Of a stretch of DNA of 64,000 nucleotides, positions 1 to 64,000 are shown one piece after another. A program made the position numbers and the translations under genes. The stretch is taken from the NCBI RefSeq assembly GCF_000473205.1, contig NZ_KI421507.1:3457057-3521056 (forward strand), read 5' to 3'. The notes beneath the pieces were generated by a model. The model searched no databases, was not told the DNA's origin, and saw nothing but the letters and a program-made list of their open reading frames with translations. The stretch is from Pseudophaeobacter arcticus DSM 23566. GTDB lineage: Bacteria; Pseudomonadota; Alphaproteobacteria; Rhodobacterales; Rhodobacteraceae. Each line of letters begins with the position of its first letter. Positions within the stretch are counted from its first letter, which is position 1.

Positions 1-1
1 G

Positions 2-736
2 AAGCTGTTGTTCAAAAGCCGGTATGCCATTGCCACTCCCGGCGCCCCGGGGATCAATATTTCCCGCGCCATTCGCGATGAGGAAGAACGCGACAGATTG
101 CTGGAGATCGCCCATGGCGCCCTTGACGGTGCCAGCTATGGCATGATCCTGCGCTCGGCCTGTGCCGGTGCGGATGCGGATGACGTGGCTGAAGACATCG
201 CGGCCATGGCAGATCTGGCGGCGCAGGTGCTTGCAGATGCAGAGGGCGAGATGGAGGTTCTGACCGAAGGCGATGGCCCCCACCTGCGGGCCTGGCGTGA
301 GTGGTCGGAACCCGCAGAAGTGTTCCGTGAAGCAGGCGATTTTGAACGCCACGGCGTTCTTGATGCGCTGGATGTGACGCTCACCATTCGCGAATCGCTT
401 CCCGGCGGTGGCCATCTGTTTATCGAACCGACACGGGCCCTGGTGGCTGTGGATGTGAACACCGGCAGCGACACCTCTCTGGCCGCCGGAACCAAAGCAA
501 ATATCGCCTGTGCAAAACTCCTGCCCCGCGCCCTGCGCCTACGCGGCCTTGCGGGTCAAATTGTGATTGATGTCGCCCCCATGCCCAAAAAGGACCGCAG
601 CACCTTTGAGAGCGCCCTGCGCGCGGCCCTGCGCGCAGATAGCGAAGAAACAACCATGGTGGGATGGACCAATCTGGGCAATTTTGAGCTGCAGCGCAAA
701 CGCGCCCGCGTTGTGCTGTCAGAGCTGCTGTCATGA
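2..736 (+). CDS. RNase E/G family ribonuclease, 3' part
   Basis: Endoribonuclease of the RNase E/G family, which processes rRNA and mRNA in the cytoplasm. The open frame continues past the left edge of the window, so the 5' end is missing; the TTG at 8 is not a credible start. Visible family landmarks are the phrase TPGAPGINISR near the start and the DNase I-like catalytic part with two conserved acidic positions, the Asp of AVDVNTG (about residue 150 of this piece) and the Asp of IVIDVAPM (about 190). No Zn-link cysteines or long RNase E tail are present, so the piece resembles the short RNase G-like form. The stop overlaps the start of yacG by 4 bases, which indicates translational coupling. 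Family assignment is firm; E versus G is open. Confidence 0.85.
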   Translation, partial: KLLFKSRYAIATPGAPGINISRAIRDEEERDRLLEIAHGALDGASYGMILRSACAGADADDVAEDIAAMADLAAQVLADAEGEMEVLTEGDGPHLRAWREWSEPAEVFREAGDFERHGVLDALDVTLTIRESLPGGGHLFIEPTRALVAVDVNTGSDTSLAAGTKANIACAKLLPRALRLRGLAGQIVIDVAPMPKKDRSTFESALRAALRADSEETTMVGWTNLGNFELQRKRARVVLSELLS

Positions 737-936
737 GCTGCCCGATCTGCGGGCTTGAGACCAAGCAGGCCCATCGCCCGTTCTGCTCAAAACGCTGCGC
801 CGATCTGGATTTGGCCAAGTGGTTGAATGGCAGTTATTCCATTCCCAGCGACAACCCAGAAGACGTTGAAAACGCACTGAAAGAAGTGGAAGAAGCAGAA
901 GCCAAGTCTGCCGGTACTCTGCCAACACAGCATTAG
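733..936 (+). CDS. yacG: YacG zinc-binding DNA gyrase inhibitor
   Basis: Small zinc protein of the YacG family, whose E. coli member binds GyrB and inhibits DNA gyrase. The 67 residues begin MSCPICG and carry the second cysteine pair in PFCSKRCADLDLAKW, giving the Cys4 zinc site, followed by the conserved WLNGSY motif and an acidic tail. The length is normal for the family. Its ATG overlaps the stop of the upstream RNase gene (ATGA), an arrangement often seen in alphaproteobacteria. It is the last core gene before the tRNA-Phe insertion site. Confidence 0.92.
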   Translation: MSCPICGLETKQAHRPFCSKRCADLDLAKWLNGSYSIPSDNPEDVENALKEVEEAEAKSAGTLPTQH

Positions 937-1018
937 TGTTTTTCTTTTAAAAACCCTCTGGACACCATCGCACGGACGTCATAGAAGGCCCACACCCAAG
1001 GTTAGAAGCCTTTCCCGT

Positions 1019-1093
1019 GCCCGGGTAGCTCAGGGGTAGAGCAGTGGATTGAAAATCCTCGTGTCGGTGGTTCGATTCCGCCCCCGGGCACCA
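1019..1093 (+). tRNA. tRNA-Phe (GAA)
   Basis: Complete cloverleaf: acceptor GCCCGGG (1019-1025) pairs with CCCGGGC (1083-1089), the D stem is GCTC/GAGC, the anticodon loop TTGAAAA has GAA at 1051-1053, and the T arm and encoded CCA (1091-1093) are present. The anticodon stem has one mismatch (T1045/T1059). It serves as the integration target of the integrase that starts 100 bases downstream. Confidence 0.96.
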
Positions 1094-1145
1094 CTAAATC
1101 ACTGAAATAGTTGATTTATTTGGTTCGTTGAAGCCTTCCGATTTA

Positions 1146-1187
1146 GCCCGTAAAAAGTTACACACAGTTATACACTCTTTTACGGGC
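1146..1187 (+). promoter_or_regulatory. Inverted repeat and arm-like repeats before the integrase
   Basis: CCCGTAAAA (1147-1155) and TTTTACGGG (1178-1186) form a perfect inverted repeat around two near-direct repeats, GTTACACAC and GTTATACAC. The block lies between the tRNA and the integrase start and is conserved in the degraded second copy at 20,813-20,855. It is probably an integrase binding site or an integrase operator; that role is inferred. Confidence 0.55.
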
Positions 1188-1192
1188 ATGCT

Positions 1193-2380
1193 TTGGCAGA
1201 AGATTCCAAAAATCGAATTCTCAAAAACAAACCCCTTCGAAAGGGCTTGGCGATACTGCTGACAGCCCGCAGCCCCTTTTGGCTCATTCGGCTGTGGGAT
1301 CCGGTTGCACAGAAATACGTCCACCGCTCCTCCAAAGAAATATCCCGTGTGGAAGCCAGAGAAGCAGCCTTTGAGTTTGCCGATAATTTTCACAGCAAGG
1401 CCAACAGTGACCATGCCAAGAAGAAGGCCACCAGCTTTGAACACTATGCCAAGAAACTGATGGCAATGCAGAAGGGCCAGTCCAAATGGTCCGAGGGTGA
1501 CAACAAGCTGCTGAACCGGTCAAAAGACGGTTTGATCTGCTATTTCGGAAAGCACGATGTCGCCAAGATCACCACGGGCATGGTTCGGGATTACCTGACG
1601 CATCTTGATGGAAACCGTAAGAATCCCCTGGCCCATTCAACCAAGTCCAAGCACGTCATCATCATTCGCAAGGTGCTGACGATTGCTGTTGAGGACGGCG
1701 TCCTGAACGTTCTGCCCGTGATGCCAAAGATCAAGACCGTGGATACGCCGAGGCACACCTTCACGGACAGCGAGTACAAGCAGTTCATGCGGGCTGCTGG
1801 CGAATGTGCCAAGCGTGGCGATGTGGTCCGGGGCGTTAGAATCACCGGCCACCATGCCAAGATGTTCCGGTTTGTCGTCCACACCTTCTTGCGCCCCACG
1901 GAAGGAGAGCTGTTTGGCCTGAAGCACAAAGATATTCAGGATAAAGGCGAGCCTGCGCACTTGGAGATGAACGTCCGTGGCGGCAAGACAGGTGGACGCG
2001 TGAGTGTCACCATGCCTCTTGCGGTTCCAATGTATCAGGGAAGTCTCAATCCCTTCGACAAGGGGGCTATCGACAAGGAAGCCTACGTCTGGATGCCGGA
2101 CTATTCCAACCGCAGGACTGCCATCAATACTGCCCGACGCATCTTCAATCACATTCTGGCGGAGGCAGATCTGGTAGATGAGGATCGCAAACTGTCCCCC
2201 TATTCGCTTCGCCATTATGCCATCCAAGCGCGGCTCAGAGGCTCCAAGGGGAAGGTGAACCTCTACACGCTGGCCAAGAATGCTGGGACATCTGTTGACC
2301 AGTTGGAGCGTTTCTACCTCAAAAATATGGCCCCAACCAAAGAACTGATCGAGAACTTGCAGACCCATGGTGATGACTAG
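1193..2380 (+). CDS. Tyrosine recombinase (island integrase)
   Basis: Site-specific integrase that would insert and excise the genomic island at tRNA-Phe. The 395 residues include a SAM-like core-binding region (about 80-170) and a C-terminal catalytic domain. Visible active-site residues are Arg234 (TFLRPTEGEL), the Arg340-His341 pair of YSLRH, and Tyr375 in LERFYLKNM. The start is TTG; the second copy at 20,861 has ATG at the same codon, which supports this choice. It points away from the tRNA, in the usual island layout. No excisionase gene was recognised beside it. It appears intact. Confidence 0.9.
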   Translation: MAEDSKNRILKNKPLRKGLAILLTARSPFWLIRLWDPVAQKYVHRSSKEISRVEAREAAFEFADNFHSKANSDHAKKKATSFEHYAKKLMAMQKGQSKWSEGDNKLLNRSKDGLICYFGKHDVAKITTGMVRDYLTHLDGNRKNPLAHSTKSKHVIIIRKVLTIAVEDGVLNVLPVMPKIKTVDTPRHTFTDSEYKQFMRAAGECAKRGDVVRGVRITGHHAKMFRFVVHTFLRPTEGELFGLKHKDIQDKGEPAHLEMNVRGGKTGGRVSVTMPLAVPMYQGSLNPFDKGAIDKEAYVWMPDYSNRRTAINTARRIFNHILAEADLVDEDRKLSPYSLRHYAIQARLRGSKGKVNLYTLAKNAGTSVDQLERFYLKNMAPTKELIENLQTHGDD

Positions 2381-2430
2381 AGGGAGGTCGAGTTGATGTC
2401 GGTAGTTCCATCATCCTCCATACTTGCTGC

Positions 2431-2886
2431 TTAGAGGCTTGGTACAGAAAACAGCAGGCCACGCGGTATTTTTTCACCGTCAGATACAATTGAACAAAGA
2501 GCATCAAGACGGGCACCCGTGAATTTGCGGCGCATGTCTTCAGGCATGTTGTTTAGGATCACCCGAGCTTCTTCACTTGATGGCTTTTCGCAGTAAGACC
2601 ATGCCTCCTTAAACCACGATGGAACCTCATATGGGACGCCAAGGTATTTGCGGTCTGGGTTTGCGGGGCGAAGTCGCCGGAAGAACTGCGGAGCACTTTC
2701 ATAATCTGGATTGGATATTTCGGGGTCAATTACAATTGCCCGGAAGCCACTGCGAAAGGCGATTGGGTATTCATCGTCTTCCAAATCTGGAAGGCTAAAG
2801 TAACCTGCTCTGTAACGGTCATAGGTGGCGAGTGATAGGAATCCGATGACACCCACGACCATCAGTCTGAACACCCATTTCCACAT
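2431..2886 (-). CDS. Hypothetical membrane-anchored protein
   Basis: Unrecognised protein of 151 residues. The start at 2886 has a good ribosome binding site (AGGAGA, 7 bases upstream) and gives MWKWVF followed by one N-terminal membrane helix (about residues 4-21). The remainder is hydrophilic with aromatic and acidic stretches and is probably periplasmic. A longer upstream extension in the same frame has no binding site. It is convergent with the integrase, so it is island cargo. Confidence 0.6.
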   Translation of the reverse strand: MWKWVFRLMVVGVIGFLSLATYDRYRAGYFSLPDLEDDEYPIAFRSGFRAIVIDPEISNPDYESAPQFFRRLRPANPDRKYLGVPYEVPSWFKEAWSYCEKPSSEEARVILNNMPEDMRRKFTGARLDALCSIVSDGEKIPRGLLFSVPSL

Positions 2887-3084
2887 ACATTTTTCTCCTA
2901 TCCCAGTTTGGATTAGTATGTTCCTGCCTGCGCAACGTAAAGCTGTTTCCCTGAGGTGACTTGTCTCTATTTGAGGTGTGTTGAAAACTGAAGCTTGGAG
3001 CCTGCTCTCTGGAAGTGTTCCTAAAGCGCGTTGCCCTCTCTGCACGACCCAAAGGACGCCATAGGGGTAACAAAGGAGACCCCA

Positions 3085-3294
3085 ATGGCACTTGAGAAAC
3101 AGTTCAAACTAGAAGCGGCAGAGAAGCCAAAAGCGATCCAGCCATTTGCCCAACGTCGGCAGAAGTTCATCGCAGCCGTGGATAAACAACTGGCCGGTGT
3201 GCCCGACGATGGCACCAGCACAATCACCAGCACATGGGCTTGGAAATCCGATGATGGAGATTTCATCTTTCCCCCGGCTTTCGCTGTCCCCTGA
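3085..3294 (+). CDS. Small hypothetical protein, possibly a DUF6641-like fragment
   Basis: Protein of 69 residues starting at an ATG 6 bases after AAGGAG. The lysine-rich N-terminus and the pattern RRQKFIAAVDKQLAG resemble the beginning of small mobile-DNA-associated proteins (DUF6641-type, recalled, not searched), which are about twice as long. After the stop, another frame continues for about 28 plausible codons from the C-run near 3288-3291, so this may be a frameshifted gene. Function unknown. Confidence 0.4.
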   Translation: MALEKQFKLEAAEKPKAIQPFAQRRQKFIAAVDKQLAGVPDDGTSTITSTWAWKSDDGDFIFPPAFAVP

Positions 3295-3632
3295 CCCTAC
3301 TATTCGATGACGTCATATCTGCTGACCTACTGGAATTCGGTTCGGCACCATCCGGCGGAGATTACCTTCTGATCGCATGACGCTTCGGGCTGTCTATGTG
3401 GTTTTCTGTATCGCGTTCCTGATACGAAAGAGAGCTTCGAGCTGTGTGGAATATGGCTATGTGTGTCGGTGGGTATCGATGTATGTTTCTGTGTGTGAGG
3501 TTATTTATGGGCTGACGGTCGGGAGTTTTTCGGGGTCTGGCGGATTTGGGAGAATGTCCCCCAGAAACTGTGTTTAGGGGCAGATTATCCCCCCGAGGTC
3601 GGTGACAGGCTGAGGTGTTCATGGGGAATGGG

Positions 3633-3686
3633 AAAAATAGTAAAAGTGCCATATGGGTGTATGCGTATGACATTTACTATTTTTTC
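3633..3686. repeat. AT-rich inverted repeat downstream of the serine recombinase
   Basis: AAAAATAGTAAA (from 3633) is answered by TTTACTATTTTT (up to 3685) across about 25 bases. It sits in an otherwise empty stretch (3295-3742) just beyond the 3' end of the recombinase gene. It could be a terminator-like stem or a recombination site. No gene is supported in 3295-3742. Confidence 0.45.
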
Positions 3687-3742
3687 GATCTGGCGCGGGG
3701 TCGGCTCATTGGATGATCCATAGCAGCCCATGTCGAACCGTC

Positions 3743-4372
3743 TTAATCGGCGCATATGTAGTTCCGAACCGTCTGCGGATACCACTTTCCGCCCTTGGCA
3801 GTTCGGACGGCTCTGTCGTTCAACAGCCGTGCCGCACCTGAAAACGTACCAGCATCAGAAATGGCCTGTTCAAACTCGACCCGTACCGTTTCGAAGAATT
3901 CCCGCTTCTCTAGCCGCCTTTGCGCCGCCAGTGCCTGAGCATTGCGGCCAAGCACAGTTCCTCGCTTCTTTGCCACTCTGAGTGCTGCTCTGGTGCGTTC
4001 TGAAATCTGTCGGCGTTCCTCTTCTGCGAAGCAGGCAAGCAGGTGCAGGAAGAAGGTCGAGACGTTTGGGTGCTCGCAGACGACCAGCTCAACGCCTTGG
4101 TCGATGATCCCGGATATGAAAGACACCTTCCGAGAGAAGCGGTCCAGTTTGGGGATCAGTAGCTTGGACCTGTTCTTCTTGACGAGGTTGATCGCATTCC
4201 ACAGCTCGACACGGTCATCGCTCTTGCCGGATTGGATTTCGGTGAATTCGGCAACCACTTGGTCGGTGGGCTGAAGGAACTGCTCGACCATCGCCCTCTG
4301 CGCTTCCAGCCCCAAGCCAGACCGCCCCTGCCGTTCCGTCGAAACCCGATAATAGGCAACATATTCTGTCAA
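3743..4372 (-). CDS. Serine recombinase (resolvase/invertase type)
   Basis: Small serine recombinase of 209 residues. The catalytic N-terminal domain shows AYYRVSTERQG, with the nucleophilic Ser, and LLIPKLDRFSRK with the conserved Asp-Arg-Phe-Ser-Arg segment. The long helix ACFAEEERRQISERTRAAL follows, and the C-terminal part looks like a helix-turn-helix ending in VRNYICAD. I chose the TTG at 4372 because GGAGGG lies 6 bases upstream; the longer frame to 4444 adds residues outside the family's usual start. It may mediate resolution or inversion of this island. Partner sites are not obvious. Confidence 0.85.
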   Translation of the reverse strand: MTEYVAYYRVSTERQGRSGLGLEAQRAMVEQFLQPTDQVVAEFTEIQSGKSDDRVELWNAINLVKKNRSKLLIPKLDRFSRKVSFISGIIDQGVELVVCEHPNVSTFFLHLLACFAEEERRQISERTRAALRVAKKRGTVLGRNAQALAAQRRLEKREFFETVRVEFEQAISDAGTFSGAARLLNDRAVRTAKGGKWYPQTVRNYICAD

Positions 4373-4824
4373 TTTGAACCCTCCGTACAAAACAAACCTT
4401 GGTTTGTCGTAGAAGGCGTCCTGAGTTTGGATGGTGTTGGGCAACGATCAAGGAGCGGTTTGGCCAGATGGCAGCAATGCGCAGATACCCGACTTTGCAA
4501 AGTCGGCAAAAGTAAGTTCTTCAGAAGCAGCTTTCAGCAGCGGCTATCTGCTTCGAAGCTTACACCGCGTGCCACGACGCGTCGTCACCAACCCGCAGAC
4601 ATAGGCAAAGCCTAACCTGCTGGGTGAAGCAGCCGGGACACCCCATGAGCCGGCCTTCCTCCGGAGGTCATGATTGTTGCGATCGCAGCCCGCATTGCCA
4701 CCGTTCGCTGCGGACGCAAACTCAAGCCCAACGCCAACTGGTTGTGCCCAGGACGGTGCGGCCATTGAGACAGCCAAATGGTTTTATGCTATTGTCAGAA
4801 AACTAAGGCTTGGGAGAAACTGGA
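4373..4824. other. No gene seen
   Basis: About 450 bases between the divergent recombinase and GFA genes. Short open frames lack binding sites and family features. It may hold recombination sites of the serine recombinase, but none was identified by eye. Confidence 0.4.
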
Positions 4825-5313
4825 ATGACGAGTGCTCAAGGTGGATGCCTTTGTGGTGAGCTGAGGTACGAAGTCAACAATCAGCCCGCAAGAACGACCA
4901 TGTGTCATTGTCGATTCTGTCAGCGCGCGACGGGTGGGGCATATTTGGTTGAACCAGTGTTTGATACCGCAGACTTCGCAATAGTTTGCGGCAAGCCGAA
5001 ACTTTATACGCATCTATCCGAAGGCAGTGGAAAGGAAGTATATGTTCATTTCTGCGACAACTGCGGGACAAAGCTATTTTTGACTTTTGAACGTTTCGAA
5101 GGTGCTGTTGGTGTCTACGGTGGAACGCTCGACGACCCCAATTGGCTGATAATCACGCCAGAGAACTCCAAGCACATATTCTTGGGAGTGGCGCAGAAAA
5201 GCACCGTAATCCCACCGCATTTTAACACCTTTGAGAAACACGCAACTGAGAATGATGGCACCCCAATAGAACCGACCATTTTTGACAGGCCTCATATCAT
5301 TGCTGACATTTAG
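4825..5313 (+). CDS. GFA family (glutathione-dependent formaldehyde-activating-like) protein
   Basis: Zinc-binding protein of the GFA/Mss4-like fold, 162 residues. The start MTSAQGGCLCGELRYEV is preceded by GGGAGA and matches the usual start of the family. Zinc ligands are visible in GGCLCGELRY, CHCRFCQRATGG and FCDNCGTKLF. Members are often annotated as formaldehyde-activating or carbon-sulfur lyase proteins, but most have no tested substrate. It stands alone, with no linked formaldehyde genes, so only the family is claimed. Confidence 0.85.
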   Translation: MTSAQGGCLCGELRYEVNNQPARTTMCHCRFCQRATGGAYLVEPVFDTADFAIVCGKPKLYTHLSEGSGKEVYVHFCDNCGTKLFLTFERFEGAVGVYGGTLDDPNWLIITPENSKHIFLGVAQKSTVIPPHFNTFEKHATENDGTPIEPTIFDRPHIIADI

Positions 5314-5519
5314 AACGATCCAAACGGATACTCTGGGCTCACGGCGGACATGAGGCGGTGCGGCATTGGATCGCGCTGTGCAACTCTTGCGCGGCGTCGT
5401 TCACGGCCCGGAGCTGGCCCTGGGCGGTATCGCAGCAGAGGACCGCTCAGAACCCAGACTAGCCGTTGCTGCGCCTTGCCTTGCGTTGACAGATTAGATA
5501 GCTCCATATATCGCTATAT

Positions 5520-5533
5520 CACGAAATAACGAT
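5520..5533. promoter_or_regulatory. Candidate ArsR-family operator, upstream copy
   Basis: CACGAAATAACGAT just before the ArsR gene is the inverted copy of ATCGTTATTTCGCG at 5862-5875, with one difference. The position before the regulator suggests autoregulation. Confidence 0.55.
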
Positions 5534-5546
5534 TCTGGATCTGATA

Positions 5547-5828
5547 ATGCAGCACCCTGAGCTCTTGGATGTCTTTCGAGCATTGGCAAACGAAAACCGG
5601 CAAGCAATCTTGTTTCAGGTATTCTCTGACAAGCAGGACCATACCGTTGGCGAAATAGCAGAACGGGTCGGACTGGCGCAATCAACCACCTCTGAGCACC
5701 TTTCGATTCTTCGAAGGGCAGGCCTTTTGCAATCCGAAAAAGTAGATCGTGAGGTTCGCTATCGGGTCAACAAGCAAACGGTGAATCAGGTTCTCATCCA
5801 GCTTCAGAACTGGCTCACCTGTTGTTGA
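5547..5828 (+). CDS. ArsR-family winged-helix regulator
   Basis: Transcriptional repressor-type protein of 93 residues. It starts MQHPELLDVFRALANENRQAIL and carries the recognition helix region GLAQSTTSEHLSILRRAGLL, typical of ArsR/SmtB proteins. The classical metal-binding ELCVCDL motif is absent; the only cysteines are the last two residues, so the signal is unknown. Matching inverted sequence elements lie just upstream and between this gene and the serine hydrolase 67 bases downstream, so it probably controls itself and that hydrolase. No strong ribosome binding site is visible. Confidence 0.85.
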   Translation: MQHPELLDVFRALANENRQAILFQVFSDKQDHTVGEIAERVGLAQSTTSEHLSILRRAGLLQSEKVDREVRYRVNKQTVNQVLIQLQNWLTCC

Positions 5829-5861
5829 GCACAGGGAAACTCGAACTGCCACGACCAGTAT

Positions 5862-5875
5862 ATCGTTATTTCGCG
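5862..5875. promoter_or_regulatory. Candidate ArsR-family operator, downstream copy
   Basis: ATCGTTATTTCGCG lies 20 bases before the start of the serine hydrolase and is the inverted partner of 5520-5533. It would place the hydrolase under the adjacent regulator. Confidence 0.55.
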
Positions 5876-5895
5876 AAACAACTAAGGAACTTCAA

Positions 5896-7086
5896 GTGAC
5901 ACGCCCAATCGCGCTGACTGTTTTTGCTAGCCTCCTCGCAGCCCTTGGCTTCTTCGCGTTTAGCTACGTGTGGCCAAAAATTTCTCTCTTCTACCCAAAA
6001 TACCGTGTTGAAAGGTTCAGATCATTGTCGGATGCCTTTCCCGCAAGACACATCGCGTCTTCAACCGCCACTGCGGAATTCGAGGTCAACCCGACCCCGA
6101 TTGCCCAAAACTATAACTATGACAGCCATGAGCGGCTCGTGGATGAATTTCTGACCCGCAGCGAGACAACGGCGTTTCTGGTTGTTCACCAGGGGGCAAT
6201 CGTGCATGAGGCCTATTTTCAGGGCAACACCGAGGCGGATCTCGTGACGTCCTTTTCGGTTGCAAAGTCGTTTGTCAGCACTTTGGTCGGAATTGCGCTT
6301 GAAGATGGGTTGATCGATCAACTCGACGATCCCATTACCAAGTATGTCTCAGAGCTAAAGGAAACGGGGTTTGATGGCGTAGCCATTTCCGACATCCTGA
6401 CCATGTCGTCGGGCATCGATTTTTCGGAAGACTATGACGATACATCCACGGATGCCTTCACTATCTACAACAAGCTGTTTTTGTTTTTCCGCCCCATAGA
6501 ACGCGTTATGCTTGACTATGGCTCTCAGGGTGATGCCGAACATCAGTTTCATTACGCCAGCATCAACACCCAGGCGTTGGGCCAATTGATCGAAAATGTC
6601 ACCGGGATGTCTGTTGCAGAATATCTAGCACAGGAGATTTGGCATCCACTTGGTGCAACTTCCAGTGCGAGCTGGACGACCGACATCTACGGGAATGTCC
6701 TCTCATTTTGGGGCCTGAACGCGACTGCAAGAGATTTTGCAAGGCTCGGTGTGTTATTCGCTGGTGTTGGTCGCTATCAGGGAAAGCAGATTATTTCCCT
6801 AGACTGGTTAGCCAGCGCGACCAGCCCGCAGGAAGATCGGCTTGAACGCGGGGAAATCGAGGGTTTCTGGGGGTACGGATACCAATGGTGGCTTCCAGAA
6901 GGTTCACGTGGTGACTTCTCTGCAATCGGCATCTGGGGCCAGTTCATCTACGTCGATCCGGCCACCAACACGGTCATTGTGAAAACTTCGGCGGACCCAG
7001 ACTTTAAGGCACATGAGCCGGAAGCCATCGCAGCCTTTCGTGCCATCGCCGATGCCTTGGTTCAGGCGAAATCAAGTCACCCTTGA
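5896..7086 (+). CDS. Beta-lactamase-family serine hydrolase
   Basis: Membrane-anchored penicillin-binding-protein-like hydrolase (class C beta-lactamase/esterase superfamily), 396 residues. A start GTG is followed by one N-terminal helix (about residues 6-25). Catalytic signatures are Ser121-Val-Ala-Lys124 (SxxK) and Tyr220-Ala-Ser with the following Asn. These proteins act on esters, amides or peptides outside the cytoplasm; sequence alone does not give the substrate, and this is not evidence of drug resistance. It follows the ArsR gene with an operator-like repeat between them and ends before a strong terminator. Confidence 0.8.
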   Translation: MTRPIALTVFASLLAALGFFAFSYVWPKISLFYPKYRVERFRSLSDAFPARHIASSTATAEFEVNPTPIAQNYNYDSHERLVDEFLTRSETTAFLVVHQGAIVHEAYFQGNTEADLVTSFSVAKSFVSTLVGIALEDGLIDQLDDPITKYVSELKETGFDGVAISDILTMSSGIDFSEDYDDTSTDAFTIYNKLFLFFRPIERVMLDYGSQGDAEHQFHYASINTQALGQLIENVTGMSVAEYLAQEIWHPLGATSSASWTTDIYGNVLSFWGLNATARDFARLGVLFAGVGRYQGKQIISLDWLASATSPQEDRLERGEIEGFWGYGYQWWLPEGSRGDFSAIGIWGQFIYVDPATNTVIVKTSADPDFKAHEPEAIAAFRAIADALVQAKSSHP

Positions 7087-7196
7087 CGCCACAACATTGC
7101 GTCTTTTGCGGCAGCACTTGGCGCCTTCCTATGTCATTGGCAAGGCGGTTGCGACCGAGGGCAAGGATTGGGATTTCCAAGTCCTCACGGCATATC

Positions 7197-7230
7197 GGGG
7201 ACGCGCCATCCGCGCGTCCCCCCCTTTTTC
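7197..7230 (+). terminator. Rho-independent terminator
   Basis: GGGGACGCGC and GCGCGTCCCC form a GC-rich stem with a short loop, followed by a C-rich then T-rich tract. It ends the serine hydrolase transcript. Confidence 0.8.
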
Positions 7231-7231
7231 C

Positions 7232-8317
7232 TCAGACCTCGACCGCAATCTTGCCAATCGGGTTTGAGCAGCAGGCCAGGATATAGCCTGCCCCGATATC
7301 ATCTTCGGAAATCCCGCCATTGTGGACCATGTGGACCTCGCCCTCGGTTTTCTTGACCTTGCAAGTGCCGCAGACCCCGAGGTTACAGCCCGACGGGATG
7401 TTCAGTCCGACAGACCGCGCCGCTGCCAGAACCGTATCGGTTTCGACCACCTTTGCGGTGACGCCAGAGGTGCTGAAAATGATTTCGGCCTTGCTGTCGT
7501 CATCCGGGATCACATCGTCTAGCGCGGGTTGTTCTGCTACGGTTTCGACGGGTGCGCCAAAGCTTTCCTGATGGTAGTTATCCATGTCGAACCCAAGCCC
7601 GACCAGCGCTTCGCGCACGGCGGTCATGAAGAGGTCAGGGCCGCAGCAATAGACTTCGCGCTCAAGATAGTCCGGCGCCATGAGACCAAGCATGAGCTGA
7701 TTGAAAAAGCCCTGATAGCCGGTCCAAGGGCGATAGAGATCGGGTTCCTCAACGACGAATTTCAGATCCAGTCCTGATGAGCGGCTGGCCATCTGCTCGA
7801 GGCGCTGGCGGAAGATGATCTCGGATGGGCGTTTGGCGCAGTTGATGAACACCACATCGAGATCGCGCCCTTCGTCCCACATGCAGGTGGTCATAGACAT
7901 CATCGGCGTGATCCCCGAACCAGCCGAGAGAAAAAGAAACTTCTTGGCGCGGCTATCCACATTGGTGAAGAGTCCGGCCGGACCGATCGCCTTGATCCGC
8001 ATTCCCGGCTTCAGGTTGTCCAGCATCCAGCGCGTTCCGATACTGTCGTTCTGCGCCTTTGCCGTGATGGTAATCGACCGGGGCCGCGAGGGGGAGGAGG
8101 AGATCGTATAGGTCCGATGCACCACCCCGCCGGGCTGATCCGGGGCGGGAATTTCCAAGGTCAGGAATTGGCCCGGATCATAGGCGAACTGTGCTCCCGA
8201 AGGCGACCTGAATGAGAAACTTGCCGTGCCCGGAGTTTCCGGAACGACCGAGACACATTCCAGCATTTCGGTGTCCTGCCAGATCGTGGGCGCGGAAGAA
8301 GGGGAGAGGGTCATCAT
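7232..8317 (-). CDS. Ferredoxin-NAD(P) reductase component of a Rieske monooxygenase (GbcB-like)
   Basis: Electron-transfer partner of the Rieske oxygenase encoded just upstream. The 361 residues have an N-terminal FAD-binding barrel (HRTYTISSSPSRP), an NAD-binding domain (LFLSAGSGITPMMSM and CCGPDLFMTAVREAL), and a C-terminal 2Fe-2S ferredoxin domain with CNLGVCGTCKV and a final Cys in ILACCS. This order matches reductases of the glycine betaine, carnitine or stachydrine monooxygenase type. Tandem ATG codons at 8317 and 8314 lie 2 bases after the oxygenase stop, so translation is probably coupled. The exact substrate is not determined by this subunit. Confidence 0.85.
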   Translation of the reverse strand: MMTLSPSSAPTIWQDTEMLECVSVVPETPGTASFSFRSPSGAQFAYDPGQFLTLEIPAPDQPGGVVHRTYTISSSPSRPRSITITAKAQNDSIGTRWMLDNLKPGMRIKAIGPAGLFTNVDSRAKKFLFLSAGSGITPMMSMTTCMWDEGRDLDVVFINCAKRPSEIIFRQRLEQMASRSSGLDLKFVVEEPDLYRPWTGYQGFFNQLMLGLMAPDYLEREVYCCGPDLFMTAVREALVGLGFDMDNYHQESFGAPVETVAEQPALDDVIPDDDSKAEIIFSTSGVTAKVVETDTVLAAARSVGLNIPSGCNLGVCGTCKVKKTEGEVHMVHNGGISEDDIGAGYILACCSNPIGKIAVEV

Positions 8318-8319
8318 GT

Positions 8320-9891
<1,572 letters not shown>

Positions 9892-10004
9892 TTATCAAGA
9901 TCGAAAACGCACTGATGTTAAAAGACCTGTAAGATGAGAAGATATTGGCTCGTTTTCACCACGAAGCAGACCTTGGCACGACAGGCCGCGCTTGACCGGA
10001 AGCC

Positions 10005-10030
10005 AACCGAAGGCGTGCTGTTTGGCATGA
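10005..10030 (+). repeat. 26-base repeat shared with 20,954-20,979 (copy 1)
   Basis: This stretch matches 20,954-20,979 at 23 of 26 positions. Read in frame both copies encode TEGxLFGM, so they may be tails of a decayed transposase or similar gene. No intact gene is supported in 9,844-10,166. Confidence 0.45.
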
Positions 10031-10166
10031 AAAGCCGCAGCGAATGCTCACTTTCAGCCCTTTTTTGACGCATGCTGCGCAGTTCTTGAATCTCCGGTCT
10101 GGCTGCTCGGCAAGCACCCCTTTGATGTGAAGCCGGGTCGGTATGGGTTTGAGTACTTGATTGCCG

Positions 10167-11361
10167 CTAGAGAAAGGTAAAAGCGGGAGGCCGCGAAACC
10201 TTTTCGATTGTCCGAATGGGCTTCATTCGAGTCCGTTGCAGCTGGCTTGGTAGCTGTGCCTGGTCGCTGCTGTATTTTGTCACCAAGAGTGTTTCTGCCC
10301 AAGCGCCATTCGCCCGGACCAGTTGATGCTGATCAAGCAAGATGTGGTAGTACCGTGCAATTTTGCAAGACGGCCGTTCCGTGACACCGGGTAGCCGAAG
10401 AAGCCTTTTTGCCGCCACGATATGGGTGGGATTGTTCTGCGGCAGAGCGATCCTGTGTTGCGGCGAGACGAGAAGTTCGCGGTTCGGTGTCTTCGGCCCG
10501 AGCGCATTGGGACGAATCCGAATAGGTTTCATCTTGTGAGGACCATTTTTGAACTTGTAGCATCTGCAAGAAATGTACCTCACCGGCTGCATTCCGTTGT
10601 CTAGCGTTTCGACCAAGTCGCCCGGGCGTAATGTCTCGACCAGTCTGGCGCCTGTTGCCGTATCGATCAGCGTTCCCTTCAGAAAACACACCGGCCCCGA
10701 CTGAAAGCTGAAATCCGACGCTGACTGAGACGCATAGTTCAACCACTTAACCTGGGTCACCGACCCGTCCGGGAGGGAGATCAGAGTGCCCCAGTTGCCA
10801 TCGTCACTCAGGTACGGCTCAAGCTCGGAATAAGTCGTGATCCCAGGATAGTCGACGAGAAGAATGTCGCCATCGCTTGCGGAATAGTCCTCAATCACAT
10901 CATTGTCGCTGTCGGAGGTAATCACGAACGTGTCGGCACCGCCATGTCCGTAGATCGTATCATTGCCTGCGCCGCTGCGGATCTCGTTATCGCCGTCACC
11001 GCTATAGATCAGGTCGTCGCCAGCCCCCCCCATCGAGCGTGTCATTCCCCTGATCACCATAGATCGTGTCACTGCCGTCGCCGCCATCGATCCAATCATT
11101 GCCCGCGCCGCCATGCACACTATCCGCGCCAGCACCGCCGTAGATAACATCGTCACCATCGGCGCCATATACGGTATCTGCCCCGTCGCCTGCATCAATG
11201 GTGTCGCCGCCATCGGCAGAGCCAAAAGCGTCATCTCCGTGTATGATATCGTCTCCGGCGCCGGCCGCGATTGAGTCTGCGCCTTCGCCACCTGTTATTG
11301 TGTCGTTCCCGGACGTCCCGTATAAGGTGTCGTCACCACCACCACCACTGATTGTCGCCAT
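10167..11361 (-). pseudogene. RTX calcium-binding repeat / Hint-domain protein, frameshifted at a G8 tract
   Basis: Secreted-type protein with about 130 residues of GGxGxDxI/L/V nonapeptide repeats (calcium beta-roll) followed by a Hint domain beginning at CFLKGTLIDTATG and PGDLVETLDNG. The start MATISGGGGDDTLYG is at 11,361, but the frame is lost at a run of eight C on the plus strand (11,024-11,031). With seven, the reading joins perfectly into GGAGDDLIYSGDGD and gives about 397 residues. It may be a real pseudogene, a phase-variable gene or a sequencing error. Similar RTX-Hint proteins are common in Rhodobacteraceae; their roles are mostly untested. No type I secretion genes are adjacent. 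Confidence 0.75.
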
Positions 11362-11504
11362 TGTCGCCTACTTATTCATTCAGAGGCAGACTTAGCAAAA
11401 ACAACTTTCGATTCGCCTAAGATTGACAAATCGTTTTCAGGTCGGGAGCGATCGCTTTGAAATGCCCCCTCTTGTCAAAGACTGCATTGGTCGCTCTTAG
11501 CGTC

Positions 11505-11573
11505 ATCGGAAAGACCTTGCAATACCAGACCCCAGCAGAGAAATTTGAAGCCTGTGTTGCAGCGACCCGTTGA
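11505..11573 (+). pseudogene. IS30-family transposase 3' remnant
   Basis: The frame ending TLQYQTPAEKFEACVAATR followed by a stop resembles the extreme C-terminus of IS30-type transposases. The preceding residues do not keep the motif, which suggests a frameshift. No inverted repeats or 5' part were recognised. It marks past IS activity between the RTX gene and the peptide locus. Confidence 0.5.
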
Positions 11574-11866
11574 AATTTCACCCGCCTGGCAGACTATGGC
11601 TTTAGTCCCGCTGTTTGTCTGCTCTTTGATCTTCCGATGCATACTGGCAAAGGCGCGATCTCCAGCACATGGGGGCCGACCCTCTCCCCGGGAACAAAGC
11701 GAAGCCACTAACGGCGCTTGAAAAACGACCCCCTGACGACGCATACATTGTTTCGGAACAGGTATATATAGAAGCGTCGAGCCCACCGCAGATGCGTTTT
11801 CGCTGAACCGCAAACCTCTCCAGAAAGCAGGATCATTTTAGTAGAAATCTTTTTCAGGTAAATATT

Positions 11867-12868
11867 ATGGAACTTCAGTTTCGAACAACCTTGCTCCCGG
11901 ATGCTGATGATCTTCGGGAAACAATCACTCGTTTAATCGACAGGCTCGAAACCTCATTCCGGCATTTGCTGCTTGAGGTGTGGGACAGCCCCAAAAACAA
12001 GGCGAAGGCCGAGGAAAAGCTGAAGCGCATTTTCTCTGGTCAGGGGCGTCCCGACAGCCGTATTTTTGCCGCACATGACGCGATGGTGAATGCAGCGCTC
12101 TCACAGGACGAACCCGGCTTTAACACGACCTGCCTGCAATTTCTACAGCTCCCGGATGAGGTGGAGGCAACTGGCCTCAGGGTGCGCGGCCTGTCAAAAA
12201 TAGAACTGGGCTCCACCGCATGTGACCTTCTTCGCCGAGCGTATTGCGATGATGTCGGGCTTACAACCGATCTGCTCGCTCCTGGCGCCGAGGCGAAGAA
12301 ACAAGCGACTGCCAAGATCAATCAAGCGATAAACATGATGGAAAAATACGCGCCTGACTGGGCAAGGGAATTTGATCTCCTCGCGCCGCAGGTTTACCTT
12401 GCCACCAACCGAGATCCGAAGAAGAGCGGCTTTGGCGGCGCCACGGTCTTTGCCGCTTTCGGTTCCATCCTGATGAACTTCAACAAGATTGATATTCTGC
12501 CGAGGGTTCTGATGACACTGGTGCATGAAAGCTCTCATGCAAAGTTGTTCCTGTATCACCTGGATGACCCTGTCATCTTGAATGAAGATACCGAGCTTTT
12601 CAGCTCTCCCCTTCGCTCCGCGCCGCGCCCCATGGAGGGGATTTTCCATGCGGCTTGGGTTTCCGCGCGAATGGTGCAATCCGCAAATTGTATTCTCGAC
12701 AATGGTTTGTGCGGACCGGACGCCAAAGAGCTGCGCCGCCAAAGCAGCCAGGCGGCGATCGTCTATCAGGATTGTGCCACTCAAATTGAGCAACATGCGC
12801 GTTTGACACCGCTGGGACAGCGGCTGTTTGATGATGCACAGAGAGCAATGTCCGATGTACGCTCCTGA
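11867..12868 (+). CDS. HExxH-motif putative peptide beta-hydroxylase (alpha-ketoglutarate type)
   Basis: Protein of 333 residues resembling the HExxH-motif putative peptide-modification family, members of which are now described as alpha-ketoglutarate-dependent peptide beta-hydroxylases acting on ribosomal peptides. The predicted metal site is His220-Glu-Ser-Ser-His224 in TLVHESSHAKLF, with His261 in EGIFHAAWVSARM as the likely third ligand and arginines just before it (LRSAPRP) as possible co-substrate contacts. The N-terminal 200 residues are helical and charged, without a signal peptide. The 3' end overlaps the adenylation gene by 14 bases. The role here, acting on the 32-residue peptide at 15,100 or on a carrier-bound residue, is inference. 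Confidence 0.7.
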   Translation: MELQFRTTLLPDADDLRETITRLIDRLETSFRHLLLEVWDSPKNKAKAEEKLKRIFSGQGRPDSRIFAAHDAMVNAALSQDEPGFNTTCLQFLQLPDEVEATGLRVRGLSKIELGSTACDLLRRAYCDDVGLTTDLLAPGAEAKKQATAKINQAINMMEKYAPDWAREFDLLAPQVYLATNRDPKKSGFGGATVFAAFGSILMNFNKIDILPRVLMTLVHESSHAKLFLYHLDDPVILNEDTELFSSPLRSAPRPMEGIFHAAWVSARMVQSANCILDNGLCGPDAKELRRQSSQAAIVYQDCATQIEQHARLTPLGQRLFDDAQRAMSDVRS

Positions 12869-14126
12869 CACCATCGGCGCGGCCTTTCTGAAACAGATCG
12901 AGGCAACCCCAGACGCCATACTCTTCGAAACCGGGACCAAGGCCGTCACCTACGCAGACTTCAGCGCGCGCCTTGACATGATGAGGGGCGCCTTTGCAGA
13001 GCACGGCGTTGCCGCGGGTCAGGTGGTGGGGCTTGCAAATACCCACCAGATCGACACCTTCGCTGGAATTTTCGCGCTCTGGGCATTGGGGGCATCTCCC
13101 CTAGTGCTCGACTTCAGAAGTCCGCCTTCGGACATTTTGGAGCAGGCCATCAGGGCGCGTGCGTCATGCGTCTTTTCGGACTTCAGGAAGCTGGCTCGCA
13201 ACGACGGGATTCTGGCGTTTCCACAAGGTGTTGAGGCGACGGCGACACCGGACGCGCTGACTTTGGCACCCGAGCCGCGCGGCACCGCAGATTTCATTAT
13301 GAGCTCTGGCACCACCGGGGCGCCGAAGCTCTACCCGGCCTCGCATGGGGAGCTTTTGAAGGCGATAGAGCGGATGGCCCTACGTGGGGACAGGGGGCAG
13401 TGGGGCAATGCGGTGTCGTGCCTCAACCTCAGCTTTCCGGGAACACGTTATATTTGGTACCGTAATGCGATCAATGGACGAAAGATCATCACTGTCCCGG
13501 TCTTTTTCAGCTACGGCGAACTCGATGCGGCCCTCCTGCATCAGGATGCAGAAGAAGTCACCTTGGCGCCAGTCTTGATCCGCGGTCTGGTCCAGCACAT
13601 TAAGGCGCAAGGGCTGGTCGGGACCGGGCCACGCTACGACCGGTTGGTAAAAATGCAGAGCATAGGCGGGCCTTTGCTTGGTAGGGACCTGACCGAGGCC
13701 AAATCGATCCTGTCAGACAAGCTCTGCGTTACCTATTCCTCCACGCAAACGGGCATCATATCCCGCCTGGAGGGGGATGCGATTGACAGCCACCCGACCT
13801 CCGTCGGAAAGCCGCTTCGGCATCATCTGGTCAGGATCGTTGACGACCATGGCCTCCCGCTGCCGAACAACGAGATCGGTCATATTGAAACGCGGGTTGC
13901 TGACAATACCGCGCGGCCTGGTGATCGGGGCTACCTAGATGACGAAGGCTATCTGTACGTTGTGGGAAGAGTTCAGGAGTACCTGTGCCGAAACGGTGTA
14001 TCCTTTAACGCGCCAGACCTGGAAAACCGGATACAGCGGGTGACTGGCGCCGCTCTGTGTTGCGTGATCCCCGCAGCAAGTGAGGCAGGGGACGAAGAAA
14101 CACCAGAGGTATGCCATGCCATTTGA
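12855..14126 (+). CDS. AMP-forming adenylation enzyme, short C-terminal part
   Basis: Class I adenylate-forming enzyme of 423 residues that would activate a carboxylic or amino acid with ATP for loading on the carrier protein encoded next. The phosphate loop is IMSSGTTGAPK, the ATP/hinge region is GDRGYLDDEGYLYVVGR, and the linker after it (VQEYLCRNGVSFNAPDLE) starts the small C-terminal domain. The protein stops about 50 residues later, so the domain is shorter than usual and the catalytic lysine normally near the end is not visible. It overlaps the upstream HExxH gene and the downstream carrier gene. Substrate unknown. An earlier ATG at 12,828 lies inside the HExxH gene and is less likely. 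Confidence 0.75.
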   Translation: MYAPDTIGAAFLKQIEATPDAILFETGTKAVTYADFSARLDMMRGAFAEHGVAAGQVVGLANTHQIDTFAGIFALWALGASPLVLDFRSPPSDILEQAIRARASCVFSDFRKLARNDGILAFPQGVEATATPDALTLAPEPRGTADFIMSSGTTGAPKLYPASHGELLKAIERMALRGDRGQWGNAVSCLNLSFPGTRYIWYRNAINGRKIITVPVFFSYGELDAALLHQDAEEVTLAPVLIRGLVQHIKAQGLVGTGPRYDRLVKMQSIGGPLLGRDLTEAKSILSDKLCVTYSSTQTGIISRLEGDAIDSHPTSVGKPLRHHLVRIVDDHGLPLPNNEIGHIETRVADNTARPGDRGYLDDEGYLYVVGRVQEYLCRNGVSFNAPDLENRIQRVTGAALCCVIPAASEAGDEETPEVCHAI

Positions 14127-14352
14127 ACTGAGCACCTGCGTCGAAGACGCCTTCAAAACCTGTTTTCCCGATGCCAAGGTATCGCAGGACAGTGATTTTT
14201 TCGATCTGGGCGGGGATTCCCTGAAAGCCGTTGATCTGTGTGGTCTTATTGGGCGATGTCTCCGCGCGGAGGTTCATCCGTCCATTCTGTTTTCACATTC
14301 GACCCCGGCAACGCTTACAGATGCTCTTCGGCGCGAATGCGGGTCCCTATGA
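14116..14352 (+). CDS. Acyl/peptidyl carrier protein
   Basis: Stand-alone carrier protein of 78 residues. The 4'-phosphopantetheine attachment motif is DFFDLGGDSLKAVDL, with the serine of GGDS as attachment site, the form typical of NRPS carriers. The ATG at 14,116 has CAGAGG just upstream and overlaps the end of the adenylation gene by 11 bases, so the two are very likely made as a pair. Its 3' end overlaps the convergent thioesterase gene by 38 bases. No condensation or ketosynthase domain is encoded nearby. Confidence 0.85.
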   Translation: MPFELSTCVEDAFKTCFPDAKVSQDSDFFDLGGDSLKAVDLCGLIGRCLRAEVHPSILFSHSTPATLTDALRRECGSL

Positions 14353-14986
14353 AATTTTCGATGTTCGCGATGAGGTAGGGGAGGTTTTCCGCCCTGAAGT
14401 ATTGGCCATGCCCACAGGGCAGACTTGCTTGCTCATATGCAGGAAACAGGTTTTCTACCCGCTTCTGGGTCACGTATTGATCCTGCATGAAGGGGTTCCG
14501 TTCCGGTGCCTCCACGCCGAAGTTAAGCAACGCAGGAACGGTTATTGCGCGGTCGGGAATGGTATCAATAGCAGCAACAGATTTAATGTCGTGGCCAAGA
14601 TCCATGAGCCTCTGCGCAAGGCAGATGGCATATGGCGCCCCTTGGCAATTCCCACCAACAAGCGCGATGTCTCTGGGCAGCATGCCTGTCAGTGCGTCCG
14701 CCAGATGACCCGCCATTTTGGCACCGACCTCATCCCGCTCGAGTGACGGTTTCATTATGAGGTTGAGAGAGCGGAGTGCCACAAATTGCTGCTCTGGGTT
14801 AAGTGCAGCATGAAAATTCACGGGTTCCTGCTCTGCATTGAAGAACCATAGGATCGGGGGGAGAGTTCCGCCTGAATTCAGATATCTTGCAACCCCGTGA
14901 GGTCCGACGGCCCGGCCCGGCCATTTTTTGGTCAAACGCGCAATGGAACGAAACGTGGCGTCAATTTGCATGCCTGAGGTCATCAT
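14315..14986 (-). CDS. Alpha/beta-hydrolase thioesterase with Cys in the nucleophile elbow
   Basis: Thioesterase-like alpha/beta-hydrolase of 223 residues, similar to NRPS/PKS release or proofreading thioesterases. The nucleophile elbow reads VGGNCQGAPYA, with Cys in place of the usual Ser of GxSxG. A likely catalytic His is in LPCGHGQYF near residue 193, and an Asp near AAIDTIPD is a candidate acid. Cys-type nucleophiles occur in some such thioesterases. It faces the adenylation and carrier genes and lies downstream of the small peptide gene on the same strand. Starts at 14,986 or 14,971 are both possible. Its presence supports release or transfer of a carrier-bound group. Confidence 0.7.
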   Translation of the reverse strand: MMTSGMQIDATFRSIARLTKKWPGRAVGPHGVARYLNSGGTLPPILWFFNAEQEPVNFHAALNPEQQFVALRSLNLIMKPSLERDEVGAKMAGHLADALTGMLPRDIALVGGNCQGAPYAICLAQRLMDLGHDIKSVAAIDTIPDRAITVPALLNFGVEAPERNPFMQDQYVTQKRVENLFPAYEQASLPCGHGQYFRAENLPYLIANIENFIGTRIRAEEHL

Positions 14987-15099
14987 GAGGTCTCTTGTTT
15001 CTGCGATATTGCAGACTAAGGTCTACGCGTGCTTACGGCGACCCGACAGTTGGCAGGTCGCCGCTCTCTTCAGAATCAGGAATATCGTGCCGGATTGGC

Positions 15100-15198
15100 T
15101 TAGAAGCCACCGCCCGGCGCGGGCGGTTCACCGACTTTCGGGGCGGCTGCTGCCTTGCTGCCCTTCAATGTCAGGATTTTATTGGGATCTAATTTCAT
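15100..15198 (-). CDS. 32-residue candidate precursor peptide
   Basis: Short gene not conserved by eye with any named family. The ATG at 15,198 is preceded at 8 bases by AGAGG, a good binding site. The peptide has a charged amphipathic start (MKLDPNKILTLKG), an Ala-rich middle (SKAAAA), and a Pro/Gly-rich end (PKVGEPPAPGGGF). This leader-plus-small-residue-tail design resembles precursors of ribosomally made peptides. It lies 113 bases upstream of the thioesterase on the same strand and near the HExxH hydroxylase. Precursor status is inference from size, design and neighbours; it contains no Cys, Ser or Thr in the tail, so lanthionine or azole chemistry is excluded there. Confidence 0.5.
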   Translation of the reverse strand: MKLDPNKILTLKGSKAAAAPKVGEPPAPGGGF

Positions 15199-15427
15199 GG
15201 TAACGTCCTCTCTCGAAAAGTTTTGATCACGCAAAGATATTCTGTTTCGCTTTGTAGGCGGAGACAGAAAATTCGTTTCGACTTGCCGTGTCAATGACGT
15301 TTTGAAGCCTATCCTGAAGGGCCGGCTGCTGTGCCTCATAGCGGCGTTGAAAAGGCCGTGGTTAGTCCGCGTGTCAGGGTAAACTGCTAGTGGCTGCTCT
15401 TGCATGCAGAGCAAATACGTTGCGGCC

Positions 15428-18400
15428 TCAATGAAAATCACGGCTGGGAAAGAGGCGCTTGGCTTGTTCTCGGGGATGGCGGGCGCTGGCGCGTGGGGCG
15501 TCATCGGCTTCGGGGTGGGTGATGCCGATGGCGTCTTCCATAGGGTGGCCAAGCTCTGTCAGGTGATGTGACCTGTCTTCAATCCTCTGCGCAATCAGAT
15601 GGACAACGATGCCTTCACGTTGCAAGTAGCCACTCACCCGCAGCAATCGCCCCCCCATAACGATGCGGCGGAACTGTTTGTATACCTTTGGCCAGACCAC
15701 GATATTGGACACCCCGGTTTCGTCTTCGAGCGTCAGGAATATCACGCCAGATGCCGTCCCAGGACGCTGGCGGGTGATGACAAGGCCGCAGACACTGACA
15801 CGGCCCAGCGGCACATGTTGCAGCTGATCATGCGGTGTCAGGCCGGGGATTGCGGGGCGCAAAAGCTCCATGGGATGGGCGCGCAATGTCAGGCGGGTGG
15901 CGATGTAATCCTCAACAACTTCTTCGCCTAAATGCATTGTGGGCAAAGTGATATTTGGTTCAAGAATGCATTCGCCATCAATCGGGTCGTTAAACAGCGG
16001 CAAAGGCGTTTGGCTGCGAATGGCTTTCACTTGCCAGAGCGCATCACGTCGGGTTAGCCCCATGCCGATGAAGGCATCGGCTTCGGCCAGACGTTCCAGA
16101 ACCGCAGGCGCAACCCCGGCCCGCAACCAGACACTTTCGGGATCCTGATATCCATTGCGCCGTGCCGCTGCGATCCAGTTTGCATCTTCCTCGCGGAACC
16201 CTTTGATCTGACGGAATCCAAGGCGCATGGCCAATGCCCCATCGGTGCGGCGTTCCAGTATATTATCCCAAGTGCTGGCGTTGACACAGATGGGGCGCAC
16301 CTCGACCTGATGTTCCCGGGCATCGCGCACAATCTGGGCCGGGGCGTAAAACCCCATGGGCTGGGAGTTTAACAGCGCACAGGCAAAGATCGCCGGATGA
16401 TGACACTTCAGCCAAGCGGACACATAGGCCAGCATGGCAAAGGCCGCTGCGTGGCTTTCGGGGAAGCCGTATTCGCCAAAGCCCTCAATCTGGCTAAAAC
16501 ACTGATTGGCGAAATCTTCTGTATATCCACGATTCAGCATGCCGCTTACAAACCGATCCCGAAAGGTGCCGATGGTGCCCATTTTGCGAAAGGTCGCAAG
16601 GGATCGGCGCAGCTTGTCGGCCTCTTCCGGGGTGAAACCCGCGCCGACGACGGCAATCTGCATCGCTTGTTCCTGAAACAGAGGCACGCCAAGGGTTTTG
16701 CCCAAGACACCGCGCAGATCTTCAGAGGGAAAGCTGACCTTTTCGCGCCCTTGGCGGCGGTTGATATAGGGGTGCACCATGCCACCCTGGATGGGGCCGG
16801 GACGCACGATGGCGACCTCGATCACCAGATCATAAAATTCGCGTGGTCGCATGCGCGGCAGGAAATTCATCTGCGCCCGGCTTTCGACCTGAAACACCCC
16901 CACCGCATCGGCAACGCAGAGCATATCGTAGGTTTTTGTGTCGGCCTGCGGCACGCTGGCGATATTTAGGTTTTGATGTTCATGCTGCTTCAAAAGATCA
17001 AAGCTTTTACGGATACAGGTCAGCATTCCAAGGCTAAGCACATCAACCTTTAGAATGCCAAGCGCGTCGATATCGTCCTTATCCCATTCAATAATGGTGC
17101 GGTTATCCATGGCGGCGTTTTCAATCGGACAAAGCTCATCCAGCCGACCCTTGGTGATAATGAAACCGCCGACATGTTGTGACAGATGGCGCGGAAAGCC
17201 GATAATTTCGCCGATTAGGCTGATCGTCTGCGCAAGGCGGCGGTCGTTCAGATCAAGGCCCAACTCGCGAATGCGCGCTGGGTCTGCCCCCCCATCAGAC
17301 ATGCCCCAAATCTGGCCTGAAAGCCCGGCGGTGACATCCTGTGATAGGCCCATGACTTTGCCAACTTCTTTAATCGCGGCGCGAGAACGGAAGCGGATCA
17401 CTGTCGCACATAGCCCGGCACGCTGGCGACCGTAACGCTGATAAATCCACTGGATCACCTCTTCGCGGCGTTCATGTTCAAAATCGACGTCTATATCTGG
17501 TGGCTCGCCACGGTGTTCAGACACGAACCGTTCCACCACCATGGTGATGGTTTCGGGGCTGACATCGGTGATGCCCAAGAGATAGCAAATGATCGAATTT
17601 GCCGCTGATCCGCGCCCCTGACATAAAATACCCTGACTGCGGGCGTATTGCACAATGTCATATACGGTCAGGAAGTAGGCTGGAAAATTAAGCTTTGCGA
17701 CAAGTTTCAATTCCTTTTCAAGCTGCGCTTTGGCCTTGCCGCTGGCTCCATCAGGATAACGTCGTTTCAACCCGTCTCGCGCCAGACGCTCCAGCCGTGT
17801 TATGGGGCTTTCGCCATCCGCAATCTCATCTGGGTATTCATAGCTCAACTCGCTCAGATCAAAACTACAGCGCGCAGCAATTTCCATCGTGCGCCTGATT
17901 GCTGCCGGGTGATGACGAAACAACCGCGCCATATCGACATGGCCTTTCAGGCGACGTTCAGCATTTGGCAAAGCACGGGTGCCGATCTGGTCAATGGTGA
18001 TGTGATGGCGCATGCAGGTCAGAACATCCACCAGTTGTTTGCGTTTGCCATGGTGCATCAAGACATCCCCCACAGCCACCATGGGGGTGGACCCACGCAA
18101 CGCCAGATCAGCGCAAGCGGTGAAATGGGTCTGATCGCTGCCATCATATTGCGGAGCCGCGCCCAGAAAGACGTGGCCGGGAAAGCGGCGCTGGACAGGA
18201 TGGATATCACCTAGCGCCGTATCCAGATCACGGGGTATCGCGATCAAGATCATTCCCGTGGCGTGATCTGTCAGATCCTTCAGGTCAAGGTGACATTCTC
18301 CTTTTGGCGCGCGTCGTTTGCCAAGTGTCAACAGCCGTGTAAGTTGTTGATAAGCCGTGCGATCTGTGGGCAGCGCCAGCCAGTCAACGCTGCTATCGCG

Positions 18401-18631
18401 CAGCACCAGCCGACAGCCAACAATCAGCTTCGGCAATTTTTCTGCGGGAATATCATCCTTCAAAACCTTCAATGCGGAATAGGCCCGCACGACACCGGCC
18501 AGCGAATTACGATCCGTGATGGCAATCGCCGTAAGGCCCAAATCAGCGGCGCGTGTGATCAGTTCTTCGGGGTGGGATGCCCCGGTGAGAAAGGTGAAAT
18601 TGCTGGTGGTGCAAAGCTCGGCATAGGTCAT
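15428..18631 (-). CDS. dnaE2: Error-prone DNA polymerase DnaE2 (ImuC)
   Basis: Catalytic subunit of the ImuABC mutasome, which performs SOS-induced translesion synthesis. The 1,067 residues start MTYAELCTTSNFTFLTGASH with the PHP domain, followed by the polymerase palm/finger region (CQGRGSAANSIICYLLGI, DIDVDFEHERREEVIQW), helix-hairpin-helix and OB-fold parts (VSVCGLVITRQRPGTASG). The length is right for DnaE2. Its ATG overlaps the imuB stop (ATGA). The cassette lies between the two tRNA-Phe/integrase junctions. Confidence 0.95.
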   Translation of the reverse strand: MTYAELCTTSNFTFLTGASHPEELITRAADLGLTAIAITDRNSLAGVVRAYSALKVLKDDIPAEKLPKLIVGCRLVLRDSSVDWLALPTDRTAYQQLTRLLTLGKRRAPKGECHLDLKDLTDHATGMILIAIPRDLDTALGDIHPVQRRFPGHVFLGAAPQYDGSDQTHFTACADLALRGSTPMVAVGDVLMHHGKRKQLVDVLTCMRHHITIDQIGTRALPNAERRLKGHVDMARLFRHHPAAIRRTMEIAARCSFDLSELSYEYPDEIADGESPITRLERLARDGLKRRYPDGASGKAKAQLEKELKLVAKLNFPAYFLTVYDIVQYARSQGILCQGRGSAANSIICYLLGITDVSPETITMVVERFVSEHRGEPPDIDVDFEHERREEVIQWIYQRYGRQRAGLCATVIRFRSRAAIKEVGKVMGLSQDVTAGLSGQIWGMSDGGADPARIRELGLDLNDRRLAQTISLIGEIIGFPRHLSQHVGGFIITKGRLDELCPIENAAMDNRTIIEWDKDDIDALGILKVDVLSLGMLTCIRKSFDLLKQHEHQNLNIASVPQADTKTYDMLCVADAVGVFQVESRAQMNFLPRMRPREFYDLVIEVAIVRPGPIQGGMVHPYINRRQGREKVSFPSEDLRGVLGKTLGVPLFQEQAMQIAVVGAGFTPEEADKLRRSLATFRKMGTIGTFRDRFVSGMLNRGYTEDFANQCFSQIEGFGEYGFPESHAAAFAMLAYVSAWLKCHHPAIFACALLNSQPMGFYAPAQIVRDAREHQVEVRPICVNASTWDNILERRTDGALAMRLGFRQIKGFREEDANWIAAARRNGYQDPESVWLRAGVAPAVLERLAEADAFIGMGLTRRDALWQVKAIRSQTPLPLFNDPIDGECILEPNITLPTMHLGEEVVEDYIATRLTLRAHPMELLRPAIPGLTPHDQLQHVPLGRVSVCGLVITRQRPGTASGVIFLTLEDETGVSNIVVWPKVYKQFRRIVMGGRLLRVSGYLQREGIVVHLIAQRIEDRSHHLTELGHPMEDAIGITHPEADDAPRASARHPREQAKRLFPSRDFH

Positions 18632-20124
18632 GCGAATTCCCCCTGCACAAACCAGCCGTGATTTTGCGGCGTGTAAAACAGCCAAAGCCTGCGCCCCTGT
18701 CGCGTTTCGACCCGCCAGTAATCACGTATGCCAGAGCGCCAATTTTCATCCTCCATCCACCATTCAGGCACGATGCGTTCCGGCCCTGTGGCACGCCCTG
18801 TCGTCAACGCCATGCGGCGCCACCGAAATCGCGCGGGCGGTCGTGACCCATCCCCAGCAATGGGTTCAGGCGGGAACAGGCGAATGGGGCGGGGTTGCGA
18901 ATGTGCCCATGCATCGCTGGGCGATGAAAACGCCGCAGGGGCAATGATAAAGCTACGCTCTGGTATATGGCTGTCGGCGGGAAGAAACTGCTGGATGTTC
19001 TCAAGACCAATCCGTGCGCCAAGTCGCGTGATCAGGTCATCCAGCTGATTCTTGCCGCCATTTGAAACATGGCTGATCTGTTGCACAGGCAGCTTTTCGA
19101 CCTGCGTAGCACTCAGGCGTATCTGGTCAATTCCAAACCCTGCATCAACCGTATCAATCCCGCGTTGAAACAGGGGCAAAATGCGAGGGGCATCATGCAA
19201 AGCACGGGCCAGCCGCAGTTCAACGTCTTGTGCCTCCCGATCCACCCGCCGCAGGGACAAGAGCAGGATGCGCGCCCCGACACCATCAACGGCAAGCCGT
19301 TCACACAGTTTCACCAAAAGGCGCTCCACCCCTGCCATGACATCAGCGCAAAGGCCAATGGGTTCGGGAAAGCTCATGCGCACCGCGTAATGTGGTGGGT
19401 CTTTCAGTGGCGTGATCTCTTCGGGTTGCGCCCCAATCGCTTGATCTAAGCGCAGTAAAAGCCCCCGACCAAAACGTCGCGCAAGCGGTGCGCGCTCTGT
19501 GGCGATGAGATCGCCAATTGTGCGCAGCCCAAGCCGTTGCAGCGCCACATCGGTCTTGCGCTCGATACGCAGGGCGGCGACAGGCAAAGTCGCCAGTGCG
19601 GTCTGCATATCATCTGGTGTGGGTGTATTGCCATAATGCGCCAACGCCCAGGCCGCGCCACGACTGACACCAAGCCCGATGCGCACCGCAAAACCCGCGC
19701 GCGTCAGGCGCTGGTGCATATCCTCAATCATAGCGGCTTCATCGCCGAATAGGTGGGCAGAGCCTGTGATATCCAGGGTCAAACCATCAGCGCCCTCCAG
19801 CCCAACCCAGGGGCAATAGCGCGTTGCCCAACGGCGTAATGTCAGCAAAAAACACTGATCCGCCTTTGGATTTGCCGGCATGCTGTACAGCTCCGGGCAA
19901 AAGGCGCGGGCGTCTGAAAACGGCATGCCTTGGTGCAGGCCCTGCTTTTCTGCCGCTTTGTTCAGGCAATAAATCCGGTTTGCGTTGCGCTCAATCAGAG
20001 TCAGCGCAAATGGTCCCTCTATTGGACGCGCGCGTATAACCCGGTCACTCGCCAGGCGGGGAAACCACAACGATACGATCCGCCGGGTTGGATTTTGTCG
20101 CGTCCCATCGAACATACCAATCAC
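18628..20124 (-). CDS. imuB: ImuB, inactive Y-family polymerase-like protein
   Basis: Adaptor of the ImuABC mutasome: a Y-family polymerase homologue that lacks catalytic acidic residues and links DnaE2 to the sliding clamp. It has 498 residues, beginning with GTG at 20,124 (an ATG at 20,115 is the alternative), with the Y-family fold visible in RRIVSLWFPRLASDRV and DGLTLDITGSAHLFGDE. The C-terminal tail is rich in Trp and Arg. The gene starts inside imuA (overlap about 80 bases) and its stop overlaps dnaE2, so all three are co-translated. Confidence 0.93.
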   Translation of the reverse strand: MIGMFDGTRQNPTRRIVSLWFPRLASDRVIRARPIEGPFALTLIERNANRIYCLNKAAEKQGLHQGMPFSDARAFCPELYSMPANPKADQCFLLTLRRWATRYCPWVGLEGADGLTLDITGSAHLFGDEAAMIEDMHQRLTRAGFAVRIGLGVSRGAAWALAHYGNTPTPDDMQTALATLPVAALRIERKTDVALQRLGLRTIGDLIATERAPLARRFGRGLLLRLDQAIGAQPEEITPLKDPPHYAVRMSFPEPIGLCADVMAGVERLLVKLCERLAVDGVGARILLLSLRRVDREAQDVELRLARALHDAPRILPLFQRGIDTVDAGFGIDQIRLSATQVEKLPVQQISHVSNGGKNQLDDLITRLGARIGLENIQQFLPADSHIPERSFIIAPAAFSSPSDAWAHSQPRPIRLFPPEPIAGDGSRPPARFRWRRMALTTGRATGPERIVPEWWMEDENWRSGIRDYWRVETRQGRRLWLFYTPQNHGWFVQGEFA

Positions 20125-20626
20125 ACAATGTTCCTGATTTGTTCTTAATAAGACACCAGCGCATCAGAGTCGAGTCCGCTCGTTCAGGATCGAACACCGG
20201 ATCACAGTGCCAACGGGTTTCGGCAGCATTGCTGCCCATCCCTTCGGGAATAATGCACAGCCCGGTTGCGCCCCCATTTTTCGCGGCCAGTTGCAGCCGC
20301 CGCCCCGCCGTCAGATCAAGCGGTTGGTCCAGTTCTATGATGACAAGCGATACACTGCCATCGCGCAGGGCTTCCTCCATCACAGCAAGCCCTTCCACCT
20401 GATTTTTGACCTGCGCCAATAGTATCTTAGATGGGTCACAGTACGATAGCAGCCCAACAGGGTGTAGCAGATCAGATTTCCACTCTTGGCGGATCCAAAG
20501 CACGCGGGCATGGTTCTGCGCCGCCGAAATCACAGCGAACTCAAAGGCACTGGCACCACATCCTTCGTGGACACGGGATTTTGCCAATGGGAAACAGATA
20601 AGGGGTTTGGGTTGCATGGCAGACAT
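20045..20626 (-). CDS. imuA: ImuA, RecA/SulA-like mutasome protein
   Basis: First gene of the imuA-imuB-dnaE2 cassette. ImuA proteins resemble RecA/SulA and are required for damage-induced mutagenesis in alphaproteobacteria. The 193 residues from ATG 20,626 (GGAGG upstream) include VLWIRQEW, SLVIIELDQPLDLTAGRRLQLA and VRWDATKSNPADRIVV. It is at the short end for the family. A clear LexA site (GTTC-N7-GTTC) is not visible in the 90 bases upstream, where the old tRNA junction begins, so the promoter may have been altered by the insertion. Confidence 0.88.
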   Translation of the reverse strand: MSAMQPKPLICFPLAKSRVHEGCGASAFEFAVISAAQNHARVLWIRQEWKSDLLHPVGLLSYCDPSKILLAQVKNQVEGLAVMEEALRDGSVSLVIIELDQPLDLTAGRRLQLAAKNGGATGLCIIPEGMGSNAAETRWHCDPVFDPERADSTLMRWCLIKNKSGTLCDWYVRWDATKSNPADRIVVVSPPGE

Positions 20627-20720
20627 ATTATCGAAGCCTCCCATGAAATGAAACTGGGTGTCGTATGGGTGTCAAAATGCTTGTGCTTGAACGCTGCGCT
20701 CTGCCCAGAGACTGAGGGAA

Positions 20721-20743
20721 ATTGAAAATCCTCGTATCGGTGG
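20721..20743 (+). repeat. Fragment of tRNA-Phe (remnant attachment site)
   Basis: ATTGAAAATCCTCGTRTCGGTGG matches tRNA-Phe positions 1048-1070 (anticodon loop to T arm) at 22 of 23 positions. The T arm and acceptor 3' half that should follow are degraded. It is followed by a conserved leader and an integrase start, as at the intact tRNA, so it is a former att site. Confidence 0.85.
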
Positions 20744-20860
20744 CGCGCCTCTGGCGAAGCACTAAACAACTGAAATTATTGATCTACGCCCCTCTTTGAA
20801 ACCGTCTGATTCACCCCATAAAAAGTTACACACAGTTATACACTCTTTTGCGGGCTTGCT

Positions 20861-20953
20861 ATGGCGGAAGATCCCAAAAATCAAACTCCCCAAAACAACC
20901 CCCTTCGAAAAGGCTTGGCGATACTGCTGACAGCCCGCAGCCCCTATTGGCTC
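20861..20953 (+). pseudogene. Truncated second integrase (first 31 codons)
   Basis: MAEDPKN and PLRKGLAILLTARSPYWL match the start of the integrase at 1193 (MAEDSKN, PLRKGLAILLTARSPFWL). Homology also covers the leader from 20,813, including the TTACACACAGTTATACACTC block, and ends abruptly near 20,953. The rest of the gene is lost, so a sister element integrated at the same tRNA and then decayed. Confidence 0.88.
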
Positions 20954-20979
20954 AACCGAAGGCGCGCTGTTCGGTATGA
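20954..20979 (+). repeat. 26-base repeat shared with 10,005-10,030 (copy 2)
   Basis: Begins exactly where homology to the integrase ends and matches 10,005-10,030 with three differences. Its frame reads TEGALFGMTAST. It may be the end of the element whose insertion or deletion cut the integrase. Confidence 0.45.
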
Positions 20980-21085
20980 CGGCATCGACCAAGGCAATCT
21001 TGGTCTCGGTCGGCACGTTCAGGCCAAGGTTTTGCTATCCATCGCGCGAGCCAACTTCGAAAACGGTCACATGATCCTTCATGGC

Positions 21086-22408
21086 TTATTTCCCGACTTG
21101 GCTAAGCGCTTCGGGAAGCCAGGTGACGAGGTCCGGAAAGACCGCAAAGAGGATCAAAATACCCACCTGGATCAGGAAAAATGGAATAACGCCGCGGTAC
21201 ACTTGCCCGATGCCGATCCCGTCGGGAAGAACGCCTTTAAGGTAGAACAACGTGTAGCCGAAAGGCGGCGTGATATAGGCCATCTGCGCCGTGATCATGA
21301 AGAGCACGCCGAACCATAGCGGATCAAAATCAAGTGTGGTGATAATCGGCAAGAACACCGGCACGCAAAGCAAGATGATCCCGATTTCATCCAGGAACAA
21401 TCCCAAGAAGATCAGCACCAAAACCATCACGCCCAAGATGATCCAACGTGAGGCCTCGAAGCCTTCAACAAAGCCAAGGATCGAATCTGCGCCGCCTGTG
21501 GCCACAAAGACCGAAATAAATGCACGGGCACCAATGGTAATCCAGAGGATCATAGCCGTAACGCGCAGAGTTTCTGTCGCGGCGCCTGACAGCATGGTGA
21601 AGGACAGGCGACGCGTGAGCGATGCAGAGATTGCGGCGCCTAATACGCCAACAGCGGCGGCTTCGGTCGGGGTCGCGACCCCCGTGTAAATAGAACCAAG
21701 CACCCCAAAAACCACAAAAGCAGGCAAGATAAGGCTTTTCAGTTTGGCCAGTTTTTCACCCAACGGCAAATCATCCACCTGTTCTGGTTTTGGTGCCAGC
21801 GCCGGATTAATCCATGTCCGAATGAGGATGTAGGCGATGTAACTGCCTGCCAAGATAAGACCCGGCACGATCCCTGCCGCAAACATTTGCCCGATCGAAA
21901 TTTGTGCTGTGATGGCATAGACGATGGTTACCACAGATGGCGGGATCAAAATCCCCAAGGTGCCGCCCGCACAGATCGCCCCCAAGGCAAGCGGCGGATG
22001 ATAGCCGCGCGACAACATCGACGGTAAAGCCAAGATCCCCATCGCAGCCACTGCAGCGCCAACAACCCCGGTCATCGCCGCGAGGATGGTGCAAATGATG
22101 ATCGTGCCCACGGCCAAACCACCATTCAGGCGCGCCGACCATGTTTCCATGGCATCATAAAGCGCGTCAATGATGGCAGATTTCTGCAGGATTGAGGCCA
22201 TCAAGACATAGAGCGGGATCGCCATAAGTGACTCCGACGTCATGGTCTCGAATGTGTTGAGAACAGCCACGATCAAAGCGGATGGGCCCCACAACAAGAC
22301 AGTCGAGATAAAGGCAATCGCGCCCAGAACAAAAGCAAGCCCTGCCCCGCTCAACATAAAGGCGATGAGAGAGGTGAACATGAATAGAAGAACGAAAGAG
22401 CTTTCCAT
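21086..22408 (-). CDS. TRAP transporter large permease (DctM family)
   Basis: Large membrane subunit of a tripartite ATP-independent periplasmic transporter, 440 residues with about 12 hydrophobic segments. Family signatures include GGTLGILIPPSVVTIVYAI and LGLFLDEIGIILLCVPVFLPI. The ATG at 22,408 overlaps the stop of the small permease gene (TGATG). Next to a class II HMG-CoA reductase, the most likely cargo is mevalonate or a related hydroxy acid, which is inference from context. Confidence 0.92.
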   Translation of the reverse strand: MESSFVLLFMFTSLIAFMLSGAGLAFVLGAIAFISTVLLWGPSALIVAVLNTFETMTSESLMAIPLYVLMASILQKSAIIDALYDAMETWSARLNGGLAVGTIIICTILAAMTGVVGAAVAAMGILALPSMLSRGYHPPLALGAICAGGTLGILIPPSVVTIVYAITAQISIGQMFAAGIVPGLILAGSYIAYILIRTWINPALAPKPEQVDDLPLGEKLAKLKSLILPAFVVFGVLGSIYTGVATPTEAAAVGVLGAAISASLTRRLSFTMLSGAATETLRVTAMILWITIGARAFISVFVATGGADSILGFVEGFEASRWIILGVMVLVLIFLGLFLDEIGIILLCVPVFLPIITTLDFDPLWFGVLFMITAQMAYITPPFGYTLFYLKGVLPDGIGIGQVYRGVIPFFLIQVGILILFAVFPDLVTWLPEALSQVGK

Positions 22409-22899
22409 CACACGGCCTCCGGCTCAAACAACACGCCAATTGCCTCGGCAAGGGCCTGAAGCATCAACAGCAATGCACTGAGCGGCAAAAAGGCTTTGGC
22501 CGGCCAAATGATTGGATTCCACGCGGAGTAGCTGGTCTCCCCATAGCTGAAAGACTGCATCACCAAAGGGACACTAAACCACAACAGGATGGCGCCAAAG
22601 ACTGCGGACAAAAACAGACCAACCAGTTTTAGCCCCACAGCGAGACGCCCCGTCGCTTTGGCCGAGACGACATCAACCGCAACATGTCCGCCGAGGTGGA
22701 GTAAATATGGTCCTCCCAAAAGGAAGAAAGGACCAAAAATCAAGGTCGCCAATTCCGGTGCCCATGAGGTGGGCGACGACAACACATAGCGCGAAAGCAC
22801 TTCCCACAGCATCAGCAAGACGATGGCGTAGATCAGCCATTTCGCAAACGCGAACAAACCTCGGTTGAGCGCGGTGATGCGCCGGGACAGTGTTATCAT
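22408..22899 (-). CDS. TRAP transporter small permease (DctQ family)
   Basis: Small membrane subunit of the same TRAP system, 163 residues with four predicted membrane helices (about residues 18-36, 50-70, 88-110, 130-150). The motif WEVLSRYVLSSPTSWAPELA is typical of DctQ proteins. It overlaps the large permease gene and lies about 95 bases after the binding-protein gene, consistent with a P-Q-M operon read from the minus strand. Confidence 0.9.
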   Translation of the reverse strand: MITLSRRITALNRGLFAFAKWLIYAIVLLMLWEVLSRYVLSSPTSWAPELATLIFGPFFLLGGPYLLHLGGHVAVDVVSAKATGRLAVGLKLVGLFLSAVFGAILLWFSVPLVMQSFSYGETSYSAWNPIIWPAKAFLPLSALLLMLQALAEAIGVLFEPEAV

Positions 22900-22993
22900 A
22901 AGAAGCTCCGCGAATGCGGCACCATCCCGCGCGCGCCTATCCCAGGATGATTGGCGCGGGATGATGCAGTTTTAGGTGCAAAATGGGTTAGAT

Positions 22994-24031
22994 CTAGAGC
23001 AGGCGCAATTCCTGCATCAGCGCGATCTGAGACTCCATCATACGGGTAGAAACCTCGTCCGAGGCGGCCTTTTTCCAAGCCACCACAGCCTTGGCCCGCG
23101 CTTGAGCGACATCTTCAGGATCAAAATCAATGATCTCAACACCTGCATCTTGGAATTTCTTAATGTATTCGCCATTCGCAACGAGAATATTCTGACGCAG
23201 GGTCCCGGAAATTTCCCGAGCCGCCACCGCGAGAGCGGCTTTTTGTTGCGCGTCCAAGGTTTCAAATGCGCGCGTATTTGCGACATAAGATGTTGCAGTG
23301 GTCGGCTGATGCACGCCCGGCAAGATGAGGTATTTTGCAACCTCGTGGAGGCCCTCTTCATAGTTGGCTTTGATGTCGCCGCGATCCGCGATGTCGATCA
23401 AACCTTTGTCCAAAGCCGAATAGACTTCGGAGGTGGGAAGCGGTGAAACAGACACTCCAAAATCCGCCATCACAGCAGAGGCAAGCCCGACAAAACGCCC
23501 CTTCAGACCATTGAGATCGGCAATTGCCCGCACGGGCACACGCGAATGGATCGGTTCTTGGCCATACACCGTTGGCGCAACATAAGTAAGCCCAGCAGGT
23601 GCATAGCTTTCACGCGCCAATTCAAGCCCGCCACGTTCATAGAACCACGCCTCGTATTGGTCCGCCTCGGGAAAGCCGAACGGAACAGTCGAAGAAAACC
23701 CATGCGCCGGGATTTTACCAGCGGTATAGCCATCAAACGTTTTCATCATTTCAAACGCGCCGCCACGAACAGCATCAAAGGCCTGTGCGGATGGAACGAT
23801 TTGCCCACCCGCAAAAGGCGTAATTTCAAGCGAACCGCCGGTCAGTTCGGCCACGCGGGCGCAAAATTTTTCCTCATAAATCATGGGCGTCGTACCGCCG
23901 CCCCAAAGCGCCTGCATCCGCCATTTGGTCACCCCCTGCGCACGAGCTGTTGTGCCCGAGGCAAGAATTGCAGGTGCAGCAAGAGCCGCCGCGCTGAAAC
24001 GCAAAAGATTACGCCGTGTAGCGTTTGTCAT
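22994..24031 (-). CDS. TRAP transporter substrate-binding protein (DctP family)
   Basis: Periplasmic solute receptor, 345 residues. The N-terminus TRRNLLRFSAAALAAPAIL has a twin-arginine-like signal ending at TARAQG. The conserved DctP positions include the Arg in NGLKGRFVGLASAVMADFG, which in the family holds the ligand carboxylate. The gene is 26 bases downstream of the HMG-CoA reductase gene, suggesting one transcript. The ligand is probably a carboxylate such as mevalonate, inferred from that linkage only. Confidence 0.9.
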   Translation of the reverse strand: MTNATRRNLLRFSAAALAAPAILASGTTARAQGVTKWRMQALWGGGTTPMIYEEKFCARVAELTGGSLEITPFAGGQIVPSAQAFDAVRGGAFEMMKTFDGYTAGKIPAHGFSSTVPFGFPEADQYEAWFYERGGLELARESYAPAGLTYVAPTVYGQEPIHSRVPVRAIADLNGLKGRFVGLASAVMADFGVSVSPLPTSEVYSALDKGLIDIADRGDIKANYEEGLHEVAKYLILPGVHQPTTATSYVANTRAFETLDAQQKAALAVAAREISGTLRQNILVANGEYIKKFQDAGVEIIDFDPEDVAQARAKAVVAWKKAASDEVSTRMMESQIALMQELRLL

Positions 24032-24057
24032 AGGTTTTCCTCCCTGAAGTTTTGAAA

Positions 24058-25362
24058 TTAGATGCCCTCCAGCATCTGTTTGGCGCAGGCGACAGTAACA
24101 TCCCCCGCCTCGACGATGGCTTTGGCCACTCGGTCGACATCACTCCTCTGAGCGCCTGCGGTAATGGCGATATTGCGGGCGTGCAAAGTCATATGGCCTC
24201 GCTGAATGCCCTCGGTCGCAAGCGCACGAAGCGCGGCCATGTTTTGCGCCAAACCAACGGCCACGGTCACTTCAGCAAGCTCTTGTGCGCTGGTGACCCC
24301 CATCAGTTTGAGCGCAGCCTGTGCGGCCGGATGGGTGCGGGTTGCTCCACCAACAATCCCCATCGCCATCGGCAACTCAAGTGTGCCGACCAGCGCCCCA
24401 TCCCTGGAGAGTTCCCAGCGACTGAGTGACGTGTAATGGCCGTTGCGGGCCGCATAGGCATGGGCGCCGGCTTCGATCGCGCGCCAGTCGTTACCGGTGG
24501 CAACGACAACGGGGTCAATGCCATTCATAATGCCTTTGTTGTGGGTTGCGGCGCGATAGGGATCAATGATCGCCAGTTCGCAGGCCTCGACGATGCCCCG
24601 TGCAACCTGTGCCCCGCTCAGTGTTTTTGTCGTCAGGGCATCCGTTGGAATACGCACATTTGCGGTCACCATACGTTTGTCGGCCAAGTTGGACAAAATG
24701 CGCAAGCGCACCGTTCCGCCTGTGATTTCTTCGACCCGTGGCGCCAGCATTTCCGCCATGGTGTTGACCGTGTTGGCCCCCATCGCATCGCGTACATCCA
24801 CCAAGAGATGCATGACCACCATCGGACCGATGGCCGAACTGGGGAAGACATGAACCTCGATATCTTTGCAGCCCCCGCCAAGCCCCGTCAGCACGGTGTC
24901 TTTCGAATTGGCTTTTTCAATCAACGCGTTCCGGTGTGCCAGCAAGGCCGCCCGCGCCCCGAACGGATCATCCAGACCAATAACCTGAACCTGCGCCCGC
25001 ATGATTGGCGTGGTGGAACTCACCTTAAACCCGCCACCCGTCCGCGCAATTTTGGCCATATAGGACGCGGCAGCAACGACAGAAGGCTCCTCAACCACCA
25101 TAGGAACCAGATAGTCCTTGCCGTTCACGACAAAATTTGTAGCCACCCCAAGTGGCAGCTCAAACGTGCCGATGACGTTCTCGATCATCCCGTTTGCCAC
25201 CGCTATCGGAAGTGCATTGTCGTCTGAAAGCGCGGCTTTGGGGAGGGCATCAAGCCCCGCAGCGAGTGCAATGGCATCGCGTCGTTCAGCAGGCTCCATA
25301 TCCCGCATGCCCTCAATCCGTGAATTCACAACAGACGGGGTGGTCGTCGCGCTAACAGTCAT
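24058..25362 (-). CDS. mvaA: Class II (degradative) hydroxymethylglutaryl-CoA reductase
   Basis: Cytoplasmic enzyme of the class II HMG-CoA reductase family, 434 residues. In bacteria growing on mevalonate it runs in the oxidative direction, producing HMG-CoA. Motifs are [17 protein letters not shown], the [13 protein letters not shown] block and [16 protein letters not shown]. The ATG at 25,362 follows GGAGGAG. Upstream in-frame residues to 25,503 run into the operator region and are rejected. It leads an operon with the TRAP genes and is divergent from a MocR regulator. No HMG-CoA lyase or mevalonate biosynthesis gene is in the window, which favours a catabolic role. Confidence 0.92.
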
Positions 25363-25417
25363 GGTGTCTCCTCCTGATCTCCGTCGGGAAGATTGTAAAT
25401 TTGAGCGACGTTGTATT

Positions 25418-25451
25418 GGTACAGTTTGGACAATTTTTTCTGGACTGTACC
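25418..25451. promoter_or_regulatory. Candidate MocR operator
   Basis: GGTACAGT (25,418-25,425) and ACTGTACC (25,444-25,451) are a perfect inverted repeat in the 115-base divergent intergenic region between the HMG-CoA reductase and MocR genes. Position and symmetry suggest the binding site of the MocR protein. Confidence 0.7.
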
Positions 25452-25477
25452 CATTGGAACGTGGACACACTGCGCAG

Positions 25478-26818
25478 ATGACACAGACAAAGACAGATCG
25501 CATCTACAGAACCCTGCACGACAGGATTAAGTCGGGGGAACTCGCTGAAGAGACAAAACTGATGTCGCTTCGCCGTGCGGCTGAGCAGTACGGCGCATCA
25601 AAAAATATTATGGTCGCCGTTTACGACCAGCTGGTGGCCAACGGCCTTGTGTACGCGCGCCAGGGTGCAGGCTTTTTCGTCGCCCATGGCGTGGCAACGA
25701 CAGCGGAACCCGCCAATCTGCGTGAGGCGCGCGACAGCGTATCCTTGCTCCATGCTCAGCTGGATCGCCCCTACAAAGTGCTCGTTGGGGATGGCCGCCC
25801 CCCGGAAAGCTGGCTGTTGAGCTCAGCCCCCTCTGTCACACTTGCATCGGGCGAAGGCGGATATGGCGCACCGCACGGATTGCTTGCTCTGCGCGAATAC
25901 ATTGCGGCCTCTCATGGCGCTGCGGGCATCCATGTCCAGCCCGATCAAATTGTGACAACCTTTGGCGCGAACCATGCGCTTGATCTCGTGATCCGCCGCT
26001 TTTGCCGCTCTGGTGAAACAGTGTTGGTCGATGATCCGGGGTATTACCCCCTTTTTGCCAAGCTAAAACTGGCGGGCGTGAATGTCATTGGTGTTCCGCG
26101 CGGACCACTAGGCCCCGACTGCGCCGCCCTTCAGGTCGCGGCTGATCGCTATCAACCCCGCCTATTCTTCACCCAATCTCTTGCACAAAACCCGACAGGT
26201 TGTTCGATTGACCTATCGACCGCCCAAACCGTTTTACAAATTGCGGACCGTCACAACATACTTATCATTGACGACGACCCTTTCATAGATTTGCCTGGCG
26301 TATCCGGGACACGTCTTGCCTCATTGGATCTCTTTCACAGGGTTATTCAGATCGGCACCTTTGCCAAACTTCTCACGCCAACTTTGCGCTCCGGCTACAT
26401 CATTGCCGATCCCGAAATTTCTCACAGCCTCGCTGAGCTCAAGATGATTTTAACCGTCAACAGTTCAATTCACACCGAACGCCTGATCGCAGACATCATG
26501 CGTACACGGCGGTATGAAAAGCAATGCGCCCGTCTTGCAAAGAAGTTGAAGCAGGAGCGCGAAATCGGGATCGAGCAACTGACAAAAATCGGGTTTGGGA
26601 TTGCGCCCGAACAGGCCGAGGGGCTTTACGGATGGCTTCCACTACCTGAGGGTGCATCAGACATAGATGTTGCTCAAAAAGCTGCAGAGATCGGGGTATT
26701 CCTTGCTCCGGGGGCTCTTTTCAGAATTGATGGAAATACCGATAGCCCAGCACTTAGGCTCAATTGGAGCCGTGTAAATGACAGTCGCTTTTATTCTTTC
26801 TTGCGCTTGACGTTGTGA
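25478..26818 (+). CDS. MocR/PdxR-type regulator (GntR HTH plus aminotransferase fold)
   Basis: Transcription factor of 446 residues. Residues 1-75 are a GntR winged helix ([44 protein letters not shown]), and the rest is a fold-type I aminotransferase-like domain that binds pyridoxal phosphate. The region [15 protein letters not shown] carries the expected lysine (FAK). It is divergent from the HMG-CoA reductase/TRAP operon and is separated from it by a palindromic operator, so it probably controls mevalonate use and itself. The effector is unknown. Confidence 0.88.
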
Positions 26819-27107
26819 TCGTCGTTTCTCGCCGATCATTAGAAAAGCACGCGAGTCCCAATACCTTCTATCGTGCTATCGTGTCTACGGATAGATTTTG
26901 GCGATCTTATGGATGTTCGGGCCTGTCATGGGAAGCAGCCAAAGCGCAAACACACCTGTGGCCGGGAGAAAATCCGGTTATGGACCGCAGGCATGTGTTT
27001 GCGATGCGGCGGCGATTGCCGATGCACCAACACCTAATCTGGACCACTCCGGTGGGGCGGACCAATGTTGGTTCATTTCACGCGTCAAAAACCAGCCGTA
27101 TTTCTGC

Positions 27108-27686
27108 CTAGTCCGGCGACTTGTTGGCGGCCACTATGCGGTCGGCCAGAGTGCTATCAGCGACTGCCCGTGCAAGTATCAATGCGCCAACCAGCCGACT
27201 GAGATGCCTGATTGCAGCGTCCTCTCTCTCCCCCTCTCCGGCGCCATCACTGGTGCCGCCCGTTTCAGCTGCACCCGACAATAGCGACAGGGTGCGCCGA
27301 ATGCTCTGATCAAAGGCTTTTTGGACGTCTTCCTCGTGGCGGGGTGCCTCAGTGGCCAAGGTTGCGTAGGTGCATCCAAGCCCCCGATGCGACAGGTGCG
27401 GCTCTGACAGGTACCAATCGGTGATAGCTTGCAAAGGGTCACCCTCGGCCTGTTCCAGCACCTTCTGCCAATGGGCTTCGTTTTCGCCCAGCCCATGGGC
27501 CGTTGCCTCGGCGATCAAAGCCTCCTTGCTGGCAAACTGCTTGTAAAAGGCACCGTTGGTCAGCCCGGATGCCTTCATCAGCGCAGCAATACCGGTGCCA
27601 TCATAACCATCCTTGCGAAACATCTCGCTGGCGGTCTGCACCACCCGTTCCCGGTTTTTCGCGGCTTCTGTACGGTTCATGCGCAT
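27108..27686 (-). CDS. TetR-family regulator
   Basis: Repressor-type protein of 192 residues with an N-terminal TetR helix-turn-helix (EMFRKDGYDGTGIAALMKASGLTNGAFYKQFASKE region, about residues 17-52). The ATG at 27,686 has AGGAGA upstream. It is divergent from a thiolase gene, with two matching 16-base palindromes between them, one of them over the thiolase promoter's -10 region. It probably represses the thiolase/thioesterase operon. The 289 bases downstream (26,819-27,107) hold no gene I can support. Confidence 0.88.
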   Translation of the reverse strand: MRMNRTEAAKNRERVVQTASEMFRKDGYDGTGIAALMKASGLTNGAFYKQFASKEALIAEATAHGLGENEAHWQKVLEQAEGDPLQAITDWYLSEPHLSHRGLGCTYATLATEAPRHEEDVQKAFDQSIRRTLSLLSGAAETGGTSDGAGEGEREDAAIRHLSRLVGALILARAVADSTLADRIVAANKSPD

Positions 27687-27712
27687 GTGGGTCTCCTGAC
27701 AAGATCTCCCGA

Positions 27713-27761
27713 GATTATAGTCATAATCTTTTTGTTGACAATAAAGATTATGGTCGTAATC
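27713..27761. promoter_or_regulatory. Twin TetR operators over the thiolase promoter
   Basis: Two 16-base sites, GATTATAGTCATAATC (27,713-27,728) and GATTATGGTCGTAATC (27,746-27,761), share GATTATRGTCRTAATC. Between them TTGACA (27,735-27,740) with a 16-base gap to TAATCC (27,757-27,762) makes a plausible promoter, whose -10 the second site covers. Confidence 0.75.
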
Positions 27762-27788
27762 CTAAATGCAATTCAACAGGAGGGGCGC

Positions 27789-28985
27789 ATGTCAGCCACA
27801 GTATCGGACCACATCATTGTCGCGGCGGCGCGGCGTACACCGCTGGGCAGTTTCATGGGCGCATTTGGCGGCCTGCCCGCCACCGAACTGGGGGCAACAG
27901 CGATCCGTGCTGCGCTGGCGGATGCGGGCATTGGCGGCGATCAGGTCTCGGAGGTTCTGATGGGCTGCGTGTTGTCGGCGGGCCTGGGGCAGGCACCGGC
28001 CCGTCAGGCGGCGCGCGGCGCGGGATTGCCCGATGCCACCGGTGCCACCACCGTGAACAAGGTCTGCGGATCGGGGATGAAGGCAATCATGCTGGGCCAT
28101 GACCTGCTCCGCGCCGGCAGCGCCCGGATCGTCATGACAGGCGGGATGGAAGCCATGTCCTCGGCCCCATTTGTGCTGCCCAACATGCGCGCCGGGCATA
28201 AGGTCGGCTCGGCCCAGGTCATCGACCACATGATGAACGACGGGTTGGAGGACGCCTATGACAGAGGCCGCCCGATGGGCCAGTTCGGCGAGGCCGCAGC
28301 TGAACGCTATGGGTTCACCCGCGAGGCGCAGGATGCCTATGCCACCGAAACCCTGGACCGGGCCCGTACCGCCGTTGAATCCGGCGCCTTTGATTCCGAA
28401 TGCACCCCCGTCACCCTGCAAACCCGCAAGGGCACGCGGACTGTCGAACGCGACGAACGGCCCCTGCAGATCGACCCGCAAAAGATCCCATCCCTGCGCA
28501 GCGCTTTTGGCGAGAGGGGCACCATCACGGCGGCCAGCGCCTCGGCCAATGCGGATGGTGCAGCGGCGCTGGTGCTGACCACAGCCGCCATTGCGGCAGA
28601 ACAAGACATGCCGGTGATGGGGCGCATCCTGGGCCATGCCTCCCATGCGCAGGACCCAGCCTGGTTCACCACAGCGCCGATCCCGGCGATCCGCAAGCTG
28701 CTGACGCAGGTGGGATGGAGTGTGGATCAGGTCGATCTTTTCGAAATCAACGAAGCCTTTGCGGTTGTCGCCATGGCCGCCGCACAGGAAATCGGTATTG
28801 CGCGCGACCGTCTCAACGTGAACGGCGGCGCTTGCGCCTTGGGTCATCCGATCGGCGCCACCGGGGCACGCATCGTGGTGACGCTGTTACATGCGCTGCG
28901 GGCGCGTGGGCTACAGCGCGGCATTGCCTGCCTGTGCATTGGTGGCGGCGAAGCCACCGCCATCGCCGTGGAGATTGTGCAATGA
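27789..28985 (+). CDS. Thiolase (acetyl-CoA acyltransferase type)
   Basis: Thiolase of 398 residues that condenses or cleaves acyl-CoA with acetyl-CoA. Catalytic features are the Cys in TTVNKVCGSGMKAIM, the GHPIGATGAR block with His, and the second Cys in CLCIGGGEA. The ATG at 27,789 follows AGGAGGGG. Its stop overlaps the start of a hotdog thioesterase gene, forming an operon under the divergent TetR regulator. Biosynthetic and degradative thiolases cannot be told apart here. Confidence 0.92.
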   Translation: MSATVSDHIIVAAARRTPLGSFMGAFGGLPATELGATAIRAALADAGIGGDQVSEVLMGCVLSAGLGQAPARQAARGAGLPDATGATTVNKVCGSGMKAIMLGHDLLRAGSARIVMTGGMEAMSSAPFVLPNMRAGHKVGSAQVIDHMMNDGLEDAYDRGRPMGQFGEAAAERYGFTREAQDAYATETLDRARTAVESGAFDSECTPVTLQTRKGTRTVERDERPLQIDPQKIPSLRSAFGERGTITAASASANADGAAALVLTTAAIAAEQDMPVMGRILGHASHAQDPAWFTTAPIPAIRKLLTQVGWSVDQVDLFEINEAFAVVAMAAAQEIGIARDRLNVNGGACALGHPIGATGARIVVTLLHALRARGLQRGIACLCIGGGEATAIAVEIVQ

Positions 28986-29500
28986 CCCTTCGCTCCGACA
29001 CCGACATCGCCGCCGCCCCGGTTCCGATGCCCGAATTGCAGTTTGGACTGGCCGACCCCGCTGTTGCCGCAACGATGACAGGGTTGGAGCAGATGCAGGC
29101 CATCGTTGCAGGGCGCCTGCCCGCCCCCCCCATCGTCGAAACCACGTCGCAATGGATCCACGAATTGGCACCCGGCCGGATCACCTTTCTGGGGGATCCG
29201 CATCCGCGTTTTCTCAACCCGATGGGGCTGATCCACGGTGGCTGGTCGATGACATTGCTCGACTCGGCCCTCGGCTGCGCGGTGCAAAGCACATTGGAGC
29301 GCGGTGAAACCTATGTGTCGCTGGGCACCGAGGTCAAATTCATCCGTCCGGTACTGGCACAAACCGGGCAGGTCCGCTGCATTGCCGAAGTCCATAGCCG
29401 CGGCCGCAGCACCGCAACCGCAGCAGGCCGGATCGAGGATGCCACCGGCCGACTTCTCGCTACCGGCACCACCACCTGCTACATCCGAGCGATGGGCTGA
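28982..29500 (+). CDS. PaaI-type hotdog-fold thioesterase
   Basis: Acyl-CoA thioesterase family protein of 172 residues. The active-site loop is FLNPMGLIHGGWSMTLLDSALG, as in PaaI-like hotdog enzymes, followed by SLGTEVKFIRPVLAQTGQV. Its ATG lies inside the thiolase stop (ATGA), so both are coupled. It would release carboxylates from CoA intermediates of the same route. Substrate unknown. Confidence 0.88.
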   Translation: MTLRSDTDIAAAPVPMPELQFGLADPAVAATMTGLEQMQAIVAGRLPAPPIVETTSQWIHELAPGRITFLGDPHPRFLNPMGLIHGGWSMTLLDSALGCAVQSTLERGETYVSLGTEVKFIRPVLAQTGQVRCIAEVHSRGRSTATAAGRIEDATGRLLATGTTTCYIRAMG

Positions 29501-29505
29501 CCGCC

Positions 29506-29816
29506 ATGAAGCTCATTGCTCTGCTATTGTGCCCCTTCGGGTTTGCCACCGGGGCCTTTGTCTTTTCCGGTGTGCTTGAACCGATGGCCGCGGCGCTGGG
29601 GATCTCGGTCGCGGCCACCGCAACGCTGCAATCCGGTTTCGCCATCGCCTGCGCGATATCGGGACCGTTTCTGGCGCATTGGTGCCGCACTCTGCCCGCT
29701 AAACCCGTTCTGATCAGCGTAATGATTGCACTGACGCTGCTGAACGCGGCCTCGGCTCTGGCGCCCGATTTCAACAGCCTGTTTGTCCTGTGACTGCTGG
29801 CCGGGGGCATTACTGC
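29506..29816 (+). pseudogene. MFS transporter, N-terminal remnant
   Basis: The first 95 codons encode three membrane helices of a major facilitator protein (MKLIALLLCPFGFATGAFVF). A TGA replaces an expected Trp codon in LFVL-stop-LLAGGITA, and the sequence ends about 20 bases later at a junction with an RND fragment on the other strand. It was probably the third gene of the thiolase operon. Confidence 0.75.
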
Positions 29817-30411
29817 CGTCGCGGATCTCCAACAGCGATATGTCGCGATAATCACCGCCGAAATAGGCCAGATCGTCAGCGCGCAATACGATGTCGCCGC
29901 CTTCGGTCTTTAGCGTTCCGGCTTGAAACCGGAGCGAGGCTTGCTGGATGATCTCGACGATCCGCTTGATCGTCAGGTCATGTCGTTCGAGCAGATAGGG
30001 TTCGATTTCAATGCGGATTTCGGGTTTCCGTTGTCCCCAGACCCGAAGCTGCGAAATCTCCGGCCGCGCCATCAGTTCTTCCTGGAACCTACGGGCAACG
30101 CGTTGCAGGGGTTCCGGGTCGGTCTGGCCGTGCACCTGAAGATAAAGGGCCGGCACTCGACGATGACCAGATACTCTTGACGCCATCCACCCCCTCAAGC
30201 GCGCGTTCCAGCGGTTGAGGGATCTGTTCGTCTACCTGCGACGTGTGTGCACCGGTATATGTTGCCTGGATGATGACGGTGTCCGGCGGCACTTTGGGAA
30301 AACCTCAATCCGGATCGAATTCAGGCTGAATGCCCCTGCCACCAGGATCATGACCATCAACAGGTTGGCGGCGACGGGGTTGCGGATGAACCAGCCAGTC
30401 AGAGCATGCAT
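29815..30411 (-). pseudogene. RND efflux permease, N-terminal remnant
   Basis: From ATG 30,411 the translation MHALTGWFIRNPVAANLLMV and later PPDTVIIQATYTGAHTSQVDEQ, then PEIRIEIEPYLLERHDLTIK and GGDIVLRADDLAYFGG match the start of AcrB/HAE1-type pumps. Frameshifts occur near 30,295 and near 30,185, and the gene is cut at 29,815. Non-functional. Confidence 0.82.
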
Positions 30412-30415
30412 TGGA

Positions 30416-30685
30416 TCAGTTCTCCGCGGTTTGGGGCGCGACTTCGGTTCCTGGCAGGAATGACGCCAACGGTGTCTTCACGATGCGCCAAGCGGTCACG
30501 TCGTGGTCGGGTGAGCGTGCGATGACATCGGCCTCGTTGCGCAGGACCACCTCCGCGCGGAACCAGAGCAGGTTCGAGAGACCCATCCAATGAGCGCCGT
30601 CGGCGATCACGGCCCAAATCGTCGGGACCTTGTAGAACCCGATCAGGCCCAGAAAACCGAGAAACCAGTATTTTTGCATTTTCAT
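30416..30685 (-). CDS. Small membrane protein of a decayed RND locus
   Basis: Protein of 89 residues from ATG 30,685 (30,694 GTG is possible). The first 40 residues form a membrane-inserted region (KYWFLGFLGLIGFYKVPTIW), resembling small proteins found beside RND pumps in Rhodobacteraceae. The second half is hydrophilic and may be a fusion created by the deletion that broke the pump genes. The stop is 5 bases before the RND start. Function unknown. Confidence 0.4.
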   Translation of the reverse strand: MKMQKYWFLGFLGLIGFYKVPTIWAVIADGAHWMGLSNLLWFRAEVVLRNEADVIARSPDHDVTAWRIVKTPLASFLPGTEVAPQTAEN

Positions 30686-30717
30686 TTGGGACACCCTATG
30701 TCATTTTACACATACAG

Positions 30718-30737
30718 ATGAACGAACGTTCGTTCAT
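30718..30737. promoter_or_regulatory. 20-base perfect palindromic operator
   Basis: ATGAACGAACGTTCGTTCAT is a perfect palindrome between the decayed RND locus and the TetR gene. It is the likely binding site of that TetR protein. It contains the ATG that automated calls would take as the TetR start. Confidence 0.8.
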
Positions 30738-30774
30738 TATTCTAGATACTGCCTTGCAATCAGGAGTCAAGAAG

Positions 30775-31422
30775 GTGGACAAAAATGATAGCGCCCCGAA
30801 ACTTGCGCAAGAGAAGCTTCGGGCACGGCGGCTCATGATCGTTACCGCAGCGGTGCATTGCTTTATCGAAAAGGGCTACCACCAGTCAGGTGTGCGGGAC
30901 ATCGCGGCAAAGGCGGGGGTGAGCCTTGGAAATCTCTACAACCACTTCAAAAGCAAGGATGAAATCCTCTACGAGATCACCAAAATCGAAGCAGAAGAAC
31001 TGGATGAATTTCGTGAAATTCTGTCTCATGCTGAGGATCCGCAAACGTCATTCGAAAACTTCGTCTGGGCTTATCTCGATTATGCGGCACGACCGGAGAA
31101 TGCGCTGATGGCACTGGAAATTTTGTCTGTTGCGGTTCGCAACCCACCCATCGCCAGCGGTTTTACGCGCAATCGGGCTGCGCTGATCGCGAGCCTGGTG
31201 GATGTCCTGCAAGCTGGGTCGGAAACCGGTGCCTTTGTCCAACACCAGAACGCGGCTGAAACGGCAAAGCTGGTCCTTGACCTGATCGAAGGGTTGGCTG
31301 TGCGCTCCGTCATGAGTGAAGCGTCGCCAAGCAAGGATGCAAGAGACGCGGTGTGGGGGATTCTCAAACGGTCGATTCTCGCTGCTGACCCGGCAAAATC
31401 ACAGGTTCGGGAGCGTATGTGA
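30775..31422 (+). CDS. TetR-family regulator next to a decayed RND pump
   Basis: TetR repressor of 215 residues. I place the start at GTG 30,775, which has AGGAG 8 bases upstream, because the earlier ATG lies inside the operator palindrome. The helix-turn-helix is in YHQSGVRDIAAKAGVSLGNL and the following YNHFKSKDEILYEI. It is divergent from the RND remnant, its probable former target, and overlaps the downstream membrane protein gene, so it may now control that gene and itself. Confidence 0.85.
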   Translation: MDKNDSAPKLAQEKLRARRLMIVTAAVHCFIEKGYHQSGVRDIAAKAGVSLGNLYNHFKSKDEILYEITKIEAEELDEFREILSHAEDPQTSFENFVWAYLDYAARPENALMALEILSVAVRNPPIASGFTRNRAALIASLVDVLQAGSETGAFVQHQNAAETAKLVLDLIEGLAVRSVMSEASPSKDARDAVWGILKRSILAADPAKSQVRERM

Positions 31423-32471
31423 TGGCATCTCAAAGGTTGGAAGGGCTTGATCTCGCCCGCTACTTGGCCTTCGTCGGCATGGTTATCGTCAACTTCAAGA
31501 TTGCGATGGGTGTCGAAGACGGGACCGGTGTTCTGATGACAATCGCCACCTTGCTGGAAGGTCGTGCGGCCGCAACATTCGTCGTGCTTGCGGGCATTGG
31601 TTTAGGTCTTGCCGCTCAGCGCAGCGCATATGATCAGACCGCTCTCGTCATACTAAAACGAGCCGCTTTTCTGTTGGTCATCGGATTGCTGAACGCTGTC
31701 ATTTTTGATGCGGATATCCTGCATTATTACGCCTTCTATTTCCTGTTCGGCGTGCTGTTCCTTCGTGCATCAAACGGATGGCTGATCGTAGCGATCGTCG
31801 CCATCAACGCGGCGTTTGTCGTGATGGTTTTCGCCTTGGACTACGACGCCGGATGGAACTGGGACGACTACACCTATTCGGACTTCTGGACGCCCGCAGG
31901 CTTTGTGCGTAACCTGTTCTTCAATGGCTGGCACCCGGTCATTCCCTGGCTCAGCTTCCTGCTGATCGGTCAGTTTTTGAGCAAGTTGCAACTAGGCATC
32001 CGCCGCACACAAATCTGGCTGATCAGCGCGGGCATCAGCGCATTTGCGCTGGCCGAGGTCTCGGCATTATATCTTGCCAGGTTCCTTCGCTGGGTTCCGG
32101 AGCTATCGGAACTGGCCGATCTGTCGACGACGGCCCCCATCCCGCCCATGCCGCTCTACATTTTTGCCGGGGCGGGCGTTGCCTTGGCGGTCATAGGGAT
32201 ATGCCTGCTGGTATCGGACGTTCTGGATCGCATTGGGATTCTTGGCGTCGTCACCGCTGCGGGCCGTCAAACCCTGACCCTTTACATTGCCCATATCCTT
32301 GTCGGCATGGGAACGCTGGAGGTCCTTGGCATGTTGGGTGAGCAGAGTATTGGTTCAGCCTTTTTTGCATCACTGGCATTCTGCGCCCTGGCAACGGTGT
32401 ACGCATTTCTGTGGTCCCTCATCTTCAAGCGCGGGCCAATCGAAGCGTTGATGCGGAAGGTGGCGGGTTGA
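31422..32471 (+). CDS. DUF418/heparan-acetyltransferase-like membrane protein
   Basis: Integral membrane protein of 349 residues with about 9-10 hydrophobic helices. The start MASQRLEGLDLARYLAFVGM resembles the first helix of the HGSNAT/DUF1624-DUF418 group of membrane acyltransferase-like proteins. Later segments (GRQTLTLYIAHILVGMG) also fit this group. The ATG overlaps the TetR stop. Substrate and role are unknown; possible export or acylation of a small molecule controlled by TetR is inference. Confidence 0.7.
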   Translation: MASQRLEGLDLARYLAFVGMVIVNFKIAMGVEDGTGVLMTIATLLEGRAAATFVVLAGIGLGLAAQRSAYDQTALVILKRAAFLLVIGLLNAVIFDADILHYYAFYFLFGVLFLRASNGWLIVAIVAINAAFVVMVFALDYDAGWNWDDYTYSDFWTPAGFVRNLFFNGWHPVIPWLSFLLIGQFLSKLQLGIRRTQIWLISAGISAFALAEVSALYLARFLRWVPELSELADLSTTAPIPPMPLYIFAGAGVALAVIGICLLVSDVLDRIGILGVVTAAGRQTLTLYIAHILVGMGTLEVLGMLGEQSIGSAFFASLAFCALATVYAFLWSLIFKRGPIEALMRKVAG

Positions 32472-32594
32472 TCATGGCGAGGCTTCAAGCTCAAATTCAC
32501 ACAGAGATGAACGGTAGCATGTTGACGTGCTGGGCGATCTTTGGAAGTGCCAAAAGGGCTCATCCGCGATGGGCATCATGCAGGCTTTAACAGA

Positions 32595-33878
32595 ATGAGA
32601 GCATCAGAGCGCATAAGTGCCGCAACAGAACGGCTTTTTGCAGTTGGTCACGACACCAATGACTCTCTCCGCAGTCGGCGTGCGAAATCCGTTTTTGCTG
32701 CCGTTTTGCTTGTTTTCGTGATCTTTACGATCGTCGAAGCGGTCGAACCGGATCGCTCAATCATCGTGAGGTGTGTTGACGGTGTCTCCGTGCTCGCGTG
32801 CCTTTTCGGCATTGCAGCCCTTTACCTGACACGGAGCCTTCCGATCGCCTTTGCGATTGTCATGGGATCGGGCGTTTTGGTTCAGGCAGCCTACTACGCC
32901 ATTAATGGCAATAGGGATGGAGACTTCTATGTCTTCTTGTTGATCCCGGCAGCAGCGATTTCGCTGCTTGGCCCCTCGAAATCAGTGTATTATCTGATCA
33001 TCGTACTGACTGCCGCTTCAGCTATCCTTATGGTGGATCCATTTCTTCCGGGGCTTCAGAGCAGTTGGAACGAAACCCCAACAAACCCGAAGGGCTGGCT
33101 TTTTCATTCCCCAGACAAGTTTAGGCTTCGACAACACGAAGCTGAATCCTTCTTCGCGATCACAATTCTTGTCTATGCTTTGCTCTACTCAAGCGCGGTA
33201 GCCCTTCGAGAAGCGAACGCAAGAACCGAAGCCTTATTGCTGAATGTGTTGCCCCGATCAATTGCGTCACGACTGATGGACGATGACAATACCAAACTGG
33301 ACCGATCCATTGCTGACAGATTTGACGACGTGACCGTTCTCTTTGCGGACCTCGTCGGATTTACAGATCTCTCGCGACGCATAGGTTCGGATGAGTTGGT
33401 CCGGGTACTGAACAGACTGTTCAGTGAGTTCGACAGAATTGCCTCCCGGCACGATGTCGAAAAGATCAAGACCATTGGCGATGCCTACATGGCGGCCTGC
33501 GGATTGCCGGAACCCAATACCAATCACGCGGAAAACATTGCCAAGGCCGCATTTGAGATGCTGCAGGCTGTACATTCCTTCAATGAAGACAGTGGGTATC
33601 GCCTGGAATTGCGGATTGGCATCAATACAGGTGAAGTTGTGGCCGGTGTGATTGGGGAACAAAGACTTTTGTACGACCTCTGGGGTGAAGCTGTGAATAT
33701 TGCGAGCCGCATGGAAAGCACCAGCAAGCCGGGCATCATACAGACCACGGAGGCAACGATGGTCTTGTTGAGGAACCAGTTTGAGTTCGCATCATTGGGC
33801 GAAATTGATGTCAAGGGCCAGGGCCGCATTGCTACTTGGCAGTTGGTCGGGAGAAAGACCGGAAGTGAACCTGCCTGA
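32595..33878 (+). CDS. Class III adenylate/guanylate cyclase with N-terminal membrane domain
   Basis: Nucleotide cyclase of 427 residues. The N-terminal half has about five or six membrane helices; the C-terminal half is a class III catalytic domain. Metal-binding aspartates appear in VTVLFADLVGFTDLSRR and in KTIGDAYMAACG, where the Lys is a base-selecting position that favours ATP. The transition-state Asn and Arg are in DLWGEAVNIASRME. It therefore looks active. Membrane part probably senses or anchors. It is 123 bases downstream of the membrane acyltransferase-like gene, possibly a separate unit. Confidence 0.85.
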   Translation: MRASERISAATERLFAVGHDTNDSLRSRRAKSVFAAVLLVFVIFTIVEAVEPDRSIIVRCVDGVSVLACLFGIAALYLTRSLPIAFAIVMGSGVLVQAAYYAINGNRDGDFYVFLLIPAAAISLLGPSKSVYYLIIVLTAASAILMVDPFLPGLQSSWNETPTNPKGWLFHSPDKFRLRQHEAESFFAITILVYALLYSSAVALREANARTEALLLNVLPRSIASRLMDDDNTKLDRSIADRFDDVTVLFADLVGFTDLSRRIGSDELVRVLNRLFSEFDRIASRHDVEKIKTIGDAYMAACGLPEPNTNHAENIAKAAFEMLQAVHSFNEDSGYRLELRIGINTGEVVAGVIGEQRLLYDLWGEAVNIASRMESTSKPGIIQTTEATMVLLRNQFEFASLGEIDVKGQGRIATWQLVGRKTGSEPA

Positions 33879-33931
33879 TAAGGCATCCGTTGGATCTCGC
33901 CCACCTCAAGGCGACACTCGAAGCCATCGCT

Positions 33932-34190
33932 TCAGGTCACCCTGTTAGCCGGCTCGGAGCAGCCGACGATATCCTTGCGCAAATCCCCTTGCCAGCGGTC
34001 GGGATACCTGAGCCCGGCCATCCAGTGCAGACCCATCATCCGGTTCAAGGATGGCGGCCGGCCGATCCAGCCGAAGGGGGCGGTGGGCGACAGGTAGACC
34101 CGCCCGGCCTGCACCGCGTCGATGCCCTGCCACAGCGAGTCGAGCCGGGCAAAGGTGTCGACGGTCTTGCCATCGCTGCGTGGGTTTTGC
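33932..34190 (-). pseudogene. ABC transporter substrate-binding protein, C-terminal remnant
   Basis: The frame reads LDSLWQGIDAVQAGRVYLSP, then FGWIGRPPSLNRMMGLHWMA and YPDRWQGDLRKD, which matches the C-terminal region of iron/siderophore or metal periplasmic binding proteins. The N-terminal two thirds are absent and the frame fuses upstream with a TrmO-like piece. Non-functional. Confidence 0.6.
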
Positions 34191-34440
34191 CGGGTCAGAT
34201 CACGGCGGCTTTGATCGAACCAGTAGAGCACCTCAATGGTCTGGTAGGCCTCCAGACCGTCAAGCGCGTCGTGCCAGGTCGGATCGAGTTCGATCCGGCA
34301 TTCCGGCCCGTCAATTCGCCCCTGTCGTGGACAGCGGGCGCGGGTGGATCAAGGCGTGCGGATCCGGCCAATAAAGCGCACCACAGCGTCTGACGCCGGC
34401 GCGAGTTGGACAATTTGTTCGTACTCGCGCAGATCCATTC
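34190..34440 (-). pseudogene. TrmO/TsaA-like remnant
   Basis: Pieces in different frames read MDLREYEQIVQLAPASDAVV, VRFIGRIRTP and LYWFDQSRRDLTRQNPRSDGKT, typical of the TsaA/TrmO fold. Frameshifts separate them and the C-terminus is replaced by the binding-protein remnant. Together they suggest a deleted metal-uptake locus. The bases from 34,441 to 34,639 hold no gene. Confidence 0.6.
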
Positions 34441-34639
34441 GCTTCCCCTCCAGGGTTTGGGAATTTATGCAGTAAAACGGCAAGGCCAAATCGTGCAGTG
34501 TCTCGCAGCCGGCGTCAGAATATGCTGACAAAATCATAAAAACATAGCCTTGAACTTTTTTGGACTTGCAGCAAGAGATGTGGCAAGTGGGAACAGTGCA
34601 TGATTTTGCGTAATTTCACCACTCGAGTGGGGGGCGACA

Positions 34640-35992
34640 TTGACTGACACATCCCATGTGGGGCCCGACCCCCTGAGCAATGCACGCATCCTTATCGTCG
34701 ATGACGAGCACGGCATGCGGCACTTCCTCGTTAATACGCTGCACCCGTTGTGCCGTGGTGTGGACAGTGCTGAGAATGCGCAGGCCGCCGAGAGGCTGCT
34801 GAAATCCCGCCAATATGATGTGATGGTTCTGGACAATATCATGCCGGGGCAGAAGGGGCTTGACTGGCTGGGGCAGCAGAGGGCCAAGGGTGGATTTACC
34901 GATACGATCTTGATTACCGCCTATGCCGACTTGCAGACCGCGATTGACGCAATGCGAGCCGGGGCTTCGGATTTCCTCGTCAAACCGTTCCGGTCTAACC
35001 AGATCCTTAATGCGCTGCGCAAATGCCTCGAAATGGCTCAGCTTCGGCGAGAAAATGCGCTCTTGCGGCGTGAGCTGGATACGGTTGCCAGCGGCAATCG
35101 CCGCAAGGAACTGATCGGTGCATCGCCGGAGATCGGCGAGGTCCGCGCCCTTTTGGAACGTGTCGCGCCCCTGTCCACCCCGGTTCTGATCACCGGGCCG
35201 TCGGGGTCGGGCAAGGAGGTGGCCGCGCGTCACCTGCACGGCCATTCCGGGCGCGGTTCCGCGCCTTTCGTGCCGATCCAGTGCGGAGCTATCCCGGCGG
35301 ACATGATCGAATACGAACTGTTCGGTCATGGCCCGGGCACTTTCCCCGGCGCGCAGCCCGCATGCGAAGGATTGTTGGCGCAGGCCTCGGGCGGTACGGT
35401 TTTCCTCGACGATGTCAGCGAGCTGACGGCCAGCGCCCAGACTGCACTGCTGCGCGTCATCGAAGATGGGGTGATCCGCCCCATCGGGACCGGACGTGAT
35501 GTGCAACTTGACCTGCGGTTCGTGATCGCCACAAGCAAGCCGCTGCAACAGGCCGTCGCGGAGGGCCACTTTCGCGAAGACCTGCTGTTTCGGATCAACG
35601 TGATCGAGGTGGCCATGCCGCCGCTGAAGGAGCGCGGGATAGATGTGCTGGACCTCGCGGAGCTGTTCCAGACGGAAATCTCGGCCGCGCTGAACCTGCC
35701 CGGCGTCGAGATGTCCTCGACCGTGCGACAGGCCATGCTGCGCCACGATTGGCCTGGCAATATCCGCGAGTTGCACAATTTCGTGGAACGCGCACTTATC
35801 TTTGGCCGCTTCCCTTTGGAAACCTTGGGACCTGTGGTCGCGCCCGGCGACATCGCTACGCTGGAGGACATGGAAAAGCGCGAAATATTGCACGCCCTCG
35901 AAGCGTTGGATGGCAACCGGTCCGAAGCGGCTCGGCGTCTAGGCGTCTCACGTAAGACCATCGATCGCAAATGTGCGGCCTGGGGAGTATAG
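34640..35992 (+). CDS. NtrC-type response regulator with altered GAFTGA loop
   Basis: Response regulator of 450 residues: receiver (1-125) with acidic pocket Asp21-Asp22 and phosphorylation site Asp65 (VMVLDNIMPG), AAA+ domain with Walker A GPSGSGKE (186-193) and Walker B TVFLDD, and a C-terminal Fis-type helix-turn-helix (GNRSEAARRLGVSRKTIDRK). The loop that contacts sigma-54 reads GTFPGA (233-238) instead of GAFTGA, so it may not activate sigma-54 normally. The start is TTG with a GGGGGG-rich site upstream. The sensor kinase gene begins 3 bases after its stop. Context points to control of formate/oxalate genes. Confidence 0.88.
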   Translation: MTDTSHVGPDPLSNARILIVDDEHGMRHFLVNTLHPLCRGVDSAENAQAAERLLKSRQYDVMVLDNIMPGQKGLDWLGQQRAKGGFTDTILITAYADLQTAIDAMRAGASDFLVKPFRSNQILNALRKCLEMAQLRRENALLRRELDTVASGNRRKELIGASPEIGEVRALLERVAPLSTPVLITGPSGSGKEVAARHLHGHSGRGSAPFVPIQCGAIPADMIEYELFGHGPGTFPGAQPACEGLLAQASGGTVFLDDVSELTASAQTALLRVIEDGVIRPIGTGRDVQLDLRFVIATSKPLQQAVAEGHFREDLLFRINVIEVAMPPLKERGIDVLDLAELFQTEISAALNLPGVEMSSTVRQAMLRHDWPGNIRELHNFVERALIFGRFPLETLGPVVAPGDIATLEDMEKREILHALEALDGNRSEAARRLGVSRKTIDRKCAAWGV

Positions 35993-35995
35993 CCG

Positions 35996-38059
35996 ATGCT
36001 ACGCCTGCCCAAGGCCCTGCGCTCTGTCCGAGTGCGGCTACTAGTGATCGCGGTACTGCCGATGTTGGTTCTTTTACCTATCCTGCTGGGAAGCTCCGTC
36101 TTGCGCTGGTCAAGCAAGGTCGACGCCATTCTGCTCAATAAGGTTACCGGCGATCTCACTATCGCGGACCAATATCTTGGCCGTTTGATCGAGACATCTG
36201 GCGAACGGGTCGATGCGGTCGCGCGCTCTGTCGATCTGCTGCGCGCGCTCGAAGGAGACGATGCCACTGCGTATCTTGAACGCCAACGGGAGCGGCTGGG
36301 GTTGGATTTCCTGCGGGTCGTGCATTCCTCCGATTGGCCGGTTGTGCAAGCGGCCCTGAGCGGTGAGTGGCACAGCGCGATCGACGTGTTCGATGCCCAG
36401 ACGCTTCGAGCTATGTCGCCGGACATGTCCACACGAGCCGAGATTCCGCTGGTTCCGACGCGCGGGGCGGTGCCCACCGACCGCACCGTCGAAACCCGAG
36501 GCATGGTCATCCATTCCGCCGCGCCATTGATCCTGCCCGACGGGGCACCAGCGGCGCTGGTAGGCGGCATGCTGCTAAACCACAATCTAGACTTCATCGA
36601 TACGATCAATGCCTTGGTCTACCGCTCCGAAAGCCTGCCAGAAGGAAGCCAGGGCACAGCCACGCTGTTCCTCGACGATGTCCGGATCTCAACCAATGTA
36701 CGTCTGTTTGAAAACGTGCGTGCGCTTGGGACCCGCGTCTCTGCCGAGGTGCGAGCGGAGGTTCTGGGCGAGGAACAGATCTGGCTCGACCGCGCTTTTG
36801 TCGTGAACGATTGGTACATCTCGGCTTACGAGCCGATCCTCGACAGCTTTGGTGCGCCGGTGGGGATGCTCTATGTCGGTTTTCTCGAAACGCCATTCAG
36901 CATGGCCAAGCGGAATTCCATCATCACGCTGGCCGTGGCGTTCGTCCTGATCGCGCTGGCCTCGGTGCCAGTGTTCCTGAGGTGGGCAGGGCGCATTTTT
37001 CGACCGCTCGAAAGCATGACGCGCACCATCGATCGCGTCGAAAACGGCGATCTTGGTGCGCGCAACGCGCTGGTCGAGACTGACGGCGAAATCGCGCAGG
37101 TCGCACGGCATTTCGATGGGCTTCTGGATCGGCTGGAACAGCGCGACCGCGAATTGCGCGACTGGGGCGAGACGCTGGAACATCGCGTCGCCGAGCGAAC
37201 TCAGGAACTGCAAGAGGCCCACTGGCAGCTGGAAGAGACAACCGAGCGGCTGATCCTGTCTGAAAAGCTGGCCGCGGTAGGGGAAATCACCGCCTCGGTG
37301 GCGCATGAGATCAACAACCCGGTGGCTGTGATCCAGGGCAACCTTGACCTTGCGCGCAGCAACCTTGGCGCGGCGGGCGCCCCAGCGGCAGAGGAGTTTC
37401 GCCTGATCGACGACCAAGTCTATCGCATCGGGGTGATCGTCTCCAAACTGCTTCATTTCGCCCGACCAGAGGACTATTCAGGCGTCGATCAAAGCGTGGA
37501 CCCAGGCGAGGTGGTGCGCGATTGTCTTGTCCTGACCCGGCACCAGGTCGAGGCCTCGGGCATTCGGAGTAGCTTGGAGACGGGTAGTCGGTCGTTGGTG
37601 CGAATCTCGCGAACCGAATTGCAGCAGGTGGTCGTGAACCTGATCCTCAACGCGGTCCATGCCATGCCCGGTGGCGGTACGCTGCGGGTGCTTACTGAAG
37701 AGGACGGGCCGGAGGTGGTTCTCACCGTTCAGGACACCGGCTCGGGGATCGAACCCGACACTCTGGCCCGGATCTTCGACCCTTTCTTCACCACCAAGCA
37801 TACGCAAGGCACCGGGCTGGGCCTGTCGATCAGCCGCCAGATTGTGAGTCGCGCCGGGGGAACCATCACGGCCCATTCCACCCCCGGAGAGGGCAGTCGC
37901 CTCATCGTCAGGCTTCCGATAGAAGAAAATGCATTGATGCGCGATCCGGACATAATGTCGCAAGATCACCTGAAGCAAGCACCGGCTCTTGGACAGAATG
38001 GGGCGAAATGGGCGCCTCCGGATCAGGATGAAGGGACAGAATGGCTTTCAGCTCATTGA
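35996..38059 (+). CDS. Sensor histidine kinase (Cache-HAMP-HisKA-HATPase)
   Basis: Membrane sensor kinase of 687 residues paired with the response regulator just upstream. Order: helix (about 13-33), periplasmic Cache-like sensing domain (35-300), second helix (about 305-325), HAMP (330-380), coiled coil, HisKA with phosphoacceptor His in ITASVAHEINNPVAVI, and HATPase with NLILNAVHAMPGGG, DTGSGIEPDT and GTGLGLSISRQI. A 40-residue hydrophilic tail follows. Cache domains often bind carboxylates, which fits the antiporter and formate dehydrogenase downstream; the ligand is inferred. Confidence 0.9.
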   Translation: MLRLPKALRSVRVRLLVIAVLPMLVLLPILLGSSVLRWSSKVDAILLNKVTGDLTIADQYLGRLIETSGERVDAVARSVDLLRALEGDDATAYLERQRERLGLDFLRVVHSSDWPVVQAALSGEWHSAIDVFDAQTLRAMSPDMSTRAEIPLVPTRGAVPTDRTVETRGMVIHSAAPLILPDGAPAALVGGMLLNHNLDFIDTINALVYRSESLPEGSQGTATLFLDDVRISTNVRLFENVRALGTRVSAEVRAEVLGEEQIWLDRAFVVNDWYISAYEPILDSFGAPVGMLYVGFLETPFSMAKRNSIITLAVAFVLIALASVPVFLRWAGRIFRPLESMTRTIDRVENGDLGARNALVETDGEIAQVARHFDGLLDRLEQRDRELRDWGETLEHRVAERTQELQEAHWQLEETTERLILSEKLAAVGEITASVAHEINNPVAVIQGNLDLARSNLGAAGAPAAEEFRLIDDQVYRIGVIVSKLLHFARPEDYSGVDQSVDPGEVVRDCLVLTRHQVEASGIRSSLETGSRSLVRISRTELQQVVVNLILNAVHAMPGGGTLRVLTEEDGPEVVLTVQDTGSGIEPDTLARIFDPFFTTKHTQGTGLGLSISRQIVSRAGGTITAHSTPGEGSRLIVRLPIEENALMRDPDIMSQDHLKQAPALGQNGAKWAPPDQDEGTEWLSAH

Positions 38060-38113
38060 TATACTTATGAAAATTTCTTGACCGCGCAACCGGTAGACAG
38101 CTTTTTCTGGTTT

Positions 38114-38131
38114 TGCATGCCATTGCATGCC
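38114..38131 (+). repeat. Two 8-base direct repeats before the antiporter
   Basis: TGCATGCC occurs at 38,114-38,121 and 38,124-38,131, one helical turn apart, 54 bases before the OFA antiporter start. It is a candidate activator site, possibly for the two-component regulator. Confidence 0.4.
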
Positions 38132-38184
38132 CCCACGCGCGCCGAGAGGACGGCGCGCCGGGGACATCAAAGGGAGGAAAAACC

Positions 38185-39906
38185 ATGAGCAACGCCTCGC
38201 AGGGTGCGTTGGGCTTTTTGCACAAGAGCCACATCGTCGCCGAACCCGGATACAACCGCTGGCGCGTGCCGCCGGCATCCATCGCCATCCACCTGTGCAT
38301 CGGATCAGTCTATGCCTGGTCGGTGTTCAACCCGCCGCTGACTCGAGAACTGGGCGTCGTAGCCTCCAGTGCCGATGACTGGAGCCTCAGCTCGGTCGTG
38401 TGGATCTTTTCTGTGGCCATCGTGTTTCTAGGCCTCGCCGCAGCTTTTGCGGGCAAGTGGCTTGAAGAGGTCGGACCACGCATGGTCGGCGTCGTCGCAG
38501 CGTTCCTCTGGGGCGGCGGTTTCATTATTGGCTCGCTGGGCATTTCCAGCCACCATTTGTGGCTGGTCTATCTGGGCTACGGGGTGCTGGGCGGCTGTGG
38601 TTTGGGGCTGGGCTATGTCTCGCCCGTGTCGACGCTGATCCGCTGGTTCCCGGACCGGCGCGGGATGGCGACGGGCATGGCCATCATGGGCTTCGGTGGC
38701 GGCGCAATGATAGCGGCTCCGGTCAAGGGCTGGCTGCTGGGTCTCTTTGCCAAGGCGCCGGATTTCTTGGGGGCACAGGACGCCGTGGCAACAGTGGTCG
38801 AAAACGGCCGCGTCTTCGCGGAAACCGCCGCCGGCAAGGTCGAGGTCGTGATCGCATCCGCCGCACAGGCTGCCAGCGTTGGCGGCGAAGCGGGCGTCTA
38901 CGTGGTCGGAACCGGCGCAACAGGCGCCGCGCAGACCTTCATGACGCTGGGTTTCGTCTACTTCGTCGTGATGATCCTGGCTGCCTTCCAGTACCGCGTC
39001 CCTGCGAAGGATTGGAAACCGGCTGGCTGGACTCCCAAACCTGTGGCGTCGGGCATGGTCAGCGATAACAACGTTCATATCGACCAAGCGTTGAAGACGC
39101 CGCAATTCTGGCAGCTTTGGGTCATGCTCTGCTTCAACGTGACCGCCGGCATCGGCGTCATCGGGGTCGCCAAGACGATGATGTCGGAAATCTTTGGCTC
39201 GGTCATGCCGCTGGTGGTCACCGCCGGTTTTGCCTCAACCTACGTCCTGATGATCTCGGTCTTCAACATGGTCGGCCGGTTCTTCTGGGCATCGACCTCG
39301 GATTATATCGGGCGCAAGGCGACCTACATGTGCTTCTTTGTGCTAGGCACGATCCTGTACCTGTCGATCCCCTATTTCGCCTCGGCCGTGGCGACCAATC
39401 CAGCGATGATCTACCTGATCGGCTTCTACGCCGCGACGATGATCATCTTCTCGATGTATGGCGGCGGGTTCGCAACAATCCCGGCTTATCTGGCCGACAT
39501 GTTCGGAACCATGCATGTGGGCGGCATCCACGGGCGGCTTCTGACGGCCTGGTCAACTGCCGGCGTGCTGGGCCCGCTCGCGATCACCTCGCTGCGGCAG
39601 ATGTCTGTGACATCGGCCATCAACGACTTGGCAGGCAAGGTGGACGCGGCGTCCTTCGCCGAGAAGTTCGGTGCCCCGATCACTCAGCTTCAGGAACTGG
39701 TTGCGGCAAAGACCGTCACCATCGCCAAGCTGATGGAGATCGCCCCCGAGGGCACGATCGACCCGACACCCTCGCTCTACAATACAACCATGTATTGCAT
39801 GGCGGCGCTGCTGATCGTGGCGTTCTTTGCCAACCTGCTGATGAAGCCGGTCAAGGAACACCACCACCACGACGAACCGGAGCTCCAGGCTGTTCCGGGC
39901 GAATGA
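38185..39906 (+). CDS. OFA-family major facilitator (oxalate/formate antiporter type)
   Basis: Inner-membrane transporter of 573 residues with 12 helices, in the OFA (OxlT/YhjX) family. Typical pieces are RWRVPPASIAIHLCIGSVYA, GVLGGCGLGLGYVSPVSTLI, RWFPDRRGMATGMAIMGFGG and a His-rich C-terminus (EHHHHDE). The ATG has AGGGAGG upstream. The loop between helices 6 and 7 is enlarged, near residues 205-255. Between a sensor pair and formate dehydrogenase it most likely moves formate or oxalate. Confidence 0.88.
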   Translation: MSNASQGALGFLHKSHIVAEPGYNRWRVPPASIAIHLCIGSVYAWSVFNPPLTRELGVVASSADDWSLSSVVWIFSVAIVFLGLAAAFAGKWLEEVGPRMVGVVAAFLWGGGFIIGSLGISSHHLWLVYLGYGVLGGCGLGLGYVSPVSTLIRWFPDRRGMATGMAIMGFGGGAMIAAPVKGWLLGLFAKAPDFLGAQDAVATVVENGRVFAETAAGKVEVVIASAAQAASVGGEAGVYVVGTGATGAAQTFMTLGFVYFVVMILAAFQYRVPAKDWKPAGWTPKPVASGMVSDNNVHIDQALKTPQFWQLWVMLCFNVTAGIGVIGVAKTMMSEIFGSVMPLVVTAGFASTYVLMISVFNMVGRFFWASTSDYIGRKATYMCFFVLGTILYLSIPYFASAVATNPAMIYLIGFYAATMIIFSMYGGGFATIPAYLADMFGTMHVGGIHGRLLTAWSTAGVLGPLAITSLRQMSVTSAINDLAGKVDAASFAEKFGAPITQLQELVAAKTVTIAKLMEIAPEGTIDPTPSLYNTTMYCMAALLIVAFFANLLMKPVKEHHHHDEPELQAVPGE

Positions 39907-39998
39907 CGCGTTTGAGGGGGCACCTGTCGTGGGTGCCCCTTTACACCATGTTTTGAATATCTGATTGAATTCAAAAATTATGATCGGGATTATCTATC

Positions 39999-40886
39999 GT
40001 GCTCGATAAGCTGGAAATGTTCATAGCCCTCGCAAAGGAATGCCATTTTGGACGCGCCGCCGAGCGATTGAACATAGCGCAACCGACACTGTCGGCTGGT
40101 ATCAAGCAACTGGAAGCGCAGTTGGGTGTGCAATTGGTTCATCGAGGCTCGCGCTTTGGCGGGCTGACGCCGGAGGGACAGACGGCGCTCACTTGGGCCA
40201 AGCGGATTGTCGATGATACGCGGCAGTTACGCGACGAGATGCGCATCAGTCGGCAGGGCCTGACCGGAGAGGTGCGGCTGGCGGTGATCCCGACCGCGCA
40301 AACCTGGGCCGGACAACTCTGTACCGCCTTTGCCGAGCGCCATCCCAACGTGCGCTTTACCATCCTGTCGCGCAACTCACGCGAGATCCTGCAGATGCTG
40401 GATGATTTCGAGGCCGATGCCGGGATATCCTACCTTGAGAACGAACCGCTTGGCCGGGTCGAAACAGCCGAACTTTATGACGAAAGCTATATCCTGGTCT
40501 GTGCCCGCAACTCTCCATATGCGAACAAGCCAAACGTGGCCTGGTCCGATCTGAGCGGGCAGAAGCTGGCCCTGTTAACGCCGGATATGCAGAACAGACG
40601 CATCATCAACCAGCTTTTTGCCGACAGCGGCGTGACACCTGCGACTTGCATCGAGTCAAACTCGATCATCGCATTGGTCGCCAGCGTCGCATCGGGACAC
40701 TGTATGACCGTTCTGCCCAAGGATATCGCCAGCTTCGTGTCAGGGGGCAAGGACCTTGCGCTAGTGCCGCTTGATGGCGCGTGGCGGCAGCAGAAGGTAG
40801 GCTTGATTCTGCCGCATCGCGACCCGCGCACACCAGTGCTGGCGGCGCTTCTGGCCGAGGCGCGGCGCCTGTCGGCCCCTGCTTGA
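39999..40886 (+). CDS. fdsR: LysR-family regulator of formate dehydrogenase
   Basis: LysR-type regulator of 295 residues with N-terminal winged helix (MLDKLEMFIALAKECHFGRA and LNIAQPTLSAGIKQLEAQLG) and a C-terminal effector domain. The start is GTG. It lies 90 bases before fdsG on the same strand, as the fdsR regulator does in other fds operons, so it probably activates fds in response to formate. The symbol rests on position and family only. Confidence 0.8.
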   Translation: MLDKLEMFIALAKECHFGRAAERLNIAQPTLSAGIKQLEAQLGVQLVHRGSRFGGLTPEGQTALTWAKRIVDDTRQLRDEMRISRQGLTGEVRLAVIPTAQTWAGQLCTAFAERHPNVRFTILSRNSREILQMLDDFEADAGISYLENEPLGRVETAELYDESYILVCARNSPYANKPNVAWSDLSGQKLALLTPDMQNRRIINQLFADSGVTPATCIESNSIIALVASVASGHCMTVLPKDIASFVSGGKDLALVPLDGAWRQQKVGLILPHRDPRTPVLAALLAEARRLSAPA

Positions 40887-40975
40887 TCCAAAACCCCTAT
40901 CGACCCACGGAACGCCGTTATTGATCCGCACCTCGGTTCGCGGCCAAAGCTGGCGGAAACTGGAGGATGACAGCC

Positions 40976-41452
40976 ATGGCCCACCGCGCCACCGCCATCG
41001 ACGTCGAAGCGACCGCCCGGATCGTCGACGCCCACAGCGCCCTCGAAGGGCCGCTCTTGCCGATGCTGCATGCCATGCAGGAGACCTTTGGATATGTCCC
41101 TGCGCAGGCGCATGGCCCGATCTGCGAGGCGCTGAACATCACCCGTGCCGAGTTGCACGGGGTTATCACGTTCTACCACGACTTCCGCGAAAAGCCCGCC
41201 GGGCAACACGTGTTGAAGATTTGCCGCGCCGAGGCGTGCCAGTCGGTTGGTGGCGCGGCGATGGCAGAGGATCTGCTGGCAAAGCTGGGACTGGATTGGC
41301 ACGGCACCACCGCAAATGGCGCAGTGACGATCGAGCCGGTTTATTGCCTTGGTCTGTGCGCCTGCGCGCCTGCCGCGATGGTCGATGATCGGGTCGTCGG
41401 CCGCGTCGATGCGGCGAAACTGGACAAGATGCTGGCGGAGGCAGGCGCATGA
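40976..41452 (+). CDS. fdsG: NAD-dependent formate dehydrogenase gamma subunit
   Basis: NuoE-like 2Fe-2S subunit, 158 residues, of the cytoplasmic molybdenum formate dehydrogenase that reduces NAD. Cluster cysteines are in KICRAEACQSVGG and VYCLGLCACAP. I prefer the ATG at 40,976 because GGAGG is 9 bases upstream; the ATG at 40,967 is too close to it. The stop overlaps fdsB (ATGA). Confidence 0.9.
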   Translation: MAHRATAIDVEATARIVDAHSALEGPLLPMLHAMQETFGYVPAQAHGPICEALNITRAELHGVITFYHDFREKPAGQHVLKICRAEACQSVGGAAMAEDLLAKLGLDWHGTTANGAVTIEPVYCLGLCACAPAAMVDDRVVGRVDAAKLDKMLAEAGA

Positions 41453-42957
41453 AAATTTACGTTCCCATGGACAGCGCCGCCAAGGCGCTGGGGGCCGAGG
41501 ACGTGGTTGCCGCCCTGCGCGCCGCCGCACCCGAGGCCGAGATCATCCGCACCGGCACCCGCGGCATGATCTGGCTGGAGCCGCTGGTCGAGATCGAGAT
41601 TGACGGGCTCCGCCACGGTTTTGGCCCGGCAGAGCCCGGTGACGTGGCCGCGATCCTTGACGGCAGCAGCGCCAAGGCGCTTGGTCCGGTCGAGGCGCTG
41701 GACTGGATGCAGCGCCAGACCCGGCAGACCTTTGCCCGTGTTGGCATCGTCGATCCGCTGTCGCTGGCCGATTACGAGGCGCATGGTGGTCTGGTTGGCC
41801 TCAAGCGCGCGCTGGGCATGTCGGGGCAGGAGATCGTCGAGGAGGTCAAGACCTCCGGCCTGCGCGGGCGGGGCGGGGCGGGGTTTCCGACCGGCATCAA
41901 GTGGCAGACGGTGCATGACGCCGAAGCGGCGCAGAAATATATCGTCTGCAATGCCGACGAGGGCGACAGCGGCACCTTTGCCGACCGGATGCTGATGGAG
42001 GGCGACCCCTTCACCCTGATTGAGGGCATGATCATCGCGGGCCTCGGCGTGGGCGCAACCAAGGGCTATGTCTATCTGCGCTCGGAATATCCCGACGCCA
42101 TCGCCGTGATGTCCCGCGCGGTGGAGATCGCCCGTACCAAGGGCCTGTTGGGCGGCGATGTGCTGGGCTCTGGCCGGGCCTTTGACATGGAGATCCGCAA
42201 GGGCGCGGGCGCTTATGTCTGCGGCGAGGAAACCTCGCTCCTCAACAGTCTTGAAGGCAAGCGCGGCGTGGTGCGGGCCAAGCCGCCATTGCCCGCGCTG
42301 GAGGGCTTTCTTGGCCGTCCGACCGTGGTGAACAACGTGATCTCGCTGGCCACCGTGCCGGTGATTTTCGAGAAAGGCGCGCAGGCCTATGCTGATTTCG
42401 GCCTTGGCCGGTCGCGCGGGACGGTGACGCTGCAAATCGCGGGCAATGTCGCCCGTGGGGGGCTTTTTGAGACCGCCTTTGGCATCACGCTGGGCGAGGT
42501 GGTCAACGATCTGGGCGGCGGCAGCGCCTCCGGCCATCCTGTCAAGGCGGTGCAGGTCGGCGGGCCGCTGGGCGCCTATATGCCGGTTTCCAAGTTCGAC
42601 ACGCCCCTGGGCTATGAGGAGTTCGATCAGGCGGGTGGTCTGATCGGCCACGCGGGGCTGACCGTCTTTGACGACAGCACCGATATGCTGGGCATGGCGC
42701 GGTTTGCGATGGAGTTCTGCGCCGTCGAGAGCTGTGGCAAATGCACGCCCTGCCGGATTGGCGCGGTGCGCGGGGTGGAGACCATCGACCGCATTGCCGA
42801 AGGCGATCCCACCGCATTGCCACTGCTGACGGACCTCTGCGAGACCATGAAAGACGGCTCGCTCTGTGCGCTGGGCGGGTTCACGCCCTTTCCGGTGATG
42901 TCCGCTGTTACCCATTTCCCCGATGATTTCGCCCGCCTGAAGGAGGCCGCAGAATGA
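41449..42957 (+). CDS. fdsB: NAD-dependent formate dehydrogenase beta subunit
   Basis: NuoF-like subunit of 502 residues that holds FMN, the NAD site and a 4Fe-4S cluster. A thioredoxin-like N-terminal domain (1-120) is followed by GLRGRGGAGFPTGIKW (NAD binding), CNADEGDSGTFADR (FMN) and a C-terminal cluster motif ESCGKCTPCRIG with a later Cys in LCALGG. It overlaps its neighbours at both ends, so the fds genes form one coupled operon. Confidence 0.95.
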   Translation: MKIYVPMDSAAKALGAEDVVAALRAAAPEAEIIRTGTRGMIWLEPLVEIEIDGLRHGFGPAEPGDVAAILDGSSAKALGPVEALDWMQRQTRQTFARVGIVDPLSLADYEAHGGLVGLKRALGMSGQEIVEEVKTSGLRGRGGAGFPTGIKWQTVHDAEAAQKYIVCNADEGDSGTFADRMLMEGDPFTLIEGMIIAGLGVGATKGYVYLRSEYPDAIAVMSRAVEIARTKGLLGGDVLGSGRAFDMEIRKGAGAYVCGEETSLLNSLEGKRGVVRAKPPLPALEGFLGRPTVVNNVISLATVPVIFEKGAQAYADFGLGRSRGTVTLQIAGNVARGGLFETAFGITLGEVVNDLGGGSASGHPVKAVQVGGPLGAYMPVSKFDTPLGYEEFDQAGGLIGHAGLTVFDDSTDMLGMARFAMEFCAVESCGKCTPCRIGAVRGVETIDRIAEGDPTALPLLTDLCETMKDGSLCALGGFTPFPVMSAVTHFPDDFARLKEAAE

Positions 42958-45848
42958 AAGATTTCATCCTTCCAGACGACCGCGACATGGGCACCCCCGC
43001 CAAGCTGGGCAAGCCGGTCAGCCTGACCATCGACGGCTTCGAGGTCACCGTGCCCGAGGGTACATCGGTGATGCGCGCCGCCGCCGAGATCGGCATTTCC
43101 GTGCCCAAGCTCTGCGCCTCTGACAACCTGGAGGCCTTTGGCTCCTGCCGCCTCTGTTCGGTGGAGATCGAGGGGAGACGCGGCACGCCGGCCTCCTGCA
43201 CCACGCCGGTTGCGCCGGGCATGGTGGTGGACACCAATTCCGCCAAGGTGCGCAAGATCCGCAAGGGGGTGATGGAGCTTTATATTTCCGATCACCCGCT
43301 GGATTGCCTGACCTGCGCCGCCAATGGCGATTGCGAGCTTCAGGACATGGCGGGCGCCGTGGGCCTGCGCGATGTGCGCTACAAGGCGCCGGAGAATGGC
43401 GGGCTCGCGAACCATTTCACGGCGCGCAACAGCAGCGGCGAGGCCAATCCCGAATGGCTGCCCAAGGACGATAGCAACCCCTATTTCAGCTATGATCCGT
43501 CCAAATGCATCGTCTGCAACCGCTGCGTTCGCGCCTGCGAAGAGGTGCAGGGCACCTTTGCGCTGACGATTTCGGGCCGGGGGTTCGACAGCCGGGTGTC
43601 GGCAGGCAACGCGGGGGATGATTTCCTGTCCTCCGATTGCGTGTCTTGCGGCGCCTGCGTGCAGGCCTGCCCGACGGCGACCTTGCAGGAAAAATCCATC
43701 ATCGAGATGGGCACGCCGGATCGCGCCGTGGTCACCACCTGCGCCTATTGCGGCGTGGGCTGTTCCTTCAAGGCCGAGATGCAGGGCGACGATCTGGTGC
43801 GCATGGTGCCCTACAAGCACGGCAAGGCCAACCGGGGACATAGCTGCGTCAAGGGGCGCTTTGCCTATGGCTATGCCAATCACAAGGACCGCATCCTGAA
43901 CCCGATGATCCGCGACACCATCGACGAGCCCTGGCGCGAAGTCAGCTGGGACGAGGCGCTGAGCTTTGCCGCCACCCGCCTGCGTGGTCTTCAGGAGAAA
44001 CATGGCAAGCAGAGCATCGGCGTCATTACCTCCAGCCGCTGCACCAACGAGGAAACCTTTCTGGTGCAAAAGCTGACCCGCGCGGTCTTTGGCAACAACA
44101 ACACCGACACCTGCGCGCGGGTGTGCCATTCGCCGACCGGCTATGGGCTGGGGCAGACCTTTGGCACCTCGGCTGGCACGCAGGATTTTGACTCGGTTGA
44201 ACATACGGATGTGGTGATTGTCATCGGCGCCAACCCGACCGACGGCCATCCGGTCTTTGCCTCGCGGTTGAAAAAACGCCTGCGCGCCGGGGCCAGGCTG
44301 ATCGTGATCGACCCGCGCCGCATTGATCTGGTGAAATCGGCCCATATTCAGGCCGCCCACCACCTTGCGCTGACACCGGGCACCAATGTCGCCGTCGTCA
44401 CCGCGCTGGCGCATGTGATCGTGACCGAAGGGTTGATGGATGAGGATTTCATCCGCACCCGCTGCGATTGGGACGAGTTCCAGCTCTATGCGGAGTTCAT
44501 CTCCGATCCGCGTCACAGCCCCGAAGCGACCCAGCTTTTGACCGGCGTTCCGGCAGAGGAACTGCGCGCGGCGGCCCGCACCTTTGCCCGGGAGGGCAAT
44601 GGCGCGATCTATTACGGGCTTGGGGTGACCGAGCACAGCCAGGGCTCCACCACCGTGATGGGCATTGCCAACCTCGCCATGCTGACCGGCAACATCGGCC
44701 GCCCTGGCGTCGGTGTGAACCCGCTGCGCGGCCAGAACAACGTGCAGGGCTCTTGTGATATGGGCTCCTTCCCGCATGAGCTGCCGGGCTATCGCCATGT
44801 GAAACTGCCCGAGGTGCGCGCGATTTTTGAAAACGCCTGGGGGGTGGAGATCGACCCGGAACCCGGCCTGCGCATTCCCAACATGCTGGATGCGGCGGTG
44901 GAGGGCACCTTCAAGGGGCTCTATTGTCAGGGCGAGGATATCCTGCAATCGGACCCGGACACCAAACATGTGGCGGCGGGGCTTGCGGCGATGGAATGTG
45001 TCATCGTGCATGACCTTTTCCTCAACGAGACGGCCAATTACGCGCATGTCTTCCTGCCCGGTTCGACCTTTCTGGAAAAGGAGGGCACCTTCACCAATGC
45101 CGAGCGCCGCATCAACCGGGTGCGCGAGGTCATGGCCCCCAAGAACGGCTACGCCGACTGGGAGGTGACGCAGCTTCTGGCCAATGCGATGGGTGCGGGC
45201 TGGACCTACACCCACCCTAGCCAGATCATGGACGAGATCGCCGCGACCACGCCGAGTTTTTCCGGGGTGGACTATGCCCTGTTGGAAGAGAAAGGCAGCG
45301 TGCAATGGCCCTGCAACGAGGCGCATCCCGAGGGCACGCCCTTGATGCACGTCGACGAGTTCGTGCGCGGCAAGGGGCGGTTCATCGTGACGGAATATGT
45401 GGCCACGGATGAAAAGACCGGCCCGCGCTTCCCGCTGCTGCTCACCACCGGGCGGATCCTGTCGCAATACAATGTCGGCGCGCAGACCCGGCGCACGGAC
45501 AACGTGGTTTGGCATGAGGCAGATGTTCTTGAGATTCACCCGCACGATGCCGAGAACCGCGGCCTGAACGATGGCGACTGGGTGCGATTGGCGTCCCGGT
45601 CAGGTGAGACGACGCTGAAGGCCAAGGTGACCGATCGGGTCAGCCCAGGCGTGGTCTACACCACCTTCCACCATCCCGACACGCAGGCCAACGTCATCAC
45701 CACCGACTATTCCGACTGGGCCACCAACTGCCCGGAATACAAGGTGACGGCGGTGCAAGTTGCACCCTCGAACGGGCCCACGGACTGGCAGGAAGGCTAC
45801 GCGGCACAGGCCGAACTGTCGCGCCGCATTCTGCCCGCGGCGGAATGA
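42954..45848 (+). CDS. fdsA: NAD-dependent formate dehydrogenase alpha (catalytic) subunit
   Basis: Molybdopterin-bis-guanine-dinucleotide formate dehydrogenase, 964 residues. The N-terminus carries a ferredoxin-like 2Fe-2S domain (CASDNLEAFGSCRLC), a His/Cys cluster region (DHPLDCLTCAANGDC), two 4Fe-4S sites (CIVCNRCVRACEE, CVSCGACVQACPT) and the catalytic domain with CAYCGVGC. The active-site residue is Cys in DTCARVCHSPTGYG, so this is a Cys enzyme, not a selenoprotein. Family enzymes also reduce carbon dioxide in reverse. Confidence 0.96.
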   Translation: MKDFILPDDRDMGTPAKLGKPVSLTIDGFEVTVPEGTSVMRAAAEIGISVPKLCASDNLEAFGSCRLCSVEIEGRRGTPASCTTPVAPGMVVDTNSAKVRKIRKGVMELYISDHPLDCLTCAANGDCELQDMAGAVGLRDVRYKAPENGGLANHFTARNSSGEANPEWLPKDDSNPYFSYDPSKCIVCNRCVRACEEVQGTFALTISGRGFDSRVSAGNAGDDFLSSDCVSCGACVQACPTATLQEKSIIEMGTPDRAVVTTCAYCGVGCSFKAEMQGDDLVRMVPYKHGKANRGHSCVKGRFAYGYANHKDRILNPMIRDTIDEPWREVSWDEALSFAATRLRGLQEKHGKQSIGVITSSRCTNEETFLVQKLTRAVFGNNNTDTCARVCHSPTGYGLGQTFGTSAGTQDFDSVEHTDVVIVIGANPTDGHPVFASRLKKRLRAGARLIVIDPRRIDLVKSAHIQAAHHLALTPGTNVAVVTALAHVIVTEGLMDEDFIRTRCDWDEFQLYAEFISDPRHSPEATQLLTGVPAEELRAAARTFAREGNGAIYYGLGVTEHSQGSTTVMGIANLAMLTGNIGRPGVGVNPLRGQNNVQGSCDMGSFPHELPGYRHVKLPEVRAIFENAWGVEIDPEPGLRIPNMLDAAVEGTFKGLYCQGEDILQSDPDTKHVAAGLAAMECVIVHDLFLNETANYAHVFLPGSTFLEKEGTFTNAERRINRVREVMAPKNGYADWEVTQLLANAMGAGWTYTHPSQIMDEIAATTPSFSGVDYALLEEKGSVQWPCNEAHPEGTPLMHVDEFVRGKGRFIVTEYVATDEKTGPRFPLLLTTGRILSQYNVGAQTRRTDNVVWHEADVLEIHPHDAENRGLNDGDWVRLASRSGETTLKAKVTDRVSPGVVYTTFHHPDTQANVITTDYSDWATNCPEYKVTAVQVAPSNGPTDWQEGYAAQAELSRRILPAAE

Positions 45849-46663
45849 CCATGCTTGCCCATGTCAGCACCCCGGGCCAAAGCCACCACGCCGAAGGCAC
45901 GCGCGCCATCCATCGCGCGCTGCCCGAGGAGGTGCCCGTCGCGCTGGTTTTTAATGGCACGACGCAGGCGGTTATGATGGCGACACCCACCGATCTGGCG
46001 GATTTCGCCTGGGGCTTTGCCCTGACCGAAGGCATCGTCACCGATCCGGCGCAGATCAAGGATTTCGAGACCGTCGATCACGCGCAGGGCATCGAAGCGC
46101 GTTTCTGGCTGACCGAGGACCGCGCCCACGCGCTGGCCGCAAGGCGTCGTGCCATGGCCGGACCGGTGGGGTGCGGGCTGTGCGGGATCGACAGCCTTGA
46201 ACAAGCGCTCCGCGCGGTGCCGCGGGTGCGGTCCGACCTGCGCCTGACGCCCGCAGACGTGGCCCGCGCGACGGATGCGCTGCGCGACCACCAGCGGCTG
46301 CACGACCTGACCCGCGCCACCCATGCGGCCGGGTTCCTTCTGCCCCATGCGGGCGTGACCTTGGCGCGCGAGGACGTGGGCCGCCACAACGCGCTGGACA
46401 AGCTGATCGGGGCTTTGCAACAGCACGGCCTCCCGCCCGGTAGCGGCGCCGCCGTGATAACCTCGCGGCTCTCGGTGGAACTGGTGCAAAAATGCGCCAT
46501 GACCGGCATTCCCGTGTTGATCGCCGTCTCGGCCCCGACGGGGGCTGCAGTCCGACTAGCCAAAGAGGCCGGGATCACCCTTGCCGCCTTTGCCAGAGGT
46601 GGCGGCTTCGACCTGTATTCTCACCCCTATCGCATCACCAAAGAGGTCGAACATGTCGCCTGA
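45845..46663 (+). CDS. fdhD: Formate dehydrogenase sulfurtransferase (FdhD/FdsC)
   Basis: Accessory protein of 272 residues that delivers sulfur to the molybdenum cofactor of formate dehydrogenase. Typical FdhD pieces are DFAWGFALTEGIV, RVGCGLCGIDSLEQ-like GPVGCGLCGIDSLEQAL, and REDVGRHNALDKLIGAL. The CGLC cysteines are the sulfur-carrying positions. It overlaps fdsA upstream and fdsD downstream. In the fds nomenclature this is fdsC. Confidence 0.93.
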   Translation: MTMLAHVSTPGQSHHAEGTRAIHRALPEEVPVALVFNGTTQAVMMATPTDLADFAWGFALTEGIVTDPAQIKDFETVDHAQGIEARFWLTEDRAHALAARRRAMAGPVGCGLCGIDSLEQALRAVPRVRSDLRLTPADVARATDALRDHQRLHDLTRATHAAGFLLPHAGVTLAREDVGRHNALDKLIGALQQHGLPPGSGAAVITSRLSVELVQKCAMTGIPVLIAVSAPTGAAVRLAKEAGITLAAFARGGGFDLYSHPYRITKEVEHVA

Positions 46664-46856
46664 AAAGATGGTCCGCATGGCGAACCAGATCGCCACCTTC
46701 TTCAAGACTCAGCCGAACGACGACGCGCCGGCCAAGGTTGCCGCGCATATCAAAGATTTTTGGGAACCTCGCATGCGCAGCCAACTGCGCTCCTACGCCG
46801 AAACCGGCGGGGCGGGTCTGGATGATATCGTCCTGAAGGCGATACCACTGGTCTGA
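46653..46856 (+). CDS. fdsD: Formate dehydrogenase delta subunit
   Basis: Small subunit of 67 residues closing the operon. MVRMANQIATFFKTQP and the following helix up to IKDFWEPRMRSQLRSY are typical of FdsD, a protein needed for stable, active formate dehydrogenase. The ATG at 46,653 lies within fdhD (11-base overlap). Confidence 0.9.
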   Translation: MSPEKMVRMANQIATFFKTQPNDDAPAKVAAHIKDFWEPRMRSQLRSYAETGGAGLDDIVLKAIPLV

Positions 46857-46858
46857 GT

Positions 46859-46942
46859 GTCTCTATCAGGCGCTTTGCTCAGCGTAGCCACCAACTCAAG
46901 GACGCGCGTGTGATAGGTCTCGGCCATGGACGGATGTAGCAA
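46859..46942 (-). pseudogene. Recombinase remnant, middle piece (minus strand)
   Basis: The minus strand reads LLHPSMAETYHTRVLELVAT followed by LSKAPDRD, resembling the coiled region that precedes the C-terminus of large serine recombinases. The matching C-terminal piece lies at 47,144-47,323 on the opposite strand, so the gene was split by an inversion. Confidence 0.55.
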
Positions 46943-47005
46943 GGGCAGGGTGTGCGGTACGTTTGGGCTCCGACGCCAGTTGTGTCTCTGGTTCCTTTTG
47001 TTTGG

Positions 47006-47101
47006 CTGAGCTGTGTGCGGTCCAACTTCGCGCGTGACGGGCACGGCGCCCAAGAGAGCGGCCACGATCGCATGTCCGGTCTCATGTAGCGCGATGCGGC
47101 G
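47006..47101 (-). pseudogene. Zinc-peptidase-like remnant (HExxH)
   Basis: RRIALHETGHAIVAALLGAV resembles the HExGH zinc site of FtsH-type M41 peptidases. Only about 32 codons are recognisable between the two recombinase pieces. Confidence 0.45.
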
Positions 47102-47143
47102 CTGGCCTGCGTTCGTCTGGGCGGCAACCCAGAGACCACGGGT

Positions 47144-47323
47144 GCGGATGAAGCGCGAGAGATCGTGCGAGGGCTGATCGAGCGGATTGTGGTTTCGCCA
47201 GAGGCGGGACGCGGTAAGCGACCTGTGCCGCGGGTTGAGCTTTATGGGTCCTTGGCGGGTATATTGGCGTTGAGCTTTGGCCGTAAGAGAGATTCCCAAA
47301 AGCAAAAAAACCGCCTCAGATGA
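47144..47323 (+). pseudogene. Recombinase remnant, C-terminal piece (plus strand)
   Basis: ADEAREIVRGLIERIVVSPE, then RVELYGSLAGILALSFG and a stop, match the C-terminal end of large serine recombinases. No start or catalytic domain is present. Confidence 0.6.
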
Positions 47324-47330
47324 GACGGTT
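47302..47330 (-). terminator. rrn operon terminator
   Basis: On the minus strand CCGTCTCA-TC-TGAGGCGG forms a stem (one mismatch) followed by seven T, just after the tRNA-fMet gene. It is a rho-independent terminator for the rRNA operon. Confidence 0.85.
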
Positions 47331-47348
47331 GTGGAAGTTGCAGGAATT

Positions 47349-47425
<77 letters not shown>

Positions 47426-47435
47426 ACAGTATTCT

Positions 47436-47538
47436 TGTCCTATCGCCTATTGGCTACTTGAGGACATATGTTTGTCCTATCGCCTATCGGCTACTTGAGG
47501 ACCTTATGTTTGGGCTATCGCTTTCGCTAGTTAAGCCC
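47436..47538 (-). repeat. Three rrn hairpin repeats between 5S and tRNA-fMet
   Basis: Copies at 47,436-47,466, 47,474-47,502 and 47,512-47,538. Each has the core TATCGCY..GCTACTTGAG (third: GCTAGTTAAG) flanked by complementary outer bases (TGTCC/GGACA, GTCC/GGAC, GGGC/GCCC). They are members of the ten-copy family of this operon and probably fold in the precursor RNA. Confidence 0.85.
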
Positions 47539-47637
47539 TTTGTTGTCTTTACCGTTAGGTTTAGAGACGATTGTTCCTTCAGTGATTTGGTATCTGAAGG
47601 ATATTTTATCGTTTAGAGTTTTTGGATTTTACTAGGT

Positions 47638-47752
47638 TTGGCAGTGACCTACTCTCCCACGCCTTAAGACGCAGTACCATTGGCGCAAAGGCACTTAACT
47701 TCCGGGTTCGGGATGGGACCGGGTGTTTTGCTCTCGCTATCGCCACCAAACC
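47638..47752 (-). rRNA. 5S ribosomal RNA
   Basis: Minus strand begins TTTGGTGGCGATAGCGAGAG, contains CCCGAACCCGGAAGTTAAG and ends GGGAGAGTAGGTCACTGCC, all standard 5S segments. Ends are approximate to a few bases. Confidence 0.93.
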
Positions 47753-47755
47753 AAG

Positions 47756-47789
47756 AAAAATCCAAGAACCTGCGGTTCTTGGATTTTTT
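47756..47789 (-). repeat. Perfect terminator-like hairpin between 23S and 5S
   Basis: AAATCCAAGAACC and GGTTCTTGGATTT form a 13-base perfect stem with a three-base loop and A/T tracts on both sides, about 5 bases before the 5S 5' end. It looks like a rho-independent terminator in either direction but sits inside an operon, so processing or attenuation is possible. Confidence 0.7.
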
Positions 47790-47803
47790 TTGGTTGGCGG
47801 TCG

Positions 47804-47980
47804 GCAGGGTATTTGCTTTAGCAAATGCCCGAGAGACCGCGCCCCAGTTATGTCACGAGGACATTTCCAAGATCGCAGGGAAACAATCAACACTGACGAC
47901 GTTACGCAAGTAAAGTCTGTCAGGCAGCAGGCAGAGTATTTGCATTGCAAATGCACGTTGCTGCACCTTTGTTATGTCAC
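47804..47980 (-). repeat. Second rrn repeat family, copies 1 and 2
   Basis: Copies at 47,804-47,856 and 47,931-47,980, in the 23S-5S spacer, share GTATTTGC, GCAAATGC and TTATGTCAC in the same order, with a hairpin of TTTGC/GCAAA. A third copy is at 51,661-51,712. Confidence 0.6.
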
Positions 47981-48451
47981 AAGTCAATTGGTGCTTATTT
48001 GGTTCTTGGCTGTCTATTACTAGATCAGATCAAGCCAATCGGGCGATTAGTACCAGTCAACTGAACGTGTTACCACGCTTACATCTCTGGCCTATTGACG
48101 AGGTGGTCTACCTCGGCCCTCAGGGATACCTTGTTTTGAGGGGGGCTTCCCGCTTAGATGCCTTCAGCGGTTATCCTGTCCGAACATAGCTACCCAGCAC
48201 TGCCGTTGGCACGACAACTGGTCCACCAGTGGTTCGTTCACCCCGGTCCTCTCGTACTAGGGGCAACTCCTCTCAAGTATCCTACACCCACGGCAGATAG
48301 GGACCGAACTGTCTCACGACGTTCTAAACCCAGCTCACGTACCTCTTTAAACGGCGAACAGCCGTACCCTTGGGACCTGCTCCAGCCCCAGGATGAGATG
48401 AGCCGACATCGAGGTGCCAAACACTGCCGTCGATATGGACTCTTGGGCAGT

Positions 48452-48505
<54 letters not shown>

Positions 48506-48643
48506 TCGGGACCACCGGATCACTATGGCCGACTTTCGTCTCTGCTCGACTTGTCAGTCTCGCAGTCAGGCTGGCTTTTGCCATTGCACTCAACGAGCGA
48601 TTTCCGACCGCTCTGAGCCAACCTTCGCGCGCCTCCGTTACGC

Positions 48644-48678
<35 letters not shown>

Positions 48679-48933
48679 ACGCAGGGTCCCGGATCCGGAT
48701 AACGGACCGCGGTTAGACATCAAGAGTGCGAAGGGTGGTATCTCAAGGGAGGCTCCACCGAGACTAGCGTCTCGGTTTCGATGCCTACCACCTATCCTGC
48801 ACGTCACAATCCTGATGCCAGTGCGAAGCTGTAGTAAAGGTGCACGGGGTCTTTCCGTCTAACCGCGGGAAGCCTGCATCTTGACAGGCAATTCAATTTC
48901 GCTGAGTCGATGTTGGAGACAGCGGGGAAGTCG

Positions 48934-49016
<83 letters not shown>

Positions 49017-49579
49017 TGGGCTTCAATTCAGAGCTCTCACCCCTCCTTTTAACCTTCAGGCACCGGGCAGGCGTCAGACCCTATACGTCGTCTTGCGACT
49101 TCGCAGAGCCCTGTGTTTTTAATAAACAGTCGCCACCCCCTGGTTTGTGCCCCCGGATTCCACTTGCGTAGGACCCGGGCCTCCTTCTCGCGAACTTACG
49201 GAGGTATTTTGCCGAGTTCCTTCAACATCGTTCTCTCAAGCGCCTTGGTATTCTCTACCAGTCCACCTGTGTCGGTTTAGGGTACGATCTTATAGAGGGG
49301 CTATTTCCAGGAACCGCTCAGCTGCTCATTCAATCCAATAAGGATGAACAACACCCGCGATCCGTCACCACCTCATGGCCCAGGAATATTAACCTGGTTC
49401 CCATCGACTACGCCTTTCGGCCTCGCCTTAGGGGTCGGCTTACCCTGCTCAGATTAGCTTTAAGCAGGAACCCTTGGACTTTCGGCGAGAGTGTCTCTCA
49501 CACTCTTTGTCGCTACTCATGTCATCATTCTCGCTAGTGATCTCTCCACGGGATCGCTCACGCGCCCGCTTCATCGAAA

Positions 49580-49662
49580 GGATTTATGTCTGTGCTACCG
49601 CTTCGCTACTTGAGCACGTTTGACCGCGCCCTCATATCTCAGCGATAAAGCAGACAAAATCC
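49580..49662 (-). repeat. Inserted stem inside 23S carrying an rrn hairpin repeat
   Basis: GGATTTATGTCTG and CAGACAAAATCC bracket an extra stem of about 83 bases that has no counterpart in the E. coli 23S region after helix 45 as I recall it. Inside it, 49,592-49,617 is one copy of the rrn hairpin (GTGC/GCAC outer bases). Confidence 0.65.
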
Positions 49663-50717
49663 TGTGTCACACTACGCTCTGCTACCATGCACTATGTGCA
49701 TCCTCAGCTTCGGCTCATGGCTTGAGCCCCGTTACATCTTCGCCGCAGGACGTCTTAATTAGACCAGTGAGCTGTTACGCTATCTTTAAAAGATGGCTGC
49801 TTCTAAGCCAACTTCCTGGTTGTTTTGGACATCCCACCTGCTTTCCCACTTAGCCATGAATTAGGGGCCTTAGCTGGAGGTCAGGGTTGTTTCCCTCTCC
49901 ACTACGGACGTTAGCATCCGCAGTGTGTCTGCCGTATAGTACTCCCGGGTATTCGGAGTTTGGTTAGGATCAGTAAGACGGTGAGTCCCCATTACCCATC
50001 CAGTGCTCTACCCCCCGGGGTATTCGTACGACGCTCTACCTAAATAGATTTCGCAGAGAACCAGCTATCTCCGAGTTTGATTGGCCTTTCACCCCTAGGC
50101 ACAGCTCATCCCGATCTTTTTCAACAGATGTGGGTTCGGTCCTCCAGTGCATGTTACTGCACCTTCAACCTGGCCATGCCTAGATCACTCGGTTTCGGGT
50201 CTGATCCCACGAACTCATTCGCCCTATTAAGACTCGCTTTCGCTGCGCCTACACCTAACGGTTTAAGCTTGCTCGTGAGACCAAGTCGATGACCCATTAT
50301 ACAAAAGGTACGCTGTCAGGCCGCAAGGGCCCTCCAACTGATTGTAGGCGTTCGGTTTCAGGTACTGTTTCACTCCCCTCGTCGGGGTGCTTTTCACCTT
50401 TCCCTCACAGTACTGGTTCACTATCGGTCAGTAAGGAGTACTTAGCCTTCGAAGGTGGTCCTCCGATCTTCAGACAGAATTTCACGTGTTCCGCCCTACT
50501 TAATACGTCCTCTCATGCTTCGAATACGGGACTATCACCCGCTATGGTCCTGCTTCCCAACAGGTTCTTCTCACACTCAAGGCTCGGCTGGTCCCCGTTC
50601 GCTCGCCGCTACTAGGGGAGTATCAATTGATTTCCTTTCCTCCGGGTACTTAGATGTTTCAGTTCCCCGGGTTTGCTCTTATAAACCTATGTATTCAGTT
50701 CATAAGTACCTGGTTAA

Positions 50718-50752
50718 GAACATTATAAATTACCGAAGCAATTATAATGAAC
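50718..50752 (-). other. AT-rich hairpin in 23S near the 5' end (possible intervening sequence)
   Basis: CATTATAA and TTATAATG (50,721-50,749) form a hairpin in the region of helix 9, where alphaproteobacterial 23S RNAs are often cleaved. It is a candidate fragmentation site. Confidence 0.5.
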
Positions 50753-50919
50753 TTTCAGGTGGGTTGCCCCATTCAGAAATTCATGGATCAAAGCTTATTC
50801 TCAGCTCCCCATGACTTATCGCAGAGTATCACGTCTTTCATCGCCTCTTACTGCCAAGGCATTCACCAAACGCCCTTCTCGCGCTTGATCTGATCCAGAA
50901 ATAGAGAGCCACGTTATTT

Positions 50920-51125
50920 GCGCTACCGCCTATTCGGCTACTTGAGCGCAGATATGATCTCCTGCCGCTTCGCTACTTGAGGACTTGATTAAGTCTCAAA
51001 CACCGAGCGCCAAAACATCAATGGCAATCAGGATCCAGCCGCTGGTAAGTAGCCGGACCACAATCTCTGAACCAAAAAGCATACTTTCCCATGTTTGATG
51101 CCCTATCGCTTCGCTACTTGAGGGC
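50920..51125 (-). repeat. Three rrn hairpin repeats between tRNA-Ala and 23S
   Basis: Copies at 50,920-50,949 (GCGC/GCGC), 50,960-50,983 (TCCT/AGGA) and 51,100-51,125 (GCCC/GGGC). The core is TACCGCY..GCTACTTGAG or a close variant; the outer bases differ but stay complementary. The bases from 51,126 to 51,449 hold no other gene. Confidence 0.85.
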
Positions 51126-51449
51126 CTGATGTCGGTCAGACCCGGTATCAAAACAGGCGTCAAACATATGTGGTTCCAAAACCTATGCGGAATTGGAACC
51201 GGGTTAGTGTACTTGACTTGGACAACTCTGTCGTTTCAAACCGGCATACTCATGGACGTCCGAGGAAACAGACGTGTTCATAAGCTCGCTGTGTAAAACC
51301 CGAAGATCTCACCCAGCACCAATCTGAGATCATCCCCACACTCGGGGCGATCAACAGTGTTGTTGATTGTTTCTCTCTTTACGATATCAATTCGTCCAAT
51401 TGGACGGTTAAGAACTGCGCACAGTGCTTAACGATCTAATTGTCTGTAA

Positions 51450-51525
51450 TGGTGGAGCCTAGGAGGATCGAACTCCTGACCTCCTGAATGCAAATCAGGC
51501 GCTCTCCCAGCTGAGCTAAGGCCCC
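51450..51525 (-). tRNA. tRNA-Ala (TGC)
   Basis: Minus-strand cloverleaf GGGGCCTTAGCTCAGCTGGG with anticodon TGC in TTTGCAT and encoded CCA. Standard spacer tRNA of the rrn operon. Confidence 0.96.
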
Positions 51526-51546
51526 ATCTTAATCCCGAAGGATGAG

Positions 51547-51623
<77 letters not shown>

Positions 51624-51660
51624 GGTTTTCGATTTGCAAAGCAAATCAAAACCCGTGTGC

Positions 51661-51712
51661 GACAGGGTATTGCAAAGCAATGCCCGAGAGCAGCACTCAG
51701 TGGTTATGTCAC
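51661..51712 (-). repeat. Second rrn repeat family, copy 3
   Basis: GGTATTGCAAAGCAATGCCC followed by GAGAG and TTATGTCAC, matching the copies in the 23S-5S spacer. It lies between tRNA-Ile and 16S. Confidence 0.6.
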
Positions 51713-51785
51713 CAGGCAGCGCCAGATAACGGCTGCTGCCGCGACTTGTCTGAAGAGATATGAGGACGGCTCGGTCCATGTTAGT

Positions 51786-51899
51786 GTCCTACCGCCTTGC
51801 GGCGACGTAAGGACCTAACTGATGTTGAACAGTTTTGATTACTGTTCATTGCTAAGTGTATCACGACTTTTATGCGCTACCGCTTCGCTACTTGAGCGC
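51786..51899 (-). repeat. Two rrn hairpin repeats between 16S and tRNA-Ile
   Basis: Copies at 51,786-51,814 (GTCC/GGAC, divergent core GCGACGTAAG) and 51,874-51,899 (GCGC/GCGC, consensus core). Both are in the internal spacer, downstream of 16S in the transcript. Confidence 0.8.
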
Positions 51900-51928
51900 G
51901 TTGGTAACTCAACCAAGTATCTAGATAC

Positions 51929-53400
<1,472 letters not shown>

Positions 53401-53594
53401 AAAAGCAATCGCTTGCTTATCCTTGACGTTCGAACCTCTGCACATCTCCAATACTCAGGGCCACCTTTGGGGGCAGGCCCATATGTTCACCCGGCTAAGG
53501 ATTGAACACGCATTGGAAGTCATCTGTTTGATGTACACAGTTTTCATAAGAAAACAGTGAACCGTTCAAACAGTGAAGCTGACACTCTATCATC

Positions 53595-53620
53595 GCGCTA
53601 CCGCTGCGCTACTTGAGCGC
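53595..53620 (-). repeat. rrn hairpin repeat in the 16S leader
   Basis: GCGC-TACCGCTGCGCTACTTGA-GCGC, the consensus form, in the leader 195 bases upstream of 16S. Confidence 0.85.
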
Positions 53621-53884
53621 CGCAATATTACTAAGAGCGTTGATATACAGACGTTGATCCATCGAAACGAACCAAACCGCCCACATATCTCTTCAGTTAT
53701 CATCAATGTCAAAGAGCAACACCCAAAGGCCAAAAACAAGACCACCGCGCCAATTCCTTAGCGCAACCGCCTCATCACACCCCTCAGATGCCCCGGTCTC
53801 TCCCGAGCGTCACAACCGTCTCTCCGGCCCGTCCGGCCGCCGAAGCAACCCCACCAAACCGCGTCGCCGCTGCCGGTAGAGGGG

Positions 53885-53913
53885 GTTCTAGTGTTAACTC
53901 AACAAACCCGCAA
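53885..53913 (-). promoter_or_regulatory. Candidate rrn promoter
   Basis: On the minus strand TTGCGG (53,913-53,908) and TAGAAC (53,890-53,885) are separated by 17 bases, followed by a C-rich start region. The spacing and position about 485 bases upstream of 16S fit an rrn promoter. The stretch 53,914-54,167 holds no gene I can support; the plus-strand open frame there has no binding site or family features. Confidence 0.55.
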
Positions 53914-54167
53914 GACCTAAATTACAAAATCAGTACCTTTTTTCAGAAGAGCCAGAAAATAAGGCAAATTCAGATGGTTAATCCAAAATTCACCACCACA
54001 GCCCCCCAAAAACCGCCCAGCCTTCATACCAAAAACAACACAGCTCAGCGCACACACAAGCCGCCCCCCGAGTCACCTCAAATCCCAAAACACACAGGGC
54101 CAATCACTCAGGGTCAAACACTCAGGGCCAGCGTTCATTCTGGGAAGAGAACTGCCGCAGGCGGCCG

Positions 54168-54797
54168 TCAGGTTTTAAGACCAAAACTGCGTACCATCAC
54201 ACCAAATCCACCAGAAAGCCGTGTCGCCAGCAGAGCCAGGATCACTGCCAGATAGATCAAAGGCTCAATCTGAAAGCCCTTCACCAGCATCACATAATGG
54301 ATCCCCCCCAATAGGGCGGCGGGATAGGTCAGCAGGTGGAGCCGCTTCCAGCGGCGACCAAGGCGTTTGACCGAGACATTGTTTGAAGTCAGGGCAAGCG
54401 GCAGCAGCAGCACAAAGCCCGCCATGCCAATGGTGATATAGGGGCGTTTGGCGATATCGCCCAGGATCTGGCTGATGATCTGCACGTCAAGAACCAGCCA
54501 GACCAGCAGATGCAGCGCCACATAGGTGAAGGTCAGCACGCCAATGGCCCGCCGGAACCGCATCAGGTTCACCCCGGCAAAGCGGCGCAGGGGCGTCACT
54601 GCCAGGCCCAGAACCAAAAGCTGCAAGGCGCGCTCGCCCAGATCATGCTCCAGCGCCTTGACCGGATCCGCCCCCAGGCCACCGGTGCTGCCGAGATACA
54701 AAAGCCACAAGGGATACAGCGCCCCCAGAAGGTACAAGACCCAAGTGGGGATTTTGCGAAGGGCTGCATTTGTCCTGTCGATCATTGTGTCGATCAT
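54168..54797 (-). CDS. msrQ: MsrQ haem-binding membrane subunit
   Basis: Inner-membrane haem protein of 209 residues that passes electrons from quinones to MsrP for repair of oxidised periplasmic methionines. Six helices are visible, with His ligand candidates in FTYVALHLLVWL and LHLLTYPAALLGGIHYVML. The ATG at 54,797 gives MIDRTNAALRKIPTWVLYLL, the usual start. It is 363 bases downstream of msrP, unusually far for this pair. Confidence 0.9.
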   Translation of the reverse strand: MIDTMIDRTNAALRKIPTWVLYLLGALYPLWLLYLGSTGGLGADPVKALEHDLGERALQLLVLGLAVTPLRRFAGVNLMRFRRAIGVLTFTYVALHLLVWLVLDVQIISQILGDIAKRPYITIGMAGFVLLLPLALTSNNVSVKRLGRRWKRLHLLTYPAALLGGIHYVMLVKGFQIEPLIYLAVILALLATRLSGGFGVMVRSFGLKT

Positions 54798-55160
54798 CCT
54801 GTGACCCGTCCTTTTCCGGTTTGCGCCTTGCGTCACTGCATCCGTTTGGGGCACGGGCAGAAGGGCTGGCATCAAAGATAAGGCACCTCCGCGCAAAGCC
54901 CAAAGGGGATTACACCGTGCTCACTTAGAGTTCAGCTAGGTTACAGGTCATGGTGGGATCCAATGCTGCTGCGACAAGCGAAAAGGCCACCCCCCTAAGG
55001 CGTGCCGCTTTAGACTGTGACCCGCGACGCGGACCCTGCAACGTAGCCCGCCAAGGGGAGTACCCCTCCGGCCTGATCTGTACTGCGCCCGGTTTTATCA
55101 GCCCGCAACTTTGTCAGCCCACCAGCCCTGCCCACCAACCATGCCCGCCTGGCAGTACCG
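54798..55160. other. No gene seen between msrP and msrQ
   Basis: About 360 bases without a supported gene. A small GGGGTACTCCCC palindrome occurs near 55,060. In many relatives the two msr genes touch or overlap, so this spacer is unusual. Confidence 0.4.
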
Positions 55161-56081
55161 TCAGAAATGTTTGGCGAGATCCATTCCCTCGTAGAGGGAA
55201 GCCACCTCTTGCTCATATCCGTTGAACATCAGCGTGTCCTGGCGGCTGGCAAACAACCCACCGCCGAGACGGCGCTCGGAGGCCTGGCTCCACCGCGGGT
55301 GAGAGACCTCTGGGTTTACATTACTATAGAATCCATACTCCCGCGCGTTTGCCATGTTCCAGCTGGTCTGGGGTTCTTTATCCGTCAGGGTAATCCGCAC
55401 AATGGATTTGATTGATTTGAAGCCGTATTTCCATGGCACCACCAATCGCAGCGGCGCACCGTTCTGGTTTGGCAGGTCTTTGCCAAAGATACCGGTCGCC
55501 ATCAGGGTCAGCGGGTGCATGGCCTCATCCAGGCGCAGACCCTCGCGGTAGGGCCAATCAAGTACCCGATAGGCGGTGCCGGGCATTTCAGAGGGGCGAT
55601 AGAGCGTTTCAAAGGCCACGTATTTGGCCTCACTTTGGACACCAGCCAGGGCCAGCAGGTCGGCCAGTTCAAACCCGGTCCAGGGTACCACCATCGACCA
55701 GGCCTCGACACAGCGGAAGCGGTATATACGTTCCTCCAGGGTCATCTCGCTCAGGATTTGCTGGAAATCATAGTCGCCGGGGCGCTCCACCATCCCGTCA
55801 ATCTTGACGCTCCAGGGCGCGGTGGTCAGCTGACCGGCATATTGGGCGGGGTCGCCTTTGCCGGTGCCAAACTCATAATAGTTGCAATAGCTGGTCACGT
55901 CCTCCCAGGAGTTTGGCTCCAGGGTTTCCGCCTGTGCCGCCCCCGGCAGCGCCCCCAGACCAGCCAGACCGGCCAGCCCCGTCATACCGCCAAGCCCCGC
56001 CATGATCTGGCGGCGGTTCATAAATGCAGCTTTGGGGGTCACATCTGCGGCGGTAAGCGTATTGGTCCAGCGGCGGGCCAT
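55161..56081 (-). CDS. msrP: MsrP molybdoenzyme, periplasmic methionine sulfoxide reductase
   Basis: Molybdenum-cofactor reductase of 306 residues exported by the Tat system: [17 protein letters not shown] provides the twin-arginine signal, cleaved after GAAQA. The molybdenum-binding Cys is in [18 protein letters not shown]. The C-terminal part ends EGMDLAKHF. It pairs with MsrQ downstream. Confidence 0.93.
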
Positions 56082-56154
56082 GAGGGCATCTCCTAAAATG
56101 TATCGTTCCCCACTGGACTACCGCAGCAAGCCGCACAGGCCAAAACATATCCTG

Positions 56155-57645
56155 TCACGTCTGCGCGACGGCACTGTAACTTGGCATGATTTCATTCATC
56201 GGGCGAGAATGGCCGTTTTCCTGCATAAGGCGCACATGACGGCGGCGCAGCTTGCGCGGCTCGGTAACCCCAACCGAATGAGCGATGGTTTCAACCTCAT
56301 GGATGATTTCCGTGGCGTAGCGCGCCACGCGTTTGTACTTGTCTTCGACCACCAGGCCTTTTTGAAAACGCGGGTCATGGGTAGTGATGCCCGTGGGGCA
56401 GGTGTTCTTGTTGCATTTCAGCGCCTGAATACAGCCCAGCGAGAACATGAAGCCGCGCGCCGAGGTGACAAAATCCGCCCCTGCCGCCAGCGCCCAGGCC
56501 ACATCGCCAGGGTTGACCAGCTTGCCACTGGAGATCAGCCGGATACGATCACGAAAGCCGTATTCATCCCGCAGATTGCAGACCAGCGGCAGGGCTTCCC
56601 GCACCGACATGCCCACCAGATCAATCAGCGGCATAGGCGCGGCCCCGGTCCCCCCCTCGCCGCCGTCAATGGTGATGAAGTCCGGCGCCGCCTCGGGGCG
56701 CGAGGCAATCACCATGAACATCTCCCGCATCACCACTTCAGAGCCAACCACGGTTTTGATGCCAACCGGTTTGCCCGTCACCTCCCGCACATGGGAGATC
56801 ATGTCCAACAAATCATCAAAGTTCCGCATCTCGGGGTGCCGATTGGGCGAGATGCTGGCCTCCCCCTCGGGAATGCCGCGAATGGCTGCGATCTCGGCGC
56901 TGACCTTTGCCGCCGGCAGGATCCCCCCCTTGCCCGGCTTGGCCCCCTGCGACAGCTTCAGCTCAAACATCCGCACCGTGGGATTGGCAGCGATCTCGCG
57001 CAGTTTGCTGTCGCTCAGGCCCCCCTCGGGGTTGCGCACACCATATTTGGCGGTGCCAATCTGAAAGACAATATCGCAGCCGCCCTCCAGATGAAACGGG
57101 CTCAGCCCGCCCTCCCCGGTGTTCAACCAGACACCGGCCTCACGCGCGCCACGGCTCAGGGCACGCACCGCCGGCTGCGACAGCGCGCCGTAGCTCATAC
57201 CGGAGATATTAAAGAAGGAAGGCGCCATGTAAGGCACGCGCGCCTGCGCCCCGATGCACAGAGGTTCGGTACTGGCATATTGATCATCCAGCGGCGGAAA
57301 GGGCGCGTTTACAAAAATCGGCGTTCCCGGCACAGTCGTATTGCGGGTCGAGCCAAAGGCAACCGTGTTTCCCGCCCCTTCGGCGGCACGGCCAACCCAT
57401 TCTCGCTGGGCCCGGTTAAAGGGCATCTCTTCGCGGTCCATGGCAAAGAAATACTGGCGGAAAAACTCACCCATGGTGCTGAACAAATGGCGAAACCTGC
57501 CAACGACCGGATAGTTCCTGCGGATCGCATCCTGGGTCTGCAACCGGTCCACGACAAACACCAGCACGCCCACCAGCACCATGGCGCCAAGCAGGAAAAC
57601 AAACCCAAGTGCAAGAAACTCTATGGCTTTTGCGGCGAAACCCAT
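56155..57645 (-). CDS. FMN-binding glutamate-synthase-domain protein, membrane anchored
   Basis: Protein of 496 residues with the FMN/iron-sulfur domain of glutamate synthase but no amidotransferase domain. One or two N-terminal helices (about residues 8-32) anchor it. GGEGGTGAAPMPLIDLVGM and the cysteine cluster CIQALKCNKNTCPTGI mark the FMN and 3Fe-4S sites. Such proteins are common in proteobacteria; true glutamate synthase activity is doubtful, and the physiological role is unknown. Confidence 0.85.
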   Translation of the reverse strand: MGFAAKAIEFLALGFVFLLGAMVLVGVLVFVVDRLQTQDAIRRNYPVVGRFRHLFSTMGEFFRQYFFAMDREEMPFNRAQREWVGRAAEGAGNTVAFGSTRNTTVPGTPIFVNAPFPPLDDQYASTEPLCIGAQARVPYMAPSFFNISGMSYGALSQPAVRALSRGAREAGVWLNTGEGGLSPFHLEGGCDIVFQIGTAKYGVRNPEGGLSDSKLREIAANPTVRMFELKLSQGAKPGKGGILPAAKVSAEIAAIRGIPEGEASISPNRHPEMRNFDDLLDMISHVREVTGKPVGIKTVVGSEVVMREMFMVIASRPEAAPDFITIDGGEGGTGAAPMPLIDLVGMSVREALPLVCNLRDEYGFRDRIRLISSGKLVNPGDVAWALAAGADFVTSARGFMFSLGCIQALKCNKNTCPTGITTHDPRFQKGLVVEDKYKRVARYATEIIHEVETIAHSVGVTEPRKLRRRHVRLMQENGHSRPMNEIMPSYSAVAQT

Positions 57646-57764
57646 GCAAAAACTCCTATATATAAAAATGTACAGGTTGCCCGGTGCTGCCTGTATCTAA
57701 TCCCCAAAATGAAGGGGATGCTCACATTGAGCAACATACTTCAGATCACATTGGGAGAAGCCAG

Positions 57765-58211
57765 ATGAAATATTTCGCCGCCACCATCGCCGTTAGCGCG
57801 CTGTTCATGACTTCCGCAGTCGCGCAGGATCAAAACATGGTCAGCTATTCGACAGAGCTGGACTACGAAGATGTCACGTTTGGCCTGGAAAGCGCCATAA
57901 CCGACCGCGGTTTTGTGGTCGACCACATCAGCCACGTGGGCGAGATGTTGGAACGCACCCGTGCCGATGTTGGATCTGATGTGGTGCTGTTTGAACAGGC
58001 TGATGTCTATTCCTTCTGCTCGGCCACACTGTCCCGTCAGGTGATGGAGGCCGACCCGATGAACATCACCTTCTGCCCCTATGACATCTTTGTCGCCCAG
58101 CGCCCCGGCGAAGACAGCGTCACCGTGGGCTTTCGCAGCTTCCCAGAGGGCGCGATGCAGGTCATTCAGACCCTGCTGGACGAGATCGTGCAGGAAGCCA
58201 TCGAAGAGTAA
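57765..58211 (+). CDS. DUF302-domain periplasmic protein
   Basis: Protein of 148 residues with a cleavable signal (MKYFAATIAVSALFMTSAVA) and a DUF302 domain (ITDRGFVVDHISHVGEML, then a Cys-containing segment SFCSATLSRQVM and CPYDIFVAQRPG). The ATG follows GGGAGAAG. Biochemical function is unknown. It ends before a strong terminator shared with clpB. Confidence 0.82.
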   Translation: MKYFAATIAVSALFMTSAVAQDQNMVSYSTELDYEDVTFGLESAITDRGFVVDHISHVGEMLERTRADVGSDVVLFEQADVYSFCSATLSRQVMEADPMNITFCPYDIFVAQRPGEDSVTVGFRSFPEGAMQVIQTLLDEIVQEAIEE

Positions 58212-58251
58212 CCTCGCCCGCAGCGCTTTGCCCAAAACAATGTACGAAACG

Positions 58252-58285
58252 CAAAAGCCCGCCAAAACTGGCGGGCTTTGTCTTT
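58252..58285. terminator. Bidirectional terminator between the DUF302 gene and clpB
   Basis: AAAGCCCGCC and GGCGGGCTTT form a perfect stem around AAAACT, with T-rich sequence on the plus side and A/T bases on the other. Convergent genes end on both sides. Confidence 0.85.
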
Positions 58286-58313
58286 TGGTTTACCGCACTG
58301 TTGATCCGGTGGA

Positions 58314-60932
58314 TCAGTGCACCACAGCGTCATCCGGTTTTGGCCGCTCTGTGGTGCCAAGGCGATCGCCGATGATCAGCCCGTCACCACCTGCCGAAAC
58401 CGGCACGGTATCGCCGTCTTTGACCTCGCCGCTCAGCAGCAGCTCCGCCAGGGCGTTCTGCAAGGCACGCTGGATCACCCGCTTGAGCGGACGCGCCCCA
58501 AAAACCGGGTCATAGCCTTCATCCGCCAGCCAGGTCTTGGCACCCTCGTCCAGGGACAGGGTGATCTTGCGCGCGGCCAGGCGTTTGGCCAGGCGGGCGA
58601 TCTGGATATCAACGATACCGTCCATATCTTTGCGCGCCAGGCGATCAAAGATGATGGTCTCATCCAGACGGTTGAGGAACTCTGGCCGGAAATGGGCCCG
58701 CACCGCATCCATGACGTCCCGTTTGGCATCCGAGGCATCCGCCCCTTCGGGCAGCTGGCTCAGCGCCTGGGCGCCAAGGTTCGAGGTCAGGATGATCAGC
58801 GTCTGCTTGAAATCAACCGTGCGCCCCTGGCCATCGGTGAGCATACCGTCGTCCAGAACCTGCAACAGCACGTTAAAGACATCCGGGTGCGCTTTTTCCA
58901 CCTCGTCAAACAGCACCACCTGATAGGGGCGCCGACGGACCGCTTCGGTCAAGGCCCCACCTTCGTCATAGCCAACATAGCCGGGAGGCGCCCCGATCAG
59001 ACGCGCGACGCTGTGCTTTTCCATATATTCCGACATGTCGATCCGCACCATGGCGTGGTCATCGTCGAACAGAAAGTTCGCCACCGCCTTGGTCAGCTCG
59101 GTTTTCCCAACCCCGGTTGGCCCGAGGAACAGGAAGGAGCCCAAGGGGCGGTTCTCATCATTGAGCCCAGCCCGTGCCCGGCGAACCGCATTGGCCACCG
59201 CCGTCACCGGCGCGTTCTGACCAATGACACGGGAATGCAGCGCGTCTTCCATGCGCAGCAGCTTGTCGCGCTCGCCCTCCAGCATTTTGGAGGTTGGAAT
59301 ACCGGTCCAGCGCTCCACCACGCCGGCAATTTGCTCAGGACGCACGGCCTCTTCGACCATCACACCCTGCTCTTCGCGGCTTTCCGCCTCGGAGAGTTGC
59401 TTTTCCAGGTTTGGAATGACGCCGTAGGACAGCTCACCGGCCCGGGCAAGATTTGCCTCGCGCTTGGCGATTTCCAGATCGGCGCGCGCCCGGTCCAGCT
59501 TCTCTTTCAGGTCCCGCGCACCCGCAAGCTTATCCCGCTCTGCCTGCCATTTTGCAGTCATTTCAGCGGATTCTTCCTGCAGATCCGACAGCTCCTTTTG
59601 CAAGACCTCAAGACGGTCCTTGGAGGCCATGTCATCCTCAACCTTCAGGGCCTGCTCTTCGATCTGCATCTGCAGGATCTGACGGTCCAGCGCATCCAGC
59701 TCTTCTGGTTTGCTGTCCACCTGCATACGCAACCGACTTGCGGCCTCGTCCATCAGGTCGATGGCTTTGTCCGGCAGGAAGCGATCAGTGATATAGCGGT
59801 TCGACAGGGTTGCCGCCGCGACCAAGGCCGCATCCGCAATCCGCACCCCGTGATGCAGCTCATATTTTTCCTTGATGCCGCGCAGGATCGAAATGGTGTC
59901 TTCAACCGTTGGTTCCTGAATCATGACAGGCTGGAAGCGACGGGCCAGGGCCGCGTCCTTTTCCACATATTTGCGGTATTCATTCAAAGTGGTGGCACCG
60001 ATACAGTGCAGCTCCCCCCGCGCCAGCGCAGGTTTGATCAGGTTGGCAGCATCCATGGCGCCATCCGACTTACCCGCCCCGACAAGGGTGTGCATCTCGT
60101 CAATGAACAAAATGATCTCACCTGCGGCCTCGGTGACTTCGGTCAAAACAGCCTTTAGGCGCTCTTCGAATTCGCCACGATATTTAGCCCCGGCAATCAG
60201 CGCGCCCATGTCCAGGGACAAAAGCTGCTTATCGCGCAGAGATTCGGGCACATCACCGTTGACGATGCGCAGGGCCATGCCCTCGGCGATGGCGGTTTTA
60301 CCCACGCCTGGCTCACCAATCAGAACCGGATTGTTCTTGGTACGGCGCGACAGCACCTGCATGGCGCGACGGATTTCCTCATCCCGGCCAATGATAGGGT
60401 CAATCTTGCCTTCGCGCGCCGCCTCGGTCAGGTCGCGGGCGTATTTCTTCAGCGCGTCATAGCCCTCTTCGGCGGTGGCACTATCCGCAGTGCGGCCTTT
60501 GCGAATATCGTTGATTGCTTCATTCAGCTTTTGTGCGGAGACGTCGCCGGCTTCCAGCGCGTCCTTGGCTTTGGATTTCACCATGCAAAGCGCCATCAGT
60601 ACCCGCTCGACGGGCACAAAGCTGTCGCCGGCCTTCTCGGCGATCTTGCTGGCCTCATCCAGAACCTTGGCGGTTTGACCATCCAGGTAAACCTGGGCGG
60701 CATCGCCACTCACTTTGGGCAGCTTGCCCACGGCGATATTCACAGCCTCAACCACTCTGGCGGCGTTACCACCGGATTTGCCAATCAAATTGCTGGCAAG
60801 CCCCTGATCGTCATCCATCAATGCTTTGAGAAGATGTTCTGGCACCATTCGCTGGTGCTCTTCGCGCATCGCAATCGTTTGCGCCGCTTGCACGAAACCC
60901 CGTGCCCGCTCGGTGAACTTGTTCAAGTCCAT
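58314..60932 (-). CDS. clpB: ClpB disaggregase
   Basis: Hsp100 protein of 872 residues that solubilises aggregated proteins with DnaK. N-terminal repeats (1-145), first AAA+ domain with [13 protein letters not shown], coiled-coil middle domain (about 400-530), second AAA+ domain with [15 protein letters not shown], and C-terminal region. The length is normal. A DnaK link is family knowledge. Confidence 0.97.
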
Positions 60933-61196
60933 GTCTCTCTCCTTTTACAAGCGCCCGAATAGATATGGTTGCGCCCGCTTTGCGGCACGCCCCGGTCCAG
61001 GCCTCACAGATCAATTTGGGAGGTCTTAGCGCCTCTTCAAGGTCATACTTGGGCAAAATTCATGGAAAATCCCTGATATGCATCAATGCCAGGGTCGGAC
61101 TCCCATATTTTGGGGCTTTCCCCACCTTCAGCAGCGCAGTAGGAAAGCGCCAATCCCTCAGCCCAGATAGCCAACCCAGATTTCCGGAGAAGCCTC

Positions 61197-61904
61197 ATGT
61201 CCCAGACCACAGCCGACGACCGCCTGATTGTTGCCATGGATGTTCCCGATGCTCTTGCCGGTTTGAAACTGGCCGAACAGCTGGGGGATGCGGTCTCTTT
61301 CTACAAGATTGGTCTTGGCATGTTGACCGGCGGCGGGTTGGCGCTGGCCAATGAGCTAAAGCAGGAATTGGGCAAGCGGATCTTCCTCGACATGAAGCTC
61401 TTTGACATCGGTGCAACCGTTGAAAACGCCGTGCGCGGCTTGGCCCAGTTTGATCTGGATTTTCTCACCGTGCACGGCGACCCCTATGTGGTGCAGGCCG
61501 CCAAGCAAGGCGCCGCGGGCAAGGAGATGAAGATCCTCGCCGTGACCATTCTCACCTCGCTGGATCGTGCCGATCTGGACAGCGCCCTGATCAAACCTGG
61601 TGAGATCCGCGATCTGGTGCAGGAACGCGCCGGCAAGGCCTTTGCTGCGGGGGCAGATGGGGTGATCGCCAGCCCGCAAGAGGCCGCGCTGATCCGCACC
61701 CTGCCCGAGGCCGTCGGCAAGCTGATTGTCACCCCCGGCGTGCGCCCCACGGGGGCAGAGCTGGGCGATCAAAAGCGCGTCGCGACACCTTCCTCTGCGA
61801 TTGCCGATGGAGCGGATCATATCGTGGTGGGACGGCCCATCTGGCAAGCCACTGACCCACGGGCAGCAGCACTGGCCATTCTGGATGAACTCCGCTCGGC
61901 CTGA
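61197..61904 (+). CDS. pyrF: Orotidine-5'-phosphate decarboxylase
   Basis: Last step of UMP synthesis, 235 residues. Catalytic Lys/Asp array is in RIFLDMKLFDIGATVENA; the phosphate-binding end is TPGVRPTGAELGDQKR and ADHIVVGRPIWQA. Start MSQTTADDRLIVAMD. It is divergent from clpB across 264 bases. Downstream about 400 bases hold no gene before the terminator. Confidence 0.95.
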   Translation: MSQTTADDRLIVAMDVPDALAGLKLAEQLGDAVSFYKIGLGMLTGGGLALANELKQELGKRIFLDMKLFDIGATVENAVRGLAQFDLDFLTVHGDPYVVQAAKQGAAGKEMKILAVTILTSLDRADLDSALIKPGEIRDLVQERAGKAFAAGADGVIASPQEAALIRTLPEAVGKLIVTPGVRPTGAELGDQKRVATPSSAIADGADHIVVGRPIWQATDPRAAALAILDELRSA

Positions 61905-62316
61905 ATTACCAACCCGCCAGCGCAGATTGCAATTACACCCCTCCTCTTCGGCGATTGCGGGGCCGGTTTCTGGCGCGCATTTTCTGGTCGTTTTGCCACT
62001 CAAAAGGGCTGCAAACCCCGTCCAATGCCGCAGCTGCCTAAAAAAGCATCAGAAAAATTACTTTGGGATCGCCTTCCCGTTGAACAAGGCCTGGTGCGCA
62101 GTCTCATAGCTTACCCTACGTCAACATTTTGTATTCAGGTGAAAATTTCATCGCAACCGCCTTGCTGTGCCAAATTGCCCCGTGACACGAAAGCCACATC
62201 CCAAGGCTGGGCACCAATCAGAACACACAATGAAATTTGCGAAACGCCCTGTGATGGGCGATTCTGATCCCGAGACACTCCCCTGACGAGCTCCTCTTCC
62301 TGAGGCTCGTCTTCCT

Positions 62317-62347
62317 CCCCCCGCCTGAGAGCGGGGGAATTTTTTGT
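62317..62347 (+). terminator. Rho-independent terminator downstream of pyrF
   Basis: CCCCCGC and GCGGGGG pair around TGAGA-like loop bases and are followed by AATTTTTT. A second hairpin (GACGAGC/GCTCGTC) lies just upstream at 62,285-62,311. The spacer 61,905-62,410 has no other feature I can support. Confidence 0.85.
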
Positions 62348-62410
62348 CCCCTACAGACCAAAACTGAGATCACACCGGGGCAACAGCAGGTCTCTGGCGG
62401 CGCTTGCGGC

Positions 62411-62809
62411 TCAGCGCGCAAGGTAGCTTTGCAGTTGTTCGACAAAGTGCGGCACGGCCAGGGCGTGGCTGCAATAGCTCTGGGGCGCCATCAGGCGCCA
62501 GCATTGCCCCTCAGAGCCAAGCCGGACCTGTTTCACCAGATCCGCCGGTTGATGGCTGGCAAAGAACCAGACGGTTCCACGTGGCCGCTGGTAGCTTTGC
62601 GACCAGGTGAGATCGGTCTTCGGGATCGACAGACCGACTTCTTCCAAGGTTTCCCGCAGCACACAGTCCTCGGGGCTTTCTCCCTCTTCGCGGCCCCCTC
62701 CCGGCAGATCCCAATAGCCCGGATAAGGGATATCCGGCTTGTCATCGCGTTTGATGACCAAAAGGTCGAGCCCGAGAAACAGGGCCAGTTTTGCGCCGGA
62801 AAAAGACAT
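62411..62809 (-). CDS. NUDIX hydrolase
   Basis: Pyrophosphohydrolase of 132 residues. The NUDIX box is GGGREEGESPEDCVLRETLE followed by EVGL, with the required glutamates. The ATG at 62,809 (MSFSGAKLALFLG) is the family-like start; the longer frame to 63,016 overlaps dinB. Substrate unknown. Divergent from dinB. Confidence 0.85.
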   Translation of the reverse strand: MSFSGAKLALFLGLDLLVIKRDDKPDIPYPGYWDLPGGGREEGESPEDCVLRETLEEVGLSIPKTDLTWSQSYQRPRGTVWFFASHQPADLVKQVRLGSEGQCWRLMAPQSYCSHALAVPHFVEQLQSYLAR

Positions 62810-62906
62810 GTTCTTCACTTGCAAGCTGATAGTCCTAAAGACAAGTCGAAACAGCCGGGGTAAAATGCTGCATCGCTCCAGACAGAGATAAAGCCTCCCC
62901 TGCGCC

Positions 62907-64000
62907 ATGCAAGCCCTATGCCGTGATTGCCTCAGCCAGATTGCTCCGACGCGACGCTGCCCAAACTGTGGCAGCCCGCGGATCAAGCAGCATGACGAAC
63001 TGTTCGATTTGACCATTGCCCATATGGACTGCGATGCCTTTTACGCCAGCGTCGAAAAACGCGACAATCCTGAACTCGCCAGCAAGCCGGTGATCATCGG
63101 TGGCGGCAAGCGCGGCGTTGTGTCCACCGCCTGTTATGTGGCGCGGATACGCGGTGTCCGTTCTGCCATGCCAATGTTTCAGGCGCTGAAGCTCTGCCCC
63201 GATGCGGTGGTGATCAAACCGCGCATGTCGGCCTATGTCGAGGTCAGCCGGGCGGTGCGCGCGATGATGGATGAGCTCACCCCCGAAGTGGAACCCCTGT
63301 CGCTGGACGAGGCCTTTATGGATCTTTCTGGCACTCAGAAACTGCACGGCCAGCCGCCCGCCGTGATGCTGGCGCGGTTGGTCAAACGGATGAAGGACGA
63401 GCAGGGGATCACCGGATCCATCGGGCTGTCGCACAATAAATTCCTGGCCAAGGTTGCCTCTGATCTGGACAAACCGCGTGGGTTTTCGGTGATCGGCAAG
63501 GCGGAAACCGCCGATTTCCTGCGCGACAAACCCGTGCGGTTGATCTGGGGGATTGGCCCCGCAGCGCAGGCCTCTTTGGACAGGGCTGGCATTCGCAACT
63601 TTGCCGACCTGCTGCGCTGGGAGCAACAGGATCTTGTCGCCCGCTTTGGTGGCACCGGAGAGCGGCTGTGGCATCTGGCACGCGGCGAAGACCGCCGCCG
63701 TGTTTCGGCAAATGCCCCGGTCAAATCAATCTCTAAAGAGACCACCTTTATGGAAGACACCGCCAACCTTGATGTGCTGGACGGCCATCTGTGGCGGCTG
63801 GCAGAACAGGTGGCGGATCGCGCCAAGGCCAAATCCCTGGCCGGGCGGGTGGTGACCCTCAAACTGAAGCGGGCCAATCATTCAGCCCTGACCCGGCGGA
63901 TCTCGCTGCACAGCCCGACGCAACTGGCCGATGTGATCTACCGCCAGTCACGCGCCCTGTTGGATCAGGTTGGCGATCAGGGCCCGTATCGGTTGCTCGG
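62907..64000 (+). CDS. dinB: DNA polymerase IV (DinB), 3' end beyond the window
   Basis: Y-family translesion polymerase, open to the window end (at least 364 residues). The palm motifs are AHMDCDAFYASVEKRDNPEL (metal-binding Asp) and PLSLDEAFMDLSG (Asp-Glu), with the little-finger part starting SISKETTF. It begins with an extra N-terminal segment of about 37 residues, MQALCRDCLSQ...CPNCGSPRIK, which looks like a four-cysteine zinc ribbon not found in E. coli DinB. No LexA site was recognised upstream. Confidence 0.92.
   Translation, partial: MQALCRDCLSQIAPTRRCPNCGSPRIKQHDELFDLTIAHMDCDAFYASVEKRDNPELASKPVIIGGGKRGVVSTACYVARIRGVRSAMPMFQALKLCPDAVVIKPRMSAYVEVSRAVRAMMDELTPEVEPLSLDEAFMDLSGTQKLHGQPPAVMLARLVKRMKDEQGITGSIGLSHNKFLAKVASDLDKPRGFSVIGKAETADFLRDKPVRLIWGIGPAAQASLDRAGIRNFADLLRWEQQDLVARFGGTGERLWHLARGEDRRRVSANAPVKSISKETTFMEDTANLDVLDGHLWRLAEQVADRAKAKSLAGRVVTLKLKRANHSALTRRISLHSPTQLADVIYRQSRALLDQVGDQGPYRLL

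Follow-up and report, generated by a model that had tools for sequence, protein, structure and literature searches.

What would hold a peptide hydroxylase, a carrier-protein pathway and a tiny peptide gene together in one locus? The question arises from positions 11867-15198 of a 64,000-nucleotide stretch of the Pseudophaeobacter arcticus DSM 23566 genome (the window), where five parts stand side by side: an HExxH oxygenase, an adenylation enzyme, a carrier, a Cys thioesterase and the peptide gene. An earlier note on this DNA had placed the five genes at these positions, and profile matches, open reading frames and motifs bear it out. The same note had offered two explanations, an amino acid hydroxylated on the carrier or a ribosomal peptide that receives a carrier-activated unit, and our analysis favours the latter. 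We consider it on balance probable that the locus is a compact RiPP-type module, whose ribosomal peptide undergoes hydroxylation and also receives a carrier-activated acid from the Cys thioesterase. Hydroxylation of an amino acid on the carrier is less likely, because some HExxH relatives adjoin peptides with no carrier found by tblastn, and because the adenylation enzyme has no Asp in the position that anchors alpha-amino acids.

Outside the window, this set of five is found again in 18 alphaproteobacterial loci, giving 19 with the window; L001-L005 and L008 are duplicates of counted loci, and L023, an HExxH fragment, was excluded as a module. The hosts of the five-gene set are marine bacteria. 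Whether homologous loci carry the peptide gene had been left to a later search by the earlier note: they do, in 17 of 17 readable relatives (18 of 18 counting the window), with a weak case in L071. L012, whose contig stops within the thioesterase gene, does not enter into the peptide and thioesterase counts. Given that 18 further loci repeat the set and that pN is lower than pS in the peptide gene, we regard the arrangement as more than chance. In L071, adenylation enzyme, carrier and thioesterase are fused into a single protein of 841 aa, and neither this fusion nor the five window proteins (Pfam) contain a condensation domain. Among 15 module loci whose neighbours were clustered, the flanks are mostly dissimilar and no additional gene recurs beside most loci; no recurring protease or exporter was seen in this clustering, in which not every neighbour carries an annotation. 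An RTX-Hint gene neighbouring the window locus is split across two frames. Pfam matches to OS-D and GH3 among the locus proteins fell below cut-off and were discarded.

The peptide gene (15100-15198, minus strand) encodes the 32 aa precursor MKLDPNKILTLKGSKAAAAPKVGEPPAPGGGF and is supported by its open reading frame, an upstream AGAGGA site, alignment and pN/pS. It is under purifying selection, with pN/pS of 0.04/0.13, 0.10/0.51 and 0.15/0.61 when the window is compared to L007, L009 and L010, respectively. Across 15 aligned precursors, from which the tandem precursor of L015 was left out, K7, L9, L11, G13, A16, A17 and K21 are invariant, and Lys21 mostly lies within K-[VI]-G. Conservation is strong around this Lys and the C terminus is variable; in L015, L073 and P0155, the whole unit is repeated within one precursor. 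Ser14 was considered as an invariant acceptor and dropped, as this position is Gly in L009 and Thr in L014. For the L071 peptide, 38 of 1000 shuffles score as high against the module profile. Thiopeptide core peptides contain Cys; none of 20 module precursors does.

The first plus-strand gene (11867-12868) encodes a 333 aa protein that, by profile and predicted fold, is a member of the alpha-ketoglutarate HExxH (aKG-HExxH) peptide-hydroxylase family, with a correspondingly predicted activity. It scores 78.1 bits against TIGR04267 (curated cut-off 40), and the best PDB match of its AlphaFold2 model (pLDDT 93) is the HExxH domain of ChlH (8s5f; E 3.8e-12, TM 0.68). The HESSH motif occupies residues 220-224, and H220, E221, H224, N239, R250, R254, E257 and H261 are unchanged across 27 aligned HExxH sequences. 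The family check suggested with the initial annotation came out in favour of peptide hydroxylases, and metalloprotease identity was ruled out, since both profile and fold match aKG-HExxH oxygenases. In a tree of 35 rows, all 19 HExxH proteins of the module cluster together (support 87/73, recovered in 85% of bootstrap trees), and rows from ATP-grasp loci fall outside this cluster. A plasmid search with this protein matched 4 of 72,556 records, at 26-33% identity across 32-61% of the query.

Similar to ChlH, PflC/PosC, BipH/BpmH and PesO, as described in the available text of the reports (PMC12636437, PMC12707348, PMC13060819), the module combines a TIGR04267 protein, an HExxH site and an 8s5f-like predicted fold with a nearby peptide gene. 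It differs from these systems, to the extent that the same texts cover them, in its adenylation-carrier-thioesterase partner, in the absence of MNIO, radical SAM and asparagine-synthetase-like genes among the five, and in Lys as the invariant side chain of its peptide. In the accessible portions of the literature, characterised HExxH enzymes have peptides as substrates, and the residues named for the family are His, Asp, Asn, Phe, Gln and Pro. Lys is absent from this set, and the site of hydroxylation in the module could thus be another residue or a carrier-bound acid.

The second gene (12855-14126, plus strand) overlaps the HExxH gene by 14 nt, assuming a start at the ATG used by P0034, and encodes a stand-alone acid-adenylating enzyme of 423 aa (Pfam AMP-binding, 100.6 bits). 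The earlier note was right that an adenylation gene is present, but the truncation had escaped it. Compared to the intact P0034 protein (481 aa, 99% identical), 58 codons are missing from the window gene, and 410 of 415 and 10 of 10 residues are identical in what remains. The loss is in frame. It includes the A10 catalytic Lys, which P0034 and all 18 module relatives retain (A3-A10 motif alignment); the fold and other motifs of class I adenylate-forming enzymes are matched by the window protein, the A10 Lys is not. Because these codons include the catalytic Lys, the window copy is probably dead or crippled and its adenylation step probably broken, so that the pathway as drawn below may not run in this strain. 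All 19 module rows have P, G, S or T at the A4 position, never Asp (the alignment of L071 is poor there), and Asp is present in one of two outside references (P0062) and absent from the other (P0140). In NRPS adenylation domains, the A4 Asp (Asp235 of PheA) anchors the amino group of alpha-amino acids. Judging from this position, the carboxylic acid that the enzyme would activate is probably not an ordinary alpha-amino acid.

The carrier gene (14116-14352, plus strand) overlaps the adenylation gene by 11 nt and encodes a stand-alone protein of 78 aa (PP-binding, 43.7 bits) with a GGDSL phosphopantetheine site. GGDS is kept in the carriers of 18 of 18 relatives, and three matches over the cut-off provide PPTase candidates in the genome. 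Facing it on the minus strand (14315-14986) lies the gene for a candidate acyltransferase, a thioesterase-like alpha/beta-hydrolase of 223 aa with Cys114 as nucleophile, His193 and a GGNCQG motif. Its Pfam Thioesterase score (13.4 bits) stays under the cut-off of 26.4, and a sequence search of the PDB gave no useful hit (best E 0.11). Its fold prediction, by contrast, is clear and resembles ordinary type II and NRPS thioesterases. All 18 module thioesterases compared have Cys as their nucleophile. In contrast to the thioesterase domains of NRPSs (ObiF1, SulM, NocB, SrfTE), the module protein is free-standing, in a set of five without a condensation domain. When the whole order was searched with this protein, 122 of 390 genomes matched at E<=0.001, which is not a module count because most rows are weak and lie in frames >1000 aa, probably NRPS thioesterases. 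A related thioesterase also occurs in L055, a different locus of this genome that has a carrier; no HExxH gene turned up there by tblastn.

How could these parts work together? We propose that the HExxH protein would bind the 32-residue peptide via the peptide's conserved N-terminal KLLxL segment and hydroxylate it using iron and alpha-ketoglutarate, most likely at the invariant Lys21 of K-[VI]-G or adjacent to it. Separately, the adenylation enzyme would activate a carboxylic acid and load the carrier. The Cys thioesterase would then bind the acyl group through a thioester to its Cys and, rather than hydrolysing it, pass it to the peptide, either to the Lys amine or to the new hydroxyl; the order of these steps is the one we infer. 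Adenylation enzyme, carrier and thioesterase together would replace an ATP-grasp ligase that possibly serves some sister HExxH clusters.

A comparable set is known from nosiheptide, for which the available text of PMC5585349 describes NosI, NosJ and NosK as a stand-alone adenylating enzyme, a carrier and a hydrolase-like protein that handle an acid, and states that transfer to the peptide by NosK was not observed in vitro. The module likewise has a free acid-adenylating enzyme (truncated in the window), a carrier and a hydrolase-like protein. Unlike NosI-NosJ-NosK, it adds an HExxH oxygenase, a Cys nucleophile and a Cys-free peptide with a Lys motif, and its five proteins include no thiopeptide machinery. 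A Pfam scan of the five window proteins showed no radical SAM partners of the NosL and NosN type. In the literature searched, as far as its texts were accessible, we found no description of an HExxH enzyme paired with adenylation enzyme, carrier and thioesterase; in the one paper that mentions HExxH enzymes, adenylation domains and precursor peptides together, the adenylation domains belong to a separate NRPS cluster.

In PQQ and pearlin-type pathways, a product is built on a peptide scaffold and then released. The fate of the product would be similar here if the peptide served only as a scaffold for building and tailoring an acid or amino acid, later cleaved from it to give a small molecule or cofactor. 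A tiny peptide that is strongly conserved around Lys and variable at its C terminus would fit this role, as would the lack of a further gene recurring beside most loci in the clustering; given that the clustering likewise brought up no recurring peptidase, we think it quite unlikely. It is very unlikely, in our estimate, that the thioesterase simply edits or releases by hydrolysis, the adenylation enzyme and carrier serving with it to make a free acid that has nothing to do with the peptide, and the HExxH enzyme and peptide forming a separate neighbour system. While its fold is like that of ordinary type II and NRPS thioesterases and the L055 relative does without an HExxH gene (tblastn), all five parts stay associated across 19 loci, the module HExxH proteins form one tree group and the Cys nucleophile is kept in all 18 cases.

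Alternatively, the HExxH enzyme might hydroxylate the acyl group on the carrier, and the thioesterase would then move the hydroxy-acid to the peptide. The 14 nt overlap, from which co-translation of the HExxH and adenylation genes is probable, speaks for this order of events, and NosN works on a NosJ-bound acid according to the accessible part of PMC5585349. Against it, a peptide and an ATP-grasp(-like) gene accompany some HExxH relatives whose loci gave no carrier match in tblastn with the window protein as query, and the characterised enzymes, in the texts at hand, act on peptides; we deem it unlikely. A further explanation applies to the window copy alone and does not conflict with the acylated-peptide reading for the module elsewhere: this copy could be a decaying relic without function, a proposition that comes close to an even call. 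The loss of 58 codons with the catalytic Lys and the split RTX-Hint gene would be expected of a relic, whereas the remaining four genes are open, the peptide is conserved, the loss is in frame, and an assembly error may be involved.

The acylated-peptide reading gains context from HExxH relatives outside the module, several of which adjoin similar Lys-motif peptides and ATP-grasp or ATP-grasp-like genes. Surveys of the class and phylum yielded 25 further HExxH loci, of which 19 were examined (L106-L111 were left out): 11 came via a motif filter, and 8 more, plus 4 of those 11 again, were obtained without the Lys-motif filter. Cyanophycin-synthetase-like ATP-grasp genes occur in L021, L022, L024, L083 and L098, and the assignment is well supported in L024 and L098. 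Loci L075-L078 and L080 encode a 325 aa partner that we call ATP-grasp only tentatively, because the matches are weak: Pfam matches one of six members (E 0.032, below cut-off), which does not bear out a proven ATP-grasp, and the best PDB rows for its profile are D-Ala-D-Ala ligases at E 0.05-0.36. With the module peptide profile, at most one of 1000 shuffles scores as high for 4 of 15 non-module peptides (L024, L098, L075c and L075e), the L077 peptide beats its own shuffles weakly (30 of 1000 as high), and five (L021, L022, L076, L080 and L083) fail, with 65-237 of 1000 as high. Peptides rich in Lys and Gly often contain a bare K-x-G (shuffling gives 7.4 of 20), and the motif was ruled out as a marker for HExxH proteins at large, given that it is found in 3 of the 19 loci (L080, L083 and L098) and missing from 16.

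The module resembles these ATP-grasp(-like) loci in its HExxH enzyme, short peptide, KLxGF-like start and Lys-x-Gly motif, and differs in carrying adenylation enzyme, carrier and thioesterase in the place of the ligase. Graspetides also employ a ligase that acts on a short ribosomal peptide, and one of them contains 5-hydroxylysine within an isopeptide bond (PMC13097080, available text); there, side chains are joined within the peptide, whereas activation in the module would go through a carrier. We tentatively suggest, as a possible if rather doubtful generalization, a family of HExxH-modified peptides built around an invariant Lys (usually Lys-x-Gly) with an interchangeable ligase: a cyanophycin-synthetase-like ATP-grasp, the 325 aa ATP-grasp-like protein or, in the alphaproteobacterial clade, adenylation enzyme, carrier and Cys thioesterase, the last of which would amount to carrier-fed acylation of the (hydroxylated) Lys in a ribosomal peptide, a chemistry of which we met no account in the accessible literature.

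If the acylated-peptide reading is right, carrier-protein and ribosomal peptide chemistry would be joined in about 3.3 kb, and a natural exchange of ligases would be open to direct comparison. The module would also offer a small and portable route for placing chosen acids on a Lys of a genetically encoded peptide. The window strain is a poor choice for such work; relatives, among them Pseudophaeobacter flagellatus and Shimia, hold the intact set. For the HExxH enzyme family, whose substrates are still emerging, Lys21 would provide a testable prediction.

The earlier note had proposed a compact five-gene locus in which three overlapping plus-strand genes face a minus-strand pair, and all five genes are indeed in place on contig C6 of this 5.05 Mb genome. 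On the plus strand, the HExxH gene (11867-12868) overlaps the adenylation enzyme gene (12855-14126) by 14 nt, which in turn overlaps the carrier gene (14116-14352), the third in this head-to-tail run, by 11 nt. The thioesterase gene (14315-14986) is convergent with the run on the minus strand, and the peptide gene of 32 codons (15100-15198) lies upstream of it on the same strand. The adenylation enzyme gene, although present as claimed, is not intact. Residues 1-415 of its product agree with P0034, a full-length relative, at 410 of 415 positions (99% identity over the shared part), and residue 415 is joined directly to the C-terminal 10 residues of P0034 (10/10 identical), leaving the window gene short of 58 codons that include the PKTSGLK stretch. 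The 174-nt gap is also seen against the DNA of three relatives, and the A10 Lys is kept in 18/18 module relatives. Given that P0034 represents 9 sequences on 14 contigs, intact copies exist; the loss in the window is either a real deletion or an assembly error, and this copy of the module may be inactive. Next to the module, on the minus strand, lie three genes (15428-20644) that resemble an imuA-imuB-dnaE2 mutagenesis cassette. On the same strand, at 10167-11361, a protein with RTX calcium-binding repeats and a Hint domain is broken across two frames into ORFs of 119 aa and 374 aa. Where the two ORFs overlap there are eight consecutive C (11024-11031); the split is a frameshift, a phase-variable run or a sequencing error.

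Including the window, we count 19 module loci, drawn by sampling searches from genome collections with a single genome for each species. Fourteen of them (L006, L007, L009-L020) were obtained through the HExxH alignment or by place and compared by tblastn with the window proteins, and each of the HExxH, adenylation, carrier and thioesterase proteins was matched in 14/14. Identity to the window is high in L006, L007, L009 and L010 (HExxH 71-80%, adenylation enzyme 77%, thioesterase 75-80%) and lower in L011-L020 (35-40%, 29-35% and 26-33%, respectively, with a partial thioesterase in L012, where the contig stops within the gene). Four more loci (L073, L056, L059 and L071) emerged when 390 genomes of the order were searched. 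The carrier has GGDS in the window and in 18/18 other module loci, and the thioesterase nucleophile is Cys in all 18 readable loci, window included. In L018 and L020, the carrier gene shares its strand with the thioesterase gene and is located upstream of it.

Whether the peptide gene co-occurs in homologous loci had been left as a check, and it was found in 18 of 18 readable loci, the window among them, on evidence that is uneven. The peptide was matched by tblastn at E<=0.01 in 11 of the 14 loci, and those of L011 (E 0.84 by tblastn) and L019 were recovered by reading frames. Similarity is clear in most module loci and weaker, yet above shuffles, in L056 and L059 (the start codon of the latter being tentative), while the L071 peptide is a motif-guided pick with no clear excess over shuffles (38/1000 as high). 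Fifteen aligned precursors share invariant M1, K7, L9, L11, G13, A16, A17 and K21, and codon comparison of the window peptide gave pN/pS of 0.04/0.13 against L007, 0.10/0.51 against L009 and 0.15/0.61 against L010. Of the 20 module precursors, 18 have x-Gly directly after a Lys (exceptions: K-I-S in L013a, K-A-S in L019); K[VIM]G occurs in 17/20, where shuffles predict 0.86, these peptides being related and not independent. The unit KLLxLxGSxAAxxxK[VI]G is found in tandem within a single precursor in Shimia haliotis L015, in L073, whose precursor is the same protein as one named for Sulfitobacter guttiformis, and in the further precursor protein P0155, whose copies end in KVG and KVS. L013 and L018 each hold two precursor genes. 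In L023, a Celeribacter MAG, a bacterial Ig-like/cadherin-like protein (2287-2700) near an HExxH fragment carries the motif LQGSAAARSAKIG at its N terminus; the motif may serve there as a modified tag for the larger protein, or the arrangement may reflect decay.

The window HExxH protein matches TIGR04267 with 78.1 bits, and the A1 profile matches ChlH (8s5f) at 4.9e-6 and 22nu/22ob at 3.2e-4, in alignments that cover HExxH and the subsequent RPxxGxxHA-type stretch. The predicted structure (pLDDT 93) likewise resembles 8s5f chains (E 3.8e-12, TM 0.68) and 22ob (SjiH, 8.7e-7), the following row being at 0.18. In a tree of 35 HExxH rows, all 19 module rows fall together, with support of 87/73 and in 85% of bootstrap trees; L071 is a long branch.

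By the Asp235 rule, adenylation domains for alpha-amino acids have Asp at the A4 position. The reference P0062 has this Asp, whereas the position is occupied by P, G, S or T in the 19 module rows, with L071 aligned poorly there. Because the module rows lack the A4 Asp, the alignment argues for a substrate other than an ordinary alpha-amino acid; a second reference from outside the module, P0140, likewise lacks it. For the L007 relative, the PDB list is headed by ligases of the fatty-acyl and dihydroxybenzoate types, and some NRPS domains rank below them. Pocket residues vary among subclades, and therefore the activated acid may vary as well.

The closest precedent for this predicted acid handling is NosI-NosJ-NosK of nosiheptide. 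According to PMC5585349, NosI activates the acid, NosJ carries it and NosK, whose gene is essential, releases it, and transfer of the acid onto the peptide was not observed in vitro. Other reports describe peptide hydroxylation by HExxH enzymes at Gln and Asn (PMC12636437), at Pro (PMC13060819) and at ortho-tyrosine (PMC12707348). By analogy with these systems, the HExxH enzyme of the module would hydroxylate the peptide near Lys21, and the thioesterase would acylate it.

Beyond the module, clustering of neighbouring ORFs of at least 70 aa in the 15 module loci other than L056, L059, L071 and L073 found few genes common to the loci, except in the same-genus pair L006/L007. The commonest extra neighbour is a 2OG-Fe(II) oxygenase in L013, L015, L016 and L017 (a PF13640 match verified in the first and last of these), whose gene is close to the precursor gene and which is perhaps an optional second hydroxylase for the Pro-rich C terminus. 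Elsewhere in the window's own genome, at L055 1454-9747 (C6, about 2.94-2.95 Mb), one more thioesterase from this family is accompanied by an AMP-binding enzyme, a carrier match, a B12 radical SAM protein, a carbamoyltransferase and a weak P450 match, which we read as another small carrier-based pathway. L060 combines a thioesterase of this family with a radical SAM protein and a carrier.

HExxH genes of this profile also occur apart from the module. The order survey found them in 16/390 genomes at 18 places, 10 of which are module loci; five of the other eight were fetched. Four of these five (L075-L078), and also L080, encode members of a single family of 325 aa proteins, tentatively ATP-grasp enzymes by sequence (Pfam match in 1/6 members, E 0.032; D-Ala-D-Ala ligases in the PDB at E 0.05-0.36). 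A cyanophycin-synthetase-like ATP-grasp is present in L021, L022, L024, L083 and L098, and neither protein was found in L079. Rows of both kinds of locus fall outside the module group in the HExxH tree, which resolved none of them as its nearest. L075 (G319:C8, 7700-12070) holds an HExxH gene, five different short precursors and two copies of the 325 aa protein, apparently a peptide family not yet described. In L077 (7252-7425) and L078 (7543-7758), the precursors next to the HExxH and ATP-grasp-like genes contain LKMGxKG-like units repeated two or three times. In L084 (745-1038), a peptide with ILDTTxAxPQTGK repeats, upstream of an HExxH gene, suggests that this enzyme family also has cores of another type.

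Peptides adjoining the non-module HExxH genes have a KLxGF-like start and K-x-G. Of the 14 peptides counted for this motif, those of L021, L024, L077, L078 and L079 were listed without a motif filter, as was the peptide of L098; the remaining nine were chosen with one, which makes the count partly circular. Scored with a profile of 15 module peptides, each against 1000 shuffles, L098, L075c and L075e exceeded all 1000 and L024 exceeded 999; 2-6 shuffles scored as high for L075a, L075b, L075d, L078 and L079, 30 for L077, and 65-237 for L021, L022, L076, L080 and L083. Class and phylum surveys found a K-x-G-type peptide in only 3 of 19 HExxH loci inspected, and such peptides therefore belong to one branch of the HExxH family, not all of it. 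Our reading is that one peptide-plus-hydroxylase platform is paired with different carboxylate ligases, and that in the module clade this ligase is the set of adenylation enzyme, carrier and Cys thioesterase.
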